Source: an uncultured SAR86 cluster bacterium
GTDB lineage: Bacteria > Pseudomonadota > Gammaproteobacteria > Magnimaribacterales > D2472
NCBI GenBank assembly: GCA_905181595.1
Contig: CAJIYI010000001.1
Coordinates: forward strand, 835,938 to 899,937
DNA length: 64,000 nt
Reading direction: 5' to 3'
A program made the position numbers and the translations under genes. The notes under the pieces were generated by a model. That model saw nothing but the letters and a program-made list of their open reading frames with translations, ran no database searches and was not told where the DNA came from. Below, one piece after another: positions 1 through 64,000 of this stretch (its first letter is position 1; each line of letters starts with the position of its first letter).

Positions 1-842
1 ACACCAATCCCATAAGCGGCATAAGCCTCTGTTCCATAAAGAGCGACAAGAATTAAAAAGGCTGTAATGCCTGCTTGGAAGATTACTTGTTCTAAAGCTG
101 CTGGCAGCCCAACCTTAAAAATTTCTTTAACTCGAATTAGATCAAGATGAAGTATTGAAGAATATCTAACGGGCAACTGGTTGGTTCGCCAAAATACTAT
201 TAACAAGAGCGCCCCTATAACAAACGATAGGCCATTACCTAGTGCTGCACCTCTAACCCCATATTCAGGAAATCCCATCCAACCATTAACAAAAACCAAC
301 ATAAAAAAGATAGCAAAGATGTTCATGATTAAACCAATCACCAAGGGTGTTTTCACATCTCCAACAGCCCGAAGAGCTGTAATAAGTCCTAAACCACAAC
401 CAAAGCCCACATAAAATGGAGAGATAGCTTTTAAGTATTCCGTTGATAAAATTAAAGCCTCCCCTTTAAGTCCAAAAAACCTAACCAGAGGCTCTGCAAA
501 CTCCCAGATGACAAGACCAGTAATAAAAGCAATGAAAATAACTAACTGAACAGTTCGTGTAAAAAAAATACCAGCCTCTTCTTTATTTCTTGCTCCCCAG
601 TTCCTTGCAATCAGTGCGGTGGAGCCAGCTAGAACCCCTGTAAGTACCGCTTGCAATATAAAGGTCACTCTTTGCCCTGTAACGGCGGCGGCTATTGCAT
701 CGGGACCTAGGTTTCCAACAACTTTTATAGCTACTATAGAGCTAGTTGCATAAAAAAGATTCGTAATGATAGATGGCCAAGCAAGCGTCCAGACACCCAT
801 AGATCCTGTTGGAATTTTACCTTCCTCGGTTAGGACCTCCAA
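1..842 (-). CDS. MATE family efflux transporter (N-terminal part, runs off the window)
   Basis: Translating the reverse strand gives a hydrophobic protein that opens with an EGKIPTGSMGVWTLAWPSII segment and continues through helices typical of MATE (NorM/DinF) cation-coupled multidrug exporters, including LAGSTALIARNWGARN near residue 80. About 280 residues are present, and the C-terminus lies beyond base 1. The start is probably TTG at 842, because the conserved MATE N-terminal stretch precedes the first ATG (800). It lies 2 bases after the small membrane gene at 845, so it is probably cotranscribed with that gene and the TetR gene, a common arrangement for regulated exporters. The family is clear; the substrate is unknown. 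Confidence 0.8.
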   Translation of the reverse strand, partial: MEVLTEEGKIPTGSMGVWTLAWPSIITNLFYATSSIVAIKVVGNLGPDAIAAAVTGQRVTFILQAVLTGVLAGSTALIARNWGARNKEEAGIFFTRTVQLVIFIAFITGLVIWEFAEPLVRFFGLKGEALILSTEYLKAISPFYVGFGCGLGLITALRAVGDVKTPLVIGLIMNIFAIFFMLVFVNGWMGFPEYGVRGAALGNGLSFVIGALLLIVFWRTNQLPVRYSSILHLDLIRVKEIFKVGLPAALEQVIFQAGITAFLILVALYGTEAYAAYGIG

Positions 843-844
843 TT

Positions 845-1090
845 TTAAGAGTCTTTAATAGAGCCGAGATAAATCACACCAAATAACAGTGTCATAGAAA
901 AAGCAACAAAAGCAGAATCATTAGATTTTAAGATTTTTTGCCTGTAAATAACACACTCTGCAACATGGGCTATGAGAAGTAAGTAAAAGATAACCGAGGC
1001 TATGTAAAACGATATTCCATTAAAGGGCTCTAACAGATTAACTATTCCAAAAGCCCATAAAATTAAAGTGATGATGTGTGCAGCTTTCAT
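845..1090 (-). CDS. Small integral membrane protein, possibly DUF1145/YhhL-like
   Basis: This 81-residue protein has three predicted membrane spans (about residues 5-22, 28-50 and 62-78) with short polar links. The first part, WAFGIVNLLEPF, resembles the small DUF1145 (YhhL) inner membrane family, but that assignment is from memory of the pattern. Its ATG overlaps the TGA of the TetR gene (ATGA), so the two are translationally coupled, and the MATE gene follows directly. Function is unknown. Confidence 0.65.
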   Translation of the reverse strand: MKAAHIITLILWAFGIVNLLEPFNGISFYIASVIFYLLLIAHVAECVIYRQKILKSNDSAFVAFSMTLLFGVIYLGSIKDS

Positions 1091-1689
1091 TGTGTTTTAT
1101 TGTAATTTGTTGAGTACATTCTATCTATCATTAACTCTATAAAAGGCTGTATTTTTGAATATGATTCACTGTCTCTAATTGAATGCCACTCGTGCAAATA
1201 AAATAGAGACCCGAATAGAAAGTTGCGCTGCTCAGGGGCATCGCCTTGAATAATTGAGCCTTCCAACTGACCTTTCTTAAACCATTGAGTCCAAATCTTG
1301 TATTGCGATATCTCATTAGATTTAATGGCATCATATTTTGAAAAGTCTGACAGAGACTTGGGAAGTTTCATCAAAAGTGTTAGGCCATGAATGCTCATAG
1401 CGTGACTTGTATAGAGTTTAATTTTTTCATGATGATTGCATTCTTTTGCATCAATTTTTTTGATTAAGGAGTTTAATCTTTCTTGAAGCGAAAGAATCAC
1501 TTCAATAAATAAATCTCCTTTGCTACTAAAATAGTAGTAAATAGATTTATCAGTCAAATCAAGCGCATCTGTAATTTGCTCTAAACGAGTGTTCAATAAT
1601 CCATGTTCAGCAAAAATATTAAGAGCTGATTCAAGAATAGCTTCTTTTTTCTTTAATCTTTTGGGGGTATTTTTAATATTTAAATTCAT
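1087..1689 (-). CDS. TetR/AcrR family transcriptional regulator
   Basis: The N-terminal 50-60 residues carry the TetR helix-turn-helix: KKEAILESALNIFAEHG, then the recognition helix region LDLTDKSIYYYFSSKGDLF. The rest is a helical ligand-binding domain with no recognisable signature. The start at 1689 (MNLNIKN) is preferred over the longer 1797 start, which would run into the C-terminal coding region of the neighbouring transporter. The gene heads a coupled TetR - small membrane protein - MATE operon, so it probably represses the exporter in response to a toxic or lipid-like compound; that role is inferred from position. Confidence 0.85.
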   Translation of the reverse strand: MNLNIKNTPKRLKKKEAILESALNIFAEHGLLNTRLEQITDALDLTDKSIYYYFSSKGDLFIEVILSLQERLNSLIKKIDAKECNHHEKIKLYTSHAMSIHGLTLLMKLPKSLSDFSKYDAIKSNEISQYKIWTQWFKKGQLEGSIIQGDAPEQRNFLFGSLFYLHEWHSIRDSESYSKIQPFIELMIDRMYSTNYNKTQ

Positions 1690-1723
1690 GATAAGTAAAT
1701 CATTATAGTTCCAAAAGTACTCT

Positions 1724-3131
1724 CTACCTATTTTCGAGCTCAGTGATAATCTCTTGATGCTTAAATCTATCAATTTTATACATTGAAAAGATTGCAAACG
1801 GAATAATCATTAGCATCGCAACAAGCGGCCCCTGAATCATTGCTAAATTAAAAATATGATCAGCGTTAGGGGTTACCTGAGAGCCTTGTGGAAATCCGAT
1901 GAACTCCAACGCCAGCCCAGCCATCAAGATTCCCAAGCCAGTATTTAATTTTCCAATTAATGAGCTAGAGGCATACATCAAGCCCTGCTGGCCAAGGTTT
2001 GTATCAAGCTCTACCTCATCACTAATGTCTCCTAGCATCGATTCTCTAATAATTGAGCTGGATGATAGAGAGGTATTAGCTATGTATACAAAGGGTATAG
2101 TTGCAAAAAATAGATCCCAAGTTCCTGGCTGCTGGCAAATAACCATTAATAAATAAAAAAATAGGAATTGGAGGTATTAATGCTGCAAGGCAACTATGGC
2201 AGTTAATAAAATTGTTCTTTTCTCGTAAAATTTAACTAGAATTGGGCACGATCAAAAATGCTGTGAAAGTAGCTAAAACATATATTCCAAGATAAGAAGC
2301 CAACATATTTGATTGAAACTCCCAAAAATAGGTATTCATGTAAATTTGAAGAGAGCTCCCCATGCCCCAACTCACTGCAATAAATAAATAGCCAAAAAAG
2401 AAAATTAAAAATGATTTATTTTTAAGGGCTACAAAAATCTGTTGAAAAATTAATTTTAAATTAAATACTTGGTGTGTTGGATTGGGTTTTGAATGTACTG
2501 TCGTGTACCAAAAAAAGTAATCAGAACAGAGATACACATAATGGTTGCTCCGGTCATCCCATAAAAAATCCATGGATCTGGATTTTTGGTGCCAGGCATA
2601 TACTCTGGGGTGTCTTTAAAAAAATTGTGTAGGCTAAGAAATGCATTAAATAAGCCCCCCATCCAACCAAGCATCTCTCTTGCAGCAAATATTGAAGTCC
2701 TCTCCGTGTATGAGCGAGACATTTCACTTCCAAGTGATCTGTGAGGAACATCAAATATTGTCATCCCTAGTCGTCGTTAAGCAAGGTAAAGGTTAGCATC
2801 CACAGGAATAGCAATTGCTGAGAGAGTTCCCAAGATGTTTGAATGAAAAAAGCATGAAATATGACAGTGACATTGGGATCATTCCGAGCAAGAAATAAGG
2901 ATGCCGCCTACCAAGCCTATGCTTTGTTCTGTCTGATATCACGCCCATCAATGGATCTGTGAATGCATCAACCAGAAGAGCTATAAAAATAGCCAAACTT
3001 GCTAACCCTGGTGTTAAACCAATTACATTGGAATAGAAAAAAAGTAAGAAAAAAGTAAATGCATCGGCTTTAACTCCATTTGCAATGGCTCCAGATGAAT
3101 AAAAGAATTTCTGTTTATTCTGAATGGTCAC
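1724..3131 (-). pseudogene. GPH/MelB-type sugar:cation symporter (MFS), multiply frameshifted
   Basis: Successive reading frames on this strand encode consecutive parts of one glycoside-pentoside-hexuronide symporter. The N-terminus has FTDPLMGVISDRTKHRLGRR, the middle has MTIFDVPHRSLGSEMSR (classic GPH cytoplasmic motif), and the C-terminal part has GDISDEVELDTNLGQQG. At least five or six single-base shifts break the frame, near 2845 (a T run), about 2770, about 2510, about 2235, about 2190 and about 2147. The residues between shifts are well conserved. The start is GTG at 3131, overlapping the upstream hydrolase stop. It is either a recent pseudogene or an intact gene in a stretch of poor sequence. 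The substrate is unknown. Confidence 0.75.
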
Positions 3132-4078
3132 TTAGAGATAAATTCAATAAAGGAAGGTTGGAAGTGCTCATATGATTCTGTATCAAGAAGATGTGCCATA
3201 TTTGGCACTATGTGCAATTGACTATTTTGAATTAGTCTTTGGGTAGCATACCCATTTTTTACCTTGATCAAAGGATCAATATCTCCATGGACAATGTAAG
3301 TAGGGGTTTCTATGGATTTCAGTAATTCCTTTCTGTTCTTGGATCCAATAATTGCAGACATTTGCCTTAAAAAGCCTCCGTCATCTCCTCCGCGAATTAG
3401 ATATGCTCTCATGTCTTTTCTAAATTGAGGTGTGTCGTAATTTTTACCAGGAGTGCCAATCAGTTTAAATAGCTCAATGGTTTGATCAATCCTGCCTTCA
3501 AGATCATTTTTATCAGCTGAGCGCTTTAGCATTTGCCGTGTGACTTTTAGCTTTGGTCCGTTAAAAGGATTGGGTGTTGATGCGGTAGAAGAAATTTGCG
3601 TAAAGGTTTTAGCTCTACTTGGAAAGTTGGCTACAAGAATTTGCGCAATCATTCCGCCCATAGACATTCCAAAGATATGCGCTTTTTCTATCTTCAGCTC
3701 ATCAAGAACAGCGATGCCATCTGAAGCCATATCCTCTATTGAATACTCTGATCTGATAGGAATGAATAAAAAATACTTTACGTAATTTATTAGCTGAGAG
3801 GGCTTAGAGGTAAAGCGGGATGATAAGCCAACATCTCTATTATCATAGGCAATGGGCCTAAAATTATTTGCTTGCAAATCTTTAATCAAAAATTCAGGCC
3901 ACAATGTTAGTTGAGCACCAAGCCCTGTAACCAATAGAATTGGCTCTCCTTCAGCAGGACCATAATCTCTGTAGGCTATCTGAACATCACCATTCGATGC
4001 AAAGCCTTCGCTGTAAGAAAAAATATTCAAACTAAAGCAAATTACAAAAAGTAAGGTAAGTTTATTTTTTAAATGCAT
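3128..4078 (-). CDS. Secreted alpha/beta hydrolase
   Basis: The protein has 316 residues and begins with a hydrophobic signal peptide (residues about 3-20). The alpha/beta hydrolase fold follows: oxyanion region LLVTGLGAQ, nucleophile elbow GMSMGG with Ser139, acid in VHGDIDPL, and histidine in NMAHLL. The ATG at 4078 is chosen because a strong GGAGGG Shine-Dalgarno sits four bases upstream; the longer frame to 4150 lacks one and would hide the signal peptide. The start lies inside the end of the DUF3089 gene, and the stop overlaps the symporter start. It probably acts on esters or lactones in the periplasm; the substrate is unknown. Confidence 0.85.
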   Translation of the reverse strand: MHLKNKLTLLFVICFSLNIFSYSEGFASNGDVQIAYRDYGPAEGEPILLVTGLGAQLTLWPEFLIKDLQANNFRPIAYDNRDVGLSSRFTSKPSQLINYVKYFLFIPIRSEYSIEDMASDGIAVLDELKIEKAHIFGMSMGGMIAQILVANFPSRAKTFTQISSTASTPNPFNGPKLKVTRQMLKRSADKNDLEGRIDQTIELFKLIGTPGKNYDTPQFRKDMRAYLIRGGDDGGFLRQMSAIIGSKNRKELLKSIETPTYIVHGDIDPLIKVKNGYATQRLIQNSQLHIVPNMAHLLDTESYEHFQPSFIEFISK

Positions 4079-5150
4079 GCGCCCTCCTACGAACATTCTG
4101 TCGAATTGCTCCCCAAAAGAGCGAAACATCAAAATTATGAAGATCCCCACCAGTTGTAAAAGATTTCATTTTTTCAATTAACGGGCCTTGGGTTTCTATC
4201 ATAGAGTTTTCGGAATGCCTGGCTTCAAAGCTAAGGTCATTGATAGCATCAATGGTTAGATCAGAGTGTGAGTGTTTTTTTGCGTAGTAGTCTGCTAAAA
4301 ATAAATTACTAGCCTTCAGCCTTATTGATAGATTGTTCTCGTCTGAAATCCAATCACTCTTTGTATTCCAAGAAAATGGGTTCTGACATACAAGAGGTTG
4401 CTCCATGGGTTCTTGGCACCAACCTTCAGGCAACCAGAACATTGAATGAGCCCTGCTTCTTCGAAAATCTTTGGTTCCAGTGCACCAAGAAATAATTGAG
4501 GACTGATCCTCAGCATCATTGGAAATGATTAGATCTGGGTAGAGTTGATCAAAGTGCTTTATAGGTAAAATATATCCAATTAAATACGCGGCTATAAAAA
4601 GTTCTCTGATGGGCTGTTGAGAAATATGCTCATGCACGAGTCTTTGGCCATGAAGGGCTCCTTGGCTATGGCCGGCAATAATAAAAGGTCTGCCTTGATT
4701 ATGGTTTTCCAGGTATGCGCAAAAAGCATTCGATAGATCAGAATAGGCCAAGTCCTGAGCTTTATACCCATTGCTATCTTCATCAAAGAAAGAATAGTAA
4801 GTTGCTTGGCGATAGTAAGGAGCATAAACATTACAAGTCTCTGCAAAAGCTGAAGCTTGGGTAGCTAAGTGACTATTTGTTCTCTCATACGCTGCAGACT
4901 CTGGATCTAATGGAGCATTCCAATGAGTTTGAAAATAGCCGGTGGGATGAATATAAAAGACATCGTAATCTTTGAGTTCCGATGAGGGGGCATGATCCGG
5001 GGAAAGTAAATGGAAGCCATCCCTTCCTGGCAATGCCGCCCAGTAATCGTCATTTAGATAGTTTGGCGGTTCTGATTGTTCGTCATCAGAAAAACTTGCT
5101 TGAGGTCTAACGCTCTCAATAAATTTTAAGTACTTTTCTTTGGCAGTCAT
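4062..5150 (-). CDS. DUF3089 family alpha/beta hydrolase
   Basis: The 362-residue protein matches the DUF3089 pattern. FYIHPTGYF lies near residue 66, NVYAPYYRQATY near 107, and the nucleophile motif IIAGHSQGALHG places Ser162 at the elbow. No signal peptide is visible. It is followed immediately by the secreted hydrolase (17-base overlap) and preceded by a thioesterase five bases away, suggesting a three-gene operon of ester or thioester hydrolases. The substrate is unknown; lysophospholipids or other esters are possible. Confidence 0.8.
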   Translation of the reverse strand: MTAKEKYLKFIESVRPQASFSDDEQSEPPNYLNDDYWAALPGRDGFHLLSPDHAPSSELKDYDVFYIHPTGYFQTHWNAPLDPESAAYERTNSHLATQASAFAETCNVYAPYYRQATYYSFFDEDSNGYKAQDLAYSDLSNAFCAYLENHNQGRPFIIAGHSQGALHGQRLVHEHISQQPIRELFIAAYLIGYILPIKHFDQLYPDLIISNDAEDQSSIISWCTGTKDFRRSRAHSMFWLPEGWCQEPMEQPLVCQNPFSWNTKSDWISDENNLSIRLKASNLFLADYYAKKHSHSDLTIDAINDLSFEARHSENSMIETQGPLIEKMKSFTTGGDLHNFDVSLFWGAIRQNVRRRAHAFKK

Positions 5151-5154
5151 GCGG

Positions 5155-5559
5155 TTAAAGCTTAATCATTTTATTTGTGGCTGTTGCTGTAGCAATAAGA
5201 GTATCGCCTTGATAAAGCTCGCCCGATGTAAAGGCAATGCTTTTACCCATTTTTGTAATTTCTCCCTTGGCCACAAACTCTCCCGGTGAACCAGGAGCTA
5301 TAAAGTTAACATTGATGTTTAATGACAGAGGATTTACTTCTCCGTTGCGTTTTAAAATAATTAGATGTGCCATAGCAGCGTCTAGCATGGCTGTAATAAA
5401 TCCGCCCTGCACGATTGTTCCATTGGAATGGGTTAAATCTTTGCTAATTACAAAGCTCATCGAAGATGTGCCTAGCGCATCATCAAATTCAAAACCTTTG
5501 GAACCAAGCATCTCTAAGAATTTTGGAGGCTTTTGAAGATCTAATTTAGTTGATGTCAT
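5155..5559 (-). CDS. PaaI-type hotdog-fold thioesterase
   Basis: This single hotdog-domain protein of about 134 residues has the PaaI/acyl-CoA thioesterase 13 signatures NGTIVQGGFITAMLDAAMA (central helix region) and LNINVNFIAPG (beta strand). It should hydrolyse acyl- or aryl-CoA thioesters in the cytoplasm. The ATG at 5559 is preferred, but a TTG at 5577 in the same frame is possible. It is first in an apparent operon with two hydrolases and is divergent from the beta-lactamase-fold gene at 5640. Confidence 0.8.
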   Translation of the reverse strand: MTSTKLDLQKPPKFLEMLGSKGFEFDDALGTSSMSFVISKDLTHSNGTIVQGGFITAMLDAAMAHLIILKRNGEVNPLSLNINVNFIAPGSPGEFVAKGEITKMGKSIAFTSGELYQGDTLIATATATNKMIKL

Positions 5560-5639
5560 GAATATATTAAGTTTCAATGCCTGGTTATAAGGCCTTATAA
5601 TTTAGAAGAGTTATTTTCAATAATTATAAAGGGAAAATT

Positions 5640-6962
5640 ATGAATATTTTAAGATCATTGGTTATATTTTTTGCTGTTGTGCCGGTAGCATTTTCGAGCT
5701 CATTGGACGCCACAGACCAAGAGAATATTTCTAAACACTTCGATGCCTACGTTAATGAGGGAAAGATACCTCATATTTCTATATTGGCCCATAAAGATGG
5801 GAAAGAAATCTATAGGCATGCCCATGGTCATGCAGACATCGAGAGTAAAACAAAAATTAATAAAGATTCAATCTTTAGAATTTACTCTATGAGCAAGCCT
5901 GTTACTGGGGTTGCTATCATGCAGTTGGTTGAGCAAGGTAAATTGAGGCTTGCAGATAAGGTCTCTTTGTATATCCCAGGATTTAAAAACACTAAAGTGC
6001 TTAATCTTGAATATCAAGATTATATGGTTAAACCAAAAAGAGAGATGACCATTAGAGATCTCCTCACTCACACCAGCGGACTAACCTATAGTTGGGCAGG
6101 AGAAGGTCCGGTGCAGCAGATGTATAGAAAGTACAACATTCGCCCTTATTTTTTTGGTGCCCTTGATTCAGAAATGTCGAAATTCCCTGGAGATACTTGT
6201 GCATTCGCAGCAACAGCGGCCTCCGTTCCACTTCTTCATAACCCAGGTGAAAAATGGTCCTATGGAATTAACATGGACATTCTTGGATGCGTGGTCGAAG
6301 TTGTTTCTGGATTAAACTTTGCACAATATTTACAAGAAAATATCTTTGACCCTCTCAAACTAAATAGCATGGGCTTTGCCGTCAAAGCCAAAGACAATAA
6401 TTCTTTTACAACTCTTTATACCTCGGGTCTCTTTAGCAGAGATGGCGAAATTATAGGTGCTGCTGGAGTAAATCCTGCAGACCTAATGTTCTCCAAAGAA
6501 CTTAGGCAGATTGATCCATATTTAAAATCTCCATATCAATCAAACACAAGCAAGCTCTATGATGGCGGTTCAGGCCTTGTATCAAACATAGATGACTATG
6601 CTCAATTTGCACTCATGCTAATGAATAAAGGAGAGCTCAATGGAGTAAGAATACTCAGCGAGTCATCTGTAGAATTGATGTCTAAAAATCATTTATCTGA
6701 TTCAGTTCTTTCTGATGGTGCGGCATTTGGGTTAGATGGAATAGGATTTGGTTTAACCATGGCTGTGGTAGAGGATGCTGGAAGAGCTGGGACATATTCT
6801 ACTAACGGTGAGTTTTCATGGGGCGGTGCAGCAAGTACTACTTTCTGGGTAGACCCAGTTAATCAATTGACTGCTGTAATGATGACTCAATACATGCCAT
6901 CAGATAAATACCCATTAAGAGAAGATCTTAAGACATTAATTTATTCAGGATTAAGCAACTAA
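5640..6962 (+). CDS. Secreted serine hydrolase of the beta-lactamase/EstB family
   Basis: A signal peptide covers residues 1-19. The mature protein has the class C beta-lactamase-like fold: the SxxK motif is SMSK (Ser83, Lys86), LLTHTSGLTYSW lies near residue 141, the catalytic tyrosine is probably Tyr208 in EKWSYGINMD, and a C-terminal FSWGGAAST occupies the KTG position. At 440 residues the length is typical of EstB-like esterases rather than true beta-lactamases. A Shine-Dalgarno (AAAGGGAAAATT) precedes the ATG. It probably cleaves esters in the periplasm. Confidence 0.85.
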   Translation: MNILRSLVIFFAVVPVAFSSSLDATDQENISKHFDAYVNEGKIPHISILAHKDGKEIYRHAHGHADIESKTKINKDSIFRIYSMSKPVTGVAIMQLVEQGKLRLADKVSLYIPGFKNTKVLNLEYQDYMVKPKREMTIRDLLTHTSGLTYSWAGEGPVQQMYRKYNIRPYFFGALDSEMSKFPGDTCAFAATAASVPLLHNPGEKWSYGINMDILGCVVEVVSGLNFAQYLQENIFDPLKLNSMGFAVKAKDNNSFTTLYTSGLFSRDGEIIGAAGVNPADLMFSKELRQIDPYLKSPYQSNTSKLYDGGSGLVSNIDDYAQFALMLMNKGELNGVRILSESSVELMSKNHLSDSVLSDGAAFGLDGIGFGLTMAVVEDAGRAGTYSTNGEFSWGGAASTTFWVDPVNQLTAVMMTQYMPSDKYPLREDLKTLIYSGLSN

Positions 6963-6991
6963 ATTAAAGTAATTTTTTTAATCAATGAAAA

Positions 6992-7483
6992 ATGAATATT
7001 AGAATATCCTTTAATTTAGAATTACTGATTGTGTTTGCGGTCTTGGTATTTATAAGCAATCCAGTTCTTTCGCAAAGCCCAAATGTACAAAAATGCTTAG
7101 ATATCAATGATCCTTCTAAGAGATTAGATTGTTACGATAAGTTGTTTCAAAGCGCTGAGGCAACCAACACATCAAATATTTCTAATAAAGTTGATAAAGC
7201 AGAAAAAATTGAGGAAGCTAAAAATAGTAATGATTACGGCTTAGATAAACCAAAAGAACAGTTATCAATAACCTCTAAAATAATAAGTGTAAAAAAACGA
7301 GGTAGCTTTAAAATCTATATTGTTTTAGAAAATGGGCAAACCTGGAGAAGCGTTAAAGACATTTATGATCGTAATCCGGTCAAACAAGGTGAGGCCATAA
7401 CAATTTCTGAGGGGTTTCTCAGCGGTCATATCATGAGAGTAGAAGGCAACAAAGTTAGCTTAAGAGTTAGAAGGGTAAAATAA
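6992..7483 (+). CDS. Hypothetical periplasmic protein with paired-cysteine N-terminal motif
   Basis: The protein has 163 residues with a signal peptide (about 1-28). A short cysteine motif, KCLDINDPSKRLDCYDKLF, follows; it is seen in many uncharacterised gammaproteobacterial exported proteins and the two cysteines may form a disulfide. A charged linker leads to a C-terminal beta-rich domain of about 60 residues (ENGQTWRSV and similar). It starts 29 bases after the beta-lactamase-fold gene, so it may be cotranscribed. Function is unknown. Confidence 0.7.
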   Translation: MNIRISFNLELLIVFAVLVFISNPVLSQSPNVQKCLDINDPSKRLDCYDKLFQSAEATNTSNISNKVDKAEKIEEAKNSNDYGLDKPKEQLSITSKIISVKKRGSFKIYIVLENGQTWRSVKDIYDRNPVKQGEAITISEGFLSGHIMRVEGNKVSLRVRRVK

Positions 7484-7518
7484 AATTCTTGTTGGGGATT
7501 TTAACTAACAAAGATAAG

Positions 7519-7608
7519 TGGCGGAGGGACAGGGATTCGAACCCTGGAAAGGTTTGACCCTTTGCTGGTTTTCAAGACCAGTGCATTCAACCGCTCTGCC
7601 ATCCCTCC
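7519..7608 (-). tRNA. tRNA-Ser (anticodon UGA)
   Basis: The reverse strand folds as a class II tRNA of 90 nt including an encoded CCA. The acceptor stem pairs GGAGGGA (7602-7608) with TCCCTCC (7523-7529), the anticodon stem CTGGT/ACCAG carries the loop CTTGAAA with anticodon TGA (7572-7574), and there is a long variable arm and a T arm with GGTTCGAATCC. It decodes UCN serine codons. Its 5' side abuts the hypothetical-gene patch at 7.6-8.9 kb. Confidence 0.95.
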
Positions 7609-7697
7609 ACGCTTATAGCTAAGGCATTTTAAAGGCTTTGTAAAAAAGGTCAATGTGACATTCCTCACTTCGTGACGTAGTTTTAACCTAATTTCTC

Positions 7698-7727
7698 CAT
7701 ATATTCTTCAATCTGGACTTCCATGCC
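7698..7727 (+). repeat. 30-bp direct repeat, copy 1
   Basis: This 30-base segment is identical to 8337-8366, and similarity extends about 10 bases to the left with small differences. Read on the reverse strand, it encodes the last residues of an open frame without a start (GMEVQIEEYMEKLG then stop). The two copies bracket the small membrane-protein gene at 7794-8168 and lie just beside the tRNA-Ser. The remainder of 7609-7793 holds no convincing gene. Confidence 0.85.
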
Positions 7728-7793
7728 CTTCAAGTATGTAAATATGGTGAATCCTATGGAGCAGCTTAATCGATAGTATCTGCAAGTTTTAGA

Positions 7794-8168
7794 TTATATT
7801 CCTGTCACCATATTCATCAAAACCGCGGTGCCGCTAATAGCAGAACCAATCATAATCGCACGATCACTCCATTGCATGCCAACGTAAACCCATCCACAAC
7901 TAGATAAGAGATATGCAACTTGTCCCCAAACAACAAACCCTGCACTTATCGTAAATATACCCGCTACACCAAGCAACATTGCTGTCCACTTGACATACCA
8001 ATCGGGAGTTCCCGTGGGTGTCATAGGCTTTACGTCATCGTAATCACTTTGAAGTTCGTCAAGGTCTTGTTGGAGACGCTTCTTCTCCGACCTAAGCTCT
8101 TGGGCAAGAAGAGATAGCTTACTAGGAGTAGAGATATCTTTAATGCTGTCGTTAATGTCATTAATCAT
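7794..8168 (-). CDS. Hypothetical small membrane protein with N-terminal coiled coil
   Basis: The protein has 124 residues. Residues about 15-48 are a charged helix likely to form a coiled coil (LRSEKKRLQQDLDELQSD). Three hydrophobic spans follow (about 60-82, 84-100 and 104-122). The size and layout recall small phage or mobile-element membrane proteins, but no family is recognised. It lies between two copies of a 30-bp direct repeat next to tRNA-Ser, consistent with an inserted cassette. Confidence 0.6.
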   Translation of the reverse strand: MINDINDSIKDISTPSKLSLLAQELRSEKKRLQQDLDELQSDYDDVKPMTPTGTPDWYVKWTAMLLGVAGIFTISAGFVVWGQVAYLLSSCGWVYVGMQWSDRAIMIGSAISGTAVLMNMVTGI

Positions 8169-8336
8169 AATATTGCCTAAATAATTTTTGCCACTATACA
8201 GAAAACTAATGATTCTTGTACTTTTTTTCTTAAGATTATTATGGGAAATATCCTTTTAATTCAGAGCACAGAAAAGAAGCAAAGAAGGATGATGTGGCTT
8301 TACCTAGTTCGCTATCTAGTTTTTTCTAATTTTTTT

Positions 8337-8366
8337 CATATATTCTTCAATCTGGACTTCCATGCC
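8337..8366 (+). repeat. 30-bp direct repeat, copy 2
   Basis: This copy is identical to 7698-7727 and in the same orientation, about 640 bases away. On the reverse strand it again reads GMEVQIEEYM but follows a stop codon, so here it is only a fragment of the frame seen at copy 1. The gap 8169-8411 otherwise shows no gene. Confidence 0.85.
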
Positions 8367-8411
8367 TTAGCGAAGAGACTATACTGCTAAGGGTTAAAGG
8401 AGTAAAAACCT

Positions 8412-8507
8412 ATGATCGAAATGTTATTTTGGAGTTTGTTAGTTATAACGTGGGCATCTTACGGCATGCATGTAATAAAAGAATACATACGCAATCATAT
8501 TAAATAG
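8412..8507 (+). CDS. Predicted 31-residue single-span membrane peptide
   Basis: The short frame starts with ATG at 8412 and encodes one hydrophobic helix (about residues 4-20) followed by a basic tail (KEYIRNHIK). A good Shine-Dalgarno, AAAGGAG, lies nine bases before the start. The stop is seven bases before the next gene's ATG, suggesting coexpression. It is too short for homology-based naming. Confidence 0.5.
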   Translation: MIEMLFWSLLVITWASYGMHVIKEYIRNHIK

Positions 8508-8514
8508 GAAAAAA

Positions 8515-8930
8515 ATGAGTATAAAACCAGTAATGAAGAAGCCAAGTCTATTTAGAAGAATAATAATGTCTCTTGTAAGTGGCTGGAGAAGAGTAATGGA
8601 TGTTAAATACAATCCACTAAAACATATACCAGACCCGAGCCTGCAAACCTACTTCATGTTAGTGTTATTTACTTTTTGGAGTGTGTTCTTTGGCTTTATA
8701 GCAGCAAACTACTCTAGGCCTATTTGGATATAGCACAGTTGCAAGCATTATTATTCATGTCGCCATATCTAATTCCATTGGCATTTACTAATGCTATCTT
8801 TGTGGATGCAGAGCGCGATGGGGCAAAATGGTTAGAGGAATGGAAGGCAGAACAATCAAGGTATAAGTTGGTGGTCAACAGGCTTAAAACCAAGAATTTA
8901 ACAATCTGGAATCCAAACAAAGAAGCATAA
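8515..8930 (+). pseudogene. Hypothetical two-span membrane protein, frame broken by two +1 shifts
   Basis: Three overlapping frames give one continuous protein of about 137 residues once single extra bases near 8713 and 8767 are removed. It has a basic N-terminus, the motif NPLKHIPDPSLQTYFMLVLF, a membrane span, a second span read only in the middle frame (FGYSTVASIIIHVAI), then LIPLAFTNAIFVDAERDG and a charged C-terminal helix. The NPL-HIPDP segment recurs, from memory, in uncharacterised proteobacterial membrane proteins. The shifts may be sequence errors. Function is unknown. Confidence 0.6.
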
Positions 8931-8973
8931 TCAAGTGCGAGCCTATTAAAATTAAATCAGAAGTCTTTTGCTT

Positions 8974-9445
8974 TTAAGAAAGGATTAAGTGCATTTTAGT
9001 ATTGCCTCTTTCGTAACGCTCATCATCGTACTCATCATTTAATACAAACCCACTTGAAAGATATAAATTAAGGGCTGGCTTTAAAACATCGTTGGTAAGT
9101 AAAAAAATCTCCAGCGCATTTCTTTCTTTAGCAAAGCTAATACATCTTTTTAATAATAACTTTCCAACTCCCCGGCCTTGAAAATCCTTTCTGACAGCCA
9201 TTTTAGCTAACTCAAATACCTTGTCTGAAGCTGAGAATCATCGCGGCTGTTCCAATTACTTCTTGATCAAAGACTGCAAAAAAAATTTCTCCACTCTTGG
9301 CTATTACATAGGATTCAGGATGTTGAAGGGTATGAAAATCTTCATCTTCCATTTTAAAATATTCTTCAATCCACTCTCGGTTAAGTCTCTCAAAATCTGA
9401 CTTATATTTATCCTGATATGGAACTATCTCCAGTGTATCGATCTC
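8974..9445 (-). pseudogene. GNAT family N-acetyltransferase with a frameshift
   Basis: The C-terminal frame has the acetyl-CoA binding motif VRKDFQGRGVGKLLLKRC and the GNAT C-terminal LYLSSGF. The N-terminal part continues in another frame upstream of 9230 (EIFFAVFDQEVIGTAAMIL), so one extra base near 9233 breaks the gene. The N-terminal frame runs back to the end of the GMC gene with no ATG in phase, so a second missing base near 9446 is likely. The intact product would be a protein of about 157 residues acetylating an unknown small molecule or protein. Confidence 0.75.
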
Positions 9446-11126
9446 ATATTCTCCATTCGTTTAAGATTAAATCTGATGCTTTTTCACCAATCATGATCGT
9501 GGGGGCATTTGTATTCCCTCCTACAAGCGTTGGCATGATTGAAGCATCAACGACCCTTAATCCTTTCATTTTATGAACTTTAAGATCACTGCTAACGACT
9601 GACATATCATCATCGCCCATCTTACATGTGCCTACCGGATGATAAACAGTATCTGCTTCTTCTCGAATTGCTTTTTCAATATCAGCATCATCGTTAATAT
9701 CAATAGGTCTTTGAGTATTTTGTGAAATGTACTTACTAAAAGATGCGTTATTCAAAACTTTCATCATTGCCTTGTATCCATCAATCATGTCTTGCATGTC
9801 ATCTGGATGAGTTAAAAACTTAGGATCTATGAGAGGATCTGCAAAAGGGTCGGCAGATTCAAGCGTGACTTCACCTCGAGATTTAGGTCTTAGCAAACAG
9901 GAATGACAGCTTAAGCCTGTTCCCCAGGCAGACTTTCTGCCATGATCAATAACCATGGCCGGCGCATAGTGCAGCTGAATATTAGGAGCCTCTAATTCAT
10001 CTTTGGTTTTTATGAATGCGCCTGCTTCAGCAATCGTTGAGGTAAATACTCCTGTTTTCATAAGTACATACTTAATAATCTCAAGCGGGAACTTAAAGAA
10101 AATTGTTTTAAGGTTAAATCCAATTAACTTGATTGAGTCGTACTTGTGAACTGTCAGGTAATCAATGTGATCCTGAAGATTTTTTCCTACGCCTGGTAGA
10201 TCCACTAGATGATCAATTCCATGTCGGCTAATCTCATTCTCAGGCCCTACCCCAGATCTTAAAAGTATTTGTGGAGAACCAAATGCTCCAGAAGAAAGAA
10301 TGACTTCTTTGGAAGCAGTCAGTTGAAAAGTATTATTATTGGAGTCGATGCACTCTACCCCTTTTGCCTCATTGCTCTCAATCAAAATCTTATTAACGTT
10401 CGTGTCTGTTAGCACAGTAAGATTTTCTCTCTCTAACGCAGGAACTAGATAGGCTTTTGCTGCACTGCATCTCTTTCCATTAATTTGCGTTGTTTGATAA
10501 TAACCAAAGCCTTCTTGATTCTCGCCATTAAAATCATCATTAAAGTTGTATAACTCAGATCCAGCTTTTACAAAGGCGTCGCATGATTCGGGTTGATGTC
10601 GAATTTTACTAACATTCAAGGGACCATTTTGGCCGTGATATTCATTGTTATGCTCTTCGTTATGCTCAGCTTTAATGAAATAGGGCAAGACCTCATCATA
10701 GGACCATCCATCGTTTCCTAAGCTCGACCAATGATCGTAGTCCCATCGATGACCCCTTACATATAGCATTGCATTAATAGAGCTAGACCCGCCTAATGTC
10801 TTCCCTCTTGGCTGATATCCCTTTCGATGCTCTTGATGTTCGCCTTCCATCTTGTGCATGCCACCCGCTGAGTCGACTGCAAGAGATGCAGGCTCAGTAA
10901 CTATTTCTTTCTCAAACCCTTTTTGTGGCACTGTATCGTAGGCCCAACTAAATTTACTTTTATCTCCTAAAAAAGCAAAACCTATAGGCACATGCAATCG
11001 TGGGTCATTATCCTTTGATCCAGCCTCAATCAAACACACTGAGGTATTTGGATTGGCACTTAGTCTATTTGCTAAAACGCATCCAGCAGAGCCTGCACCC
11101 AATATAATAAAGTCATAATTTTTCAT
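9444..11126 (-). CDS. GMC family FAD-dependent oxidoreductase (choline/alcohol dehydrogenase type)
   Basis: The 560-residue protein opens with the FAD-binding motif ILGAGSAGCVLANRL, has GKTLGGSSSINAMLYVRG, the second GMC signature SSGAFGSPQILLRSGVG, and ends with the active-site block VYHPVGTCKMG and GGNTNAPT. It should oxidise an alcohol using FAD. The start at 11126 has GGAG six bases upstream; an ATG at 11138 lacks a site. Compared with the GMC protein at 16249, it has roughly 25 extra residues, rich in Glu, His and Gly, just before the GKTLGG motif. Its exact substrate is unknown. Confidence 0.9.
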   Translation of the reverse strand: MKNYDFIILGAGSAGCVLANRLSANPNTSVCLIEAGSKDNDPRLHVPIGFAFLGDKSKFSWAYDTVPQKGFEKEIVTEPASLAVDSAGGMHKMEGEHQEHRKGYQPRGKTLGGSSSINAMLYVRGHRWDYDHWSSLGNDGWSYDEVLPYFIKAEHNEEHNNEYHGQNGPLNVSKIRHQPESCDAFVKAGSELYNFNDDFNGENQEGFGYYQTTQINGKRCSAAKAYLVPALERENLTVLTDTNVNKILIESNEAKGVECIDSNNNTFQLTASKEVILSSGAFGSPQILLRSGVGPENEISRHGIDHLVDLPGVGKNLQDHIDYLTVHKYDSIKLIGFNLKTIFFKFPLEIIKYVLMKTGVFTSTIAEAGAFIKTKDELEAPNIQLHYAPAMVIDHGRKSAWGTGLSCHSCLLRPKSRGEVTLESADPFADPLIDPKFLTHPDDMQDMIDGYKAMMKVLNNASFSKYISQNTQRPIDINDDADIEKAIREEADTVYHPVGTCKMGDDDMSVVSSDLKVHKMKGLRVVDASIMPTLVGGNTNAPTIMIGEKASDLILNEWRI

Positions 11127-11189
11127 CACTTGCTCCATTCAATTATCTTTTATTTTTATAAAGGATAGTAAGCTTTAAAACAAAAAAAA

Positions 11190-11216
11190 ACGCAACACCA
11201 TTTCTGATGCTGCGTT
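11190..11216 (-). terminator. Rho-independent terminator after the TonB receptor gene
   Basis: An imperfect hairpin (ACGCA paired with TGCGT plus inner pairs) is followed on the minus strand by a run of nine T residues. It lies just beyond the stop of the receptor gene at 11234. Confidence 0.75.
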
Positions 11217-11233
11217 TTTATATTTAAGTCTTG

Positions 11234-13855
11234 TTATCTACTTAATTTGAAGCCTATGTAGATCATTCGCCCTCTAGGATCATGATGTTTTGCATCGTAA
11301 CTCCAGTTAGCAGCGTCGTAAACCAATGGGACTTCTTCATCAAACATGTTAGTAATACCAAGTGATAATTTAAGTTCGCTATCATTCATTTCAACTAGAT
11401 AGGAATTCATTAAATCTACAGTGAAGAAACTATCAATCGATTGACTGAAGCCTCTAGCTGTAGCAGTAGCATCAAGCGGTCTTGTTGTTTTATAGTCACC
11501 TGTATATCTTCCAAACAAGGACAATGAATTATTGCCGCTGTTTAAAGCTGCATGGAATACTGCTTTAGTATCTGGCAATGATCTTGCAAAGTTATCATGG
11601 TTAAATAACCCCACAACATCTTTTGTAGTATTTCCAACAGGAATCTCATACTCAAACATATGCATCATATTCACACCCACTTGAGCCTGACCAAATGAAG
11701 TATCAAAGTCATAAGTTGACTCAAAATCTAGTCCGCTTGTATTTACATTTGCAGCATTAAAGTACTTAGTAGTAACCCCTGTAAGAGTTCCTCCAGCAGT
11801 TCTTTTAACATCTGAATCGAATGGAGTTGCTGCAACTTTTCCCTGAGCACTCTCAATGGTAATGACATTTGTGTAATCAATAGCCCAATAGTCTAATTTC
11901 ATAGAAAGTTTGTCAGTTGGGTTCCACATTGCGCCTATGTTCATATTCTCAGATTCTTCCGGAGCAAGATTTGGATTGTTTGCTTGGGCAATTCTAATAA
12001 AGGCAGTTCCACCTTTTGCTGAACCGTCTGCATTGTAATCCTGAATGCCCTGCAAACTAATATTGGTAGAAGTTAGCTGAGCTAGAGAAGCTTCTCTAAA
12101 CGAAGTACTGAATGAAGCTCTTAAGGCTAGCTCATCAGAAGCTTGGTATCTAAATGCTATTTTTGGATCCACTGAACTATCAGACTCTAGATCTTCATAA
12201 CGCAAGGCACCTTTAACTTCCAATCTATCAGAAGCATTCATGGACCCCTCAATAAATAAAGCTGTTGCATTTCTGCTTGCAGTGCTTTCTAAACCACCAC
12301 CCAAAAACAGTAAATCAGCTGGCTGAGTAATATTTCCAGCAGCATCAAATTGTGCAATTGAGGAAGCGCCTCGTGCGACATCAAATGATTCATCTCTAAG
12401 CTGAAGGCCAGAAGCTATGTCTATGTTTCCAATAGAGCCTGTCATAAGAAAATCAAAAACAGCAAGCTCAGTATTTGTCCAAGTCTGCTGATTGGTTGAA
12501 ATCCATTTAATTAAATCTGCTGAATTATTTGATGGTGTAAATAAGTCCCAGGTTTGATTTCCAGCAGATCCACCATTGCCTTTAATGGCAGCGCTAAATT
12601 TTGATGTGCTGGTGTCAGGTTGCTGACCATATAGGTCTTCGCTACTCACTGTGTAATGAGCATCCCAGTCAAAACCATTATCAAAGCTTCCGTTAAGTCC
12701 AATTGAAAATCTATCTGTTTCAATCTCTCTTGGAGCAATGGGTGATGGGAAAGCTGATCCCAAGGCTCTGCCTAACCATAAGACTGGAACTCCAAATGGA
12801 TTTCCGCCTGTGCCAGGCATAATTGCATTAGCAGGACTTAGGTATGAAAGAGCAGGATAAGATGGTGACTGAGGATTATCGTTTACATCAATCGCTGTGC
12901 TCATGTAATCAATTTCTAGCCCATTGCCATTAGCAAGTAGGGTTTTAAATGAACCGTACATGCTTGTATGGTCTTCATCATTAACAACGTTAAATCTTGG
13001 TCCATAAACAAACCCACATCTTTGTCCGCTTGCTTGAGGAATAAGTATTCCTTGGTTTGCTACACATGATGGATCTGGAACATTTTGAAAGGGAGCATAA
13101 GTTCCCGCATATGGTCCTGAATCAACAGTGCTCGGGCCAAACAGTAAGAAGCTTGTTCCCAAGCCACTAATACCAAGTTGAGCCAAGCTAGGGTTGAAGT
13201 CAGCGCCTGACATAGGAGACCTATCTAATATGCTGGCTGCTAAAACAAAATTTGTGTTGCCATTTTCAGCGCCCCAAATAACGCTCACCCTGTCATCGGT
13301 TTGACCGCTGATGTCAGCTTCTTGGCTCGACATCTCAAATTCAACTCCCGTAAAATCTCTTCTAAAGATGTAATTGACTACTCCAGCAACTGCGTCTGAA
13401 CCGTATACAGCAGCAGCACCTTCTTTTAAAACTTCAACTCTTTCTAAGGCGACAACTGGAATGGCATTGGTGTTAACAAAAACACTTCCATCATTAGCTG
13501 TTGCCCCTGTCAGGGTTTGTCTTCTGCCATCGATAAGAATCAATGTTGAAGAAAGACCTAAGCCTCTAAGGTTTACGTTTGAGGTTCCTTGAGTTGATCC
13601 TTGGGTAAATGAATCAGAAGCATTTTCTGAGCCTGAGTTTACTGAGAGGTTACGGGTAATATCTGCAATAGAGACCGCTCCAATATTCTCTATTTCCTCT
13701 CTGTCGATTACTTCTACAGGTGAAGCGCCATCTGTCGCGCTGCCTTTAATGTAAGAACCGGTAACCATGACCTCTTCAATATCTTGTTGCGCGTTAGCGT
13801 TAAAAGATAAAAAGGCAAAGCAAGTTAATGCTAAAAAACTTTTAGTTATATTCAT
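11234..13855 (-). CDS. TonB-dependent outer membrane receptor
   Basis: The 873-residue protein has a signal peptide (residues 1-22), then the TonB-box-like IEEVMVTGSY, a plug domain (about 40-170, with STLILIDGRRQTL and VEVLKEGAAAVYGSDAVAGV), and a long beta barrel ending in an aromatic-rich final strand (MIYIGFKLSR). This is the profile of the larger TonB receptors used by marine bacteria for bulky organic substrates rather than of siderophore receptors. A Shine-Dalgarno AGGGG precedes the ATG. It is a single-gene unit with its own terminator. The ligand is unknown; the flanking GMC and HD-domain genes do not settle it. Confidence 0.92.
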   Translation of the reverse strand: MNITKSFLALTCFAFLSFNANAQQDIEEVMVTGSYIKGSATDGASPVEVIDREEIENIGAVSIADITRNLSVNSGSENASDSFTQGSTQGTSNVNLRGLGLSSTLILIDGRRQTLTGATANDGSVFVNTNAIPVVALERVEVLKEGAAAVYGSDAVAGVVNYIFRRDFTGVEFEMSSQEADISGQTDDRVSVIWGAENGNTNFVLAASILDRSPMSGADFNPSLAQLGISGLGTSFLLFGPSTVDSGPYAGTYAPFQNVPDPSCVANQGILIPQASGQRCGFVYGPRFNVVNDEDHTSMYGSFKTLLANGNGLEIDYMSTAIDVNDNPQSPSYPALSYLSPANAIMPGTGGNPFGVPVLWLGRALGSAFPSPIAPREIETDRFSIGLNGSFDNGFDWDAHYTVSSEDLYGQQPDTSTSKFSAAIKGNGGSAGNQTWDLFTPSNNSADLIKWISTNQQTWTNTELAVFDFLMTGSIGNIDIASGLQLRDESFDVARGASSIAQFDAAGNITQPADLLFLGGGLESTASRNATALFIEGSMNASDRLEVKGALRYEDLESDSSVDPKIAFRYQASDELALRASFSTSFREASLAQLTSTNISLQGIQDYNADGSAKGGTAFIRIAQANNPNLAPEESENMNIGAMWNPTDKLSMKLDYWAIDYTNVITIESAQGKVAATPFDSDVKRTAGGTLTGVTTKYFNAANVNTSGLDFESTYDFDTSFGQAQVGVNMMHMFEYEIPVGNTTKDVVGLFNHDNFARSLPDTKAVFHAALNSGNNSLSLFGRYTGDYKTTRPLDATATARGFSQSIDSFFTVDLMNSYLVEMNDSELKLSLGITNMFDEEVPLVYDAANWSYDAKHHDPRGRMIYIGFKLSR

Positions 13856-13943
13856 TTAAATTCCCCTAAATTTAAAAATTATTCCGTCAGCGAAGCTAAC
13901 AGTAAGTATAAATTACATGAATAATAGTTTTACTGCAAAGTAA

Positions 13944-13974
13944 ATATTATGAATATATTTGACACACATAATAT
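13944..13974. promoter_or_regulatory. Inverted repeat upstream of the TonB receptor, possible operator
   Basis: ATATTATG (13944-13951) and CATAATAT (13967-13974) form a perfect 8-base inverted repeat with a 15-base spacer in the 207-base gap upstream of the receptor gene. A TTGACA hexamer on the plus strand lies inside the spacer. The position suits a regulator binding site, but AT-rich symmetry can arise by chance. No other signal is evident in 13856-14062. Confidence 0.35.
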
Positions 13975-14062
13975 AAATTTGCGAGACAGGAATTTGAAAT
14001 CTGAAACTAAGGTTGAAAAGGAATTCAGCAGAAATTAATTTCTATTTTTATGAGAGTCAATT

Positions 14063-14602
14063 TTAAATAAAATTGGGTGCAGCAAAAAATTTATTAATTA
14101 ATGGCTCAAAGGATTCCAAGGAATCTACCTTATATTTTGGATCAAATGCAGCCTGGTCCCAGTCATCTGTAAACTCAATCGCTTTTGCATACCAAGACTC
14201 ATTGATATATTCCTTGCGAAGATCTTGAGGCTTACCCATGTACTGGTAGTAATGCTCGCCTTGAAAATCTTGATGTGTTCGAATGACATGGTATGCGTCT
14301 TCACTCACATAAGGCTTAATCATTTCAGCAGCAATTTGACCATGATTAGGGACACTTATTACCTTACCAATATCGTGTATGAGACTAATAAGAACCATTT
14401 CGTCTTCTGCTCCAGCTCGCCTTGCCATTGTGGCAGTTTGAAGAGCATGATGAAGTTGGTCTGTTGAAAATCCAAGAGTTAAGGCTTGGAGTTGCTTTAA
14501 CATCCCCATGATTCTATTTGGCATATCAAAAATATGAGGCATATGTTGCTCACTAATATGCTCCCATTCTTGCTTGGTACTTTGATCCATTCTTGTAAAC
14601 AT
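14063..14602 (-). CDS. HD-domain metalloprotein, possibly an MIOX/PhnZ-like diiron oxygenase
   Basis: The 179-residue protein is a single HD domain. Candidate metal ligands are His51/His52 in DQLHHALQTA, His76-Asp77 in LIHDIGK, His87 in PNHGQ, His110 in IRTHQDFQGEHYYQY, and an Asp in the C-terminal DDWDQAAFDP. The single compact domain, the extra histidines and the HYYQY segment resemble the HD-type mixed-valent diiron oxygenases (myo-inositol oxygenase, PhnZ) more than nucleotide phosphohydrolases. That reading is an inference; a phosphohydrolase role cannot be excluded. It stands alone, divergent from the gene at 14689. Confidence 0.7.
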   Translation of the reverse strand: MFTRMDQSTKQEWEHISEQHMPHIFDMPNRIMGMLKQLQALTLGFSTDQLHHALQTATMARRAGAEDEMVLISLIHDIGKVISVPNHGQIAAEMIKPYVSEDAYHVIRTHQDFQGEHYYQYMGKPQDLRKEYINESWYAKAIEFTDDWDQAAFDPKYKVDSLESFEPLINKFFAAPNFI

Positions 14603-14688
14603 AGGCAGCTTTTTTTATAAAAATTAAATTTCTAGCTTATAAATTAACTTATTCAGACTAAAATTGAAATATATAATAGAATTATGTC

Positions 14689-15084
14689 ATGAAGTATATA
14701 AATCATCGCTCTGCAATTAACCTTGTATTTATTGGATTTTTTTTACTATCAAGCACAGTCTCTGCTCAAGCAGAGCAAGCTATTGAGGTTAAAGAAGCAT
14801 ATAAGTATGTTGGAGAAACAAAAATTGTCTGCGGAAGAATTGTCTCCACCAAGTATCTTAAAAGATCATCTGGAGGACCCATTTTCTTAAACTTTGGTAG
14901 AGATTACCCTAATCAGCAAATGACAGGGTTAATATGGTTTGGAAGATTTTCAGATTATTTTTCATACAAGCCTGAAAAAAAACTTAAAAGAAAAACTGTC
15001 TGTGTAAAAGGTTTAATTTCAGAACATGAAGGCAAAACGCAAATGGAAATAAGGACTGAAAAACAGATTAAGATTCAAAGTTAG
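14689..15084 (+). CDS. Secreted OB-fold-like hypothetical protein
   Basis: This 131-residue protein has a signal peptide (about residues 10-28) and a mature domain of about 100 residues with alternating strands: YVGETKIVCGRIVSTKY, FLNFGRDYPNQ and TVCVKGLISEHEG. This pattern is typical of small exported OB-fold domains of unknown role, and the two cysteines could pair. A TATAAT lies 11 bases before the ATG, implying a very short leader. It converges with the gene at 15090. Confidence 0.7.
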   Translation: MKYINHRSAINLVFIGFFLLSSTVSAQAEQAIEVKEAYKYVGETKIVCGRIVSTKYLKRSSGGPIFLNFGRDYPNQQMTGLIWFGRFSDYFSYKPEKKLKRKTVCVKGLISEHEGKTQMEIRTEKQIKIQS

Positions 15085-15089
15085 TTTAT

Positions 15090-15527
15090 TTATTCGGTTC
15101 TAAATTTAAGCACTGCATGAAGTTTAGCCGCATCATCTAAACTTTTTTCATCAGGGCTGCCATCTTTATTTAATTTAACTTTTGCAAAGAATGCATCAAT
15201 GGCATTGCCAGAAACTAGATGCCGTAGGTTACTTTTCACTAACTCATCATTTTGGTACTCCAGCTCTACGTGAACATTAACCAGTTTCCCCTTAAGCCAA
15301 ACGTCTGCTCTTTCTAAATCAATAAGATTTTTCCACCATAAGTTTGATCTTAGGGTAACGCACGTATATGTATTTTCATTCTTATGAAAGCTAACTGGGA
15401 CGCGATATTGTTTCCCTGATTTCCTTCCATTGAATTGGGTTACAAGAATCTGGGTACTGACTAGAAGATGAATTGGTGATCGAGCAATCAACACAACCAA
15501 AGGATTGATAATGCGCCACATATTCAT
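15090..15527 (-). CDS. Nitroreductase-like (DUF385/deazaflavin-dependent type) protein
   Basis: The 145-residue protein carries FNGRKSGKQYRVPVSFH and the later WWKNLIDLERADVWLKGK, the hallmark blocks of the DUF385 split-barrel family whose actinobacterial members bind F420 or other flavins. No gene for F420 synthesis is visible here, so the cofactor is uncertain. Its ATG overlaps the end of the peptidase E gene by four bases, so the two are coupled. Confidence 0.7.
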   Translation of the reverse strand: MNMWRIINPLVVLIARSPIHLLVSTQILVTQFNGRKSGKQYRVPVSFHKNENTYTCVTLRSNLWWKNLIDLERADVWLKGKLVNVHVELEYQNDELVKSNLRHLVSGNAIDAFFAKVKLNKDGSPDEKSLDDAAKLHAVLKFRTE

Positions 15528-16222
15528 TGTGTTAGCTCCCTAACTTCGAATGGATTCTCTAAAACTGCTCTGTCTTGAAGGGTAACGTTGTATGCATTCT
15601 TATTTTTAGCAAATCTCACAGTATAAGTTGGAGCTTCATCAATAAAATGGAGGGCTGCTCCACCCTCAATACCATACATAGAAGTGATAACATTTTCTTC
15701 AAGAAGTTTTTTTGTGGCTGGGCGCCTTTCTGGTTCCTCATCGTAATGAGGTGCACAATTCCCTGAGATAAAATTCATGCATGGCATAATCTTGAGTTCA
15801 TCTGCCCAAGAGTCAGTCAACCCTTGATCAAACCAACAAATTGCGCCTGCGCTCACGCCACTCATGACTGCACCTCTTTCATAAGCGGTTTTTAGAATTT
15901 TATCTAAGTTCCACTCCTTCCAAACAGCCAGCATGCTCTTAGTGTTCCCGCCCCCCACAAATATAATATCTTGCTTAGCTATGTGTTCTTCCAGATCAAT
16001 TGTTCTTTTAAAAAAACTAATATGGCTTGGTTTGCAGTCAAGCTTAGAAAATACACTGTAAAAATTCACCACATACGGGTCTAAATCTCCTGTGGCCGTA
16101 GGAATAAAGCAGATGCTGGGAGAGCTTTTATTGCTAGCTTGATCGAGAATATATTGTTCAATTAAATTAGAAGCTTGGGTTCTTCCAAAGCCTCCCCCAC
16201 CAATCGCAATAACTTGACGCAT
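15524..16222 (-). CDS. Peptidase E-like (family S51) peptidase
   Basis: The 232-residue protein has the S51 fold: IAIGGGGFGRT at the N-terminus, IFVGGGNTKSML near residue 90, the nucleophile motif GVSAGAICWF with Ser124, and APHYDEEPERRP supplying the downstream catalytic region. The family cleaves aspartyl dipeptides or related small peptides in the cytoplasm. It is the first gene of a two-gene unit with the DUF385-like protein and is divergent from the GMC gene, the promoters sharing only about 27 bases. Confidence 0.85.
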   Translation of the reverse strand: MRQVIAIGGGGFGRTQASNLIEQYILDQASNKSSPSICFIPTATGDLDPYVVNFYSVFSKLDCKPSHISFFKRTIDLEEHIAKQDIIFVGGGNTKSMLAVWKEWNLDKILKTAYERGAVMSGVSAGAICWFDQGLTDSWADELKIMPCMNFISGNCAPHYDEEPERRPATKKLLEENVITSMYGIEGGAALHFIDEAPTYTVRFAKNKNAYNVTLQDRAVLENPFEVRELTQ

Positions 16223-16242
16223 ATTAAACCTTAAGTGATATT
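16214..16242 (+). promoter_or_regulatory. Sigma-70 type promoter giving a predicted leaderless transcript for the GMC gene
   Basis: TTGACG (16214-16219), a 17-base spacer and TGATATT (hexamer 16237-16242) are followed after exactly six bases by the ATG at 16249. This geometry puts the expected transcription start on the A of the start codon. No Shine-Dalgarno is seen. Confidence 0.55.
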
Positions 16243-16248
16243 ACACAT

Positions 16249-17842
16249 ATGAAATTTAGCCATAAATATATCATTGTTGGGGCCGGAAGTGCAGGCTGTG
16301 TTTTAGCCAATAAACTCTCAGCTGATCCTTTGAATAGCGTGCTCTTAATTGAGGCTGGTCCGATGGATAATTATCCAACAATAAAAATGCCTTTGGGAGC
16401 AAGTTCACTGTTTAAACATAAGAAGTATGGCTGGGGTTATGAGACGCAATCAGAACCAAACCTAAGAGATAGATCAATTAATTGGCCTCGTGGCAAAACA
16501 CTTGGAGGAAGCAGCTCTATAAATGGAATGTTGTATATAAGAGGTCAAGCTGAAGACTATGAAGCATGGGAGAGCGCAGGAAATATAGGTTGGGGTTACA
16601 GAGATTTAATGAAATATTTTATTAGCCTTGAGGATAATCAAAATCATGAAGATCAATATCATGGAAACTTTGGAGAGCTCTGGGTTGAAACATATCAATC
16701 TAGCTTGCCAGCATCTCAGGTATTCATGAAGGCGTGCTCTGAATCTGGGCTAACGGAAAATAATGATTTTAATGGCAGTGTCCAAGAAGGCTTTGGGACA
16801 TACCAAGTGAATATTAAAAATGGACAAAGATACAGCGCTGCTGATGCATTTCTTAAGCCTATTTTAAGTAGACCAAATCTTGAGTTAATGACAGATACTT
16901 CGGTGTTAAAAATTATTATTAATAATAAAAAAGCGCTTGGCGTTCAAGTAAAAAATCGTCAGGGGATTAATGCAATTACTGCAGAATCTGAAATTATTTT
17001 ATGCGGAGGCGCAATCAACTCCCCTCAACTCTTAATGCTCTCAGGCATTGGTCCTAAGAAAGTTCTTGAGAAAGTAAATATTTCCTGTTCTCATGATCTT
17101 CCTGGTGTAGGTCAAAACCTTCAAGACCATCTCACTGTCAACATTAGCTATAACATAGATCATTTAGATACATTTGCAGAACTAATGCGACCCATGAAGA
17201 TGTTAAAAAATTTATATCAATATTTTTTTAAGCGTGCCGGTCTATTGACCTATCCTGCATCTGACATTGGAGTTTTTTTTAAAACAAACCAAGATTATGA
17301 AACCCCTAATGCTCAGATTCATTTTGCACCAGGGGCAGGTAAATATAATAAAGATGGGGCCATGGAACCCATTTCTGGGATCACTGCATCTGTTTGCAAT
17401 CTCAGACCACTTAGCAAGGGTCATATCGAGCTAAACTCATCTAATCCTAATGAGCCTCCTAAGATATTTGCAAATTACCTATCGAATAAATCTGATATAG
17501 AGCCCATGATTGAAGGGAATTAAAAAAGTTCGGGAAATCTTTAAAAGTCCATCTATTCAGGAGTTTAATCCCAAAGAAATGGATCCAAGTTTAAATCATC
17601 AAAATGATAGCGAGATCGAAGAACTTATAAGACAAGAATGTTTGTCAGTCTATCATCCTGTTGGTACATGCAAAATGGGAAACGAGCTCGATTGTGTTGT
17701 TGATCAAAATCTAAAAGTTAAGGGCATTGAATCATTGAGAGTTGCCGATGCATCTATTTTTCCAAATATTATTTCAGGCAATACCAATGCGACATGTAAT
17801 GCTGTAGGAGCAAAATGTGCGGAATTGATTTTAAAAAAATAA
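16249..17842 (+). CDS. GMC family FAD-dependent oxidoreductase, one frameshift near 17516
   Basis: The first frame has the FAD motif IVGAGSAGCVLANKL, GKTLGGSSSINGMLYIRG, GGAINSPQLLMLSGIG and GVGQNLQDHL. It stops at 17523. The second frame carries the remaining C-terminal region, including SVYHPVGTCKMG and ISGNTNATC. Removing one G from the GGG at 17515-17517 joins them into a standard protein of about 530 residues (IEGIKKVREIF at the join). It is therefore probably intact in the cell. It should be an alcohol dehydrogenase of the choline/long-chain alcohol type; the substrate is unknown. Confidence 0.85.
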
Positions 17843-17856
17843 GTCTTAAATTCGAT

Positions 17857-19533
17857 TCATTTACCCAAAGAACTGAAAACTTCTCGACCGCCGACAATAG
17901 TTAAGATATTCTTTGATTCCAAAATTTCATGATCCGGAATAGTCATCAAATTTTTATTAAAAACAGTAAAATCTGCTAACTTGCCTTTTTCTATAGTGCC
18001 TTTTACATCCTCCTGAAATGAAGCAATCGCTGGCCAAATAGTAAACATTTTCAGCGCTTCCTCTCTTGTTACACGCTGGTTAAGATTCCATCCTTTATCA
18101 TAAAACCCATCTACATCTTTTCTAGTAACAGCTGCATAGAACTCAATTAGAGGATCTCCAATCTCCACTGGAGCATCTGTGCCACCGGGTATAATAAGAC
18201 CAAGATCAATTAAGTCTCTCCAGGCGTAGGCGTTATCGATCCGATCCAACCCAAGTCTATCAACAGCGAAATGAAGATCTCCAATTGCATGGGAAGGTTG
18301 CATTGAGGGAATTATTCCAAGTTTAAGAAATCGCTTCTGATCAATTGGCATAATATTCTGTGAATGCTCAATGCGCCATCTGGGCTCAGCAAGTCCTGAA
18401 TTATTGCCTATGCTTAAGGCTTCTTCATACCAATCTAGAACAACTCTGTTTGCATGATCACCAATGGCATGAGTAGCAATTTGAATTCCTGATTTGAGAG
18501 CTTTTAATAGCTTAGGTTTTGTTTCTTCTTCAATGAAAATAAAATGTCCATTTCCATCATAGTCATCATATTTTTCTAACAAGGCAGCCCCTCTTGAGCC
18601 CAAGGCGCCATCAGAATACATCTTAATGGTTCTTACTATAAGGTAATTATCCGGATCCAATAATGGACCTTCATCCAATAATCTTTCTGCAGGCAATCCA
18701 TCATCAACCATTACATAGACTCTCTGCAATAATTCACCCTGAGATTTAATTTCCTTTAATATAGCAATATCATCATATGTTGCACCTGGGGTATGTATCT
18801 GAGTCCAACCTAAGCTCACATTCCTCTGCAAGCCTTGAAGAAATGCTTCTTTATCCATCGCTAATGATGGTTTCGGAGTAAGGTCTGTGACTAAACTCAT
18901 AGCTGTATCGACAAGTAATCCAGTAAGTTGGCCGGCAGCATCTTGCTCAATAAAACCTCCTTGAGGATTAGGAGTGGCGGATGTAATGTTTGCTAAATCT
19001 AAAGCCATAGAATTTGCAACAATTGCATGACCATCTGCTCTTTCAAGAACCACAGGATTTTCTGGAGAAAATATATCTAAATCTTGCTTGGTTGGAAAAC
19101 GTTTTTCAGGCCAAATCTTATCTATCCAGCCTCTTCCAACGATCCATTCACCTGACTCTTTTGTAAGAATATACTTCTTAACGGCTTCCAATGTTTCATT
19201 TAAAGAATTAATTCCTTGAAGATTTAGGGTCAATTCTCTATAACCAATTCCTTTGAGATGTCCATGGGCATCCACAAACCCAGGAAAAATATATTGGCCT
19301 GTTAAATCAATAATTTTAGGGGTTCCACAGAATAAATCTTTATCAAGAAGATTGTTGCTTACATCCACAATCAAACTATCTTTAATTGCAATAGTTTTGG
19401 CTGTTGGCTGATTCTTATTGCCCGTATAAACAGTTCCATTTGCAAGAATTAAATCAGCGAATATGCATTCAGCCATACTGGAAATGGATAATATTAAAAG
19501 AAATAATGATGAAACTAATCTTTTGCAGGCCAT
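17857..19533 (-). CDS. Exported YtcJ-like amidohydrolase
   Basis: The 558-residue protein has an N-terminal signal peptide (about 1-23) and the amidohydrolase 3 layout: DLILANGTVYTG, metal motif FPGFVDAHGHLKG, GRGWIDKIWPEKR, a further histidine motif ATHAIGDHANR, EHSQNIMPIDQKRF and IPGGTDAPVEIGDP. The family hydrolyses amide or carbamate bonds with a metal centre; substrates are mostly unknown. It is downstream of, and in the same direction as, the SDR at 19549 (15-base gap). Confidence 0.88.
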   Translation of the reverse strand: MACKRLVSSLFLLILSISSMAECIFADLILANGTVYTGNKNQPTAKTIAIKDSLIVDVSNNLLDKDLFCGTPKIIDLTGQYIFPGFVDAHGHLKGIGYRELTLNLQGINSLNETLEAVKKYILTKESGEWIVGRGWIDKIWPEKRFPTKQDLDIFSPENPVVLERADGHAIVANSMALDLANITSATPNPQGGFIEQDAAGQLTGLLVDTAMSLVTDLTPKPSLAMDKEAFLQGLQRNVSLGWTQIHTPGATYDDIAILKEIKSQGELLQRVYVMVDDGLPAERLLDEGPLLDPDNYLIVRTIKMYSDGALGSRGAALLEKYDDYDGNGHFIFIEEETKPKLLKALKSGIQIATHAIGDHANRVVLDWYEEALSIGNNSGLAEPRWRIEHSQNIMPIDQKRFLKLGIIPSMQPSHAIGDLHFAVDRLGLDRIDNAYAWRDLIDLGLIIPGGTDAPVEIGDPLIEFYAAVTRKDVDGFYDKGWNLNQRVTREEALKMFTIWPAIASFQEDVKGTIEKGKLADFTVFNKNLMTIPDHEILESKNILTIVGGREVFSSLGK

Positions 19534-19548
19534 AGTAGAATTTATTTA

Positions 19549-20286
19549 TTAAGTATCTTGGGCAGTCGGTCTTATAACAATCTCATTAACTGAAACGCCC
19601 GGGTCCTGCTGCAATGCATAAACAATGGATTCTGCAACTCTCTCTGCTGGTTGTGCAATAGCGCCCAGTCCTCTGCTCATCAAAGCCTCCATCATAGACT
19701 CATCCTTAATTGTAAATGCAAGTTCCGTTGTAAATGCTCCGGGGTAAATGCAAGTAACTTGAATTTTACCAGCCGACTCAACGCGGAGACCTTCAGAAAT
19801 AGCTCGTACAGCATATTTAGTTCCAGAATAAACTGCACTTCCCGGCATGACTCTTTTGCCAGCTACCGATGAAATATTAATAATCTGACCTGATTCCCTT
19901 TCAAGCATGTGTGCATAAACTGAATCAATTCCATATAAGACACCTTTAATATTTACATCAATCATTTGATCCCATTCATCTGTTCTGCCTTTCTTAATTA
20001 GTGATAAGGGCATGATTCCAGCATTGTTTACCAATGAATCTATGCGTCCAAAAGTCTTTATTCCGTGCTGAGCCAAAGCATGCATCTGCTCTTTAGAGGT
20101 TACGTCTGTAACCATATAAGTTGAGGCATCAGAGCCTAATTCAGCGCAAAGCTCCTTCAGCTTTTCTTCTCTTCTTGCTCCTAAAATAACTTTTGCTCCA
20201 TGGCTCACTAACATTCTTGCAGCCTCTCTTCCAAAGCCTGAGCTAGCACCAGTAATCATTACAACCCTATCTTTTAAATCATTCAT
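19549..20286 (-). CDS. SDR family NAD(P)-dependent oxidoreductase
   Basis: The 245-residue classical short-chain dehydrogenase has the cofactor motif ITGASSGFGREAA, NNAGIMP, the catalytic serine in NISSVAG and the YSGTK catalytic Tyr/Lys pair. It resembles clavaldehyde dehydrogenase-like broad SDRs. Its start follows the stop of the nuclease gene directly (stop at 20287, start at 20286), so it is part of one operon with the neighbouring SDR and nuclease. Substrate unknown. Confidence 0.88.
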   Translation of the reverse strand: MNDLKDRVVMITGASSGFGREAARMLVSHGAKVILGARREEKLKELCAELGSDASTYMVTDVTSKEQMHALAQHGIKTFGRIDSLVNNAGIMPLSLIKKGRTDEWDQMIDVNIKGVLYGIDSVYAHMLERESGQIINISSVAGKRVMPGSAVYSGTKYAVRAISEGLRVESAGKIQVTCIYPGAFTTELAFTIKDESMMEALMSRGLGAIAQPAERVAESIVYALQQDPGVSVNEIVIRPTAQDT

Positions 20287-20976
20287 TTATTCTCTCCCTA
20301 AAATTTCGTGCGTTTTATAATACTCGATTATCCTCTGCTTCCATCGGCCAGTAAAACTATCGAATTCTTTCTTTTCAACTAAAAACTCTTTAAACAGCAG
20401 ATCCCTATCCACCATTAAAATTGCAATGGAGTCTATGTTGGTTTCATACATAACATTATGCGCATTGGCATAGGCTGCGCCTTGCAAGAAATAATCTTCT
20501 ATCCAATCTTTTCGTTTAATCTTTTTAGCAGTTTTAAAATCTATGATAGTAGGCCTGCCCTTAAAGACTCCAATGCAATCTGCTGTTCCGGCATATAAAC
20601 CATCAACAACCAAGCCAGATTCAAGCCCCCAGACCTCATCAATATCAACCAGACAATCATCAACAAACCTTTTTGCTATTTGATGCGCCATTAGACCTAA
20701 GCGATCTTCTGAAAAATCTTGCCACTCAACTCCATTAAGATAGTTTTCAATTGCTAAGTGAACTGCAGTTCCTATGGTTGTGGCCTCAAGGACAACCTCC
20801 TTTGCAGTTTTTGGTCCAACTCTTCTTTTCCATGCATCAATCCCAGAATGATCACCGGTCGCAGAAAGTATTGTGGTGACAGAGGGAACTAAATTTTCCT
20901 TAGAATCTTGATAATAACGAACGTCATTTTTTTCAACGCGAATCAACTCAGGATATGTGTACTTATTATTAATCAT
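20287..20976 (-). CDS. PD-(D/E)XK nuclease, RecB/phage exonuclease-like
   Basis: The 229-residue protein shows the RecB-family nuclease motifs in order: GTAVHLAIENYL, a conserved Glu in GLESGLVV, GTADCIGVF with the metal-binding Asp, IIDFKTAKK with the catalytic Asp and Lys, and the downstream QGAAYA motif. The layout is that of phage-type exonucleases and MGME1-like DNA ends-processing enzymes. It is sandwiched, without gaps, between two SDR genes in what looks like a metabolic operon, an odd setting for a DNA enzyme. Its native role is unknown. Confidence 0.8.
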   Translation of the reverse strand: MINNKYTYPELIRVEKNDVRYYQDSKENLVPSVTTILSATGDHSGIDAWKRRVGPKTAKEVVLEATTIGTAVHLAIENYLNGVEWQDFSEDRLGLMAHQIAKRFVDDCLVDIDEVWGLESGLVVDGLYAGTADCIGVFKGRPTIIDFKTAKKIKRKDWIEDYFLQGAAYANAHNVMYETNIDSIAILMVDRDLLFKEFLVEKKEFDSFTGRWKQRIIEYYKTHEILGRE

Positions 20977-20985
20977 TACAAGGAG

Positions 20986-21747
20986 TTAATTGATAGATGA
21001 GCCGCCATCAACTGAGATGATTTGTCCCGTGATAAATGAGGATCTTTCTGACAAAAGAAAAGCAACCATCTCCCCAATCTCTTCAGGCTCGCCTATTCTT
21101 CTTAACAACGAAGACTTCTCTAGAGCTTCCTTGGCACTTGGCTCTTCTTCAAAATACCTTTTAACGCCTGGTGTATTAATAGTTCCAGGTGAAACTGCAT
21201 TCACTCTAATATTTTTTCTTGCTAATTCTTTTGCAACCGATTGAGTTAAATTATTGACTGCGGCTTTGCTGGCAGCATAAATAGAATTAAATGCATAACC
21301 TGTTAAGGCAGAGTTTGAGGAAATATTTACTATTGATGCCGGATTACCATGATGTTTTAAATACTTAATTTCAGCCTGCAAGCACTTCCACAAGGCTGTG
21401 AAAGTTAAATCTAAAGTTGCTTGCACATCTTGGAGCGCATAATCCTCAACTGGTCCAATGCCTTTGGAGGCAGCTGCGTTATTGCAAATACAGTCAAGAC
21501 GGTTAAATTTTTCATGTGCAAACTCAATCATTGCTGCGATAGCAGTCTCATCCGTTAGATTGGCTTGAAAGCTAATCGCGGCATCCGGGATATTAGAATT
21601 AATTTGATCTGACACTTTCTTGGCAGCATCTCCATTCAAATCAACTAAGACAACCTTTGATCCATGGGCGGCAAGAACTTTGGCTATGCCCTCTCCGATG
21701 CCTTGGCCCGCGCCAGTAATAAGTGAAATTTTTCCATCTAGATCCAT
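20986..21747 (-). CDS. SDR family oxidoreductase
   Basis: The 253-residue protein is a classical SDR: ITGAGQGIGEGIA for NAD(P) binding, NNAAASKG, the catalytic serine in NISSNSALTG, YAASK with the Tyr/Lys pair, and the C-terminal ITGQIISVDGG typical of FabG-like enzymes. It follows the alpha/beta hydrolase gene by two bases and precedes the nuclease by about ten, so it belongs to the same run of minus-strand genes. Likely a 3-hydroxyacyl or alcohol dehydrogenase. Confidence 0.88.
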   Translation of the reverse strand: MDLDGKISLITGAGQGIGEGIAKVLAAHGSKVVLVDLNGDAAKKVSDQINSNIPDAAISFQANLTDETAIAAMIEFAHEKFNRLDCICNNAAASKGIGPVEDYALQDVQATLDLTFTALWKCLQAEIKYLKHHGNPASIVNISSNSALTGYAFNSIYAASKAAVNNLTQSVAKELARKNIRVNAVSPGTINTPGVKRYFEEEPSAKEALEKSSLLRRIGEPEEIGEMVAFLLSERSSFITGQIISVDGGSSIN

Positions 21748-21748
21748 A

Positions 21749-22669
21749 TTAGAGTCCAGTTAAATTATTTTTTAAAAAACTAATTACGTGTTGATAAGTA
21801 TCCATTTTATCAGTTTCATTAAGGGTTTCATGCCTAGCACCCTGAATCAATAATAACGTACTCTTACAGCCAGACTCAACAAGGCTATTGTGCAACTCTG
21901 TAGTTCCCTTGCCCATGCCGCCAACCGGATCTTCACTGCCAGAGAAAACTAATACAGGCATCTCTTTTGAAATTAATCCTAGGTTGTTTGGAATGAAGAT
22001 ATTTGAAACACCCTCAATGACATCTAACCAAAGCTGATTGGTTACCACAAACCCACACAAGGGATCTTTCGTATAATCGTCTACACTTGATTGATCTCTT
22101 GTGAGCCAGTCATTGGGCGTATTCGTATCCTTAAACTTTGCATTAAAACCTCCAAAGATAGTTTTATGGAGAAAATTACTATAGCCAGAAGGTCCAAGTC
22201 TCATTGTTTCAATCCTAACCAGTAATTTTTGTACAATAGTTTCGAGAGCTTTAGGTTTGGAAGAACCTGAAATGAGGGCTGCATTAAAATCTGTAACTTT
22301 TTGAAGAGCGGACATTGCAATCCAGGAACCCATGCTATGGCCAAGTAAGATATGAGGCAATTCTGGGTATTGCATCACTGCCCATTTATGAATCAAAATG
22401 AGATCATCCACAAGACAATCCCAACCGCCCTGTGCAGCAAAAAAACCCATCTTGCCATCCACCAGCCTATCTCCATGACCCCGATGGTTATGAATAATTA
22501 CATGAAAGCCCTCGTTATTTAAGTGACTAATAAAGTGCTTGTATCTCCCTAAATGCTCAGCCATGCCATGTGAAATTTGGAGAACTCCAAAAATTAAATC
22601 CTGCTTTGATTCATGCAGTACAAAATCTAATGTGTCTTGGGAACTATTATCTAATGGTATTATCTGCAT
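21749..22669 (-). CDS. Alpha/beta hydrolase, monoacylglycerol lipase/lysophospholipase type
   Basis: The 306-residue protein has the serine aminopeptidase S33/Hydrolase_4 pattern: ISHGMAEHLGRY, HNHRGHGDR, the nucleophile motif LLGHSMGSWIA, an acid in FSGSEDPVGG and the catalytic histidine in GARHETLNE. It should release fatty acids from monoacylglycerol or lysophospholipid. The ATG at 22669 is preferred to one 18 bases upstream because the family normally starts near this point. It heads the SDR-nuclease-SDR-amidohydrolase run and is divergent from the FabH-like gene. Confidence 0.85.
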   Translation of the reverse strand: MQIIPLDNSSQDTLDFVLHESKQDLIFGVLQISHGMAEHLGRYKHFISHLNNEGFHVIIHNHRGHGDRLVDGKMGFFAAQGGWDCLVDDLILIHKWAVMQYPELPHILLGHSMGSWIAMSALQKVTDFNAALISGSSKPKALETIVQKLLVRIETMRLGPSGYSNFLHKTIFGGFNAKFKDTNTPNDWLTRDQSSVDDYTKDPLCGFVVTNQLWLDVIEGVSNIFIPNNLGLISKEMPVLVFSGSEDPVGGMGKGTTELHNSLVESGCKSTLLLIQGARHETLNETDKMDTYQHVISFLKNNLTGL

Positions 22670-22703
22670 AAGAATATAAAATAACATGTAATAGGTAAAA
22701 ATT

Positions 22704-23819
22704 ATGCACGATATATATATTTCTGGGACAGGCCACTGGAAGGCTCAGCATCTAGTCACAAATGAGGAGATTGTTTCATCATTTAATGAATATGTTCGGC
22801 TCTACAACATAGAACATGAGGAAGAAATATTAAAGGGCTCCAAAGAAGCTTTGGGACCCTCTTCTGTTGAATTCATTGAAAAGGCATCGGGCATTAAAAC
22901 TAGATATCTAATTGATAAGAAGAATTGTTTAGATATTAACGTGATGAAGCCTATTTTAAGTCCAGAAAATCCAGGCAAAATCTCAATACTAGCAGAAATG
23001 AGTATTCATGCTGCAAAAGAAGCGCTTGATCAAGCAGGTATTCAAGCCAAAGATGTCGATGCGGTCATTCTTGGAACATCTCACATTTCTAGGAACTATC
23101 CTGCAATAGCATGCGAGGTAATGGATGAGCTTGGCATTGAAGGTTATGGTTATGACATGCTCATTGGGTGCTCTTCAACTACGTTTGCTATTAGCAATGC
23201 CTACAGCGACATAGCCTCAGGATTGGCTGATACTATTTTAGTTATTAACCCTGAGCTAACCTCCCCTCACAATGATTTCACTCTTAGAGATAGTCATTTT
23301 ATATTTGGAGATGCTTGTGTTGCCACAGTTGTTCAGAAGGATTCAACCTCAAAAAATAGAGCTAGAATTCTTGATAGAAAATTAGTCACTCAATTTTCAA
23401 ATAATATTAGAAGTGATTTTGGTTATTTAAATAGAGTGGAAGAGCCTCCAAAGGATAAGAAAGATTTATTTTTTAAACAAAATGGTAAGGGTGTCTTTAA
23501 AGAGGTCTGCCCAATGGTTGCAAGTCTCGTTACCGATCAATTGAGTCGTCTTGATATTCCAGTTTCAGATATTTCTCAATTCTGGCTTCATCAAGCCAAT
23601 GCAAATATGTGTCGAGTAATAATGACCAGAATACTTGGAACAAGTGACTATGATCCCGATATGGCCCCTATGATTTTAAGTGAGTTTGGAAATGTTGCAT
23701 CTGCAGGATCCGTTCTCTCCTATCACCTGAACAACAATCTTCAGAAAGGTGATAAAGGAATCATTTGTTCGTTTGGTGCTGGATATTCTATTTGCTCTCT
23801 TGTTATTGAGCGAGCCTAA
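22704..23819 (+). CDS. Beta-ketoacyl-ACP synthase III-like (FabH family) enzyme
   Basis: The 371-residue thiolase-fold protein has an intact Cys-His-Asn triad: Cys156 in LIGCSSTTFAI, His296 in WLHQANANM and Asn330 in FGNVASAGSV. It is about 50 residues longer than typical FabH, with an insertion near residues 40-90. It should perform a decarboxylating Claisen condensation with acyl-CoA or acyl-ACP. It stands apart from other fab genes, so it may belong to a special lipid pathway or act as an alternative initiation enzyme. TspO follows ten bases later. Confidence 0.85.
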   Translation: MHDIYISGTGHWKAQHLVTNEEIVSSFNEYVRLYNIEHEEEILKGSKEALGPSSVEFIEKASGIKTRYLIDKKNCLDINVMKPILSPENPGKISILAEMSIHAAKEALDQAGIQAKDVDAVILGTSHISRNYPAIACEVMDELGIEGYGYDMLIGCSSTTFAISNAYSDIASGLADTILVINPELTSPHNDFTLRDSHFIFGDACVATVVQKDSTSKNRARILDRKLVTQFSNNIRSDFGYLNRVEEPPKDKKDLFFKQNGKGVFKEVCPMVASLVTDQLSRLDIPVSDISQFWLHQANANMCRVIMTRILGTSDYDPDMAPMILSEFGNVASAGSVLSYHLNNNLQKGDKGIICSFGAGYSICSLVIERA

Positions 23820-23828
23820 AATACTGGA

Positions 23829-24260
23829 ATGAAATATTTTCTGCCTTTGCTTGTCATTGCATGCTCGGTCATAGGATCTTTAGCTAATGTCTTTATAAGC
23901 TCTGATAGCTGGTATGTGGATCTCGTAAAAAGCCCGCTGAACCCACCCAGCTTCGTCTTTGGAATTGTATGGCCAATTCTTTATGCGCTAATGGCATTTG
24001 TATCATTTAAGTCAGCAGATAAAATTTGGAAACTATTCATACCGCAGTTAATACTTAACGCAGCTTGGTCGTGGATGTTCTTTTTTATGCATGCACCTTT
24101 GTTGGCATTAATAAATATCACGATACTGATATTTTTAAATCAAAAGATCTTAGTAATCCTAAAAATTGAATCTAAATTATTATTTTGGCTATATTTACCA
24201 TATGTCTTATGGCTTTCATTTGCAGCATTCTTAAATGCTTCGATTGTTTTTCTAAATTAG
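23829..24260 (+). CDS. tspO: TspO/MBR family membrane protein
   Basis: The 143-residue protein has five predicted helices and the TspO signatures SPLNPPSFVFGIVWPILYALM, shown here in part as NPPSFVFGIVWPILY, and AAWSWMFF. Family members bind porphyrins and other hydrophobic ligands and influence stress and photosynthetic regulation. It follows the FabH-like gene by ten bases. The C-terminal end overlaps the convergent NupC gene by four bases. Confidence 0.88.
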   Translation: MKYFLPLLVIACSVIGSLANVFISSDSWYVDLVKSPLNPPSFVFGIVWPILYALMAFVSFKSADKIWKLFIPQLILNAAWSWMFFFMHAPLLALINITILIFLNQKILVILKIESKLLFWLYLPYVLWLSFAAFLNASIVFLN

Positions 24261-25519
24261 AAAATTCCTATTACCAAGCCTGTCATGCATGAGGCAAGCG
24301 TTGCCCCAACCAGTGCTTTTAAAGAAACTTTAATCAGATCATTTTTTCGCTCTGGCGCCATTGCGCTAATACCTGAAACCAAAATACCAACTGAAGAGAA
24401 GTTAGCAAAGCCACACAAAGCATAAAGAGTGATCAGTTTTGATCTTTCAGATAAGACACCTGGTTCAATGTTAGCCAAAGCACCATATGCAACAAATTCA
24501 TTTAGGGCGGTTTTTAAGCCAAGTAACTCAGCAGAAGCCAAAGTTTCTGACAGCGGAATTCCCATTAACCACACAATTGGAAAAAACATATACCCTAATA
24601 TTAATTGCAGAGAGAGATCAGTAATTCCAACCCAGCCACCTGCAATCCCTAAAATAGAATTAAGTAGCGAAACTAATGCAATAAAAGCAATAAGAATAGC
24701 ACCAACGTTAAGACAGATATCCAAGCCATCACGAGTTCCCCTGGTAATTGCATCCATTGAACTGTCATAGACTTTAGGAATTGAATTACCATCAAAGTTA
24801 GTAACTTCTGCAGACGGAATCATAATATTTGCGTACATGATTGCCGCTGGAATAGAAAGAATAGAGGCTGAGACAAGATGTTGTATTAAATTCAAATCCG
24901 GAAACTGTGGTTGGAGCATAGAAACTAAAGCAATCATGATAGAGCCAGACACAGTGGACATACCCGCAGTCATTAGAATTAGAAGTTCTTTTTCGCTCAT
25001 CCGCGAAAGATATGGTCGCACGAGTAACGGCGCTTCGACCTGACCCATAATAATATTAGCAGTAGCGCCTAGACCGATTGGTCCCCCAATATTAAAGAGT
25101 TTCTCAAAAACCTTTGAAACAGCTCTAATTATCAAAGGCAATATATTCCAAAACCAAAGCAAGGCTGAGAGACTAGAAATAACAATAATTAAAGGCAGTA
25201 TTTGAAAGGCAAAGATCATTGAATTACCAGCACCAGATGCCTCAAATGGAGAATTAGAGGAATTACTTAAATAACCAAATACAAACTCAGCACCCTCTTG
25301 TGTCGCTGCCTGTAATGAACTTACGCCATCAGAAAGATAAGCAAATATTTGGACAATAAATGGGATTTTCAACAAAGCAAAGGCAAGAATAATTTGAAAA
25401 ATAATGGCTACAAAAATGTATCTATAGTTAATGGAGGTGCGGTTTTGAGAGAATGGAATGGCAATGCAAACCAAGCCAACGAAACCAATTAGAATTTGTA
25501 AAATAGATGTAATAGTCAT
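24257..25519 (-). CDS. NupC-type concentrative nucleoside transporter
   Basis: The 420-residue polytopic protein matches the CNT family: GAGNSMIFAFQILPLII, NIIMGQVEAPLLVRPYL and the C-terminal CGFANFSSVGILVSG. These transporters take up nucleosides with Na+ or H+. It lies three bases after the 2OG-Fe oxygenase gene, so the two are probably cotranscribed. Confidence 0.9.
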   Translation of the reverse strand: MTITSILQILIGFVGLVCIAIPFSQNRTSINYRYIFVAIIFQIILAFALLKIPFIVQIFAYLSDGVSSLQAATQEGAEFVFGYLSNSSNSPFEASGAGNSMIFAFQILPLIIVISSLSALLWFWNILPLIIRAVSKVFEKLFNIGGPIGLGATANIIMGQVEAPLLVRPYLSRMSEKELLILMTAGMSTVSGSIMIALVSMLQPQFPDLNLIQHLVSASILSIPAAIMYANIMIPSAEVTNFDGNSIPKVYDSSMDAITRGTRDGLDICLNVGAILIAFIALVSLLNSILGIAGGWVGITDLSLQLILGYMFFPIVWLMGIPLSETLASAELLGLKTALNEFVAYGALANIEPGVLSERSKLITLYALCGFANFSSVGILVSGISAMAPERKNDLIKVSLKALVGATLASCMTGLVIGIF

Positions 25520-25522
25520 GGC

Positions 25523-26425
25523 TTAGTATAACTTAATTGCTTTCAGTCTTTCCTCTAAGAAATCATGTGCGCTAATGCTCTCAAGGGAATCATCAACAAT
25601 AGAATGAAGCTCTACATTTGGAGATGGATGAAGAAAAAAAGGCATGCTATATCTAGAGGATCCGCTTGCGTTGTGATCAACTACTCTGTGAGAAGTGCTT
25701 TTTAATTGCTGCCTTGTAACCAGCTGCATCATGTCTCCTATATTACAAACAATTGATTTGCTTTTTGCATCAATTGGGATCCAATCACCGTCTGGATTCT
25801 TAACTTCTAAACCTGATTCCTCTGCACCAACCAATAAAGTAATTAAATTGATATCAGCATGCGCCCTTGCTCTATAGATGTTTGAAGTATCAGAGACTGG
25901 AGGATAATGGAGAAGTCGAAGCAATGAATTTCCTTTGCTAACCCAGTCATCAAAAAAATTGGGTTCTTTGTGCAATATCACTGCTATAGCACTCAAGACC
26001 TTCATCCCAAGTAGATTTAAATCATTGAATAAGCCATCAAATTGAGAATTAAATTCAGGCAGTTCAGCAACATTTATATTTGAAGTAATTCTTGCATCAA
26101 AGGAGTCATCCGTGATCGGGCCGTGATGCCAGAATTCTTTCATGTCAGGAGTAGTTTCACCTAATGCAGTTTCTTTGCCAAATGGTGTGTATCCCCTAGC
26201 GCCTCCCATCTCAGGGTGAGCGTAAGTATTCTTTGTAGCTTCTTCTAATTCAAAGAATTTCTTGCTCATAGAATAGCTTGCAGACAATAGATCATCATCA
26301 ATACCATGGTCAGTAATTGTAAAAAATCCATGGGTTGTTAAAGCATTTTTAAGGGCTTTAATAGTATCGGGATCCCGATCATTGATTAGGGAAAAAGAAA
26401 ATTCAGGTATTGAATTGAAAGACAT
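25523..26425 (-). CDS. 2-oxoglutarate/Fe(II)-dependent oxygenase, isopenicillin N synthase family
   Basis: The 300-residue protein has the DIOX_N region (THGFFTITDHGI) and the 2OG-FeII oxygenase domain with the iron ligands His189 and Asp191 (AHADINLITLL) and His246 (TSHRVVD), plus the 2-oxoglutarate-binding Arg258-x-Ser260 (SRYSMPF). The substrate is unknown. Linkage to a NupC transporter three bases downstream suggests a nucleoside or related compound as substrate, which is only a contextual guess. Confidence 0.87.
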   Translation of the reverse strand: MSFNSIPEFSFSLINDRDPDTIKALKNALTTHGFFTITDHGIDDDLLSASYSMSKKFFELEEATKNTYAHPEMGGARGYTPFGKETALGETTPDMKEFWHHGPITDDSFDARITSNINVAELPEFNSQFDGLFNDLNLLGMKVLSAIAVILHKEPNFFDDWVSKGNSLLRLLHYPPVSDTSNIYRARAHADINLITLLVGAEESGLEVKNPDGDWIPIDAKSKSIVCNIGDMMQLVTRQQLKSTSHRVVDHNASGSSRYSMPFFLHPSPNVELHSIVDDSLESISAHDFLEERLKAIKLY

Positions 26426-26446
26426 GTTTTATTTTAACAAAAAAAA

Positions 26447-26464
26447 GGGCGGTGAATACCGCCC
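26447..26464 (-). terminator. Rho-independent terminator after the Oar-like receptor gene
   Basis: GGGCGGT and ACCGCCC form a perfect seven-base-pair stem with a GAAT loop. It is followed on the minus strand by a run of eight T residues, 20 bases after the receptor stop codon at 26484. Confidence 0.93.
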
Positions 26465-26483
26465 TTTTTAAAATTAACCTCTC

Positions 26484-29400
26484 TTAGAATGAGAATTTAT
26501 AAGTAAAGCCTAGTTGCGCTCTCCAAATACTATTCACAGCTGATTTTCTAATTCCTTTTGGATTGCTTGAATTGTATCCATAAGCGTAGTCAGGATAACC
26601 TCTGCCTTTATAATTAGGATATATGTACTTAGTAAAGTCTTCGTTCATGTACATATCTAATACAGCCATTTTACCGTTATAAGGACCATACTTAGCTTCA
26701 CCTTTATCTGAATCAATTAGATTAAGTAGATTCATAATTCCTAAGCTAATAACAAACTCATCTTCTGCTCTAAAGCCAGGGAGAATTTGAGTAATTTTAA
26801 GATCTAAAGATGTTCTCCATGGATATTCATACACTCCATTAGGAACTATCTGACCAGCATAACCTTGTAAGCCTAACTTGTTATAAAGAGTGTCTAAAAC
26901 TTGAGCTGCAATCGCTAGATCAGGAGCTGCACATGAACCCCAACATACGTTAGGATCAGAGACACCAGATGGGACGTATAAGAGATGTGAGCTATCATCA
27001 TTAAGATTCTTTTCATATCCGAAAGCTTCTCGTTGATATGCAGTGCCACCATAATTTCTTGAGGTATAAGTATCCCAAGAATATGTTCCTGGTAATCCAG
27101 ACTTTCTTTCAAAATATAGATTAAAAGTAGTTGGCTTGTCAGCACCTAAGAAGTAATGTGTAGAAGATGCTGTTGCAAAGAATCTGTGCTCTGTCTCATA
27201 GATAGAACGTTGTGCTGTTCTATTGTTGTAATCAGAAGCAGCATATTTACCGTAACTAGAGTTAGCAGTTGTAGAAGCCATTCCACTTAATTCTTGGATA
27301 TCCTGGTGGGTATAACCCATTGAGAATGAGCCATCACCATCATTAAAGTATCTTGAGAAAGCTACTGACCAAACATCTCTCTCGCCACCACTCTCAGTAT
27401 AAAGACCACCTTTATAGGTACCTCTTCCTGTTTGATTGTAGATAGGTCTTCCATCGGGAGCTTTTAATGTTGGAGTTAAAGGTTGATCACCATTTAAAGG
27501 TGAGCCATCAATAATTTTATACAAAGCTTCTTCTTGATCAGAATGTAGATAGGTAGCAGTCATTAACCAATCACCCATCTGTCTGTCATAAGTCAAATTA
27601 AGGGTTTTAGTTTCAGGCCATGTAAAACTTGGTGCAATAAAGTTAATTACAGCATCAGTTAACGGTGCATTTTGAATGGCAGTGTTTACACAAGCAGGAA
27701 GTGTAGAGGTAACACCACTTGTAGGATCACATCCAGGAGCATTGCTGCCATTGTATGCGGCTATTCTAACCCCATCATTGGTATAAGCATTTGAAATCCA
27801 TACCGTTGGAAGTTTAGAAGAGAACGTTCCATACAAACCTTTCAATGAACTAACGTCATCAATCTCGTACTCAAAACTAAGTCTGTAGTTTAAAAGATCT
27901 GTTCCAGCAATGCCGCCATTTGCAAAACCGTAAGTATCTTTAAAACCTTGGTTTAATGAAGGAGCATCGTCTGAGTCAAATTCGTCGTATCTTAATCCTA
28001 AGAGTACATTTAATTTATCTGATACTTCAATCTCGTCTTGGAGATACAAAGAAGTTAGATTGTATGTAAATACAGCCGCTCCGCCCTGCTCTGTTAAGAT
28101 CTCTAGAGTTATTGTGAAAAAATCCAGTTGCTTGCTGACTTTCAAAACCACTAATACCATCAAAATCATACTGACCATTTTGCGCAACGATAAATACGTT
28201 GTAAATATCCCATTCTTTTGTTTCATAACCAGCTGTCCACTTATGATTATCATCGTAGTAAGTTAGCTTAGCTTTAAAGAAAGTATTTTCTGTTTGAAGG
28301 GCGTTAGCACTTCTAAAAATATCTGGACCTAGCTCACAAGTGATCTCTCTAGCACCACAATTCTCAATTGTAAAAGATGGCAGATTTTGTCCAACAGGCG
28401 ACATTTGTGAAGTTTTTTGCTCTTTTGTAGAGTAGCTAATTTCAGTAATTAAATCGTCTGACCAATTAGAAACAAGCAAAAGTCCGTCGGTTGTTGTGTT
28501 TTCACCTTTTTGATACTCGGCTGATGAAAAGGCGAAATCACCGTATGAACTATTTGCGCCATTTAACTTGGAACTTTCAACTTCTTTATGGTTCAAGGTT
28601 AAGCGATGATTGTCTGTAATATTAATATCAAATCTTGCTGTTATAAATTCTTGAGCAGAAGAATTGCTTGATGTGTAACTTAGAGGGTCAAAGCCATACT
28701 TATTCTTAGCAATATTTCTAATTTGATCAACTTCAGCAATTGTAATGCCTTGTTCATTTGGAAGGCCTGAACCAATAGGTCCATGCGTGATCGGCTTGTT
28801 GATGGTAGCTTCTTCGTAAGTTACGAAGAAATATGCTTTGTCTTTAATAATTGGGCCGCCAAATGTAAAACCTTCAGATGTATCTTCTAGATCAAAGCTA
28901 TATTCATCACCATTGGATTCGTCTCCCATGAGAGAGTCGCCTCTATCGTATGAAAAGAACTCGCCAGAGAATTCATTCGTACCAGATTTAGTGATTACCT
29001 CAATAACACCACCTCTAAAGCCAGAGTACTCAACTGATGCTGGGGCAACTTTTACGGAAAGCTGCTCAATAGCGTTTAAAGAAATTGGGCTTCTTTGAGC
29101 TGGGTAACCATTAGCATTTAGACCAAAGTCATCGTTAAAAGAAACACCATCCACTCTTAGATCATTTGTTCTTGGGTGAGCGCCTGCGATAGAAATAGCT
29201 TCATAGTTATCTTCAGCATCGTCCAAAGAAACTAATGGGTTTAATCTAACAAAGTCTTTAAGATCTCTGTTTACAGAAGCATTCTGAGCAATGTCTTGAG
29301 CTGTTAGAGCTGTTCCAAAACCATATCCTGTATCCAATGAGACACTTCTGGTAGCAACGACTACAACCTCGTCAATAGATTCAAGGGCAAAATTTAGCCT

Positions 29401-29703
29401 GCGAGTGTCACCAACAACTAAAGTAATGCCTGATGCTGTTTCAGAATTATATGCACCGGATTGAACGCTTACATCGTAAGGTCCACCAGGCTTGAGGCCA
29501 CCTGCATTAAATCTACCATTTGCACTAGTTGTTCTAGTAATGGTTGTGTTTGTTGGAGTATAAGTAACACTAACATTCGCCCCGCTCACTGGAGCTCCGG
29601 CTGAATTAGTTACCACACCAGTGATATCAGATGTAAGTTCCTGCGAAAAGGCTGGGATAGCTATTAAGGCAACAACAAAGAATAAGTTACGCAAAGATTT
29701 CAT
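26484..29703 (-). CDS. Oar-like TonB-dependent receptor with carboxypeptidase regulatory domain, one frameshift near 28084
   Basis: The N-terminal frame has a signal peptide (1-20), a CarboxypepD_reg-like Ig domain (about 25-110: SDITGVVTNSAGAPVSGANV), a plug domain (about 125-240: LRVDGVSFNDDFGLN, GFRGGVIEVITKSGTNEF) and the start of the barrel. The rest of the barrel, ending WRAQLGFTYKFSF, is in another frame. Removing one G from the GGG at 28084-28086 joins them into a protein of about 1072 residues, so it is probably intact in the cell. Oar-type receptors take up large oligomeric substrates or peptides. A Shine-Dalgarno AGAGGAAA precedes the start. Confidence 0.88.
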
Positions 29704-29768
29704 AATTTCCTCTAAAAATTAATATTGGACTTCTACCTGAATTCTATACTTCTTTTGGTGGGAATAAA

Positions 29769-29790
29769 AGTAACAATTAAGTAACAATTA
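29769..29790. repeat. 11-bp tandem duplication upstream of the Oar-like receptor
   Basis: AGTAACAATTA occurs twice back to back in the 97-base gap between the receptor gene and serS. It may be a paired regulator site or a simple slippage duplication; nothing else is evident in the gap. Confidence 0.5.
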
Positions 29791-29800
29791 AAAAATTCTC

Positions 29801-31044
29801 TTAGACTTCAATGGTTTTAAATTTTGTGTAATCCTGAAGTGCTTCAGGAATAGTAATTAAGCTCTTTTGGTCATAGCAATTCTCGATAATTGCTATGAGA
29901 GTTCTGCCCGCTGCCAGAGCAGATCCGTTGAGGGTATGAGCGAACTGAGTTGTTCCATCTTGCTTAAATCTAATTTTAGCTCTTCTTGCCTGAAAGTCAG
30001 TGCAGTTTGAGCAGGATGATATTTCTCTAAAACTCTCTTGGCTGGGAATCCAAACCTCTAAATCGTATGTTTTAGCCGCTGAGAAACCTAGGTCGCCAGT
30101 GCAAAGCTCTATCACCTGGTAAGGGAGATTAAGCTCTTGCAAGATTGTCTCAGCATTTTTAGTGAGAGATTCCAATGCTTCGAATGAATGATCTGGATGG
30201 CATATTTGCACAAGTTCAACTTTTTCAAATTGATGTTGTCGAATTAATCCGCGGGTATCTTTTCCATAGCTTCCTGCCTCAGATCTAAAGCAGCTTGTAT
30301 GGGCAGTAAGTTTTATTGGCAGTGAATCCAATGAAATAATTTGATCTCGATATAGATTTGTTAGAGGCACCTCAGCGGTTGGAATTAGGTAATAATCATC
30401 GGTTAATTGAAATAGATCATCTGCAAACTTGGGAAGCTGACCGGTTGCTTGAAGAGATTCAGTATTAGCTATTAAAGGAAGGTAGTGCTCTTCATATCCA
30501 TGCTCTTCTGCTTTATCAAGCATAAAAGAGATTAGTGCTCGCTGCAGTTTTGCTACCTTGCCAGTCAAAACAGAGAAGCGAGAGCCTGCAAGAATATTAG
30601 CCGCATCCATATTAATAAGAGAGGTAATGTCTAGATGATCTTTTCCTCCAAAGACAAGAGGCTTGCCAAAATCTCTAATTTTAATATTGTCTTTTTCACC
30701 TGCACCATGTGGCACTGAAGATGCGGTAGATTCGGAATATCTAATAAAAAAGCTTGCAAAGAAGATTGGATGTCAGTGAGAGTTTTTGAGCAAGAATCAA
30801 GCTCACTTTTAACCTCAGCTATTTGTTGATTTAATGTTGTGTCATCTTTCCCTTCTTTCTTCAAGAGACCATAATCTTTAGAGAGAGCATTTCTTTTTGC
30901 TTGCAAAGCTTCTGTTTGTATCTGGGCTGCTTTTCTATTAACCTCAAGATCCTCAAAAATTTTTAGATCTAATTTATATTTTTTTGATGAAAGACTATCG
31001 GCAACTAAGGCTGAATCAGCTTTTATTAAATTTGTATCAATCAT
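29801..31044 (-). CDS. serS: Seryl-tRNA synthetase, one frameshift near 30720
   Basis: The first frame has the N-terminal coiled-coil arm (residues about 1-105) ending at LLDIPNLPH. The second frame begins at the matching point ([12 protein letters not shown]) and contains the class II catalytic core: motif 2 in [20 protein letters not shown], and motif 3 in [15 protein letters not shown]. Adding one base between CAT and CTTCAG at about 30720 restores a protein of about 414 residues. serS is essential and no second copy is visible here, so the shift is most likely a sequence error. It ends the ftsK-lolA-crcB-serS run. Confidence 0.92.
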
Positions 31045-31046
31045 TT

Positions 31047-31412
31047 TTAAGAAGTTTTAAATAGAGCATATGCTATGTAAGTGCCAAGTATGCATGAGCC
31101 AATGGAAGCTAAGACATAAACTAAAGCATTTATATCTCGTCCATTATATAACATTTCAATTGTTTGCTGAGAGAAAGCTGACATGGTGGTAAATGATCCA
31201 AGAAAGCCAACCACTAAAAATAAATATAGATTATCTTTCAAATCAGCTAACTGCGTCATTGCAATGCCAATACAAAAGCATCCAAGAAAATTAACCACCA
31301 TAATCCCAAGAGGCAGGGAAAAAAATGTATGGTTCTTTAAGCTCTCATTTAATAAATATCTTAGCGAAGCCCCTGCTCCGCCTCCAAAAGCAATATATAG
31401 AATCTTAATCAT
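31047..31412 (-). CDS. crcB: Fluoride channel CrcB/Fluc
   Basis: The 121-residue, four-helix protein has the Fluc signatures GGGAGASLRYLL, NFLGCFCIGIA and GFLGSFTTMSAFS. It exports fluoride passively as an antiparallel dimer. Its ATG overlaps the lolA stop by four bases and it precedes serS by two bases, as in the Pseudomonas-type ftsK-lolA-rarA-crcB-serS order but with rarA absent. Confidence 0.92.
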   Translation of the reverse strand: MIKILYIAFGGGAGASLRYLLNESLKNHTFFSLPLGIMVVNFLGCFCIGIAMTQLADLKDNLYLFLVVGFLGSFTTMSAFSQQTIEMLYNGRDINALVYVLASIGSCILGTYIAYALFKTS

Positions 31413-31921
31413 AATCTTATTAACTCTATTCCGTGCTCAATCCCTAAATTATCAGTGTATCGAATAAGACTTAAAATATTTTTATTAAATATAAATTTAA
31501 TTTCTGGAGAATTATCTGCTGGGAGAATGCTGAAGTTATTAGAGTCATGAGGCATTATTGTATATTCGGTGGATTGAGAGCTTAAACCTGAAAGCAATAC
31601 CTTGATAAAAATACTATTAATATCCTCTAGGCTCATGGTTCGAGACTGATTGAGCTCAAGATCAAAAATTGTCACCTTATCTTGACTGACTTCATAACGC
31701 TCTTTAAAGGGAGATAATATATTCACAACAAACCCTTTGGTGGTATTAAATAATATCTCTCCAGCGGACTCTTCTATCTTTAGATCAGATTGATTTAATG
31801 ATCTTTCAACAAAAGAATAGTTATGAGACAAAGCTTCATTAAGTAAATCCGCAAGATTGCTTTGATCGGCAAAGGTAAAGGATGAAAATAAACTGAGAGA
31901 ATAAAATATTCTTGCGATCAT
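31409..31921 (-). CDS. lolA: Outer-membrane lipoprotein carrier protein LolA
   Basis: The 170-residue protein has a short signal peptide (1-18) and a LolA-like domain with [14 protein letters not shown], the position of the conserved SxGxxxxxxPxxF pattern, and weak overall conservation. The main support is position, directly after ftsK (four-base overlap) and before crcB and serS. LolA shuttles lipoproteins across the periplasm from LolCDE to LolB. The protein is shorter than the roughly 200 residues of E. coli LolA. Confidence 0.82.
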
Positions 31922-34272
31922 TGCTGTTTAGGAACAAGTACTTCCCTACTTCCATTGCTACTCATCTCTGAAACTAAGCCCGCAATTTCCATGGCTTCAA
32001 TTAATCTGGCAGCCCTGTTATAGCCTATTCTAAATTTTCTTTGAACAGCCGAAATGGAAGCCCTTCTTGATTCAATAACAAAGTTTACGGCCTCATCATA
32101 AATCTCATCATCTTCATCGGATGATTCAGAAGCATCTGAGCCTGACCAACCTGGTATCGGGCCTGTCTCTTGAAGATCAGAGGTGATCTCATCAAGATAA
32201 TTAGGTTCAGCTCTCTTTTTCCAACTATCAACAACTCTATGCACTTCATCATCACCAACAAATGCTCCGTGCACTCTAATAGGCACTCCCTGGCCTGATG
32301 GCATATATAACATGTCTCCCCATCCGAGTAACTGCTCAGCACCACCCTGATCTAAAATAGTCCTTGAATCAATTTTAGAGGATACCTGGAAAGCAATTCT
32401 GGTTGGTACATTGGCTTTAATTAAACCTGTGATTACATCCACTGAAGGTCTTTGAGTTGCAAGAATTAAATGTATGCCTGCTGCTCGAGCTTTTTGGGCA
32501 ATCCTAGCAATAAGATGCTCTACCTTCTTTCCAACCAACATCATCATGTCAGCAAATTCATCTACGACGACGACTATTGAAGGAAGTTCTTCTAACTCAA
32601 TCTCATCCTCTTCTTTAAAAGGATCGAATAAAGGTTGCCCTGCTGCTTTGGCTTCTGCTACTTTTTGATTAAAGCCAGCCAAGCCTCTTACACCCAATTC
32701 TGACATTAATTTATATCTTCTATCCATCTCAGCAACACACCATCGAAGGCCATTTGCTGCATCTGTCATATCTGTAATTACTGGAGTCAAAAGATGAGGT
32801 ATGCCCTCATAAACTGATAATTCAAGCATTTTAGGATCGATCATAATCAAGCGAACATCCTTAGGATCAGATTTAAACAATAAGCTCAGTAGCATCGCAT
32901 TAATACCAACAGATTTACCAGACCCCGTGGTTCCTGCAACCAATAAATGAGGCATTTTTGCTAAGTCCACCACAATTGGCTTCCCTGCAATATCTTGTCC
33001 TAAAGCAAGAGATAAAGGAGAAACTGATTTATTAAATACATCTGAAGATAAAATTTCGGTCAAACGGACCATTTTTCTGTTTGTATTAGGGATCTCTACA
33101 CCAACCACTGACTTGCCCTCAATCACCTCAACGACTCGAACACTTTTAACCGCAAGAGATCTAGCAATATCTTGGGCAATGTTAGTAATCTTACTGGCCT
33201 TTGTGCCTGGGGCAGGTTGAATTTCAAATCTTGTAACAACTGGCCCTGGTATCACTGAAGTAACTTTTGCCTCAACACCAAATTCGTCTAACTTAACTTC
33301 TAGCAAATCAGCTAACTGATTTAGCTCATCTTGACTCAAGGAAGATCCATCATCCAAGGCACGATCAAGCAAATCAGTGGATGGCATCTCAGCATCAAGC
33401 TTGGAATCTTTTGATTTATACACTGTAGATGAAGCTTTAGAGATCTCTTCCTTGGCAGAAGATGGCTCAGATAAAATTGTTTTTGCAGCTGAAGCTAAAG
33501 GCTCTGATGAATCTTCTGATGCAGGTTTAGTCTTAGGGAGATTTAACTCTCTAGGCTGAGCATCAGAAAGTGGTTTTTCTGGTGGTATTTTTTTAGTTTT
33601 AAAAAACTCTTTGATGTCTATTGATTGAACCTTCTCAAAACTCATTAAAGCAAAAGCTTTAAGCGCATTCATTAAATATGAGGTTACTGATAATGAGTAG
33701 CGGCCAACTGAATCAATAACTGTAAGCCATGAAAATGAAAAAGTTAACGAGGCGGCTATGAGTGTGAAAATAAAGATAAAAAGTAACGAGCCAACCACAC
33801 CAAATATATTTGAAAGGTTCGTGAAAATAATCTCTCCTAAAATACCGCCCGAGGATCCTTGTGGAAAAAAATCTCCGCTAAAGTAGTATTCACAGATTGT
33901 TGAAAAAGAAAGAACCAATACAGTCGCCGAGCTTAGTTTAACAAGTGTGTAAAGATTGTTCTTAGGCTTATAAAAGAATAGGAGTCGAATTGCTGCAAAT
34001 GAAGCAATAAATAAAATAAGATAAGCTCCCATGCCAGCAACTGAAAAAAGTGCATCTGAAAGGTATGCACCAAATGGGCCTCCAAGATTAACAACGGAAT
34101 CTGAAAGCGAAGCTACAGATGAGAAACTAGGGTCAAGAGCCGAATAAGAAAGCAGAGAGATAAATATATAGAGCGCAGAACCCAGACATAAAAATGCTAT
34201 AACATTTTTTAAGGTACCTGCTGATAGATTTGAATCTTCTGATTGTTTAACGATAGTAATCTCCGGTTTCAA
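31918..34272 (-). CDS. ftsK: DNA translocase FtsK
   Basis: The 784-residue protein has about four N-terminal membrane helices (residues 20-180), a charged linker (about 215-310), and the FtsK/SpoIIIE motor with Walker [10 protein letters not shown] near residue 449, Walker [12 protein letters not shown] near 540, and the gamma DNA-recognition domain at the C-terminus ([20 protein letters not shown]). It links chromosome dimer resolution to division. The start appears to be TTG at 34272, because an in-frame stop lies two codons upstream and no ATG or GTG precedes the first helix. It is divergent from trxB. Confidence 0.95.
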
Positions 34273-34312
34273 ATATTATATTTGAAATAGTTTATTAAGT
34301 TAGAAAAGATAA

Positions 34313-35281
<969 letters not shown>

Positions 35282-35282
35282 C

Positions 35283-35414
35283 TTACTGACCTGAGACCCA
35301 AAATACAGCGCCCATCACAGCAACTACTACTATAAGTAGAGCTACTTTGGCATCGCTTGCACTATCCTCATTTTCTTCTTGTGATTCAAAATATTCTTTA
35401 AGATGATCCGACAT
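35283..35414 (-). CDS. Predicted 43-residue single-span membrane protein
   Basis: The frame encodes an acidic, serine-rich N-terminus (about residues 1-22) followed by one strongly hydrophobic helix and a short tail ending WVSGQ. A clear Shine-Dalgarno (AAGGAG) lies eight bases before the ATG. It fills the gap between the convergent trxB stop and the AcuI-like gene start. Function is unknown. Confidence 0.65.
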   Translation of the reverse strand: MSDHLKEYFESQEENEDSASDAKVALLIVVVAVMGAVFWVSGQ

Positions 35415-35417
35415 TTA

Positions 35418-36401
35418 TTACTCCTTGTGATTTAAAACAACTCTTCCTTGCTGGCCGCCCTGAAGAATTATTTGAATTTCTTCGCCTAACTGTTCTTTGG
35501 AAACCTCTTTAGTTGAGCCAGATAAATCTAGCTTCCACTCGTTAGCAAATTTTTTCCATAAACTTTCTTTAAATTCAATGGGAGTTTCTGCTGAATCAAT
35601 CCCACACAGATTAATGCCTCTTAAAATAAATGGAAAAACAGTTGTATTAATTTCAATGCCGCCAACGTTTCCGCAACACGATACTACGCCATGCGGAGCA
35701 ATTTCAGAGAGAAGTTTGCTTAATATGCTGCCGCCAACCGTATCAACTGCACCAGCAAATAACGGCCTTGCCATCGGTTTAGAAGGTTCGTTTAAGTAGT
35801 CTTCCCTGAGAATGATTGAGGTAGCGCCTAATTGAGTTAAAAAATTCTTAGCTTCTGACTTGCCAGTCAAAGCACTGACATTAAATCCTAATTTAGATAA
35901 GATCATTACCGCAACAGATCCTACTCCGCCAGTTGCGCCGGTAACCATTATTGGGAGTTCACTGCTTGGTTTAGAATCCATTATTTTGATCACACTTGCG
36001 GCTGCCGTTATCCCAGCGGTTCCTATCGACATTGCCTCTAAGGCAGAAAGATTTTCTGGTTTTTTAACAATCCAACCCTCAGGAACAGTAATGAACTCCC
36101 CAAATCCTCCGGGCGTATTCATTCCTAGATCATAGCCAGTAACTATAACTGCATCGCCCTCAGCAAATAATGTTGAAGCTGAGTCTGTTACAACACCGGC
36201 AGCATCAATACCAGGCACAAAAGGATAATTTCTTGTGACACCTTTGACACCAGTTGCTGATAATGCATCTTTATAATTAAGAGATGAGTGAGAAACTTGA
36301 ATCTGCACAAACCCCTGCTCGGGTTTAATTAAATCCAGTTCAGCTATAGAGGCTGAAAAGTTACCTTCTGATTCTTGAATATAATAAGCTGAATACTTCA
36401 T
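35418..36401 (-). CDS. acuI: YhdH/AcuI-type acrylyl-CoA reductase (MDR family)
   Basis: The 327-residue zinc-independent medium-chain reductase has the YhdH/YhfP-family features SSLNYKDALSATG, VPGIDAAGVV, YDLGMNTPGGFGE, the NADPH motif VTGATGGVGSVAV and DTVGGSILSKLL. Characterised members reduce acrylyl-CoA to propionyl-CoA, which in marine bacteria serves DMSP/acrylate detoxification. It overlaps the SDR stop by one base (TAATG), so the two are coupled. The specific activity is inferred from family. Confidence 0.8.
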   Translation of the reverse strand: MKYSAYYIQESEGNFSASIAELDLIKPEQGFVQIQVSHSSLNYKDALSATGVKGVTRNYPFVPGIDAAGVVTDSASTLFAEGDAVIVTGYDLGMNTPGGFGEFITVPEGWIVKKPENLSALEAMSIGTAGITAAASVIKIMDSKPSSELPIMVTGATGGVGSVAVMILSKLGFNVSALTGKSEAKNFLTQLGATSIILREDYLNEPSKPMARPLFAGAVDTVGGSILSKLLSEIAPHGVVSCCGNVGGIEINTTVFPFILRGINLCGIDSAETPIEFKESLWKKFANEWKLDLSGSTKEVSKEQLGEEIQIILQGGQQGRVVLNHKE

Positions 36402-37171
36402 TACCTTGGGGTCATTCTCATTCCAGAATCCAAACGAATGGTTTCTCCGTTTAGATAAGTATTTTCAACAATGTGTGCTGCTAGCGAACCAAATTCTGCT
36501 GGCTCACCAAATCTATGAGGGAACTGAGTTGACTGAAGCAAAGGTTCTCTAACCTTTTCTGGGGCCATTTTCATTAAAGGAGTATCAAAAATACCAGGTG
36601 CGATTGTATTTACCCTGATTGAATGTCTTGCAAGGTCCCTTGCTGCAGTTAAGGTTAACCCAATGACGCCAGCTTTTGAGGCGCTGTATGCAGACTGCCC
36701 AATCTGACCTTCGTAACCAGCCACTGATGCGGTGTTGATAATAACGCCCTTCTCACCTGACTCTGACTCATCGTTTTTATCCATAAGTTCAGCTGCTAAG
36801 CGCATGACATTAAATGTTCCAACAAGATTAAGGTCTATGATGAATTTAAAATGATCTAATGGATGAGGGGCTTCTTTACCAAGAATTCTTCCGCCGTAAC
36901 CCGTGCCTGCACAATTAATTGCAACATCAAGCCTTCCAAAAGACTCTTTGATGAATGTCATCGCATCTATTACAGGCTGCTCTTCCATGATATTTGTATT
37001 GATATATTTAACATTATCGTCGCCTAATTCATCGCAAATAGCTTTGGCGTTATCGTCGTTGATATCAAGAATCATGACCTTTGAGCCATGGGCAACAAAA
37101 TGTCTTGTAGATGCTTCACCTAATCCAGATGCACCGCCAGTGATTGCTATAACTTTATCCTTAAGTTCCAT
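36401..37171 (-). CDS. SDR oxidoreductase, 3-hydroxyacyl-CoA dehydrogenase type II-like
   Basis: The 256-residue protein matches the HSD17B10-type SDR subgroup: ITGGASGLGEASTRHF, LDINDDNA, INCAGTGYGGRI, NTASVAGYEGQIGQ, YSASKAG and FPHRFGEPAEFGSLA. These enzymes oxidise short or branched 3-hydroxyacyl-CoA, and some act on hydroxysteroids. It is the first gene of a coupled pair with the AcuI-like reductase, suggesting a role in short-chain acyl-CoA breakdown. Confidence 0.85.
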   Translation of the reverse strand: MELKDKVIAITGGASGLGEASTRHFVAHGSKVMILDINDDNAKAICDELGDDNVKYINTNIMEEQPVIDAMTFIKESFGRLDVAINCAGTGYGGRILGKEAPHPLDHFKFIIDLNLVGTFNVMRLAAELMDKNDESESGEKGVIINTASVAGYEGQIGQSAYSASKAGVIGLTLTAARDLARHSIRVNTIAPGIFDTPLMKMAPEKVREPLLQSTQFPHRFGEPAEFGSLAAHIVENTYLNGETIRLDSGMRMTPR

Positions 37172-37295
37172 GTTATTTCTCCTGCTTTCCTAATTAATTG
37201 GTAATCAATAATTAGCTAATGTTTGTTGTAAATGCTGAACAATTATACCTATAAATTTACAAATCATTCGAATAAAAATGTCGACTAATATAATT

Positions 37296-37309
37296 GGCAT
37301 CAAAATTGC
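37296..37309 (+). promoter_or_regulatory. Sigma-54 (RpoN) type promoter of the porin-glnK-amtB operon
   Basis: TTGGCATCAAAATTGCA carries the -24 GG (37296-37297) and -12 GC (37308-37309) with the required ten-base spacing, 48 bases before the porin start. This indicates NtrC/RpoN control by nitrogen status. No clear NtrC site is seen further upstream in the rest of 37172-37356. Confidence 0.8.
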
Positions 37310-37356
37310 ATATTAGATTATGTAACTTTAATTAATTTTCTAAAAAAGGAGTAAAT

Positions 37357-37956
37357 ATGAAAAGATTATTTTTGTTTATGGGGCTAACTATAATGTTATC
37401 CATGCCTACATTTGCCGCAGTAAGTGCAAACGTTGCTTTTGCATCTGACTATGTCTGGAGAGGAATGACTCAAAGCGACGGTCCTGCAATACAGGGTGGT
37501 TTTGACTTTGAAGATGAAAGCGGTTTTTACGCAGGAATCTGGGGCTCTAATGTGAACTTTAATGATGGTGCTGGCAGTGAGCTAGATTACTACGCAGGAT
37601 ATGGCTTCTCGCTTGGAGACATCGGAGTTGATATTGGATACATAGCCTTTGATTACCCGGAAAACCAAACTGGATTAGATTTTGAAGAAATCTATCTTGG
37701 CTTAAGCTTTGGCGATCTTGGTCTAACACTTGCTTCCGGTCAAGATGGAGCACCAGATTACACAGAAGTTTCCTATGGTCTGGGCCCTGTTTCTTTTGCA
37801 TACGGTGAATACGATGACTATGGCGACAATTTAACAGTCAGTTATGGTTTTTCATGCGGATCATATGACTGTGGGATTACTGCATACGACTTTAGTGATA
37901 GCGGATATGGCGCTGATGAAGATGGCTTTTTCTTTTCAATATCTGCAAGTCTATAA
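37357..37956 (+). CDS. TorF family putative porin (Gcw_chp type)
   Basis: The 199-residue protein has a signal peptide (1-20) and a small beta-barrel made of short, glycine- and aromatic-rich strands. It starts with the family hallmark VAFASDYVWRGMTQSDGPAIQ, seen here as SDYVWRGMTQSDGPAIQG. It is the first gene behind a sigma-54 promoter and three bases before glnK, so it is probably made under nitrogen limitation and may let ammonium or small nitrogenous compounds pass the outer membrane. That role is inferred. Confidence 0.85.
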   Translation: MKRLFLFMGLTIMLSMPTFAAVSANVAFASDYVWRGMTQSDGPAIQGGFDFEDESGFYAGIWGSNVNFNDGAGSELDYYAGYGFSLGDIGVDIGYIAFDYPENQTGLDFEEIYLGLSFGDLGLTLASGQDGAPDYTEVSYGLGPVSFAYGEYDDYGDNLTVSYGFSCGSYDCGITAYDFSDSGYGADEDGFFFSISASL

Positions 37957-37959
37957 GTC

Positions 37960-38298
37960 ATGAAATTAGTCACTGCAATTATCAAACCCTTCAAACTTCA
38001 AGAAGTTAGAGAAGCCCTCGTTGCCGCAGGCATAGAGGGTTTAACAATCTCTGAAGTCAAAGGGTATGGCCGACAAAAAGGTCATGTAGAAATGTACAGA
38101 GGGGCTGAATACACTGTTGATACTCTCCCTAAAATAAAAATTGAAGTTATTACTCAAGATGATGACTTAACAACTGTAACCGAAACTATTATTTCATCCT
38201 CACACACTGGTGCCATTGGTGATGGGAAAATTTTTGTATCAAGTCTTGACGAAGTCATACGAATTCGTACAGGCGAAACTGGCAATGAAGCCATTTAA
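37960..38298 (+). CDS. glnK: P-II nitrogen regulatory protein GlnK
   Basis: The 112-residue protein is a full-length P-II with the T-loop tyrosine Tyr51 in YRGAEYTVDTLPK, the uridylylation site, and the C-terminal signature IGDGKIFVSSLDEVIRIRTG. It senses ATP/ADP and 2-oxoglutarate and blocks AmtB when nitrogen is ample. It is directly followed by amtB (14 bases). Confidence 0.95.
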   Translation: MKLVTAIIKPFKLQEVREALVAAGIEGLTISEVKGYGRQKGHVEMYRGAEYTVDTLPKIKIEVITQDDDLTTVTETIISSSHTGAIGDGKIFVSSLDEVIRIRTGETGNEAI

Positions 38299-38312
38299 TT
38301 AAGGAGTAAATT

Positions 38313-39593
38313 ATGGAAGAAATTAAATTTGCCCTAGACACGTTTTATGCAATCATGTCTGGAGCTCTCGTTATGTGGATGGCAGCTGGTTTTACAATGC
38401 TGGAAGCCGGTCTAGTCCAGAAAAAAGATGTATCTGAAATTGTAACCAAGAATCTTGGGTTATTTTCAATTGCATGTGTAATGTACTTGGTATGTGGCTT
38501 TGTGTTGATGTATCCGTCTGACGCTATATTTGCAATTGCGGGCGGCCTAGATGAAGCGGGAGATGTTATTTCATATGGAATTTTACCTTCCATTGGAACT
38601 TCATGGGGGCTATCTACTGATATGCCTTTAGAAGAAATTGGTATGGCATACAGCATGGACTATTCTCAACAAGCAGACTTCTTTTTTCAAGTCGTCTTTG
38701 TTGCTACAGCTATGTCAATCGTTTCTGGCGCTGTCGCCGGAAGAATGAAGTTAATACCGTTTTTTATTTTCACAGTTATCCTAACTGGTTTCATCTACCC
38801 TATTCAGGGATACTGGAATTGGGGCGGAGGCTTTTTAAGTACTCTTGGTTATTCTGACTATGCAGGCTCAGGAACAGTGCATTTGTTAGGTGCGGCTGCT
38901 GCTCTGGGAGTTGTAACATTGCTTGGACCTAGGAATGGAAAGTACGGTGCAAATGGATCTGTTAATCCTATGCCTGGTTCAAATATTCCCCTGGCTGCTT
39001 TGGGTGTGCTAATCCTTTGGTTAGGTTGGTTTGGGTTTAATGGTGGCTCAGAACTAGTTATTAGCGATGAAGCTAGTGCTATTGCTGTTAGTCAGGTATT
39101 CCTTAATACAAACATGGCTGCTGCTGGTGGAGTTATTGGCGCATTAATATTGAGTCTTGCTATGACAGGCAAGAGTGATGTAACCATGGTAATTAACGGC
39201 GCTATTGCTGGTTTAGTAGCAATTACTGCTGGCCCAAGCGCTCCAAGTGGCGGTGAAGCTGTCATCATAGGCTTGATTGGTGGGTGCATTGTTTACGCAT
39301 CCATTCTATTTTTTGATAGAACTTTAAGGATTGATGATCCTGTAGGAGCTATTTCAGCTCACGGTATCGTTGGAATTTTTGGAGTCATGGTTGTGCCATT
39401 CACAAATGCAGATGCATCATTAGTTACGCAGTTGTATGGAGTCCTTGCTATTGGTGGATTTGGATTTTTAGCAAGCTATGCATCGGTTTACTTGATCAAT
39501 CGAGTCATGCCAATTAGAGCTTCAGACGAGGAGCAATCAGTTGGGCTTGATGTTTCAGAGATAGGCGTAGAAGCATATCCTGAATTTAAGTAG
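38313..39593 (+). CDS. amtB: Ammonium transporter AmtB
   Basis: The 426-residue protein has eleven predicted helices and Amt signatures, with the twin pore histidines in SGTVHLLGAAAALG and SAHGIVGIFG. It has a cytoplasmic start without an obvious signal peptide, unlike the second amtB in this window. It conducts ammonium inward and is gated by GlnK. It ends the sigma-54 driven operon, with a terminator 34 bases downstream. Confidence 0.95.
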   Translation: MEEIKFALDTFYAIMSGALVMWMAAGFTMLEAGLVQKKDVSEIVTKNLGLFSIACVMYLVCGFVLMYPSDAIFAIAGGLDEAGDVISYGILPSIGTSWGLSTDMPLEEIGMAYSMDYSQQADFFFQVVFVATAMSIVSGAVAGRMKLIPFFIFTVILTGFIYPIQGYWNWGGGFLSTLGYSDYAGSGTVHLLGAAAALGVVTLLGPRNGKYGANGSVNPMPGSNIPLAALGVLILWLGWFGFNGGSELVISDEASAIAVSQVFLNTNMAAAGGVIGALILSLAMTGKSDVTMVINGAIAGLVAITAGPSAPSGGEAVIIGLIGGCIVYASILFFDRTLRIDDPVGAISAHGIVGIFGVMVVPFTNADASLVTQLYGVLAIGGFGFLASYASVYLINRVMPIRASDEEQSVGLDVSEIGVEAYPEFK

Positions 39594-39626
39594 ATAAGAC
39601 ACAAGCAAACTGCTTGCAAAATAAAA

Positions 39627-39653
39627 AAGCCGTCATAAGACGGCTTTTTTTTT
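39627..39653 (+). terminator. Rho-independent terminator after the first amtB
   Basis: AAGCCGTC (39627-39634) and GACGGCTT (39639-39646) form an eight-base-pair stem with an ATAA loop followed by a run of T residues to 39653. Confidence 0.95.
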
Positions 39654-39746
39654 GCCTTAAAACTCCTTTTGCACTCAAATAGATCACAAATTTCTACAAC
39701 TAGCTATTTTTTACTTTAAAAGTGTTAATTAACATAGTTGTTTTTT

Positions 39747-39760
39747 GGCATGATAATTGC
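39747..39760 (+). promoter_or_regulatory. Sigma-54 (RpoN) type promoter of the second glnK-amtB operon
   Basis: TTGGCATGATAATTGCA has GG at 39747-39748 and GC at 39759-39760, ten bases apart, 43 bases before the P-II start. It closely matches the promoter at 37296 (TTGGCAT-N6-TTGCA in both). The remainder of 39654-39803 shows no clear activator site. Confidence 0.8.
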
Positions 39761-39791
39761 ATGTTTATAAAAATAAGAAATAAATATATAA

Positions 39792-40142
<351 letters not shown>

Positions 40143-40161
40143 TTTTACAGGAGCTAAGACC

Positions 40162-41448
40162 ATGAAATCATTTAATATATTTGCACTTGCTATACTGACA
40201 TGTGCTTCTCCTTCCTTGCTTGCATCTGAAATAAATGCCGGTGATACCGCTTGGATTCTTACTGCAACTGCGTTGGTTTTATTTATGACCCTACCAGGTC
40301 TTGCTCTTTTTTATGGCGGCTTGGTTCGAACTCAAAATGTATTGTCCGTGCTAATGCAATGTTTTGCTATTTGCTGCATTGTTTCTGTGCTTTGGGTTGT
40401 CTATGGTTATAGCTTGGCTTTTACCGGCAATGGTTCAATCATTGGTGGGACAGACGCCCTCTTTCTATCAAACTTAACAAGGGATGCGGCATCTGGAACT
40501 CTGCCCGAAAGTTTATTTATAGTGTTTCAAATGACCTTTGCGGTAATTACTCCTGCTTTAGTGGTGGGTGCGTTTGCTGAAAGAATGAGATTTAGTGCAA
40601 TGTGTATTTTCACGGTCTTATGGGTAACTTTGGTTTACCTTCCAGCTTGTCATATGGTTTGGGGTGGTGGATACCTTTCTAACCTTGGCGTGATAGATTT
40701 TGCCGGCGGCTTGGTTGTCCATGCAACATGTGGTGTTGGAGCTTTGGTTGCAGCAATCATGTTAGGTCCAAGGAAAGGTTTCCCAGGGTCTGCTTTGGTG
40801 CCCCACAATAGACCAATGGTTGTTATGGGAGCAGCTATGCTTTGGGTTGGTTGGTTTGGATTTAATGGTGGAAGTGCTGTGGCGGCTGATTCGAATGCTG
40901 CAATGGCTATTCTGGTGACACATATCAGTGCGGCGGTAGGTGCGTTAACTTGGATGTCAGTTGAATGGATTAAAACAGGTAAGCCAACCGTAATTGGTAT
41001 TGCAACTGGCATGGTGGCTGGCTTGGCAACTATTACACCTGCCTCTGGAACTGTTGGCCCTCAAGGAGCCTTATTAATAGGATTTTCAGCTGGTTTAGTT
41101 TGTTTTTATGCCACTCAAATTATTAAAGGTTACTTTAAAATTGATGATTCCTTGGATGTATTTCCAGTTCATGGTGTGGGCGGTATTTTAGGAATATTAA
41201 TGTTGGCATTTATCGGAAAGCCAGACGGATTCCTGGGAGCTGGCTCAAGTGGTTTTGATCCGTCAGTCTTAGAGCAATTTATGATTCAGCTTCAGGGTGT
41301 TGTAGTAATTTGCTTATGGACTTTTATATTCTCATGGCTTGCTTTAAAAGTAACCGGACTCATTACTCCGTTAAGAATAGATGAGCAAAGTGAATTTGAA
41401 GGGCTCGACATAACCGAGCACAACGAAACTGGATATCACACCAGCTAG
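40162..41448 (+). CDS. amtB: Ammonium transporter AmtB, second copy
   Basis: The 428-residue Amt has a cleavable signal-like N-terminus (1-20), the mature start INAGDTAWILTATALVLFM, GLALFYGGLVR, and the pore histidines in GGLVVHATCGVG and FPVHGVGGILG. The ATG at 40162 has CAGGAG nine bases upstream. Longer in-frame starts at 40060 and 40129 overlap the P-II gene and are unlikely. The two Amts differ enough in sequence to be old paralogues and could have different affinities. Confidence 0.95.
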   Translation: MKSFNIFALAILTCASPSLLASEINAGDTAWILTATALVLFMTLPGLALFYGGLVRTQNVLSVLMQCFAICCIVSVLWVVYGYSLAFTGNGSIIGGTDALFLSNLTRDAASGTLPESLFIVFQMTFAVITPALVVGAFAERMRFSAMCIFTVLWVTLVYLPACHMVWGGGYLSNLGVIDFAGGLVVHATCGVGALVAAIMLGPRKGFPGSALVPHNRPMVVMGAAMLWVGWFGFNGGSAVAADSNAAMAILVTHISAAVGALTWMSVEWIKTGKPTVIGIATGMVAGLATITPASGTVGPQGALLIGFSAGLVCFYATQIIKGYFKIDDSLDVFPVHGVGGILGILMLAFIGKPDGFLGAGSSGFDPSVLEQFMIQLQGVVVICLWTFIFSWLALKVTGLITPLRIDEQSEFEGLDITEHNETGYHTS

Positions 41449-41451
41449 TAT

Positions 41452-42594
41452 TTAGGTTGAACTGCTCTTTTGAATAACTGGATTGGCGTATTGATTTAAG
41501 AATTTTAATCGTGCGCCATCATCCAGGTTTGCCATTCTCTGGCTTAACAAGTCTTTTGCTTCAGAGATATCTTCATCTGCAAATTGATGAATGCATTCAT
41601 GTTCTGTTTTGAGCATTGATGCTGCAGCGAAATTTGTTGGATGTAAGTGATACGTAGAAGTAATTTCTTTGCTAATTTTACTGGCCACAACCTCATAGCT
41701 ATCAATATCTTTGCACTGAATTGGCTGGCCAACATTAATGGTCACATTGCCTTTTTGGCCATTGATGCCATTGGCTATGCTAATCAAATCTTCATTTTCA
41801 CTTTTCTCATAGCTGTTGTTTTGGTCCAAAGCATTGAGCTCGATTGCTTTAAGGCAATCGTTAGGATCAAGCTCATAAGATATTGAAACTGGCACTACCT
41901 TCAAAGCATTAAAATATTGACCCAAAGATTGTGTTTTTCTCTCAGTTAGATGGATCATCTTTAACATTGCCGGATCAGTCTCATCAATTCCATCTTTCGC
42001 GCGACCTTGTTTTTGTGCAATCCATATTGATTCACCAGCTTCCAAGATCGTGTGCTGGATAAACTGAGATGCCAGAGAAAGTCCCATATAAATTTCTTTT
42101 TTGTTTCCAGATCTCTGAATAATGAAACTTTTATTCAATCGCATTAGGTCTGATGCCCACTTTTCTTTCATTAAATTATTTCCAACAGCCATATTAAAAG
42201 TTTTATGCCCTGCTCTATTAAGAGAAAGATTTAGTAACGCTGCATCAAGAGATATATCTCTATGATTAGATATAAATAAGTACTGAGAATTCGAATCTAA
42301 ATTAGAAATACCTTTAACATCTAAATGTGAAATAGAGGTTTTGATCATCTGATCCATCAAGCTCTTAAAAATTTCTTGGTAGCCTTCAATGCTGTGAATG
42401 TTTTTTACTTGAGATTTCAGCAGAATTTTAACTAGAGACGTAAAAAATGGAAGTTTGTTAAAATACTTAGAATATTTCAGACTAATGAGAGCCTCTAATA
42501 CAGCTGGGTCCTCAATTAAAGATGACAGTACCGGTTGCACCTCATGATCTTGATAGGGACGAATCGCTAGAAAGGGATCCACGAATTTAACCAA
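41452..42594 (-). CDS. PlsC-like 1-acylglycerol-3-phosphate acyltransferase
   Basis: The 380-residue protein has the acyltransferase block I motif NHRDISLD (HX4D) near residue 110, a second block with [11 protein letters not shown], and [12 protein letters not shown] near the glycerolipid acyltransferase block III position. There is no clear membrane span, and long N- and C-terminal extensions surround the domain, so it is not a standard 240-residue PlsC. It overlaps the end of oadB by eight bases, implying cotranscription with the oad genes, which is not an obvious functional pairing. Confidence 0.78.
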
Positions 42595-43876
42595 GCAGCT
42601 GGATCATAACTCCAGCAGCAACTGCCGAACCTATAACGCCGGCTACATTTGGTCCCATGGCATGCATTAAAAGAAAGTTTTGAGAATCGCTCTCTAGACC
42701 GACTTTATTGGCAACTCGAGCTGCCATTGGTACTGCAGAAACTCCTGCCGCACCAATTAAAGGATTAATTTTATTTACACTTAGAAGATTCATAAGCTTT
42801 GCCATCAAGACCCCAGCTGCAGTTCCAATTGAAAATGCGATAATTCCCAATGAAAGAATCCCAAGAGTTTCAGCCGTTAAGAATTGGTCTGCTGCCAGCT
42901 TTGATCCCACTGCTAAACCTAAAAAGATAGTTACAACATTTATTAAAGAGTTTTGTACAACATCGCTCAGCCTTTCGACTACCAATGACTCTCTCATAAG
43001 ATTGCCAAAACAAAACATCCCTATAAGAGGTGCTGCACTAGGAAGTAACATTCCTACCAGTAAAACCAAAATCAATGGAAAGATAATTTTTTCTCTTTGA
43101 GAAACTTCTCTTAACTGAACCATTCGTATCTTTCTCTCTGAGTCAGTTGTTAATAATCTCATGATTGGTGGTTGGATCAATGGGACAAGAGCCATATAAG
43201 AGTATGCTGCCACTGCTATGGCGCCAAGTAGCTCTGGGGCTAGGATAGAAGATACATATATTGCAGTTGGGCCATCAGCGCCACCGATAATTCCTGTTGC
43301 AGCAGCCTGCTTCAGAGTAAAGGAAACTAATCCCAAATGATTTAAAAGCAAAGCTCCAATAACTGTAGCGAAAATTCCAAACTGTGCCGCTGCTCCTAGG
43401 ATCAATGTTTTTGGATTTGCCAGCATGGGACCAAAATCAGTCATCGCTCCAACACCCATAAATATTACCAAGGGTGCAACACCAGAGGCAATTGCAACAC
43501 TGTAAAAGGTGCTTAAGATTCCAGGTTTATAACCAAGCTCTAGAGCATATTCATTTAAAAGCCATATCTGAGAATGAGACGCTGTCTTCATAAAGGTTTG
43601 TAAAGACTCAGTCTCTGGAAGAACAATTAGTGACAGAGCGCCTGCTAACTGCTCAGGGTATCCAGCATAAATTAGTTTCTCGATTGGAGAGAGAGCCAAT
43701 CCAATTTCAGGGATATTCGTTAGAATTGCACCAAAACCAATGGGCAGCAACAAAAGAGGTTCAAACTTTTTACTAATGGCGAGATATAAAATTATCATGC
43801 CTACACCCAGCATAATAAATTGTCCGGAAGTAGCGCTAAAGATGCCTAAATTTAAAAAAATAGCTTCTAAGTTCAT
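42587..43876 (-). CDS. oadB: Oxaloacetate decarboxylase Na+ pump, beta subunit
   Basis: The 429-residue membrane protein has about nine to eleven helices and the family blocks [34 protein letters not shown] and [20 protein letters not shown]. It carries out decarboxylation of carboxybiotin coupled to Na+ export. It lies two bases after oadA in the order gamma-alpha-beta. Confidence 0.95.
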
Positions 43877-43878
43877 CT

Positions 43879-45633
43879 CTATGCAATCTCAAACAAAGGA
43901 TCGCCAGGCTTCACAGAATCACCAGGTTTCACAAATATTTTTGTAACAACCCCTGCTCCCGGGCTTTTAATTTCTGTTTCCATCTTCATTGCTTCTAGTA
44001 TCAATACAGTGGAGTCCGGCTCTAATGACTGACCCTCTTGCGCAATCAATTTAAAAATATTGCCACCCAATGGAGCATTGATTATTGAGCCTGAGCCAGC
44101 TTGAGCTGAATGAGATGGTTGCTCATTAGCACTTTTGACTGAAGACCCATTAATTTCAACTGAATTATTGCTCTTTACGACTACTGAGTATTCTTTATCA
44201 TCAATGGAGACCAAATAAGAAGAGTCAGTCTGCTCGAGAATATCAGCTGGCTCAGTTTCAAAGAAACCTGGATCTGATTGATGCTCTAAGAATGCTAAGC
44301 CAATTTCTGGGAACATGGCATATGTAAGAATATTCTCATCAGAACAATCAATTTTAAGATCTTTTTCAATAAGAGCTGAATTAAAACTTTCAACAATCTC
44401 ATTATAATTATCACTAATTAGATCAGCGGGCCTACAAGAAATGACCGCAGAATCCCCTATGCTATTTTGTTGCAAATCCTTGCTCACTGGAGCAGGAGTT
44501 GCGCCATACTCTCCCTTAAGCAAAGATTTTACCTCGTTGGTAACAGTGGAATAGCGAGAATTGGAGAGAACGTTTATGACTGCCTGGGTTCCAACGATTT
44601 GTGAAGTTGGGGTAACTAGAGGTATGTATCCCAAATCTTTTCTCACTCTTGGAATTTCTTGTATTACCTCATCAAATCTATTGAGTGAATCTTGAGCTTT
44701 AAGTTGATTTTCAAGATTCGTTAGCATGCCTCCAGGCACCTGAGATGCTAGTATTCTTGCATCTACTCCCCTCAAGGACCCTTCAAAATTTTTGTATTTT
44801 TTTCTAACAGCTTGAAAATGCTCAGCAACTGGAATTAATTTATCTAGATCAAGTCCCGTGTCTCTATTCGTGCCATCAAGAATACTGATAATTGTTTCTG
44901 TTGGTGAGTGTCCATAGGTCATGCTCATGGATGAGATGGATGTATCAATGTTGTCTAAACCTGCTTCAATTGCTTTGATGCCTGTTGCAACAGACATGCC
45001 TGTGGTTGCATGACAATGAAGATGAATGGGTATTTCCAGCGATTCTTTTAACTTTGAGACAAGCTCAAATGCTACGTAAGGCTTTAACAATCCTGCCATG
45101 TCCTTGATGGCAAGAGAATGAGCTCCCATATCCTGAATAGTTTTTGCTAAATCAACCCACAAATCAATTGTATGAACTGGGCTAGTGGTATATGAAATAG
45201 TGCCTTGAGCATGACCCTCCACCTCAATCACTGATTGCATCGCCTGATACATATTTCTAGGATCATTTAATGCATCAAAGACTCTAAATACATCGACGCC
45301 ATTAGTTTTGGAGCATTCAACAAATTTCTTCACGACATCATCAGCGTAATGCTTGTAACCCAGTAAATTTTGCCCTCTCAATAGCATTTGCTGAGGCGTA
45401 TTTGGCATCATGGATTTAATTTTTCTAATTCTGTCCCATGGATCCTCACCAAGATATCTAATGCACGAATCAAAAATTGCACCACCCCAAGACTCAACAG
45501 ACCAAAACCCTACTTGGTCTAACTGCTTAAGAGATGCCTCCATGTCTTGGTATCTAAATCTTGTTGCCAGTAAAGATTGATGTCCGTCTCTAAGAACAAC
45601 CTCTGTTACACCTATTTTGTTTGATTCTGTCAT
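43879..45633 (-). CDS. oadA: Oxaloacetate decarboxylase Na+ pump, alpha subunit with biotin domain
   Basis: The 584-residue protein has the carboxyltransferase domain ([14 protein letters not shown] near residue 12; [13 protein letters not shown] with metal-binding histidines near 210), a linker, and a C-terminal biotinyl domain with [11 protein letters not shown] and the biotinylated lysine near residue 549. It transfers the carboxyl group from oxaloacetate (or a related acid) to biotin. It overlaps oadG by four bases. Confidence 0.95.
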
Positions 45634-45866
45634 GTTTGACGATGCTCCATTATCTCGTGAATAATTCGCTCATGAATCTTATTAATAGATTCATTGGCGC
45701 TCGAATTAGAAACTGCAGGAGTGTTATTGTTAGATGATTCTGAAAAAAGTAATCTCAATAAGTAAATTGAGACAATAAGCGCCAACAGGAAAAAAAATAC
45801 CACTATCATTCCTGTTAACAGCAAGTTAATACCTGATTCTATTAATGTGCTTCCTGTTTCCATCAC
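45630..45866 (-). CDS. oadG: Oxaloacetate decarboxylase Na+ pump, gamma subunit
   Basis: The 78-residue protein has one membrane helix (about residues 15-38) and a polar Ser/Asn-rich linker with a histidine-containing tail (KIHERIIHEIMEHRQ), as in OadG. The gamma subunit anchors the complex and binds zinc. It starts the oadG-oadA-oadB-acyltransferase operon. Confidence 0.88.
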   Translation of the reverse strand: MMETGSTLIESGINLLLTGMIVVFFFLLALIVSIYLLRLLFSESSNNNTPAVSNSSANESINKIHERIIHEIMEHRQT

Positions 45867-45928
45867 CTACAAAGCCCTCGCATTAAAAACTCTTATATAA
45901 CGAAATATCGATTTTACACCAATCTCGG

Positions 45929-45934
45929 TACAAT
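45929..45934 (+). promoter_or_regulatory. TACAAT box six bases before the glycerophosphodiesterase start codon
   Basis: A five-of-six match to TATAAT lies exactly six bases before the ATG at 45941, predicting a leaderless transcript. The -35 element is weak and no Shine-Dalgarno is present. Confidence 0.45.
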
Positions 45935-45940
45935 ATTAAA

Positions 45941-46681
45941 ATGGAATATCATTCATATCTTCAGCAACAAGGAATTTCAATTTCTGCGCATCGAGGTGGA
46001 AGCTTGGAAGCACCAGAAAATACATTAGAAGCGTTTAAATATTCATTAGACTTAGGATGTAAATACATTGAAACAGATGTTCAACTTTCATCTGATGGTA
46101 TCCCATATATCTTTCATGACGATGATTTAAAGCGCATCTTAGGACGAGATATTTTATTTAATTCAATGCCTAGCTCTGAAATAGATAGCTTAATAATATT
46201 TCAAAAATATTCTATTCCAACATTAGAGGCTGCTCTGCTTGAATTTCCAGAGGCTTTATTTCAAATTGATGTGAAGACTGATGAGGTTGCAATGCCAGCA
46301 TTGGAGACTATTAAAAAGTGTGCAGCAATGCCTAGGGTTTGCATCGCAAGTTTTAATAGCGATAGATTAAAAAGAGTGAGCGAAGCTTACCCGGATGTCT
46401 GTCTTTCTATGGGACCAAAAGAAGTTTTAAAATTGCTTTTATCAAGCTTTAGGCTTTACCACAAAGATGTTCCCGGTCATTGTTTGCAAATTCCCATCTA
46501 TCAGTATGGATTAAAGCTAGTCACTCAAAGATTTATAAATTATGTACAAAAGCGAGGTCTAAAAATAATGGTTTGGACAATCAATGATCAAGAGACCATG
46601 CAGACTCTAATAGATATGGGTGTAGATGGAATTATTACCGATCGACCTAGTGCACTCAAAGAGTTGCTTAGCAAAGCTTAG
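45941..46681 (+). CDS. ugpQ: Glycerophosphodiester phosphodiesterase
   Basis: The 246-residue cytoplasmic protein has the GDPD motifs ISAHRGGSLEAPENTLEAF (catalytic His and metal ligand), YIETDVQLSSDG and YIFHDDDLKR, and the C-terminal DGIITDRP. It converts glycerophosphodiesters to glycerol 3-phosphate and an alcohol. No signal peptide is present, which fits a UgpQ-like role in recycling lipid headgroups. Its end overlaps the convergent methyltransferase gene by four bases. Confidence 0.9.
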   Translation: MEYHSYLQQQGISISAHRGGSLEAPENTLEAFKYSLDLGCKYIETDVQLSSDGIPYIFHDDDLKRILGRDILFNSMPSSEIDSLIIFQKYSIPTLEAALLEFPEALFQIDVKTDEVAMPALETIKKCAAMPRVCIASFNSDRLKRVSEAYPDVCLSMGPKEVLKLLLSSFRLYHKDVPGHCLQIPIYQYGLKLVTQRFINYVQKRGLKIMVWTINDQETMQTLIDMGVDGIITDRPSALKELLSKA

Positions 46682-47691
46682 GCAGCTGGTTTTTCCGCAA
46701 CAATTCTCCAATTTAAATCAGCAATTTTCGCTTTTTCAGCATCCGTCCATGCTTCACCGCCGGTCTGGAGAAGCTCTAATGACTCCTCAACCCATGGTGG
46801 AAGTATTCTAACTTTTTCAAGAAAGCGAATCACTTTTCGAATCCCAAAAATAAGATTGCGCTTCTGCTCGCATATTGGCCACGCCGGTCTTTGAGATGGT
46901 TCAGATACTAGTATTTTAAAGCCTGCTCTTTCTAGAGCTGCACAAACATCTGCGGGATACATAGATTGAGTTGCGGCTAAAGTTGGAAGATAAATTTTAT
47001 GCAGCGCAGCATGCTCGGGATTATTCCAATCAAAATAAGGTGACAAGAGATATTCAGAACAAGCGTAGCGTGTCCCTGGCTTTAAGATTCGATACATTTC
47101 CCTGGCACAGTCATCAAGTTCTTCGGTTTTAAAAAATGGCCAAACAGCTTGGACTGAAAAGCACCCATCAAAAGATTCAGAATCATAATCCAGTGGATCA
47201 TGATGGTTGCCCTCTTTAAAGTGGAGCCTATCGGTCATATTAGTTTCCGCTGCCCATTCAATAGCATTCTCAATCTGATTGGGGTCGATGTTATAACCAG
47301 AAACCTGACCGCCGGTCATTGTTGCTAAATAATGAGCTATTCTGCCTCGCCCACATCCCATATCTAATAGATGAGATGATTCAGGATTTTGAAGATTTAG
47401 TTGTTTTAGGAGCGCTTGTTCACAAATCAATTGATTGTCATACAAGCCCTTAGAGTCATCATACTGGGGCGGAATGTATAGCTTTTCTAGATCAAAAACA
47501 GAAAGCATATTATTTAAAACTTTATAGTATGCAGCGACTGCCTTTGTTTCATCTGCAGTCTCAGTTTTCTCGCCGCCTTGCATGCGTTGAAAAAACTTGT
47601 ACGCATCAATACAGGCTTGTTTATCCTCAGCCGATATTGTTGCCAGTCTTTTGAGTCCCGTGAAAGAAGTTTTAATTCTGTACCAATTCAT
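46678..47691 (-). CDS. Sterol 24-C-methyltransferase-like SAM-dependent methyltransferase
   Basis: The 337-residue protein has a class I SAM domain: motif I LLDMGCGRGRIAHYLA near residue 115, SGYNIDPNQIENA, then CFSVQAVWPF and MYRILKPGTRYACSEY. Its layout is that of Erg6/SMT rather than a generic methyltransferase: an N-terminal region with AAYYKVLNNMLSVFD before motif I, and a C-terminal domain with NNPEHAALHKIYLP, AALERAGFKILVSE and a LLQTGGEAW block where SMTs have VAGGK. The start at 47691 has AGGAG upstream. The substrate could be a sterol or another polycyclic or isoprenoid lipid; this is inference. Confidence 0.72.
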   Translation of the reverse strand: MNWYRIKTSFTGLKRLATISAEDKQACIDAYKFFQRMQGGEKTETADETKAVAAYYKVLNNMLSVFDLEKLYIPPQYDDSKGLYDNQLICEQALLKQLNLQNPESSHLLDMGCGRGRIAHYLATMTGGQVSGYNIDPNQIENAIEWAAETNMTDRLHFKEGNHHDPLDYDSESFDGCFSVQAVWPFFKTEELDDCAREMYRILKPGTRYACSEYLLSPYFDWNNPEHAALHKIYLPTLAATQSMYPADVCAALERAGFKILVSEPSQRPAWPICEQKRNLIFGIRKVIRFLEKVRILPPWVEESLELLQTGGEAWTDAEKAKIADLNWRIVAEKPAA

Positions 47692-47777
47692 TTTATGCGC
47701 TCCTAATATCAAATTGCTGAGAATTAGTTTCGCATACTAGTTAAGAATTAAAAAATAGATAGCTCCATTGGTAAGAA

Positions 47778-48020
47778 TTAATTTTGCTTAAGTTTTTTCA
47801 CTTCATTGAAAATATCTTGAATATCGCTTAAGCCCAGTGGTTTTTTTGTGCTGAATATTGTAAAAATTTTATAATAAGGGCTCTGCTCCATCAACAAAGT
47901 ATTATGGGACTTCTCTATGGTGTCACTTATGTAGTTCAAATAATCTGGGGTTGTCTCTTTGTCAGCTTTATCTCGAAGGGCTGGAAAATAATCTAAGAAT
48001 AGCTTTTCTTGATCATCCAT
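47778..48020 (-). CDS. Hypothetical 80-residue soluble protein
   Basis: The protein is polar and predicted mostly helical (start MDDQEKLFLDYFPAL), with no recognised motif. Its ATG overlaps the stop of the two-span membrane gene upstream at 48020, so the two are coupled. Function is unknown. Confidence 0.55.
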   Translation of the reverse strand: MDDQEKLFLDYFPALRDKADKETTPDYLNYISDTIEKSHNTLLMEQSPYYKIFTIFSTKKPLGLSDIQDIFNEVKKLKQN

Positions 48021-48208
48021 TAGCTCTGAAGAAATTTGCTAAAGATTTTTCTAGCAAACATATACATTGGAATAATTATGCTGGAGGTAATAATGAGCTC
48101 AAGCCATGTATCAAATTCTAGAAAATCTCTAATCATCCCGGCCAAGAATAAACTCACGAGACCAAGCAGGCTATACAAAATAATTGAGTTTCTATTAAAG
48201 AGATTCAT
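48020..48208 (-). CDS. Hypothetical 62-residue membrane protein
   Basis: Two predicted membrane spans (about residues 8-25 and 34-52) flank a short acidic loop (RDFLEFDTW), with a basic C-terminus. It overlaps the end of the UMF1 transporter gene by 14 bases, so it is probably in the same transcript. Function is unknown. Confidence 0.55.
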   Translation of the reverse strand: MNLFNRNSIILYSLLGLVSLFLAGMIRDFLEFDTWLELIITSSIIIPMYMFARKIFSKFLQS

Positions 48209-49445
48209 GAGGGCTTTTTACTTTTAGAAGGATAATTCCGCCCATGATAAACAGAGCTGCGATAGGTATCAAGCCGGATTTAGTATCATTTGTCATGGTA
48301 ACAAAGATAGCTACCATAGCTGGACCCATAAAAGCTCCGGCGCGACCAAACATATTATAAAAACCAAAATATTCACCTGCTTCTTGCTGAGGAATTAAGG
48401 TTGCATAGTAACTTCTAGAAATAGACTGAATGCCACCTTGAATGGCTCCAACCATAGCAGCCAATATATAGAACTCCATTGCACTGGATAGAAAGGCAGA
48501 ATATCCGACCACAATCAGATAAAGGAATATCGTTATAAGCAAAGTATTTTTATCTCCAATGCGAGAGGCTACCTTCGACCAAAGAAGAGTTGTGGGAAAG
48601 GCAACAAATTGCACCAAGATTAAAGCCACAATAATATCGCTGCTAGGCAAACCAAGATTTAAAGCAAAATCTGCTGCCATAGCCATGATGGTATGCACGC
48701 CATCAATGTATAAGAAAAAAGCTAAGAGAAAGATAAAAACATTCTTTTTTGATGAGACAGTTTTAAGGGTATGCAAAACTTTTTGAAAAGCTAAGGTTAA
48801 TTTATTGCCCGGTAAAGTTTCTCCTTGGTCTTTGATCCGCAACATAATTGGGATCAAAAATAATGTCCACCAAACCGAGACACTCAAAAAGGACCACTGG
48901 ACTGCTTCAGCAACACTATTTAAACCAAAAAATTCTGGCTTGATAGTCATAGCAGCATTGAGTAAAAAAAGTGACCCCCCGCCAAGGTAGCCAAAAGCAA
49001 AACCATAGCTTGAAATTTTAGCGATATTAGATTCATCAGAAACTTGGATTAACATTTTGTCATACAGGGTATTGCCTGCAGCAAAACAATAGTTAGCTAT
49101 ACCAAAAAATATTAATGCATAAAGCCATGATCCAGCTGGAATAAAGTAAAGAGCAGCAACAGAAATAATTGCAATGCAGGCAAAACCACTAAATAAAATC
49201 TTAGTCGTTCTAGAAACATCCGTAATCGCTCCAATGAATGGAGATGTAAATAGCAATACAAGATTTGATATGGTTAGGCCCCATCCTAAATAAGCCGTTT
49301 TAACCTCAGCTTCTAAACCAGTTGCCCAAAAATCATTAAAAAATATGGGGAAAAAGGCTGCAATAACAGTGGTCGCAAAAGCTGAGTTTCCGCCGTCATA
49401 TAAGATCCAGGCTTTCGCCTCTGGTGATAACTTAGGCTTGTTCAT
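48195..49445 (-). CDS. MFS transporter, UMF1/Atg22-like family
   Basis: The 416-residue protein has about twelve helices and the family hallmark WILYDGGNSAFATTVIAAFFP near its start, seen as YDGGNSAFATTV, plus ISSYGFAFGYLGGG and GGIQSISRSYYATLIP. Bacterial members are uncharacterised; the fungal relatives export amino acids from vacuoles. The start MNKPKL at 49445 is preferred over one 15 bases upstream on family length, though both lie within the end of the MBL gene. Confidence 0.88.
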   Translation of the reverse strand: MNKPKLSPEAKAWILYDGGNSAFATTVIAAFFPIFFNDFWATGLEAEVKTAYLGWGLTISNLVLLFTSPFIGAITDVSRTTKILFSGFACIAIISVAALYFIPAGSWLYALIFFGIANYCFAAGNTLYDKMLIQVSDESNIAKISSYGFAFGYLGGGSLFLLNAAMTIKPEFFGLNSVAEAVQWSFLSVSVWWTLFLIPIMLRIKDQGETLPGNKLTLAFQKVLHTLKTVSSKKNVFIFLLAFFLYIDGVHTIMAMAADFALNLGLPSSDIIVALILVQFVAFPTTLLWSKVASRIGDKNTLLITIFLYLIVVGYSAFLSSAMEFYILAAMVGAIQGGIQSISRSYYATLIPQQEAGEYFGFYNMFGRAGAFMGPAMVAIFVTMTNDTKSGLIPIAALFIMGGIILLKVKSPHESL

Positions 49446-50457
49446 ACCAACAAATTCCATCGACTAGGTATTTTTTAGCTCGATTTCTTTTAATCAAGCA
49501 ATTTAAATGACCCAGCGCTTCTCCGGTAGCCATGATTAGATTGCTGTCATCAATCTCTCTTTTGAACAGAATATCAAATACATCAACTGACCTTTTAGGT
49601 TTAGCTAAAGCAGCATGCAGCTTATCAAGAGAAGTTTCATGGTGATCAATGAGAGCATGAAGTCTTTTGTGCGCTCCTACAAAAGGTCGACCATGTCCTG
49701 GCAGCACCAATACATCTTCTGGCAAGGCTTTAATTAATTTGTGGCAACTAGAAATCCAATCTTCCACCGGATTAGCCTCTGGCTCTGTCGGGAAAATACC
49801 TACATGAGAGCTTATAGTTGGTAATAGCTGATCGCCGCTAATAAAAATATTTAACTCTTTTGAGAACAAGCATAGATGTTCTAGGGTATGGCCACTGCCA
49901 TCAATGACCAACCACTCAATGCCATTGATGTTGATCGAATCCTGGTCCTTTAAGCGAGTATATGAGTGAGGAAGAGGATGGATAATTGATCCAAAAAAAC
50001 CAAATCTTTTGGTAAAAGATTCAATTTGTTCCACCGTCATGCCTGCTTGGGTATAAAAATTGATTGCTTCATTTGGAACATGATCACCAGTATCAGCTGC
50101 CAACATTCGACATTGAAGATAGTCCGTCCTGCTCATACTAAAAGAGGTCTTATAATTTTCTACGAACCAACCCGCCATTCCAATGTGGTCAGGATGCATG
50201 TGAGTAACTATAACGTCGTTGATAGTAAGCTCCTCTGATTCAATAAGGTCTTTCCATGCATTTTTGGTATCGTCTAGATGCATTCCAGTGTCCACCAGTG
50301 TGAGATTGGTATTTGGCCCTAGGGCCCATAGGTTGATGTGGTTCAGCGACATGGGTAGTGGCATCCTTACCCAGCGAACATGCTCATTGATTACAAATGA
50401 GGTTCCAGACTTGGGAACTGTATCGATTGGAAATTCTAGTCTATGTTCAGTGCTCAT
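49432..50457 (-). CDS. MBL-fold metallo-hydrolase
   Basis: The 341-residue protein has the zinc motif VTHMHPDHIGMAGW near residue 84, a later histidine in IDGSGHTLEHLCLF, an Asp in FISGDQLL and a distal His in LVLPGHGRPFVG. The C-terminal 100 residues form a helical region like that of LACTB2- or RNase Z-related hydrolases with a winged-helix-like tail. The substrate could be a thioester, lactone or nucleic acid. Its end overlaps the UMF1 gene. Confidence 0.85.
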   Translation of the reverse strand: MSTEHRLEFPIDTVPKSGTSFVINEHVRWVRMPLPMSLNHINLWALGPNTNLTLVDTGMHLDDTKNAWKDLIESEELTINDVIVTHMHPDHIGMAGWFVENYKTSFSMSRTDYLQCRMLAADTGDHVPNEAINFYTQAGMTVEQIESFTKRFGFFGSIIHPLPHSYTRLKDQDSININGIEWLVIDGSGHTLEHLCLFSKELNIFISGDQLLPTISSHVGIFPTEPEANPVEDWISSCHKLIKALPEDVLVLPGHGRPFVGAHKRLHALIDHHETSLDKLHAALAKPKRSVDVFDILFKREIDDSNLIMATGEALGHLNCLIKRNRAKKYLVDGICWYEQA

Positions 50458-50459
50458 GA

Positions 50460-50489
50460 TTGATTATGTGGTGGGTAGTTGCGTATACT
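50460..50489 (+). promoter_or_regulatory. Promoter of the 33-residue membrane peptide, predicted leaderless
   Basis: TTGATT (50460-50465), an 18-base spacer and TATACT (50484-50489) precede the ATG at 50496 by exactly six bases, so transcription should begin at the start codon. Confidence 0.5.
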
Positions 50490-50495
50490 TAGGCT

Positions 50496-50597
50496 ATGGA
50501 TGAAGACTCACAAACAATTAAAAGTTTAAGCTTTTTTGTCATTGGCATAGGTGCATTAGTATTTTTGATTGGCATTGTAGCCTATTTATTTAATTAA
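50496..50597 (+). CDS. Predicted 33-residue single-span membrane peptide
   Basis: The frame gives an acidic start (MDEDSQTIKS) and one long hydrophobic helix ending YLFN. It lies between the divergent MBL gene and the convergent NTF2-like gene, overlapping the latter by eight bases. A promoter with exact leaderless geometry supports it. Function is unknown. Confidence 0.5.
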   Translation: MDEDSQTIKSLSFFVIGIGALVFLIGIVAYLFN

Positions 50598-51210
50598 CTT
50601 TTATCTTGCCTGGCTTAGAGCCTCGATTTAAAGCTTTCAAAAAATTATTGGCCTCAGCTGGTTCTGACACATCTGTATCTCTCACATAATCACTGCCCCA
50701 GAAATCTTTCCACGAGGGAAATAAGTCGTGGAAAAATCCTTCATAAGGATCCTCATTTGGCCAACGCATCTTCTTGTCGCCTAGTGGCGGTTTATTAATA
50801 TCGGAGGCATACCAATACATTGGCAGCCTTTTATGGAACAGCCATGTGCCGTCTACTCTTTTATAGGAATCCCAATAAAGCATTTGCATAATTACCCAAT
50901 CTGTCTTTGTTTCATGCTCATTCTTTGAATACACCAAGCCGATAGCAGAGTCAGCAGACTCAAATTCAATAATGTGATTACCAATATGATGAGAGGTGCC
51001 TGTAAATTTATCTCTAAAGGTGGAATCAGCCCATGCTTTAAGAGCTTGACGTCCCTCCCCGTTTTTACCCACCCTGACATCGGGAACAAATAGATTCACG
51101 TGCATATCCAAGTCTCGCATATCTAGTGTTACAGAGTATTTTGCAGCAAGCTGCCTAATTTCATCCAAGGATTCTAAGCGATCAAGCCTTTCCTCTATGC
51201 TCATGCTCAT
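50590..51210 (-). CDS. NTF2-fold (SnoaL-like) protein
   Basis: The 206-residue protein carries the SnoaL_4 pattern: an N-terminal helix EERLDRLESLDEIRQLAAKY, LDMRDLDMHVNLFVPDVRV, and TSHHIGNHIIEF, with a 60-residue extension after the domain. Relatives include dehydratases, ring-hydroxylating dioxygenase beta subunits and ketosteroid-isomerase-like enzymes. The ATG at 51210 overlaps the HIT stop (ATGA). As the last gene of the lipid operon it could act on the same substrate; no catalytic assignment is certain. Confidence 0.75.
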   Translation of the reverse strand: MSMSIEERLDRLESLDEIRQLAAKYSVTLDMRDLDMHVNLFVPDVRVGKNGEGRQALKAWADSTFRDKFTGTSHHIGNHIIEFESADSAIGLVYSKNEHETKTDWVIMQMLYWDSYKRVDGTWLFHKRLPMYWYASDINKPPLGDKKMRWPNEDPYEGFFHDLFPSWKDFWGSDYVRDTDVSEPAEANNFLKALNRGSKPGKIKVN

Positions 51211-51545
51211 CCTGGAGGCCAAGTTAGTGATCGGCCACTCAGTAAATGCAAGTGGAGATGAAAAACACTTTGCCCAGCATTGGCTCCATTGTTAGTCACT
51301 AATCTAAAAGTATCGTCAAGCTCTAGCATCCTTGAGACCTCGCCAGCCACAAGCATCAAATGACCTAGTAGCGCTTGATCTTCTGGAGTTGCATCTGAAA
51401 GCTTGGGAATAGCTTTTTTTGGAATAATCAGAAGATGTGTTGGCGCTTGAGGTTGGATATCTTTAAAAACAAGAGCAAGCTCATCTTCATAAATTATGTC
51501 AGCAGGAATCTCTTTGTTTATTATTTTTGTAAAAATAGTTTCCAT
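51207..51545 (-). CDS. HIT family (HINT-like) protein
   Basis: The 112-residue protein is a histidine triad hydrolase with DELALVFKDIQPQAPTHLL and the triad HLHLHLL near the C-terminus. HINT-type enzymes hydrolyse purine nucleoside phosphoramidates and acyl-adenylates. It is coupled to the NTF2-like gene and follows the DedA gene by four bases. Confidence 0.92.
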   Translation of the reverse strand: METIFTKIINKEIPADIIYEDELALVFKDIQPQAPTHLLIIPKKAIPKLSDATPEDQALLGHLMLVAGEVSRMLELDDTFRLVTNNGANAGQSVFHLHLHLLSGRSLTWPPG

Positions 51546-51549
51546 TCAG

Positions 51550-52248
51550 CTATATCAAAAATCTAAATAATCTAAATCCCACATAGAAAACACCAATAGA
51601 CATGCTAAGGGCTAAGATAATTACCAATAAGTCTCGAATAGATTTTAAAAATTTTCCATCCGGAGAATTGGATAAAAGCTGCTGAACCAAAAACAGCAAA
51701 GCAACAATAGACAAAAATGCAATAATTAAAGTAATCATAATTATGTGAATATAGGCGCTACCGAGACTACAAGCAAGGCTAAAGCGCAAGGCCCATGCAA
51801 GACAAGCGATAATATCTGCAATATAAAATCTTTTTAATTCAAGATCTGTAATGCCTAACAAGAAAGGTACCAATGGTCTAATTGCTGGAATAAATCTGCC
51901 TATCACAACAGTATAAGGCCCAAATCGATTAAGAAATTTTTGAGTACGCTGAATGCCCTTTTGGCGTTTTTGAAGAAAATTGGATGCCATGAAAGATGGT
52001 CCAAATATTTTTCCAACAAGAAATCCTGATATGTCGCCCAGATGAGATCCAGCAAATGCAATGCTGCAAATCCATGGCAACGTTAAAAGTTCAGTATTGT
52101 ACAAGTAAACACATAAAGAAAATAAAATTGCACTAGGCATAAAACTGCCGGTGATAATCATAGATTCCATGAAGCCAAATAAGAATACTAGAAACCATGC
52201 GTATTCAGGATTGGTTTCTAGAAAAAATTGAATTTTATCAAATGGCAT
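51550..52248 (-). CDS. DedA family membrane protein
   Basis: The 232-residue protein has five or six predicted helices and the DedA core: ESMIITGSFMPSAILF, GSHLGDISGFLVGKIFG and the conserved GRFIPAIRPLVPFLLGI. DedA proteins are now viewed as lipid flippases for undecaprenyl phosphate or phosphatidylethanolamine. It is in the same run as the crotonase genes (four-base gap). Confidence 0.88.
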   Translation of the reverse strand: MPFDKIQFFLETNPEYAWFLVFLFGFMESMIITGSFMPSAILFSLCVYLYNTELLTLPWICSIAFAGSHLGDISGFLVGKIFGPSFMASNFLQKRQKGIQRTQKFLNRFGPYTVVIGRFIPAIRPLVPFLLGITDLELKRFYIADIIACLAWALRFSLACSLGSAYIHIIMITLIIAFLSIVALLFLVQQLLSNSPDGKFLKSIRDLLVIILALSMSIGVFYVGFRLFRFLI

Positions 52249-52252
52249 AAAT

Positions 52253-52993
52253 TTATCCTTTTCTTGAAAAAAATTTCTCTATCGCTTTTATGTTATCTTC
52301 GGAGCCATACAGCCTCTTCATTGCTTTTGTCTCTAAGTCCCTTGCTGCAGAAAGAGCATCAGCATTAAAGGATTTTAGAATTGCTTTGGTTTCTATAATT
52401 GAAGCGAGGGATTGTTCGTTTAATTGATGGGCATAATCTATAGCTTTATCGTAATAGTCCTCTCCTAGGTATTTAGCCATGCCAAAATCAAAATACTCCT
52501 TGCCACTTATCCACTCTGCTCCAAATAATACTTGGGCAGCCTTTTGATAGCCAAGTGATTGAAATAATAACAGTGAGCTTCCTACTTCAGGAGCTAAGCC
52601 CAGATCTGAAAAAGGGTATTTAACTTTTGCATTAGGGCTAATAAAGATGGCATCAAAATGCAGAAGAATAGTCGCACCTCCGCCAATGGCAGTTCCATCA
52701 ACAGCAGCAATGAGGGGCTTTTTATAATTAATCAAAGCATCAACGCAAGTTTCAAATGGCTCTTCATAGTTTGCGCCGCCATCCCCCACCATACTTGCCA
52801 GATCAACACCGGAAGAAAAAGTATTGCTTGCTCCTGTCACAATCACGGAATGAACCTCTGGATTTTCGCTCGCTGAATTCAGCGCATCTCTTAACAATCC
52901 CCATAGATCAGCATCAAAAGCATTTTTTGTTTCCGGGCGATTGAGCGTAAGAAGCTGGACCTTATCAATGGTCTCGATTAGAAGTTTGCTCAT
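52253..52993 (-). CDS. Enoyl-CoA hydratase/isomerase family protein, ECI-like
   Basis: The 246-residue crotonase-fold protein has NRPETKNAFDADLWGLL, FSSGVDLASM, and AAVDGTAIGGGATILLHFD for the oxyanion hole. FSDLGLAPEVGSSLLL has a single glutamate at the position used by peroxisomal delta3-delta2-enoyl-CoA isomerases. It overlaps the next crotonase by four bases, in a run with two thiolase-like genes, so it probably handles a double bond in the same acyl-CoA substrate. Confidence 0.85.
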   Translation of the reverse strand: MSKLLIETIDKVQLLTLNRPETKNAFDADLWGLLRDALNSASENPEVHSVIVTGASNTFSSGVDLASMVGDGGANYEEPFETCVDALINYKKPLIAAVDGTAIGGGATILLHFDAIFISPNAKVKYPFSDLGLAPEVGSSLLLFQSLGYQKAAQVLFGAEWISGKEYFDFGMAKYLGEDYYDKAIDYAHQLNEQSLASIIETKAILKSFNADALSAARDLETKAMKRLYGSEDNIKAIEKFFSRKG

Positions 52994-53787
52994 TTTCCCT
53001 TAAAGTTAGGTTTACGTTTTTCTGCAAAAGCGGTTAGGCCTTCCATCATGTCTTCTGATGCAAAAATTGGCTGGCCAATTTCAAGCTCTTTTTCTAGAGC
53101 CTCAGCCTCAGGGTAGCTTTCATCAAGCTCTCGAAGAGATCTAACAATTGCTTGAATGGACAATGGTGCATTTGCACTGATGGTCTCTGCGATCTCCATT
53201 GCATGAGATAAAGCATCTCCATCTTCAACCATGTGACCTATTAGCCCAAATCTTAATGCCTCTTCAGCAGATATTCGACGACCAGTTAGCAGAGCCTCTG
53301 CCGCCAAGGTGTAAGGTATTTGTCTTCTTAAGCGAACGGTAGAACCTCCAAGCGGAAATAGCCCTCGCAAAGGTTCGGATAGACCGAAAACAGCAGACTT
53401 TCCTGCAACTCTGACATCCGTGCCTTGCAGAATTTCTGTGCCACCAGCCAAAGCAAATCCTTCAACGGCTGCAATAATAGGTTTGTTTGGGCGGTTGTGT
53501 CTTAAAAGTGATTGCCAATGAAGATCTGGGATAACTTTTAGTTTCTCCATCATTTCTGCATCTTCATTTCCTTCTTTCATAGCACTAAGATCAGCGCCGG
53601 AACAAAAAGTTCCACCTGCACCAGTCAATACAGCGCATCTTAAATTTGGATCTTCATCAAGTTTTCTCCAAGCCTCATAAATAGTTACAAGCATTCCTGG
53701 ACTCAAAGCATTTCTTTTTTCTGGTCTATTTAAGGTGATGACCATTATGTGGCCCTTCTCTTCTACAATTGCATGATCTGTGTTCAT
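52990..53787 (-). CDS. Enoyl-CoA hydratase (crotonase family)
   Basis: The 265-residue protein has NRPEKRNALSPGML, FCSGADLSAM, AAVEGFALAGGTEILQGTD, and VFGLSEPLRGLFPLGGS with a glutamate in GLSEP. The pattern resembles the actinobacterial EchA group more than E. coli FadB. It should hydrate a 2-enoyl-CoA. It follows the first thiolase-like gene by 12 bases in the same operon. Confidence 0.85.
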   Translation of the reverse strand: MNTDHAIVEEKGHIMVITLNRPEKRNALSPGMLVTIYEAWRKLDEDPNLRCAVLTGAGGTFCSGADLSAMKEGNEDAEMMEKLKVIPDLHWQSLLRHNRPNKPIIAAVEGFALAGGTEILQGTDVRVAGKSAVFGLSEPLRGLFPLGGSTVRLRRQIPYTLAAEALLTGRRISAEEALRFGLIGHMVEDGDALSHAMEIAETISANAPLSIQAIVRSLRELDESYPEAEALEKELEIGQPIFASEDMMEGLTAFAEKRKPNFKGK

Positions 53788-53799
53788 TGATATCTCCGA

Positions 53800-54948
53800 T
53801 TAGTCTTTGGTAGAGGAAACAATCCACATTGCAAAAAATTGTGCTGCGCCACCGTAGGCATGACCCATAGATATTTTTGCATCTTCCACCTGATGATCTT
53901 CAGCCAAGCCCATTACTTGAAGAGCAGCCTCACCAAAACGAATCATTCCGGATGCTCCAATGGGGTTAGAAGATAGAACTCCGCCTGACATATTTACAGG
54001 GAGGCTTCCATCCATAGCTGTCACACCCTCATCAGTTAATTTCCAACCTTCTCCTAAATCACAAAATCCTAGATTCTCTAGCCACATGGGCTCATACCAA
54101 GAAAATGGAACATAAATCTCTGCGCAATCAATTTCAGTTCTTGGGTTCTGAATTCCGGCTTGCTGGTATATGTCTTTAGCACAATCTATTCCGCCTTGCG
54201 GATTGACCTCATCACGGCCTGCAGAAAGAGTTCCCTCTGATCTAACCGCCATGCCTCTAATCCAAGCCACATTTCTTGAGCCCACTCTGTCTTCTGAGGT
54301 AATAACCATGGCACAAGCTCCATCGGAAGATGGACAGCTTTCTAAATATCGCAAGGGTTCCCAAAGCATAGGAGTTTCGCTCACCATTTTTTCATCTATG
54401 CCAGGTATTTGAAGATGCGCCAAAGGATTTTTTAAAGCATTTTGTCGATCCTTAGCAGCAACCTTCCATCCAATATGTTCGGGTGGCTCGTAACGACGAA
54501 TGTACTCACGAATAAATGGAGCAAAGTAGCCTCCAGCACCTGCATTAATGTGAGGTGAATAAGGGTATCTTGGAGATAAGGCCCATGTTGCATTTGATTC
54601 TGATTGTTTTTCAAACGTAACAGTTAATACGGTTTTAAATTGTCCAGAGCACACATGTGAGGCTGCTATTACAGCCGTGCTGCCACCCACGCTTCCGGCG
54701 GTATGAACCCTTAAAACAGGTTTGCCTACCGCGCCAATTGCATCAGCAAGATATAACTCAGGCATGATGACCCCTTCAAACATATCGGGAGCTTTACCCA
54801 GAACAACCGCGTCAACGGCGTCCCATTCTATGTCTGCTGCTAGCATTGCTTTGTCTATGGCTTCACGAACCAAGCCTGCCATGGACACATCTCTTCTCTT
54901 TGAATCGTAGTTAGTTTGACCAACACCTATGACGCCTGCTTGAATCAT
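53800..54948 (-). CDS. Thiolase-fold lipid-transfer-type protein (Ltp/SCP-x like), no catalytic cysteine
   Basis: The 382-residue protein has the SCP-x thiolase fold, but the nucleophile loop reads RVHTAGSVGGSTAV, with Gly85 where thiolases have cysteine. The HPIGASG histidine is replaced in SSNPIGASGMIRFGEAA, and the C-terminal loop is GHAYGGAAQFFAMWI. Loss of the cysteine is typical of Ltp-type aldolases, which pair with DUF35 proteins to cleave steroid side chains by retro-aldol chemistry. Its ATG overlaps the stop of the second thiolase-like gene, consistent with a heteromeric complex. The substrate is inferred. Confidence 0.85.
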   Translation of the reverse strand: MIQAGVIGVGQTNYDSKRRDVSMAGLVREAIDKAMLAADIEWDAVDAVVLGKAPDMFEGVIMPELYLADAIGAVGKPVLRVHTAGSVGGSTAVIAASHVCSGQFKTVLTVTFEKQSESNATWALSPRYPYSPHINAGAGGYFAPFIREYIRRYEPPEHIGWKVAAKDRQNALKNPLAHLQIPGIDEKMVSETPMLWEPLRYLESCPSSDGACAMVITSEDRVGSRNVAWIRGMAVRSEGTLSAGRDEVNPQGGIDCAKDIYQQAGIQNPRTEIDCAEIYVPFSWYEPMWLENLGFCDLGEGWKLTDEGVTAMDGSLPVNMSGGVLSSNPIGASGMIRFGEAALQVMGLAEDHQVEDAKISMGHAYGGAAQFFAMWIVSSTKD

Positions 54949-56000
54949 TTATGTCTCTCCAAATGAACAACCATGTTGTGTTGAAGGCAAGGACCAGAGG
55001 ATGCATGAGCAATTCCATGATCTGATTGATCGCTTACAAGTGATTGAAACGTTTTTCCAATGGCGTCTAGACCTGCACACATCATCACATTTCCAACCAA
55101 GGGACCGCCAGATAAATTTGTGGGAACATTTGTTAAGTTTAAAAGCTTTCTTAAAAATGGTACTTCATGACTGAATTGAGTGTGTAGCTCAGCCACATCA
55201 AAATTAATGTTCTTTAGGTTCAGATTAGTAATTGCATTTTGGATAGTTGGAGATGTTGCTAAATCTCTCGAGCCTAGATTTGAAGATTCAATGCTGTGAT
55301 CAATTCCCTCAATCCAAATAGGGTTATCGGTAAATTCAAAAGCTTTATCTTCTGAGGCAATCACCATTGCAGATGCTCCATCAGATATTGGAGGACAGTC
55401 AAAACCTCTAAGGGGAGAAGAAATTAATGAATCGGCTTGATAAAGATCCTCACTTACATGATCAGTCAAAAGTGCGTTTGGATTATTTGCTGCATTATTC
55501 CTGGCCTCAATAACTGTTGCCATCATTTCATCGTGGGTAATAATTTTTTGCTGCAATAATATCTGAGCTTGCAAAGCAGCCAAGCTAACCCGATCAGGCC
55601 AAAGCGGAGAAATATAGTAAGGGTCCATCTGCAAAGAAATAATTGAATCAAGGTTTCCCGGTGAAGATTTACCAAAACCATAAATTAATGCGGTGTCTGC
55701 ATCACCCATCTTAATTTTTAACATAGACTCATAGAGTGCCCAAGCTGCATCCATCTCAACGTGTGATTCTTTAATGGGAGGACTTGTTTGGATCGCAGAT
55801 AACCCTTCAACAAATGCAAAAGCTGCACCTTGGAGATAATCACAGCTTCCAGAGCAAGTGAAGCCAATATCATCTTGCGATATGCCTAGATCATTAAAAA
55901 CCTTATGCACAACCGGCATAATAAGTTCTACTTCATTTAAAGCGCCTGCATTAGGCAATATCTTGTGCTGTGCGTAACCTACTACTGCTACTTTTTTCAT
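54945..56000 (-). CDS. Second thiolase-fold lipid-transfer-type protein, no catalytic cysteine
   Basis: The 351-residue thiolase-fold protein has GFTCSGSCDYLQGAAFAFV near residue 45 and SHVEMDAAWALYESML at the usual nucleophile position, where Met-Asp replaces the cysteine motif. Later blocks are LIYGFGKSSPG, CPPISDGASAMVIA and the C-terminal NLSGGPLVGNVMMCAGL. It resembles the Ltp3/Ltp4-type proteins of actinobacteria that are needed for C-24-branched sterol side-chain breakdown. It is coupled by four-base overlaps to both neighbours. Confidence 0.85.
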   Translation of the reverse strand: MKKVAVVGYAQHKILPNAGALNEVELIMPVVHKVFNDLGISQDDIGFTCSGSCDYLQGAAFAFVEGLSAIQTSPPIKESHVEMDAAWALYESMLKIKMGDADTALIYGFGKSSPGNLDSIISLQMDPYYISPLWPDRVSLAALQAQILLQQKIITHDEMMATVIEARNNAANNPNALLTDHVSEDLYQADSLISSPLRGFDCPPISDGASAMVIASEDKAFEFTDNPIWIEGIDHSIESSNLGSRDLATSPTIQNAITNLNLKNINFDVAELHTQFSHEVPFLRKLLNLTNVPTNLSGGPLVGNVMMCAGLDAIGKTFQSLVSDQSDHGIAHASSGPCLQHNMVVHLERHK

Positions 56001-56497
56001 GATGGTTTAAACCTTAAAGTGGATACATCAACATCTGGTTCATCAATAGGAGCGAACCATTTAATATTCTCTAATGAATGAGTCCATTCATCTTTTGGTT
56101 TCCAGACTGCCTGAACCCGCATTCCAATTCTAATTTGGTCAATTTCAATATCCTGCACTAAATGCAAAAAGGAAATATCAGCTTCATCAAGTCGAATCAT
56201 GGCGCAAACATAGGGAGGCACTATTGGGTTGCCTGGAATTGGTATGTGCACCACAGTAAAAGATTCCACGCAGCCTTTGTCTGTTAAAGGCACTTCAATG
56301 GATGTTGCAATTCCGCATCTTGGGCAACTCCCTCTAGGCGGAACATAAACGGCCTTGCATTTAGGACATGATTGCCCAACCAACCTGCCCTCTTTTACTT
56401 GATTCAAAAAAGTGGTGGTTGCTGAGCCAGCTGTGTATTGATACTCAAGATGAATAAAGGATTCTTTGTAATCTTTAGGTGCTTGATCGTCGCTCAT
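55997..56497 (-). CDS. DUF35 zinc-ribbon OB-fold protein
   Basis: The 166-residue protein has an N-terminal zinc ribbon with all four cysteines (Cys44, Cys47, Cys58, Cys61; CPKCKAVYVPPRGSCPRCG) and a C-terminal OB-fold (VESFTVVHIPIPGNP and IRIGMRVQAVWK). DUF35 proteins act as partners of thiolase-fold enzymes, for example in Ltp2-ChsH2 aldolases, and supply part of the active site or CoA channel. It is coupled to the thiolase-like gene and to the second DUF35 gene. Confidence 0.9.
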   Translation of the reverse strand: MSDDQAPKDYKESFIHLEYQYTAGSATTTFLNQVKEGRLVGQSCPKCKAVYVPPRGSCPRCGIATSIEVPLTDKGCVESFTVVHIPIPGNPIVPPYVCAMIRLDEADISFLHLVQDIEIDQIRIGMRVQAVWKPKDEWTHSLENIKWFAPIDEPDVDVSTLRFKPS

Positions 56498-56943
56498 GAT
56501 TCTAAAATAAAATAATTAATGTCTGTGATGGCTTCGGTTGGATTCTCAGACCAAACAGGTAAAACTTTTTTTCCAATACTAAGATCAGATTCATCGCAAT
56601 CGGAAACCATGTGAAGCATGGCTGTATCTGCACCATCCAACTTAATGAGAGCAAATGCAAAGGGTGTTTTTAAGAGGTGATGAGATCGAGGTGAGTTTAC
56701 CCAGCTCCAAGACTCAATGGTTCCACCAGGGCCAACTTCAACAATTTCAGTTAAAGCTTCTCTTGTATCTGGATCGTATTCAGCGGCTGGAGCAAAAACT
56801 TTTTGAGCTTTGCTTTTGGTTCCAAAAATTTTCTTTTGAGATAAGCCTTCAAAAAACTTAGACATCACTGGACCGCTTGAACGCTTATATTTATACGAAA
56901 GCTCAAAAGGAGCTTCTAATAAATTGATCTTGCTGTCATTCAT
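56494..56943 (-). CDS. DUF35 OB-fold protein lacking the zinc ribbon cysteines
   Basis: The 149-residue protein has the same layout as its neighbour (GPVMSKFFEGLSQKKIFGTK, then TIESWSWVNSP and an OB-fold ending SIGKKVLPVW). All four zinc-binding cysteines are replaced in the segment KSKAQKVFAPAAEYDPDTRE, so it should not bind zinc there. Two thiolase-like and two DUF35 genes side by side suggest two enzyme-partner pairs or one mixed complex. Confidence 0.82.
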   Translation of the reverse strand: MNDSKINLLEAPFELSYKYKRSSGPVMSKFFEGLSQKKIFGTKSKAQKVFAPAAEYDPDTREALTEIVEVGPGGTIESWSWVNSPRSHHLLKTPFAFALIKLDGADTAMLHMVSDCDESDLSIGKKVLPVWSENPTEAITDINYFILES

Positions 56944-58597
56944 TCTCTTCTACCATCGTATTTTTAGATGAGTCTATTAAAACATGTTTCATTAATTTTC
57001 CGGAAGCATTTCTTGGTAATGATTGTTCAGCAAATATCCATTTAGACGGTACCTTAAAATCTGCAAGCTTTGATGAAACCCAGTTTGATAGTTCTTCTTG
57101 TGTAATCTCAGAGTTTACTAGCTTTATAACTGCTGCAACTTCTTGCCCTAAATCTTCGTGAGGTAATCCAATGACTGCAGATTCTTCGACCATGGGATGT
57201 AAATCCAAAAGAAGCTCAATCTCCTGAGGATAGACATTTTCAGCTCCGCGTAAAATAAGATCAGTGCGCCTAGAAGAAATAAAAAATAAATGGCCTTCTT
57301 TGAAGCCAAAGTCTCCGGTTCTCAGCCAGCGATCCTCTAACAAAGATTCGCTTGAGGCTTCGGGATTATTAAAGTACCCCAGCATGACCGAGGGGCTCCT
57401 AACAAAAATTTCTCCTTCTTCGTTGTCCTCTAAAATGACTTGCCCTTCCTCATCTCTAAGCTCTACATTAACGGTTGGCATAACTTGTCCTGGAGAAGCT
57501 GGATTGCTATTTAGGTTTTCACCCCAGTTAATAATGGTAATAGCGCCTGACTCAGTTAGACCATAGCCATAGCCAAAGCTGTATTTAGAACTAGGAAAGA
57601 CTTCCTTGGTTCTTTCAATTAAAGCAGGAGGCATTGGAGCGCCACCACCCCCGACTACGAGAACTGATGGAAGACTGATATTAGTTTCGTTTGCAGCATC
57701 CAGAACTCTTTTTAAGGCGGTAGGCACAGCGCCGCCCCAAGAAGTAACATTAAATTTATCAATCAACTCTAGTATTTTATGGGCAGAAAATTTTCCTGCA
57801 TAAAGAAGAGTTGTTGAACCGGCAAATAAACTCGTTACCACACCAGCCGAAAGACCTGATACATGAAATAAGGGAGAGGTTAAAAGACTGGTAGGTTTAT
57901 GTTTACCCCAATCAATGCCCTTAGAGGATGAATCTTGGGAGACTGCTGCGCCTTGCAGCATCGATAGAGTTGAGTTTGCAATCATAGAGCGATGAGAAGT
58001 CATAACACCCTTCGGTGCGCCAGTTGTCCCTGAGGTGTAAAGCAAACAAGCACACTCATCTTCATCGAGACGAATAAATGAATCTATCATCTCAGATTGA
58101 TTGGCTAAATCCATTTCTTCAAAAATTAATACAGGATGTGTTGGCTCGCCAGAAATGCGATCGAATCTTTTTTGATCAGCAACAATTAATTTTGGGTCAG
58201 CATCCTCAATGGCTTTCATTGCCTCAGAGCCCTTCCACCAACCATTCAAACCACAAGCAATAGCACCAATACTTACAGTGGCCCAAAAGAAAATGACCCA
58301 CTCAGGGCAATTGGCTGCGTATATAGCCACCCTATCTCCAGGTTTAACCTCATACTCATTCTTTAAAATGTATGCAGCTTTTTTAACTAGCTTCAAATGC
58401 TCAGCGTAAGTAATAACCTTATCTTGGTAGATAAGATATGGTTGGTCGCCATGATTATTTGAAAGCTCTAAAAAATCTACCAGAGACCTAGGGCGATTTT
58501 TGAAAACGTCCATCTCTGATCCAAGAACATTCTCACGATGTATCTGAAAAAATTCTTGATCTGAAACCAAGGCTTGTATGTATTTATCTGTGTGCAT
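56936..58597 (-). CDS. Acyl-CoA ligase (AMP-binding), long-chain or steroid-acid type
   Basis: The 553-residue protein is an ANL superfamily ligase: P-loop LLYTSGTTGAPKGVMTSH, GYGLTESGAITI, LRTGDFGFKEG, RRTDLILRGAENVYPQEIE, and the C-terminal catalytic lysine in LPRNASGKLMKH. It activates a carboxylate to its CoA ester and begins the operon, so it probably feeds the thiolase/crotonase enzymes. Its last bases overlap the DUF35 gene by eight. The chain type is not readable from the sequence alone. Confidence 0.9.
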   Translation of the reverse strand: MHTDKYIQALVSDQEFFQIHRENVLGSEMDVFKNRPRSLVDFLELSNNHGDQPYLIYQDKVITYAEHLKLVKKAAYILKNEYEVKPGDRVAIYAANCPEWVIFFWATVSIGAIACGLNGWWKGSEAMKAIEDADPKLIVADQKRFDRISGEPTHPVLIFEEMDLANQSEMIDSFIRLDEDECACLLYTSGTTGAPKGVMTSHRSMIANSTLSMLQGAAVSQDSSSKGIDWGKHKPTSLLTSPLFHVSGLSAGVVTSLFAGSTTLLYAGKFSAHKILELIDKFNVTSWGGAVPTALKRVLDAANETNISLPSVLVVGGGGAPMPPALIERTKEVFPSSKYSFGYGYGLTESGAITIINWGENLNSNPASPGQVMPTVNVELRDEEGQVILEDNEEGEIFVRSPSVMLGYFNNPEASSESLLEDRWLRTGDFGFKEGHLFFISSRRTDLILRGAENVYPQEIELLLDLHPMVEESAVIGLPHEDLGQEVAAVIKLVNSEITQEELSNWVSSKLADFKVPSKWIFAEQSLPRNASGKLMKHVLIDSSKNTMVEENE

Positions 58598-58741
58598 AAC
58601 TTAAATTATTTTTAACTATCGTATAAACAAAACAAATAATCAACGAGTATCAGTAGCTTTTATTTTGTCAATGTTGTTTGAGAAATAGAGTTTAGTTATA
58701 GTGGATTACATGCCATTTAACATGAAGAGAATTTAAAAATT

Positions 58742-59509
58742 ATGGATTCACAAAACACAGATCAAAAACTAGCTGTCATTACTGGAGGAGCGTCTGGCAT
58801 TGGGCTGAGTTGCAGCAAGCGCTTTGCAAAAGAAGGTTATGCAGTTTTAATAATTGATGCGAATAAAGAAGCCGGTGAACAAGAATTAAAAAGCCTTAAA
58901 TCAGATGGTTATAATGCAGATTTTGCTTATTGCGATATCACCAAACATGAGCAAGTCGCCGCTATATTTCAAGGACTTGCAGACCAAAATAAATGTGCAC
59001 AGGTGTTAGTAAATTGTGCCGGCATTAGTCCAGCTTTGAATGCATTACACGAGTACCCTGTAGAAGAATGGCATCGTGCCATTGATATCAATCTGCATGG
59101 GACCTTCTATGCTTGCCGAGAGTTTCTTGGTCTTGCAATGAAGAATAATGCATCCGATGGTTCAATTATCAATGTGGCTTCAATTATGGGAGTAAGAGCC
59201 AGCGCAGCTCAAGCATCTTATGCTGCATCTAAACATGCCGTTGTAGGTCTCACCAAATCTATTGCTCAAGACTATGCTCATTTAAATATTCGTGCCAATG
59301 CTGTGGGTCCTGGAGTCATTGATACGCCCATGAACACAGAATTGATGAAAGATGAAAATGTAATGCAATACATGCTTGGAAGGATTCCTTTAAAGCGAGT
59401 TGCTTCTTCGGATGAGGTAGCCAATCTTATTTATTTTCTTGCCTCCTCAGAGGCCTCATACATTACAGGGTCCTATCACCCGGTTGATGGTGGCTATCTT
59501 GCAAGCTGA
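58742..59509 (+). CDS. SDR family oxidoreductase (FabG-like)
   Basis: The 255-residue classical SDR has ITGGASGIGLSCSKRF, LVNCAGISP, the catalytic serine in NVASIMGVRASAAQ, YAASK and ITGSYHPVDGG. It should be a 3-hydroxyacyl or hydroxysteroid dehydrogenase. It is divergent from the acyl-CoA ligase operon across 144 bases with no recognised promoter motif, and its end overlaps the next SDR by about 23 bases. Confidence 0.88.
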   Translation: MDSQNTDQKLAVITGGASGIGLSCSKRFAKEGYAVLIIDANKEAGEQELKSLKSDGYNADFAYCDITKHEQVAAIFQGLADQNKCAQVLVNCAGISPALNALHEYPVEEWHRAIDINLHGTFYACREFLGLAMKNNASDGSIINVASIMGVRASAAQASYAASKHAVVGLTKSIAQDYAHLNIRANAVGPGVIDTPMNTELMKDENVMQYMLGRIPLKRVASSDEVANLIYFLASSEASYITGSYHPVDGGYLAS

Positions 59510-60315
59510 CATATTTAAAAATAAAACTGCGCTGATCACTGGGGCTGCAAGTGGTATTGGTCGCGGCTTAGCTGTCCATGCGGCTGGTCTTGGAATGAAT
59601 GTTGTTTTGATGGATCTCAACGAAGAAGGCTTGTCTGAAACTCAAGCTCTTATCCCAAGCTCCCCTACTCTTGTATTGAAGTGTGATGTATCTAATCTCG
59701 AAGAATTCACTCTATGCAAAGAAAAGATAGATGCGGAATTTGGCATGGTTCATTTTCTTTTTAACAACGCTGGAATTTTTTTAGAGGGCCGAGCTTGGAA
59801 AGCAGATCAAAAGAATTGGAAGAGAGTCATTGATGTAAATTTAATGAGTGTTATCTATGGGTTAAATCTCTTTGTAGATGAGATGATCAATAGCAATGAA
59901 CGTTGTCACATTATTAATACATCTTCCATGGCAGGGATAATCGTTGGGCCCGCTTTAGCGCCTTATACAACGACCAAACACGCAGTTGTAGGCCTAACAA
60001 GAACACTTCATGAGGACTTAGCTCAGAATGATAAAGTTGGAGTGTCTGTGATGTGCCCAGGTCTTGTCAAAACTAACATCATAGAAAGAGACCATCTGGG
60101 ACTAGATCTAGATGAATCCTCCATTGATCAGCACGAAAGCGCTAAAAACAATGCACAGTGGCTTAGCCGATGGGGTAAAAGAAGGAATGACTACTGAAGA
60201 CCTAGCAGTCATAGTATTCAATAAAATTGAACAAAATCAATTTTGGATCCTAACGCATCCTGAGTTTATAGATGTTTACGCTGGCTACTCCAAAGAGCTC
60301 ATAGACACTCTTTAG
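59487..60315 (+). CDS. SDR family oxidoreductase, one frameshift near 60146
   Basis: The first frame has ITGAASGIGRGLAVHAAG, FLFNNAGIF, INTSSMAGIIVG and YTTTKHAVVGL. The second carries the C-terminal EGMTTEDLAVIVF and FWILTHPEFIDVY. Removing one A from the run of five at 60144-60148 joins them into a protein of about 275 residues. The C-terminal THPEF segment is typical of SDRs that reduce or oxidise larger lipid-like substrates. The shift is probably a sequence error. Confidence 0.82.
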
Positions 60316-60324
60316 ACTTAATCT

Positions 60325-61364
60325 TTATTTGAGCGCTTTCAGCACTTGCTTGAAAGGGATAATTTTAAAGTTCTGATTTTTTAGCTCTTCCCCATCGAGG
60401 TTTTCATCGTCCTGAGCAATCATCATTCCTTTGGTGTATTTTCCACCAAAATTGTAGCTAGAAACTGAGATGCCATCTGTGTGTGATGTTCCATCAATAC
60501 CGCGGGGGCTATCATCAACAGTAAAACTAGAAATGAATTGATAAGGCTTCTGCCTGTTATAGACATTATATTTGTTATCGCCTTGTGAAGATAAAATGAC
60601 ATACCCTTCTGTGTCAGAAGTTTTATAGATTGCCACCCCTTCAGGATCGCCACCAATGTTTCCTTCTCGAGAGTCTACAATGACTGGGTTTAAAAATGGA
60701 TACTCTTGATTTAAGTCGTAGGCTTTTAAAACTCCATTGGTTTCTTCTTCTGAGATAAATAAAGTTTGGTATTCTCATCATCGAATACACATCCCTCTGA
60801 CTCCCCTCCATTATCAAATGCTCCAATTAGCTTTTGATTTTCAAGTGTCCATAGCTCAACTCTTGGGCCCCTATCCTCAGTTACAAAAGCAACGGGGGTT
60901 CCACCAATCATTCCAATGCATATGCCATAAATATCTATGCTTGAGGCTATGCTAAATGCACGCTTAGATAATGAAAAGATATCTTGAGATTCATGGGTGT
61001 TAGCAAAAAAGGTATCTTGATCTATAACCCAATACTCTACAGATTGATTGCTTCGATTGGTTGCAGCAAGATAAATCTCTGAATTTTGCTGCCTAACATC
61101 TATGTTATTTATAGCTCCAAGAGGAGAAAAACTCTGCTTCACACCCTTTAAATCATATAGATAAACTCCTGCAGTCTTATCGGTACCAAAAAAGAGTGAT
61201 GATCTGGGATTCTTAAAATTGATAATTAAAGCCGGGTCATCTGCAGCATCACCAGAGGTCTCAATAGGTTCTGACTCTGCCAAGGCAAATACTCCAGTCT
61301 CTTGAGAGCAAGAAGATGTAACCAAAAGGGTTAAAACAAAAAAACTGAGGTAAATTTTATTCAT
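60325..61364 (-). CDS. Beta-propeller phytase (3-phytase), one frameshift near 60765
   Basis: The N-terminal frame has a lipoprotein-type signal peptide (VTSSCSQE) and beta-propeller phytase motifs: GDAADDPALIINFKNP, LFFGTDKTAGVYLYDLKG, NNIDVRQQNSE and YGICIGMI. The second frame has GNIGGDPEGVAIYKTS, SSQGDNKYNVYNRQ and DGTSHTDGISVSSYNFGG. Restoring one missing base after TTATCT at about 60765 gives a complete protein of about 346 residues. It hydrolyses phytate with Ca2+ outside the cytoplasm. The porin and PiT genes follow upstream on the same strand. Confidence 0.88.
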
Positions 61365-61401
61365 AGAATAGATTATATCTTCAATGACTCACTTTCAAAA
61401 A

Positions 61402-62349
61402 TTAAAACTTATACTCGAGACCTATAGAAAAAATATTTCTATTCTTGTTTGCCCTATCTGATTGAAGTTTTGAAAACAAGGTGAAGAACTTTAAACCTTG
61501 TTTAATTTGATGGTCATAACCAATCGTAGACTGCTTGCCTGAGCTAATTTTCATGCTTGAGCTGGCATGCTGAAATTTAAGCGTACCTTTTGCTTGAACC
61601 CTAGTGGAGTAACTAATTACTCCCCCACTTTTTTTGACGCCGGTTGAAAGATTTTTAGTTTCTTGGACAATAATTCCAAGACGGAAATTTGAATGAGGAT
61701 ATAAAACTGAGAGCCGAGTGCTATCAAAACCTTTCATACCATCGTCTACAGCAAATGCTGCCTGATAATTATCCCCAAAGTAATTAATTGAGTAGGATTT
61801 AAAATTAGCACCAGAGGCTAAAGGATTTTTTATATGATTAAAAGTAGCTGAAATAGAATCTTTATATTTTGGTGTGGTGAACCCAATAAATTCCTCCAAT
61901 CTATTTTCGCCATGCAAAATATTTTTTATATCAGCAGACACATCATTAAAAAGATCTACTTTTAATTGGGATTTTTTTAAAGCTGAGTCATGCGTGCCTG
62001 CAAATAATGTACCAAAATTAGTTTGCAGCCCAATAAATGTATTTCTTTGTTTGAGAGTCCCGTCATCTCCTCTAGCTTTTCCATCGACAGGATCAAATCC
62101 ATATTCAATCTGATAAATAAACTCTAAATTTGAGGATTCTGAAAATAAAAAACTTCCTTTTAATCCAGCTTTAGATTCATTGTTTGCAATATCCGATTTG
62201 GTACCATTATTGTCAATTGAGATAGATTGAGCATCAATAGCAATTCTGCCATAAAAGTTATTATTAGCGTCTACATCCAAGCATCCCAGAAACATTAAGC
62301 AAAATAATGTTTTGCCACTAATAACAAAGCTATAAATTCTTTTTATCAT
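61402..62349 (-). CDS. General Gram-negative porin
   Basis: The 315-residue protein has a signal sequence (about 12-29), a first strand NFYGRIAIDAQSISID, GLQTNFGTLFAGTHDSALKK with the typical eyelet-loop region, and the C-terminal strand ending GLEYKF. It is a 16-strand type porin that should allow passive uptake of small solutes. Its stop-start overlap with the PiT gene (62350) and the phytase 37 bases further suggest it serves phosphate entry. Confidence 0.85.
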   Translation of the reverse strand: MIKRIYSFVISGKTLFCLMFLGCLDVDANNNFYGRIAIDAQSISIDNNGTKSDIANNESKAGLKGSFLFSESSNLEFIYQIEYGFDPVDGKARGDDGTLKQRNTFIGLQTNFGTLFAGTHDSALKKSQLKVDLFNDVSADIKNILHGENRLEEFIGFTTPKYKDSISATFNHIKNPLASGANFKSYSINYFGDNYQAAFAVDDGMKGFDSTRLSVLYPHSNFRLGIIVQETKNLSTGVKKSGGVISYSTRVQAKGTLKFQHASSSMKISSGKQSTIGYDHQIKQGLKFFTLFSKLQSDRANKNRNIFSIGLEYKF

Positions 62350-63600
62350 TTATACGTTAAAGATTATTCTTAGTAGGATATAAAACAGCACGGTAAAAGC
62401 AGCGCCAGCTGGAATTGTAACTAGCCAAGAAGCAATGATTCTTTTAATCGAACTGAAATCAAGGTGCTCTGCTCCTTTCGCTAAGCCCACGCCTATAACT
62501 CCACCCACAAGTGTATGAGTTGTAGAGATTGGAAATCCAAGGTAGGAAGCAGCTACAACCGTAGAAGCAGTTGCCATCTCAGCTGAAAATCCAAGACTCG
62601 GAGTCAGGGTAGTAATTTTTTTTCCAACAGTCGCTATAACTCGTGAGCCAAGCGTTGCTAAGCCAAAGACTATACCGATGCCTCCAATAAATAGAACCCA
62701 GGGGCTGATAGCTGCTTTTGAGCCAATTGCGCCTGTATCTACTACACTTACAATGGCAGCCAGCGGGCCAATTGCATTAGCAACGTCATTTGAGCCATGA
62801 GCAAATGCCATAGCACTTGCAGAGACGATCATAAGAAGCCCAAAAGCAAATTCAATTCCACCATCGCGCATAATTTTTTCTTTGTTTGTTCTTAAAAAGA
62901 ATGCTGTGCCAATTGCCACAAGTGAGCTAAAGAGCAAAATAAATAAATAAACTTCGTTATCACTCCACTCAACTCCAACATGCTTCAATCCTTTTCTTGC
63001 GGTAACAAGTGATATAACAACCGCAACCATAAAGCTATACATTGGTATGTATGTAATGGCAGCTTTCTCAGGTTCAGAGCGATCTAAGATTAATTTTTTT
63101 GCAGAAATGTAAAGAGCGAAGGCTAAAGTTCCGGAGAACAATGGAGATGTAACCCAACTCATGGCAATGGTGCCTACTTTATTCCAAGAAACTGCATCAA
63201 CACCCTTGGTAATTAAAACAAATCCAATAATGGCTCCAACGATTGAATGGGTTGTTGAGACTGGCCAACCTCTTAAGCTAGCAATGTACAACCAAGTCCC
63301 ACCCGCCAGCAAAGCAGACATCATGCCAATTACAAAAATATTTATATCATTAGCATAGATATTAGGGTCTACAATCCCTTTGCGAATAGTTGATGTAACC
63401 TCTCCGCCAGCTAAAAAAGCTCCCAGAAACTCAAAAATAGCTGCAATAATTATTGCTTGTTTAATTGTGATGGCTTTACTGCCAACTGATGTTCCCATAG
63501 AATTCGCCACATCATTTGCACCAATTCCAAAGGCCATAAAAAAACCTATAAAGCCAGCAATTAAAAGTATCGTGAAGGGATCAAGAAATAAATTTTCCAT
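62350..63600 (-). CDS. pitA: PiT family inorganic phosphate transporter
   Basis: The 416-residue polytopic protein has the duplicated PiT signature: GIGANDVANSMGTSVGSKAIT near residue 25 and FAHGSNDVANAIGPLAA near 275, plus GWPVSTTHSIVGAIIG and GFPISTTHTLVGGVIG. It takes up phosphate (as metal-phosphate or with H+/Na+). It is the first gene of a PiT-porin-phytase run. Confidence 0.93.
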   Translation of the reverse strand: MENLFLDPFTILLIAGFIGFFMAFGIGANDVANSMGTSVGSKAITIKQAIIIAAIFEFLGAFLAGGEVTSTIRKGIVDPNIYANDINIFVIGMMSALLAGGTWLYIASLRGWPVSTTHSIVGAIIGFVLITKGVDAVSWNKVGTIAMSWVTSPLFSGTLAFALYISAKKLILDRSEPEKAAITYIPMYSFMVAVVISLVTARKGLKHVGVEWSDNEVYLFILLFSSLVAIGTAFFLRTNKEKIMRDGGIEFAFGLLMIVSASAMAFAHGSNDVANAIGPLAAIVSVVDTGAIGSKAAISPWVLFIGGIGIVFGLATLGSRVIATVGKKITTLTPSLGFSAEMATASTVVAASYLGFPISTTHTLVGGVIGVGLAKGAEHLDFSSIKRIIASWLVTIPAGAAFTVLFYILLRIIFNV

Positions 63601-63776
63601 ATTTAAATAATAGTTATTAATTAATGATGCTATTAAGCATTATGGCTGTGAAAAGGAGATTGCTTTCTTGTTACTAAACACAAACCTTTGTGCAACATTT
63701 TGATGAAGCATCCGATGGTTTATATAGGAAGGATCTGCCTCTATTAGGACAAGATAAGATTTAGAGGGCTAATAAT

Positions 63777-63902
63777 TTAAGAGAAATAAATAACTGCTGC
63801 TAAAACGAACCACAAGGAGAAAAAACCAAATACCTGCATCTCGTTTGCTTGAGAACTTTTAGGCATTAAACCCTGTTTTTTTAATAATTTTTTAGTATTC
63901 AT
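63777..63902 (-). CDS. Predicted 41-residue single-span membrane protein
   Basis: The frame has a basic N-terminus (MNTKKLLKKQGLMPK) and one hydrophobic helix ending AAVIYFS. No clear Shine-Dalgarno precedes the ATG, so support is modest. It is the only likely gene in 63601-64000; the rest of that 400-base stretch holds nothing recognisable. Confidence 0.4.
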   Translation of the reverse strand: MNTKKLLKKQGLMPKSSQANEMQVFGFFSLWFVLAAVIYFS

Positions 63903-64000
63903 TGGAATAATTAAGTTTCTTATATGACACTAGTTTGTCACATGAATGACACAATAAACTAAATTGCTGAAAAAAGCTATAAATTATTGTTATTTATAGA

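Follow-up and report, generated by a model that had tools for sequence, protein, structure and literature searches.

What substrate, and which of its carbon–carbon bonds, is served by a set of genes that pairs two thiolase-fold proteins with two DUF35 proteins? The question is raised by a minus-strand operon at positions 52253–58597 of the window, that is, the whole 64,000-nucleotide stretch of DNA that was analysed, which belongs to a SAR86 genome of 1.41 Mb in two contigs. In database searches over the Ltp4-type protein of the operon, the nearest loci were those of SAR86 cluster bacterium records (76–79% identity) and of one proteobacterial bin (85%). As described below, we favor the reading that the operon encodes a heteromeric Ltp3–Ltp4–DUF35 retro-aldolase for C24-branched sterol side chains, to which we give a probability of roughly 0.72.

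Layout and gene products of the operon

An ORF check of the window found seven ORFs in the operon (Table 1), with junctions, starting at the ligase and ending at the second crotonase, of −8, −4, −4, −4, +12 and −4 nt. All seven of the tightly coupled genes in the original prediction are therefore present, with five overlaps and one 12-nt gap, and the DedA, HIT and NTF2-fold genes that it placed after them also continue the run as proposed, separated by 4 nt at each of the first two junctions and overlapping by 16 nt at the third. The synteny of the DedA gene is kept in SAR86 genera g1 and g8. Since the genes overlap or nearly touch, it is likely that the operon is transcribed as a single unit. 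The two SDR genes are on the plus strand as predicted, but both lie on the upstream side, so the operon is not bracketed by them.

Table 1. Genes of the operon and its surroundings, in window coordinates
Feature	Positions	Strand	Evidence
Acyl-CoA ligase, 553 aa	56936..58597	-	AMP-binding 246 bits; CasG family NF052580 549 bits (cut-off 750)
DUF35a, 149 aa, OB fold without zinc ribbon	56494..56943	-	PF01796 39.6 bits
DUF35b, 166 aa, zinc ribbon (CPKC...CPRC) and OB fold	55997..56497	-	PF01796 58 bits; PF12172 45 bits
Ltp4-type thiolase-fold protein, 351 aa	54945..56000	-	PRK07937; tree clade; AlphaFold2 fold; Glu82 at Cys position
Ltp3-type thiolase-fold protein, 382 aa	53800..54948	-	PRK08313; tree clade; Gly85 at Cys position, Tyr279 in YVPF
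EchA19-like enoyl-CoA hydratase, 265 aa	52990..53787	-	PRK07799 366 bits (cut-off 316); EchA19 348 bits (cut-off 400)
Second crotonase, 246 aa, assigned as a crotonase only	52253..52993	-	Pfam and NCBIfam profiles
DedA-type membrane protein (by sequence)	51550..52248	-	Next in run
HIT-type protein (by sequence)	51207..51545	-	Next in run
NTF2-fold (SnoaL_4) protein	50590..51222	-	Next in run; Pfam profile
SDR oxidoreductase, divergent from operon	58742..59509	+	Stays beside operon in most SAR86 loci
Second SDR oxidoreductase	about 59478..60197	+	ORF

The Pfam profiles identified an AMP-binding ligase, two proteins with the OB_ChsH2_C (DUF35) domain, one thiolase-like protein and two crotonases, and there was no Pfam match for the 351-aa protein. 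Only DUF35b of the two DUF35 proteins has a zinc ribbon by Pfam; DUF35a lacks the cysteine ribbon and is homologous to the N-half of the DUF35 protein that occurs as a fusion in Spongiibacter and Rhodococcus. Among the NCBIfam families, the best for the ligase was CasG steroid-24-oyl-CoA synthetase and the best for the first crotonase was PRK07799, followed by EchA19. Neither the ligase (549 versus 750 bits) nor the hydratase (348 versus 400 bits) reached the equivalog cut-off of its steroid family, and both shortfalls were counted against the main reading. The second crotonase possibly has an isomerase-like role, as the usual two hydratase glutamates appear by eye to be absent.

For the thiolase-like proteins, the 351-aa protein scored 417 bits against PRK07937 "lipid-transfer protein" (cut-off 419) and the 382-aa protein scored 637 bits against PRK08313, above the cut-off of 514. 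The AlphaFold2 model of the 351-aa protein is a complete thiolase fold (pLDDT 84.7, pTM 0.88) that matched 6et9 with a Z of 44.5 in a structure comparison. PDB sequence searches with both proteins returned distant thiolases only, and a search of a plasmid collection returned only actinobacterial Ltp4 homologues (42–46% identity) and distant thiolases.

Placement of the thiolase-fold pair

In a maximum-likelihood tree of 48 proteins, which included Ltp2-, Ltp3-, Ltp4- and SCP2-type members, the 351-aa protein shared a clade with rhodococcal Ltp4 and the 382-aa protein a clade with rhodococcal Ltp3, each with 100/100 support. Each clade spans SAR86, other Gammaproteobacteria, Sterolibacterium and Actinobacteria, and both are apart from the Ltp2-type and SCP2-type proteins; no conclusion was drawn from the junction of the two clades, which is formed by long branches. 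For the original prediction, the proposed test had been a tree that included Ltp2, Ltp3 and Ltp4, and the outcome named there as its refutation, clustering with acetyl-CoA acetyltransferases, was not what the tree returned.

Gene order gave the same assignment. Among 80 loci obtained by a conserved-peptide scan of bacterial genomes, DUF35a and DUF35b were directly 5' of the ltp4-type gene in all 80 (fused in 26, split in 54), and the ltp3-type gene came right after ltp4 in 77, the other three loci stopping shortly after ltp4. The window operon has this Ltp3/Ltp4-type arrangement, with ltp4 and ltp3 adjacent and the DUF35 genes before them. Rhodococcus loci were recognised by PRK07937/PRK08313, EchA19 and gene order: that of R. 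globerulus encodes a fused DUF35 protein, Ltp4 (PRK07937, 637 bits) and Ltp3 (PRK08313, 745 bits), and in R. erythropolis an EchA19 above the cut-off was found in the same neighbourhood as the Ltp locus. In M. tuberculosis the genes are ordered fadD19 (Rv3515c), echA19 (Rv3516), an F420-dependent oxidoreductase (Rv3520c), Rv3521, ltp4 (Rv3522) and ltp3 (Rv3523) (PMC6429209), and the SAR86 order DUF35-ltp4-ltp3 is that of Rv3521-ltp4-ltp3.

Alignment to thiolases showed that the nucleophilic cysteine is replaced by Gly85 in the Ltp3-type protein (HTAGSVGG) and by Glu82 in the Ltp4-type protein (SHVEMDAA), which bears out the prediction of thiolase-fold proteins without catalytic cysteine. The histidine of the GHP motif is an asparagine in both window proteins, as it is in every Ltp3 aligned and in all Ltp4 proteins but one. 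The HDxF motif reads YVPF in every Ltp3 aligned, and HTQF, HAPF or YAPF in most Ltp4 proteins; the HTQF of the SAR86 Ltp4-type protein, versus HAPF or YAPF in most others, was counted against the main reading. Tyr279 of the Ltp3-type protein aligns with the tyrosine that is the catalytic base in TcLtp2 (YDHF) and CtSal (YDCY) (PMC12329534). The loss of the cysteine and the GHP histidine together with a tyrosine at the base position is consistent with an aldolase and rules out ordinary thiolysis, and as the motif is more strictly conserved in Ltp3 than in Ltp4, the Ltp3 subunit is probably the catalytic one.

The closest known system is that of Ltp3/Ltp4 with an Rv3521-type DUF35 protein (Rhodococcus rhodochrous DSM 43269; M. 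tuberculosis Rv3521-Rv3522-Rv3523), which is alike in its thiolase-like subunits, DUF35 domains, gene order, EchA19 relative and lost thiolase residues. The SAR86 proteins are ~46% (Ltp4) and ~60% (Ltp3) identical to the actinobacterial ones. However, DUF35 is split in two genes in the window operon and fused in actinobacteria, a CasG-like ligase comes first in the SAR86 operon whereas the actinobacterial system has FadD19, and in SAR86 the EchA19-like hydratase and a second crotonase are within the same run. The Ltp2-ChsH1-ChsH2 complex (6ok1, Thermomonospora curvata) likewise combines a thiolase-fold aldolase with DUF35 and has Tyr at HDxF and Gly for Cys, but the SAR86 system has YVPF rather than YDHF, DUF35 proteins without a fused MaoC hydratase and two distinct thiolase-fold subunits. 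The bile acid aldolase Sal-Shy (9myr, Comamonas testosteroni) is also a thiolase-fold aldolase with DUF35 and a Tyr base; it differs in the YDCY motif with catalytic Cys of Sal and in the fusion of its DUF35 to MaoC. A DUF35/thiolase-fold partnership is found as well in the benzoylsuccinyl-CoA thiolase BbsAB and the acyltransferase PhlABC, the latter also combining two condensing-enzyme-like subunits, but these retain thiolase or acyltransferase chemistry and the SAR86 proteins score only 26 to 90 bits to them. In classifying the operon, we rejected Ltp2-ChsH2 (no YDHF, PRK07855 at 108 bits versus a cut-off of 469, no MaoC partner), Sal-Shy (no YDCY with catalytic Cys, no MaoC gene in the operon) and a degradative or SCP2 thiolase (neither protein retains the nucleophilic Cys or the GHP His).

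Steroid genes of the host and the bond that is probably cut

The genome is 87.6% complete and was checked by family searches and in selected stretches, so that genes in the missing part may be overlooked. A ring cluster at ~1072–1101 kb, 180 kb from the operon, encodes an HsaC-like dioxygenase, an HsaD-like hydrolase, HsaE/F/G-like proteins, a KshA-like oxygenase, a FadD3-family ligase above its family cut-off and two CoA-transferase subunits whose best matches were chains of 6co6/6con, which we take to be IpdAB. Elsewhere in the genome are a KstD (470 bits to 7p18), a candidate from the FAD_binding_2 search, as well as a protein related to the 3-ketosteroid delta4-(5alpha)-dehydrogenase 4at0. 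No clear HsaA emerged from the Acyl-CoA_dh_2 search of the genome, and there was no convincing CYP125 orthologue in it, which was counted against the main reading. Based on the KstD, KshA-like, Hsa-like, IpdAB and FadD3-family genes, it is very likely that the host degrades the steroid nucleus, and the Ltp3/Ltp4-type operon thus shares its genome with a steroid-nucleus gene set.

This association extends across the order. Of 101 genomes surveyed, 100 were tabulated (20 genera), and KshA_C and the operon agreed in 94: 28 had both and 66 neither, the six mixed genomes all being from the window's own genus and 55–82% complete. By genome, the association has a Fisher p of 1e-18, although genomes are not independent; by genus, it is 4/4 versus 0/16 (p = 2e-4). 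HsaC-like matches above 100 bits were confined to the same four genera as the operon.

The C24–C25 bond of C24-branched sterols is reported to be cut by a heteromeric Ltp3–Ltp4 aldol lyase, with the resulting acid then thioesterified anew (review, PMC6678751), and ltp3 and ltp4 were essential in Rhodococcus for cleavage of such sterols (Wilbrink 2012, as cited in PMC6678751 and PMC6593523). The operon suits this scheme in that it encodes a hydratase, the two aldolase subunits, the two DUF35 proteins and a ligase nearest to CasG. The EchA19-like hydratase would add water to the 24-enoyl side-chain CoA; Ltp3 and Ltp4 would pair, each binding one DUF35 partner; the Ltp3 site, with Tyr279 replacing the HDxF His of thiolases, would break C24–C25 by retro-aldol cleavage and free a short acyl-CoA; and the CasG-like ligase would restore CoA to the remaining C24 acid for further chain shortening. 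The pairing of the subunits, the order of the reactions, the bond cut and a C24-alkyl algal sterol as substrate are what we infer here. Given that in both Ltp2 and Sal the thiolase-fold dimer has DUF35 domains on either side (PMC12329534), the complex may be a pseudo-symmetric Ltp3–Ltp4 pair carrying one DUF35 per subunit, and the frequent fusion of both DUF35 domains supports equal numbers.

In characterised degraders, the final C17–C20 cut is assigned to a separate Ltp2-ChsH2 complex. No Ltp2-type gene was found in the window's genome with the PRK07855 profile, which was counted against the main reading, and the Ltp2/ChsH2 side-chain-finishing system was absent from this genome and most of the SAR86 relatives checked. 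The window's genome, the single-contig genome G032 and SAR86E have only two DUF35 genes, both in the operon. The other checked genomes with the Ltp3/Ltp4 block have at least three DUF35 matches each. Only some SAR86 genomes carry such additions: in G002 and G090 there is a PRK07855-type aldolase accompanied by a DUF35 of its own, and extra DUF35 matches are also present in G008, G013 and G014.

Either another enzyme makes the C17–C20 cut or the Ltp3–Ltp4 complex also carries out this step. The latter would make the complex a general steroid side-chain aldolase, which would also perform the C17–C20 cleavage of Ltp2 or the C22–C23 cleavage of Sal and would, in most of the SAR86 concerned, account for all retro-aldol cuts of the side chain, the last one included. 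We consider this unlikely. The missing Ltp2-type gene, the restriction of DUF35 to the operon in three genomes, the lack of a second DUF35/thiolase-like pair in most of the genomes and the presence of nucleus-degradation genes that need a 17-ketosteroid all argue for it. On the other hand, the Rhodococcus orthologues are, in the accounts of PMC6593523 and PMC6678751, essential only for C24-branched sterols, with Ltp2 responsible for C17–C20; the Ltp3/Ltp4 motifs are the same everywhere, the SAR86 Ltp3 having no lineage-specific Ltp2-like change; and a C17–C20 enzyme from another family could exist.

A substrate other than a steroid, whether an isoprenoid with a branched chain or some further beta-branched acyl-CoA (breakdown acids of phytol or carotenoids are examples), is improbable. 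Any beta-branched acyl-CoA would be open to this chemistry, in which a tertiary alcohol forms by hydration and is split by retro-aldol cleavage, and the operon is distant from the main ring cluster, but its occurrence in the same genera as KshA_C and HsaC-like genes, the steroid-specific nearest families of the ligase and hydratase, and the location of the actinobacterial orthologues in cholesterol regulon clusters (PMC6593523, PMC6429209) all speak against it. That the pair serve fatty-acid breakdown as ordinary thiolases is scarcely credible, since the thiolase fold and the thiolase-like label given to both by annotation pipelines are outweighed by the loss of the nucleophilic Cys and GHP His and by their separation from SCP2-type thiolases in the tree.

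The tree, the actinobacterial gene order and the co-occurrence with steroid-nucleus genes thus lend good support to the sterol side-chain reading of the original prediction, and the other beta-branched acyl-CoAs that it had held equally compatible are the weaker choice. Its description of the operon as a complete set was too strong: there is no C28 carboxylase in the operon, which was also counted against the main reading, and most such SAR86 genomes lack Ltp2/ChsH2.

Implications for SAR86

SAR86 is reported to account for as much as 6% of the microbial community at the ocean surface (PMC11582366). Steroid-degradation genes were reported in SAR86 in 2016 (PMC4810484), and in 2024 such genes were described for the rings as well as the side chain (PMC11582366). 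Neither report mentions the Ltp3/Ltp4-DUF35 module, and the main text of PMC11582366 contains neither "ltp" nor "aldol". The enzymes described here therefore belong to a known type, from a lineage already regarded as a candidate steroid degrader, and had not been pointed out before in SAR86. The comparison of 80 loci predicts a four-part complex of Ltp3, Ltp4 and two DUF35 domains that is not described in the literature cited here, and the absence of Ltp2/ChsH2 turns the C17–C20 cleavage in these cells into a testable question.

Many phytoplankton make 24-alkyl sterols, and a C24-branched-sterol aldolase, if that is what the operon encodes, would tie SAR86 to these compounds. The match between the enzymes of the operon and those with which soil actinobacteria remove the branched side chains of plant and algal sterols suggests that SAR86 consumes algal sterols, and, if our reading is true, the ltp operon would be a marker for sterol use that could be tracked in metagenomes.

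A conserved two-gene KshA-like oxygenase

In the window's genome (G000), the KshA-like Rieske oxygenase is encoded by two neighbouring genes, one for a 145-aa Rieske domain protein and the other for a 281-aa catalytic protein without the Rieske ligands; the Rieske and KshA_C families of Pfam were matched in separate proteins. Since the same arrangement was also identified in three other SAR86 genomes (G002, G032 and G090), the split is conserved and is not a sequencing error.

Location of the genes discussed
Feature	Coordinates	Strand	Remark
SAM methyltransferase	window 46678-47712	-	broad class I/CMAS type
P450 nearest CYP125	G000:C1:699508-700773 (L260)		31% identity; window's genome
KshA-like Rieske oxygenase, two-gene form	L128:10027-11321 = G000:C1 about 1082.5-1083.8 kb		window's genome
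Additional steroid-type genes	L188:15785-16213, L189:956-2518, L132:5046-9446		genome G002

The P450 nearest CYP125 and the methyltransferase

The P450 gene is interrupted by an in-frame TAA that the corresponding genes of other SAR86 lack; it is either a pseudogene or the result of an assembly error. The methyltransferase recalls, by eye, the sterol C24-methyltransferases in its sequence; no specific family was matched in Pfam and NCBIfam profile searches. In a few SAR86 loci such a gene lies at a comparable spacing from the operon.

Steroid-type genes in other records

The sterol-type block was also found in a MAG record (L047) titled Klebsiella pneumoniae, which is probably a mislabel. Extra steroid-type genes occur in some SAR86, as in G002: an aldolase of the PRK07855 type is accompanied there by DUF35 and P450, and a KshA of full length adjoins FAD dehydrogenases that look KstD-like.
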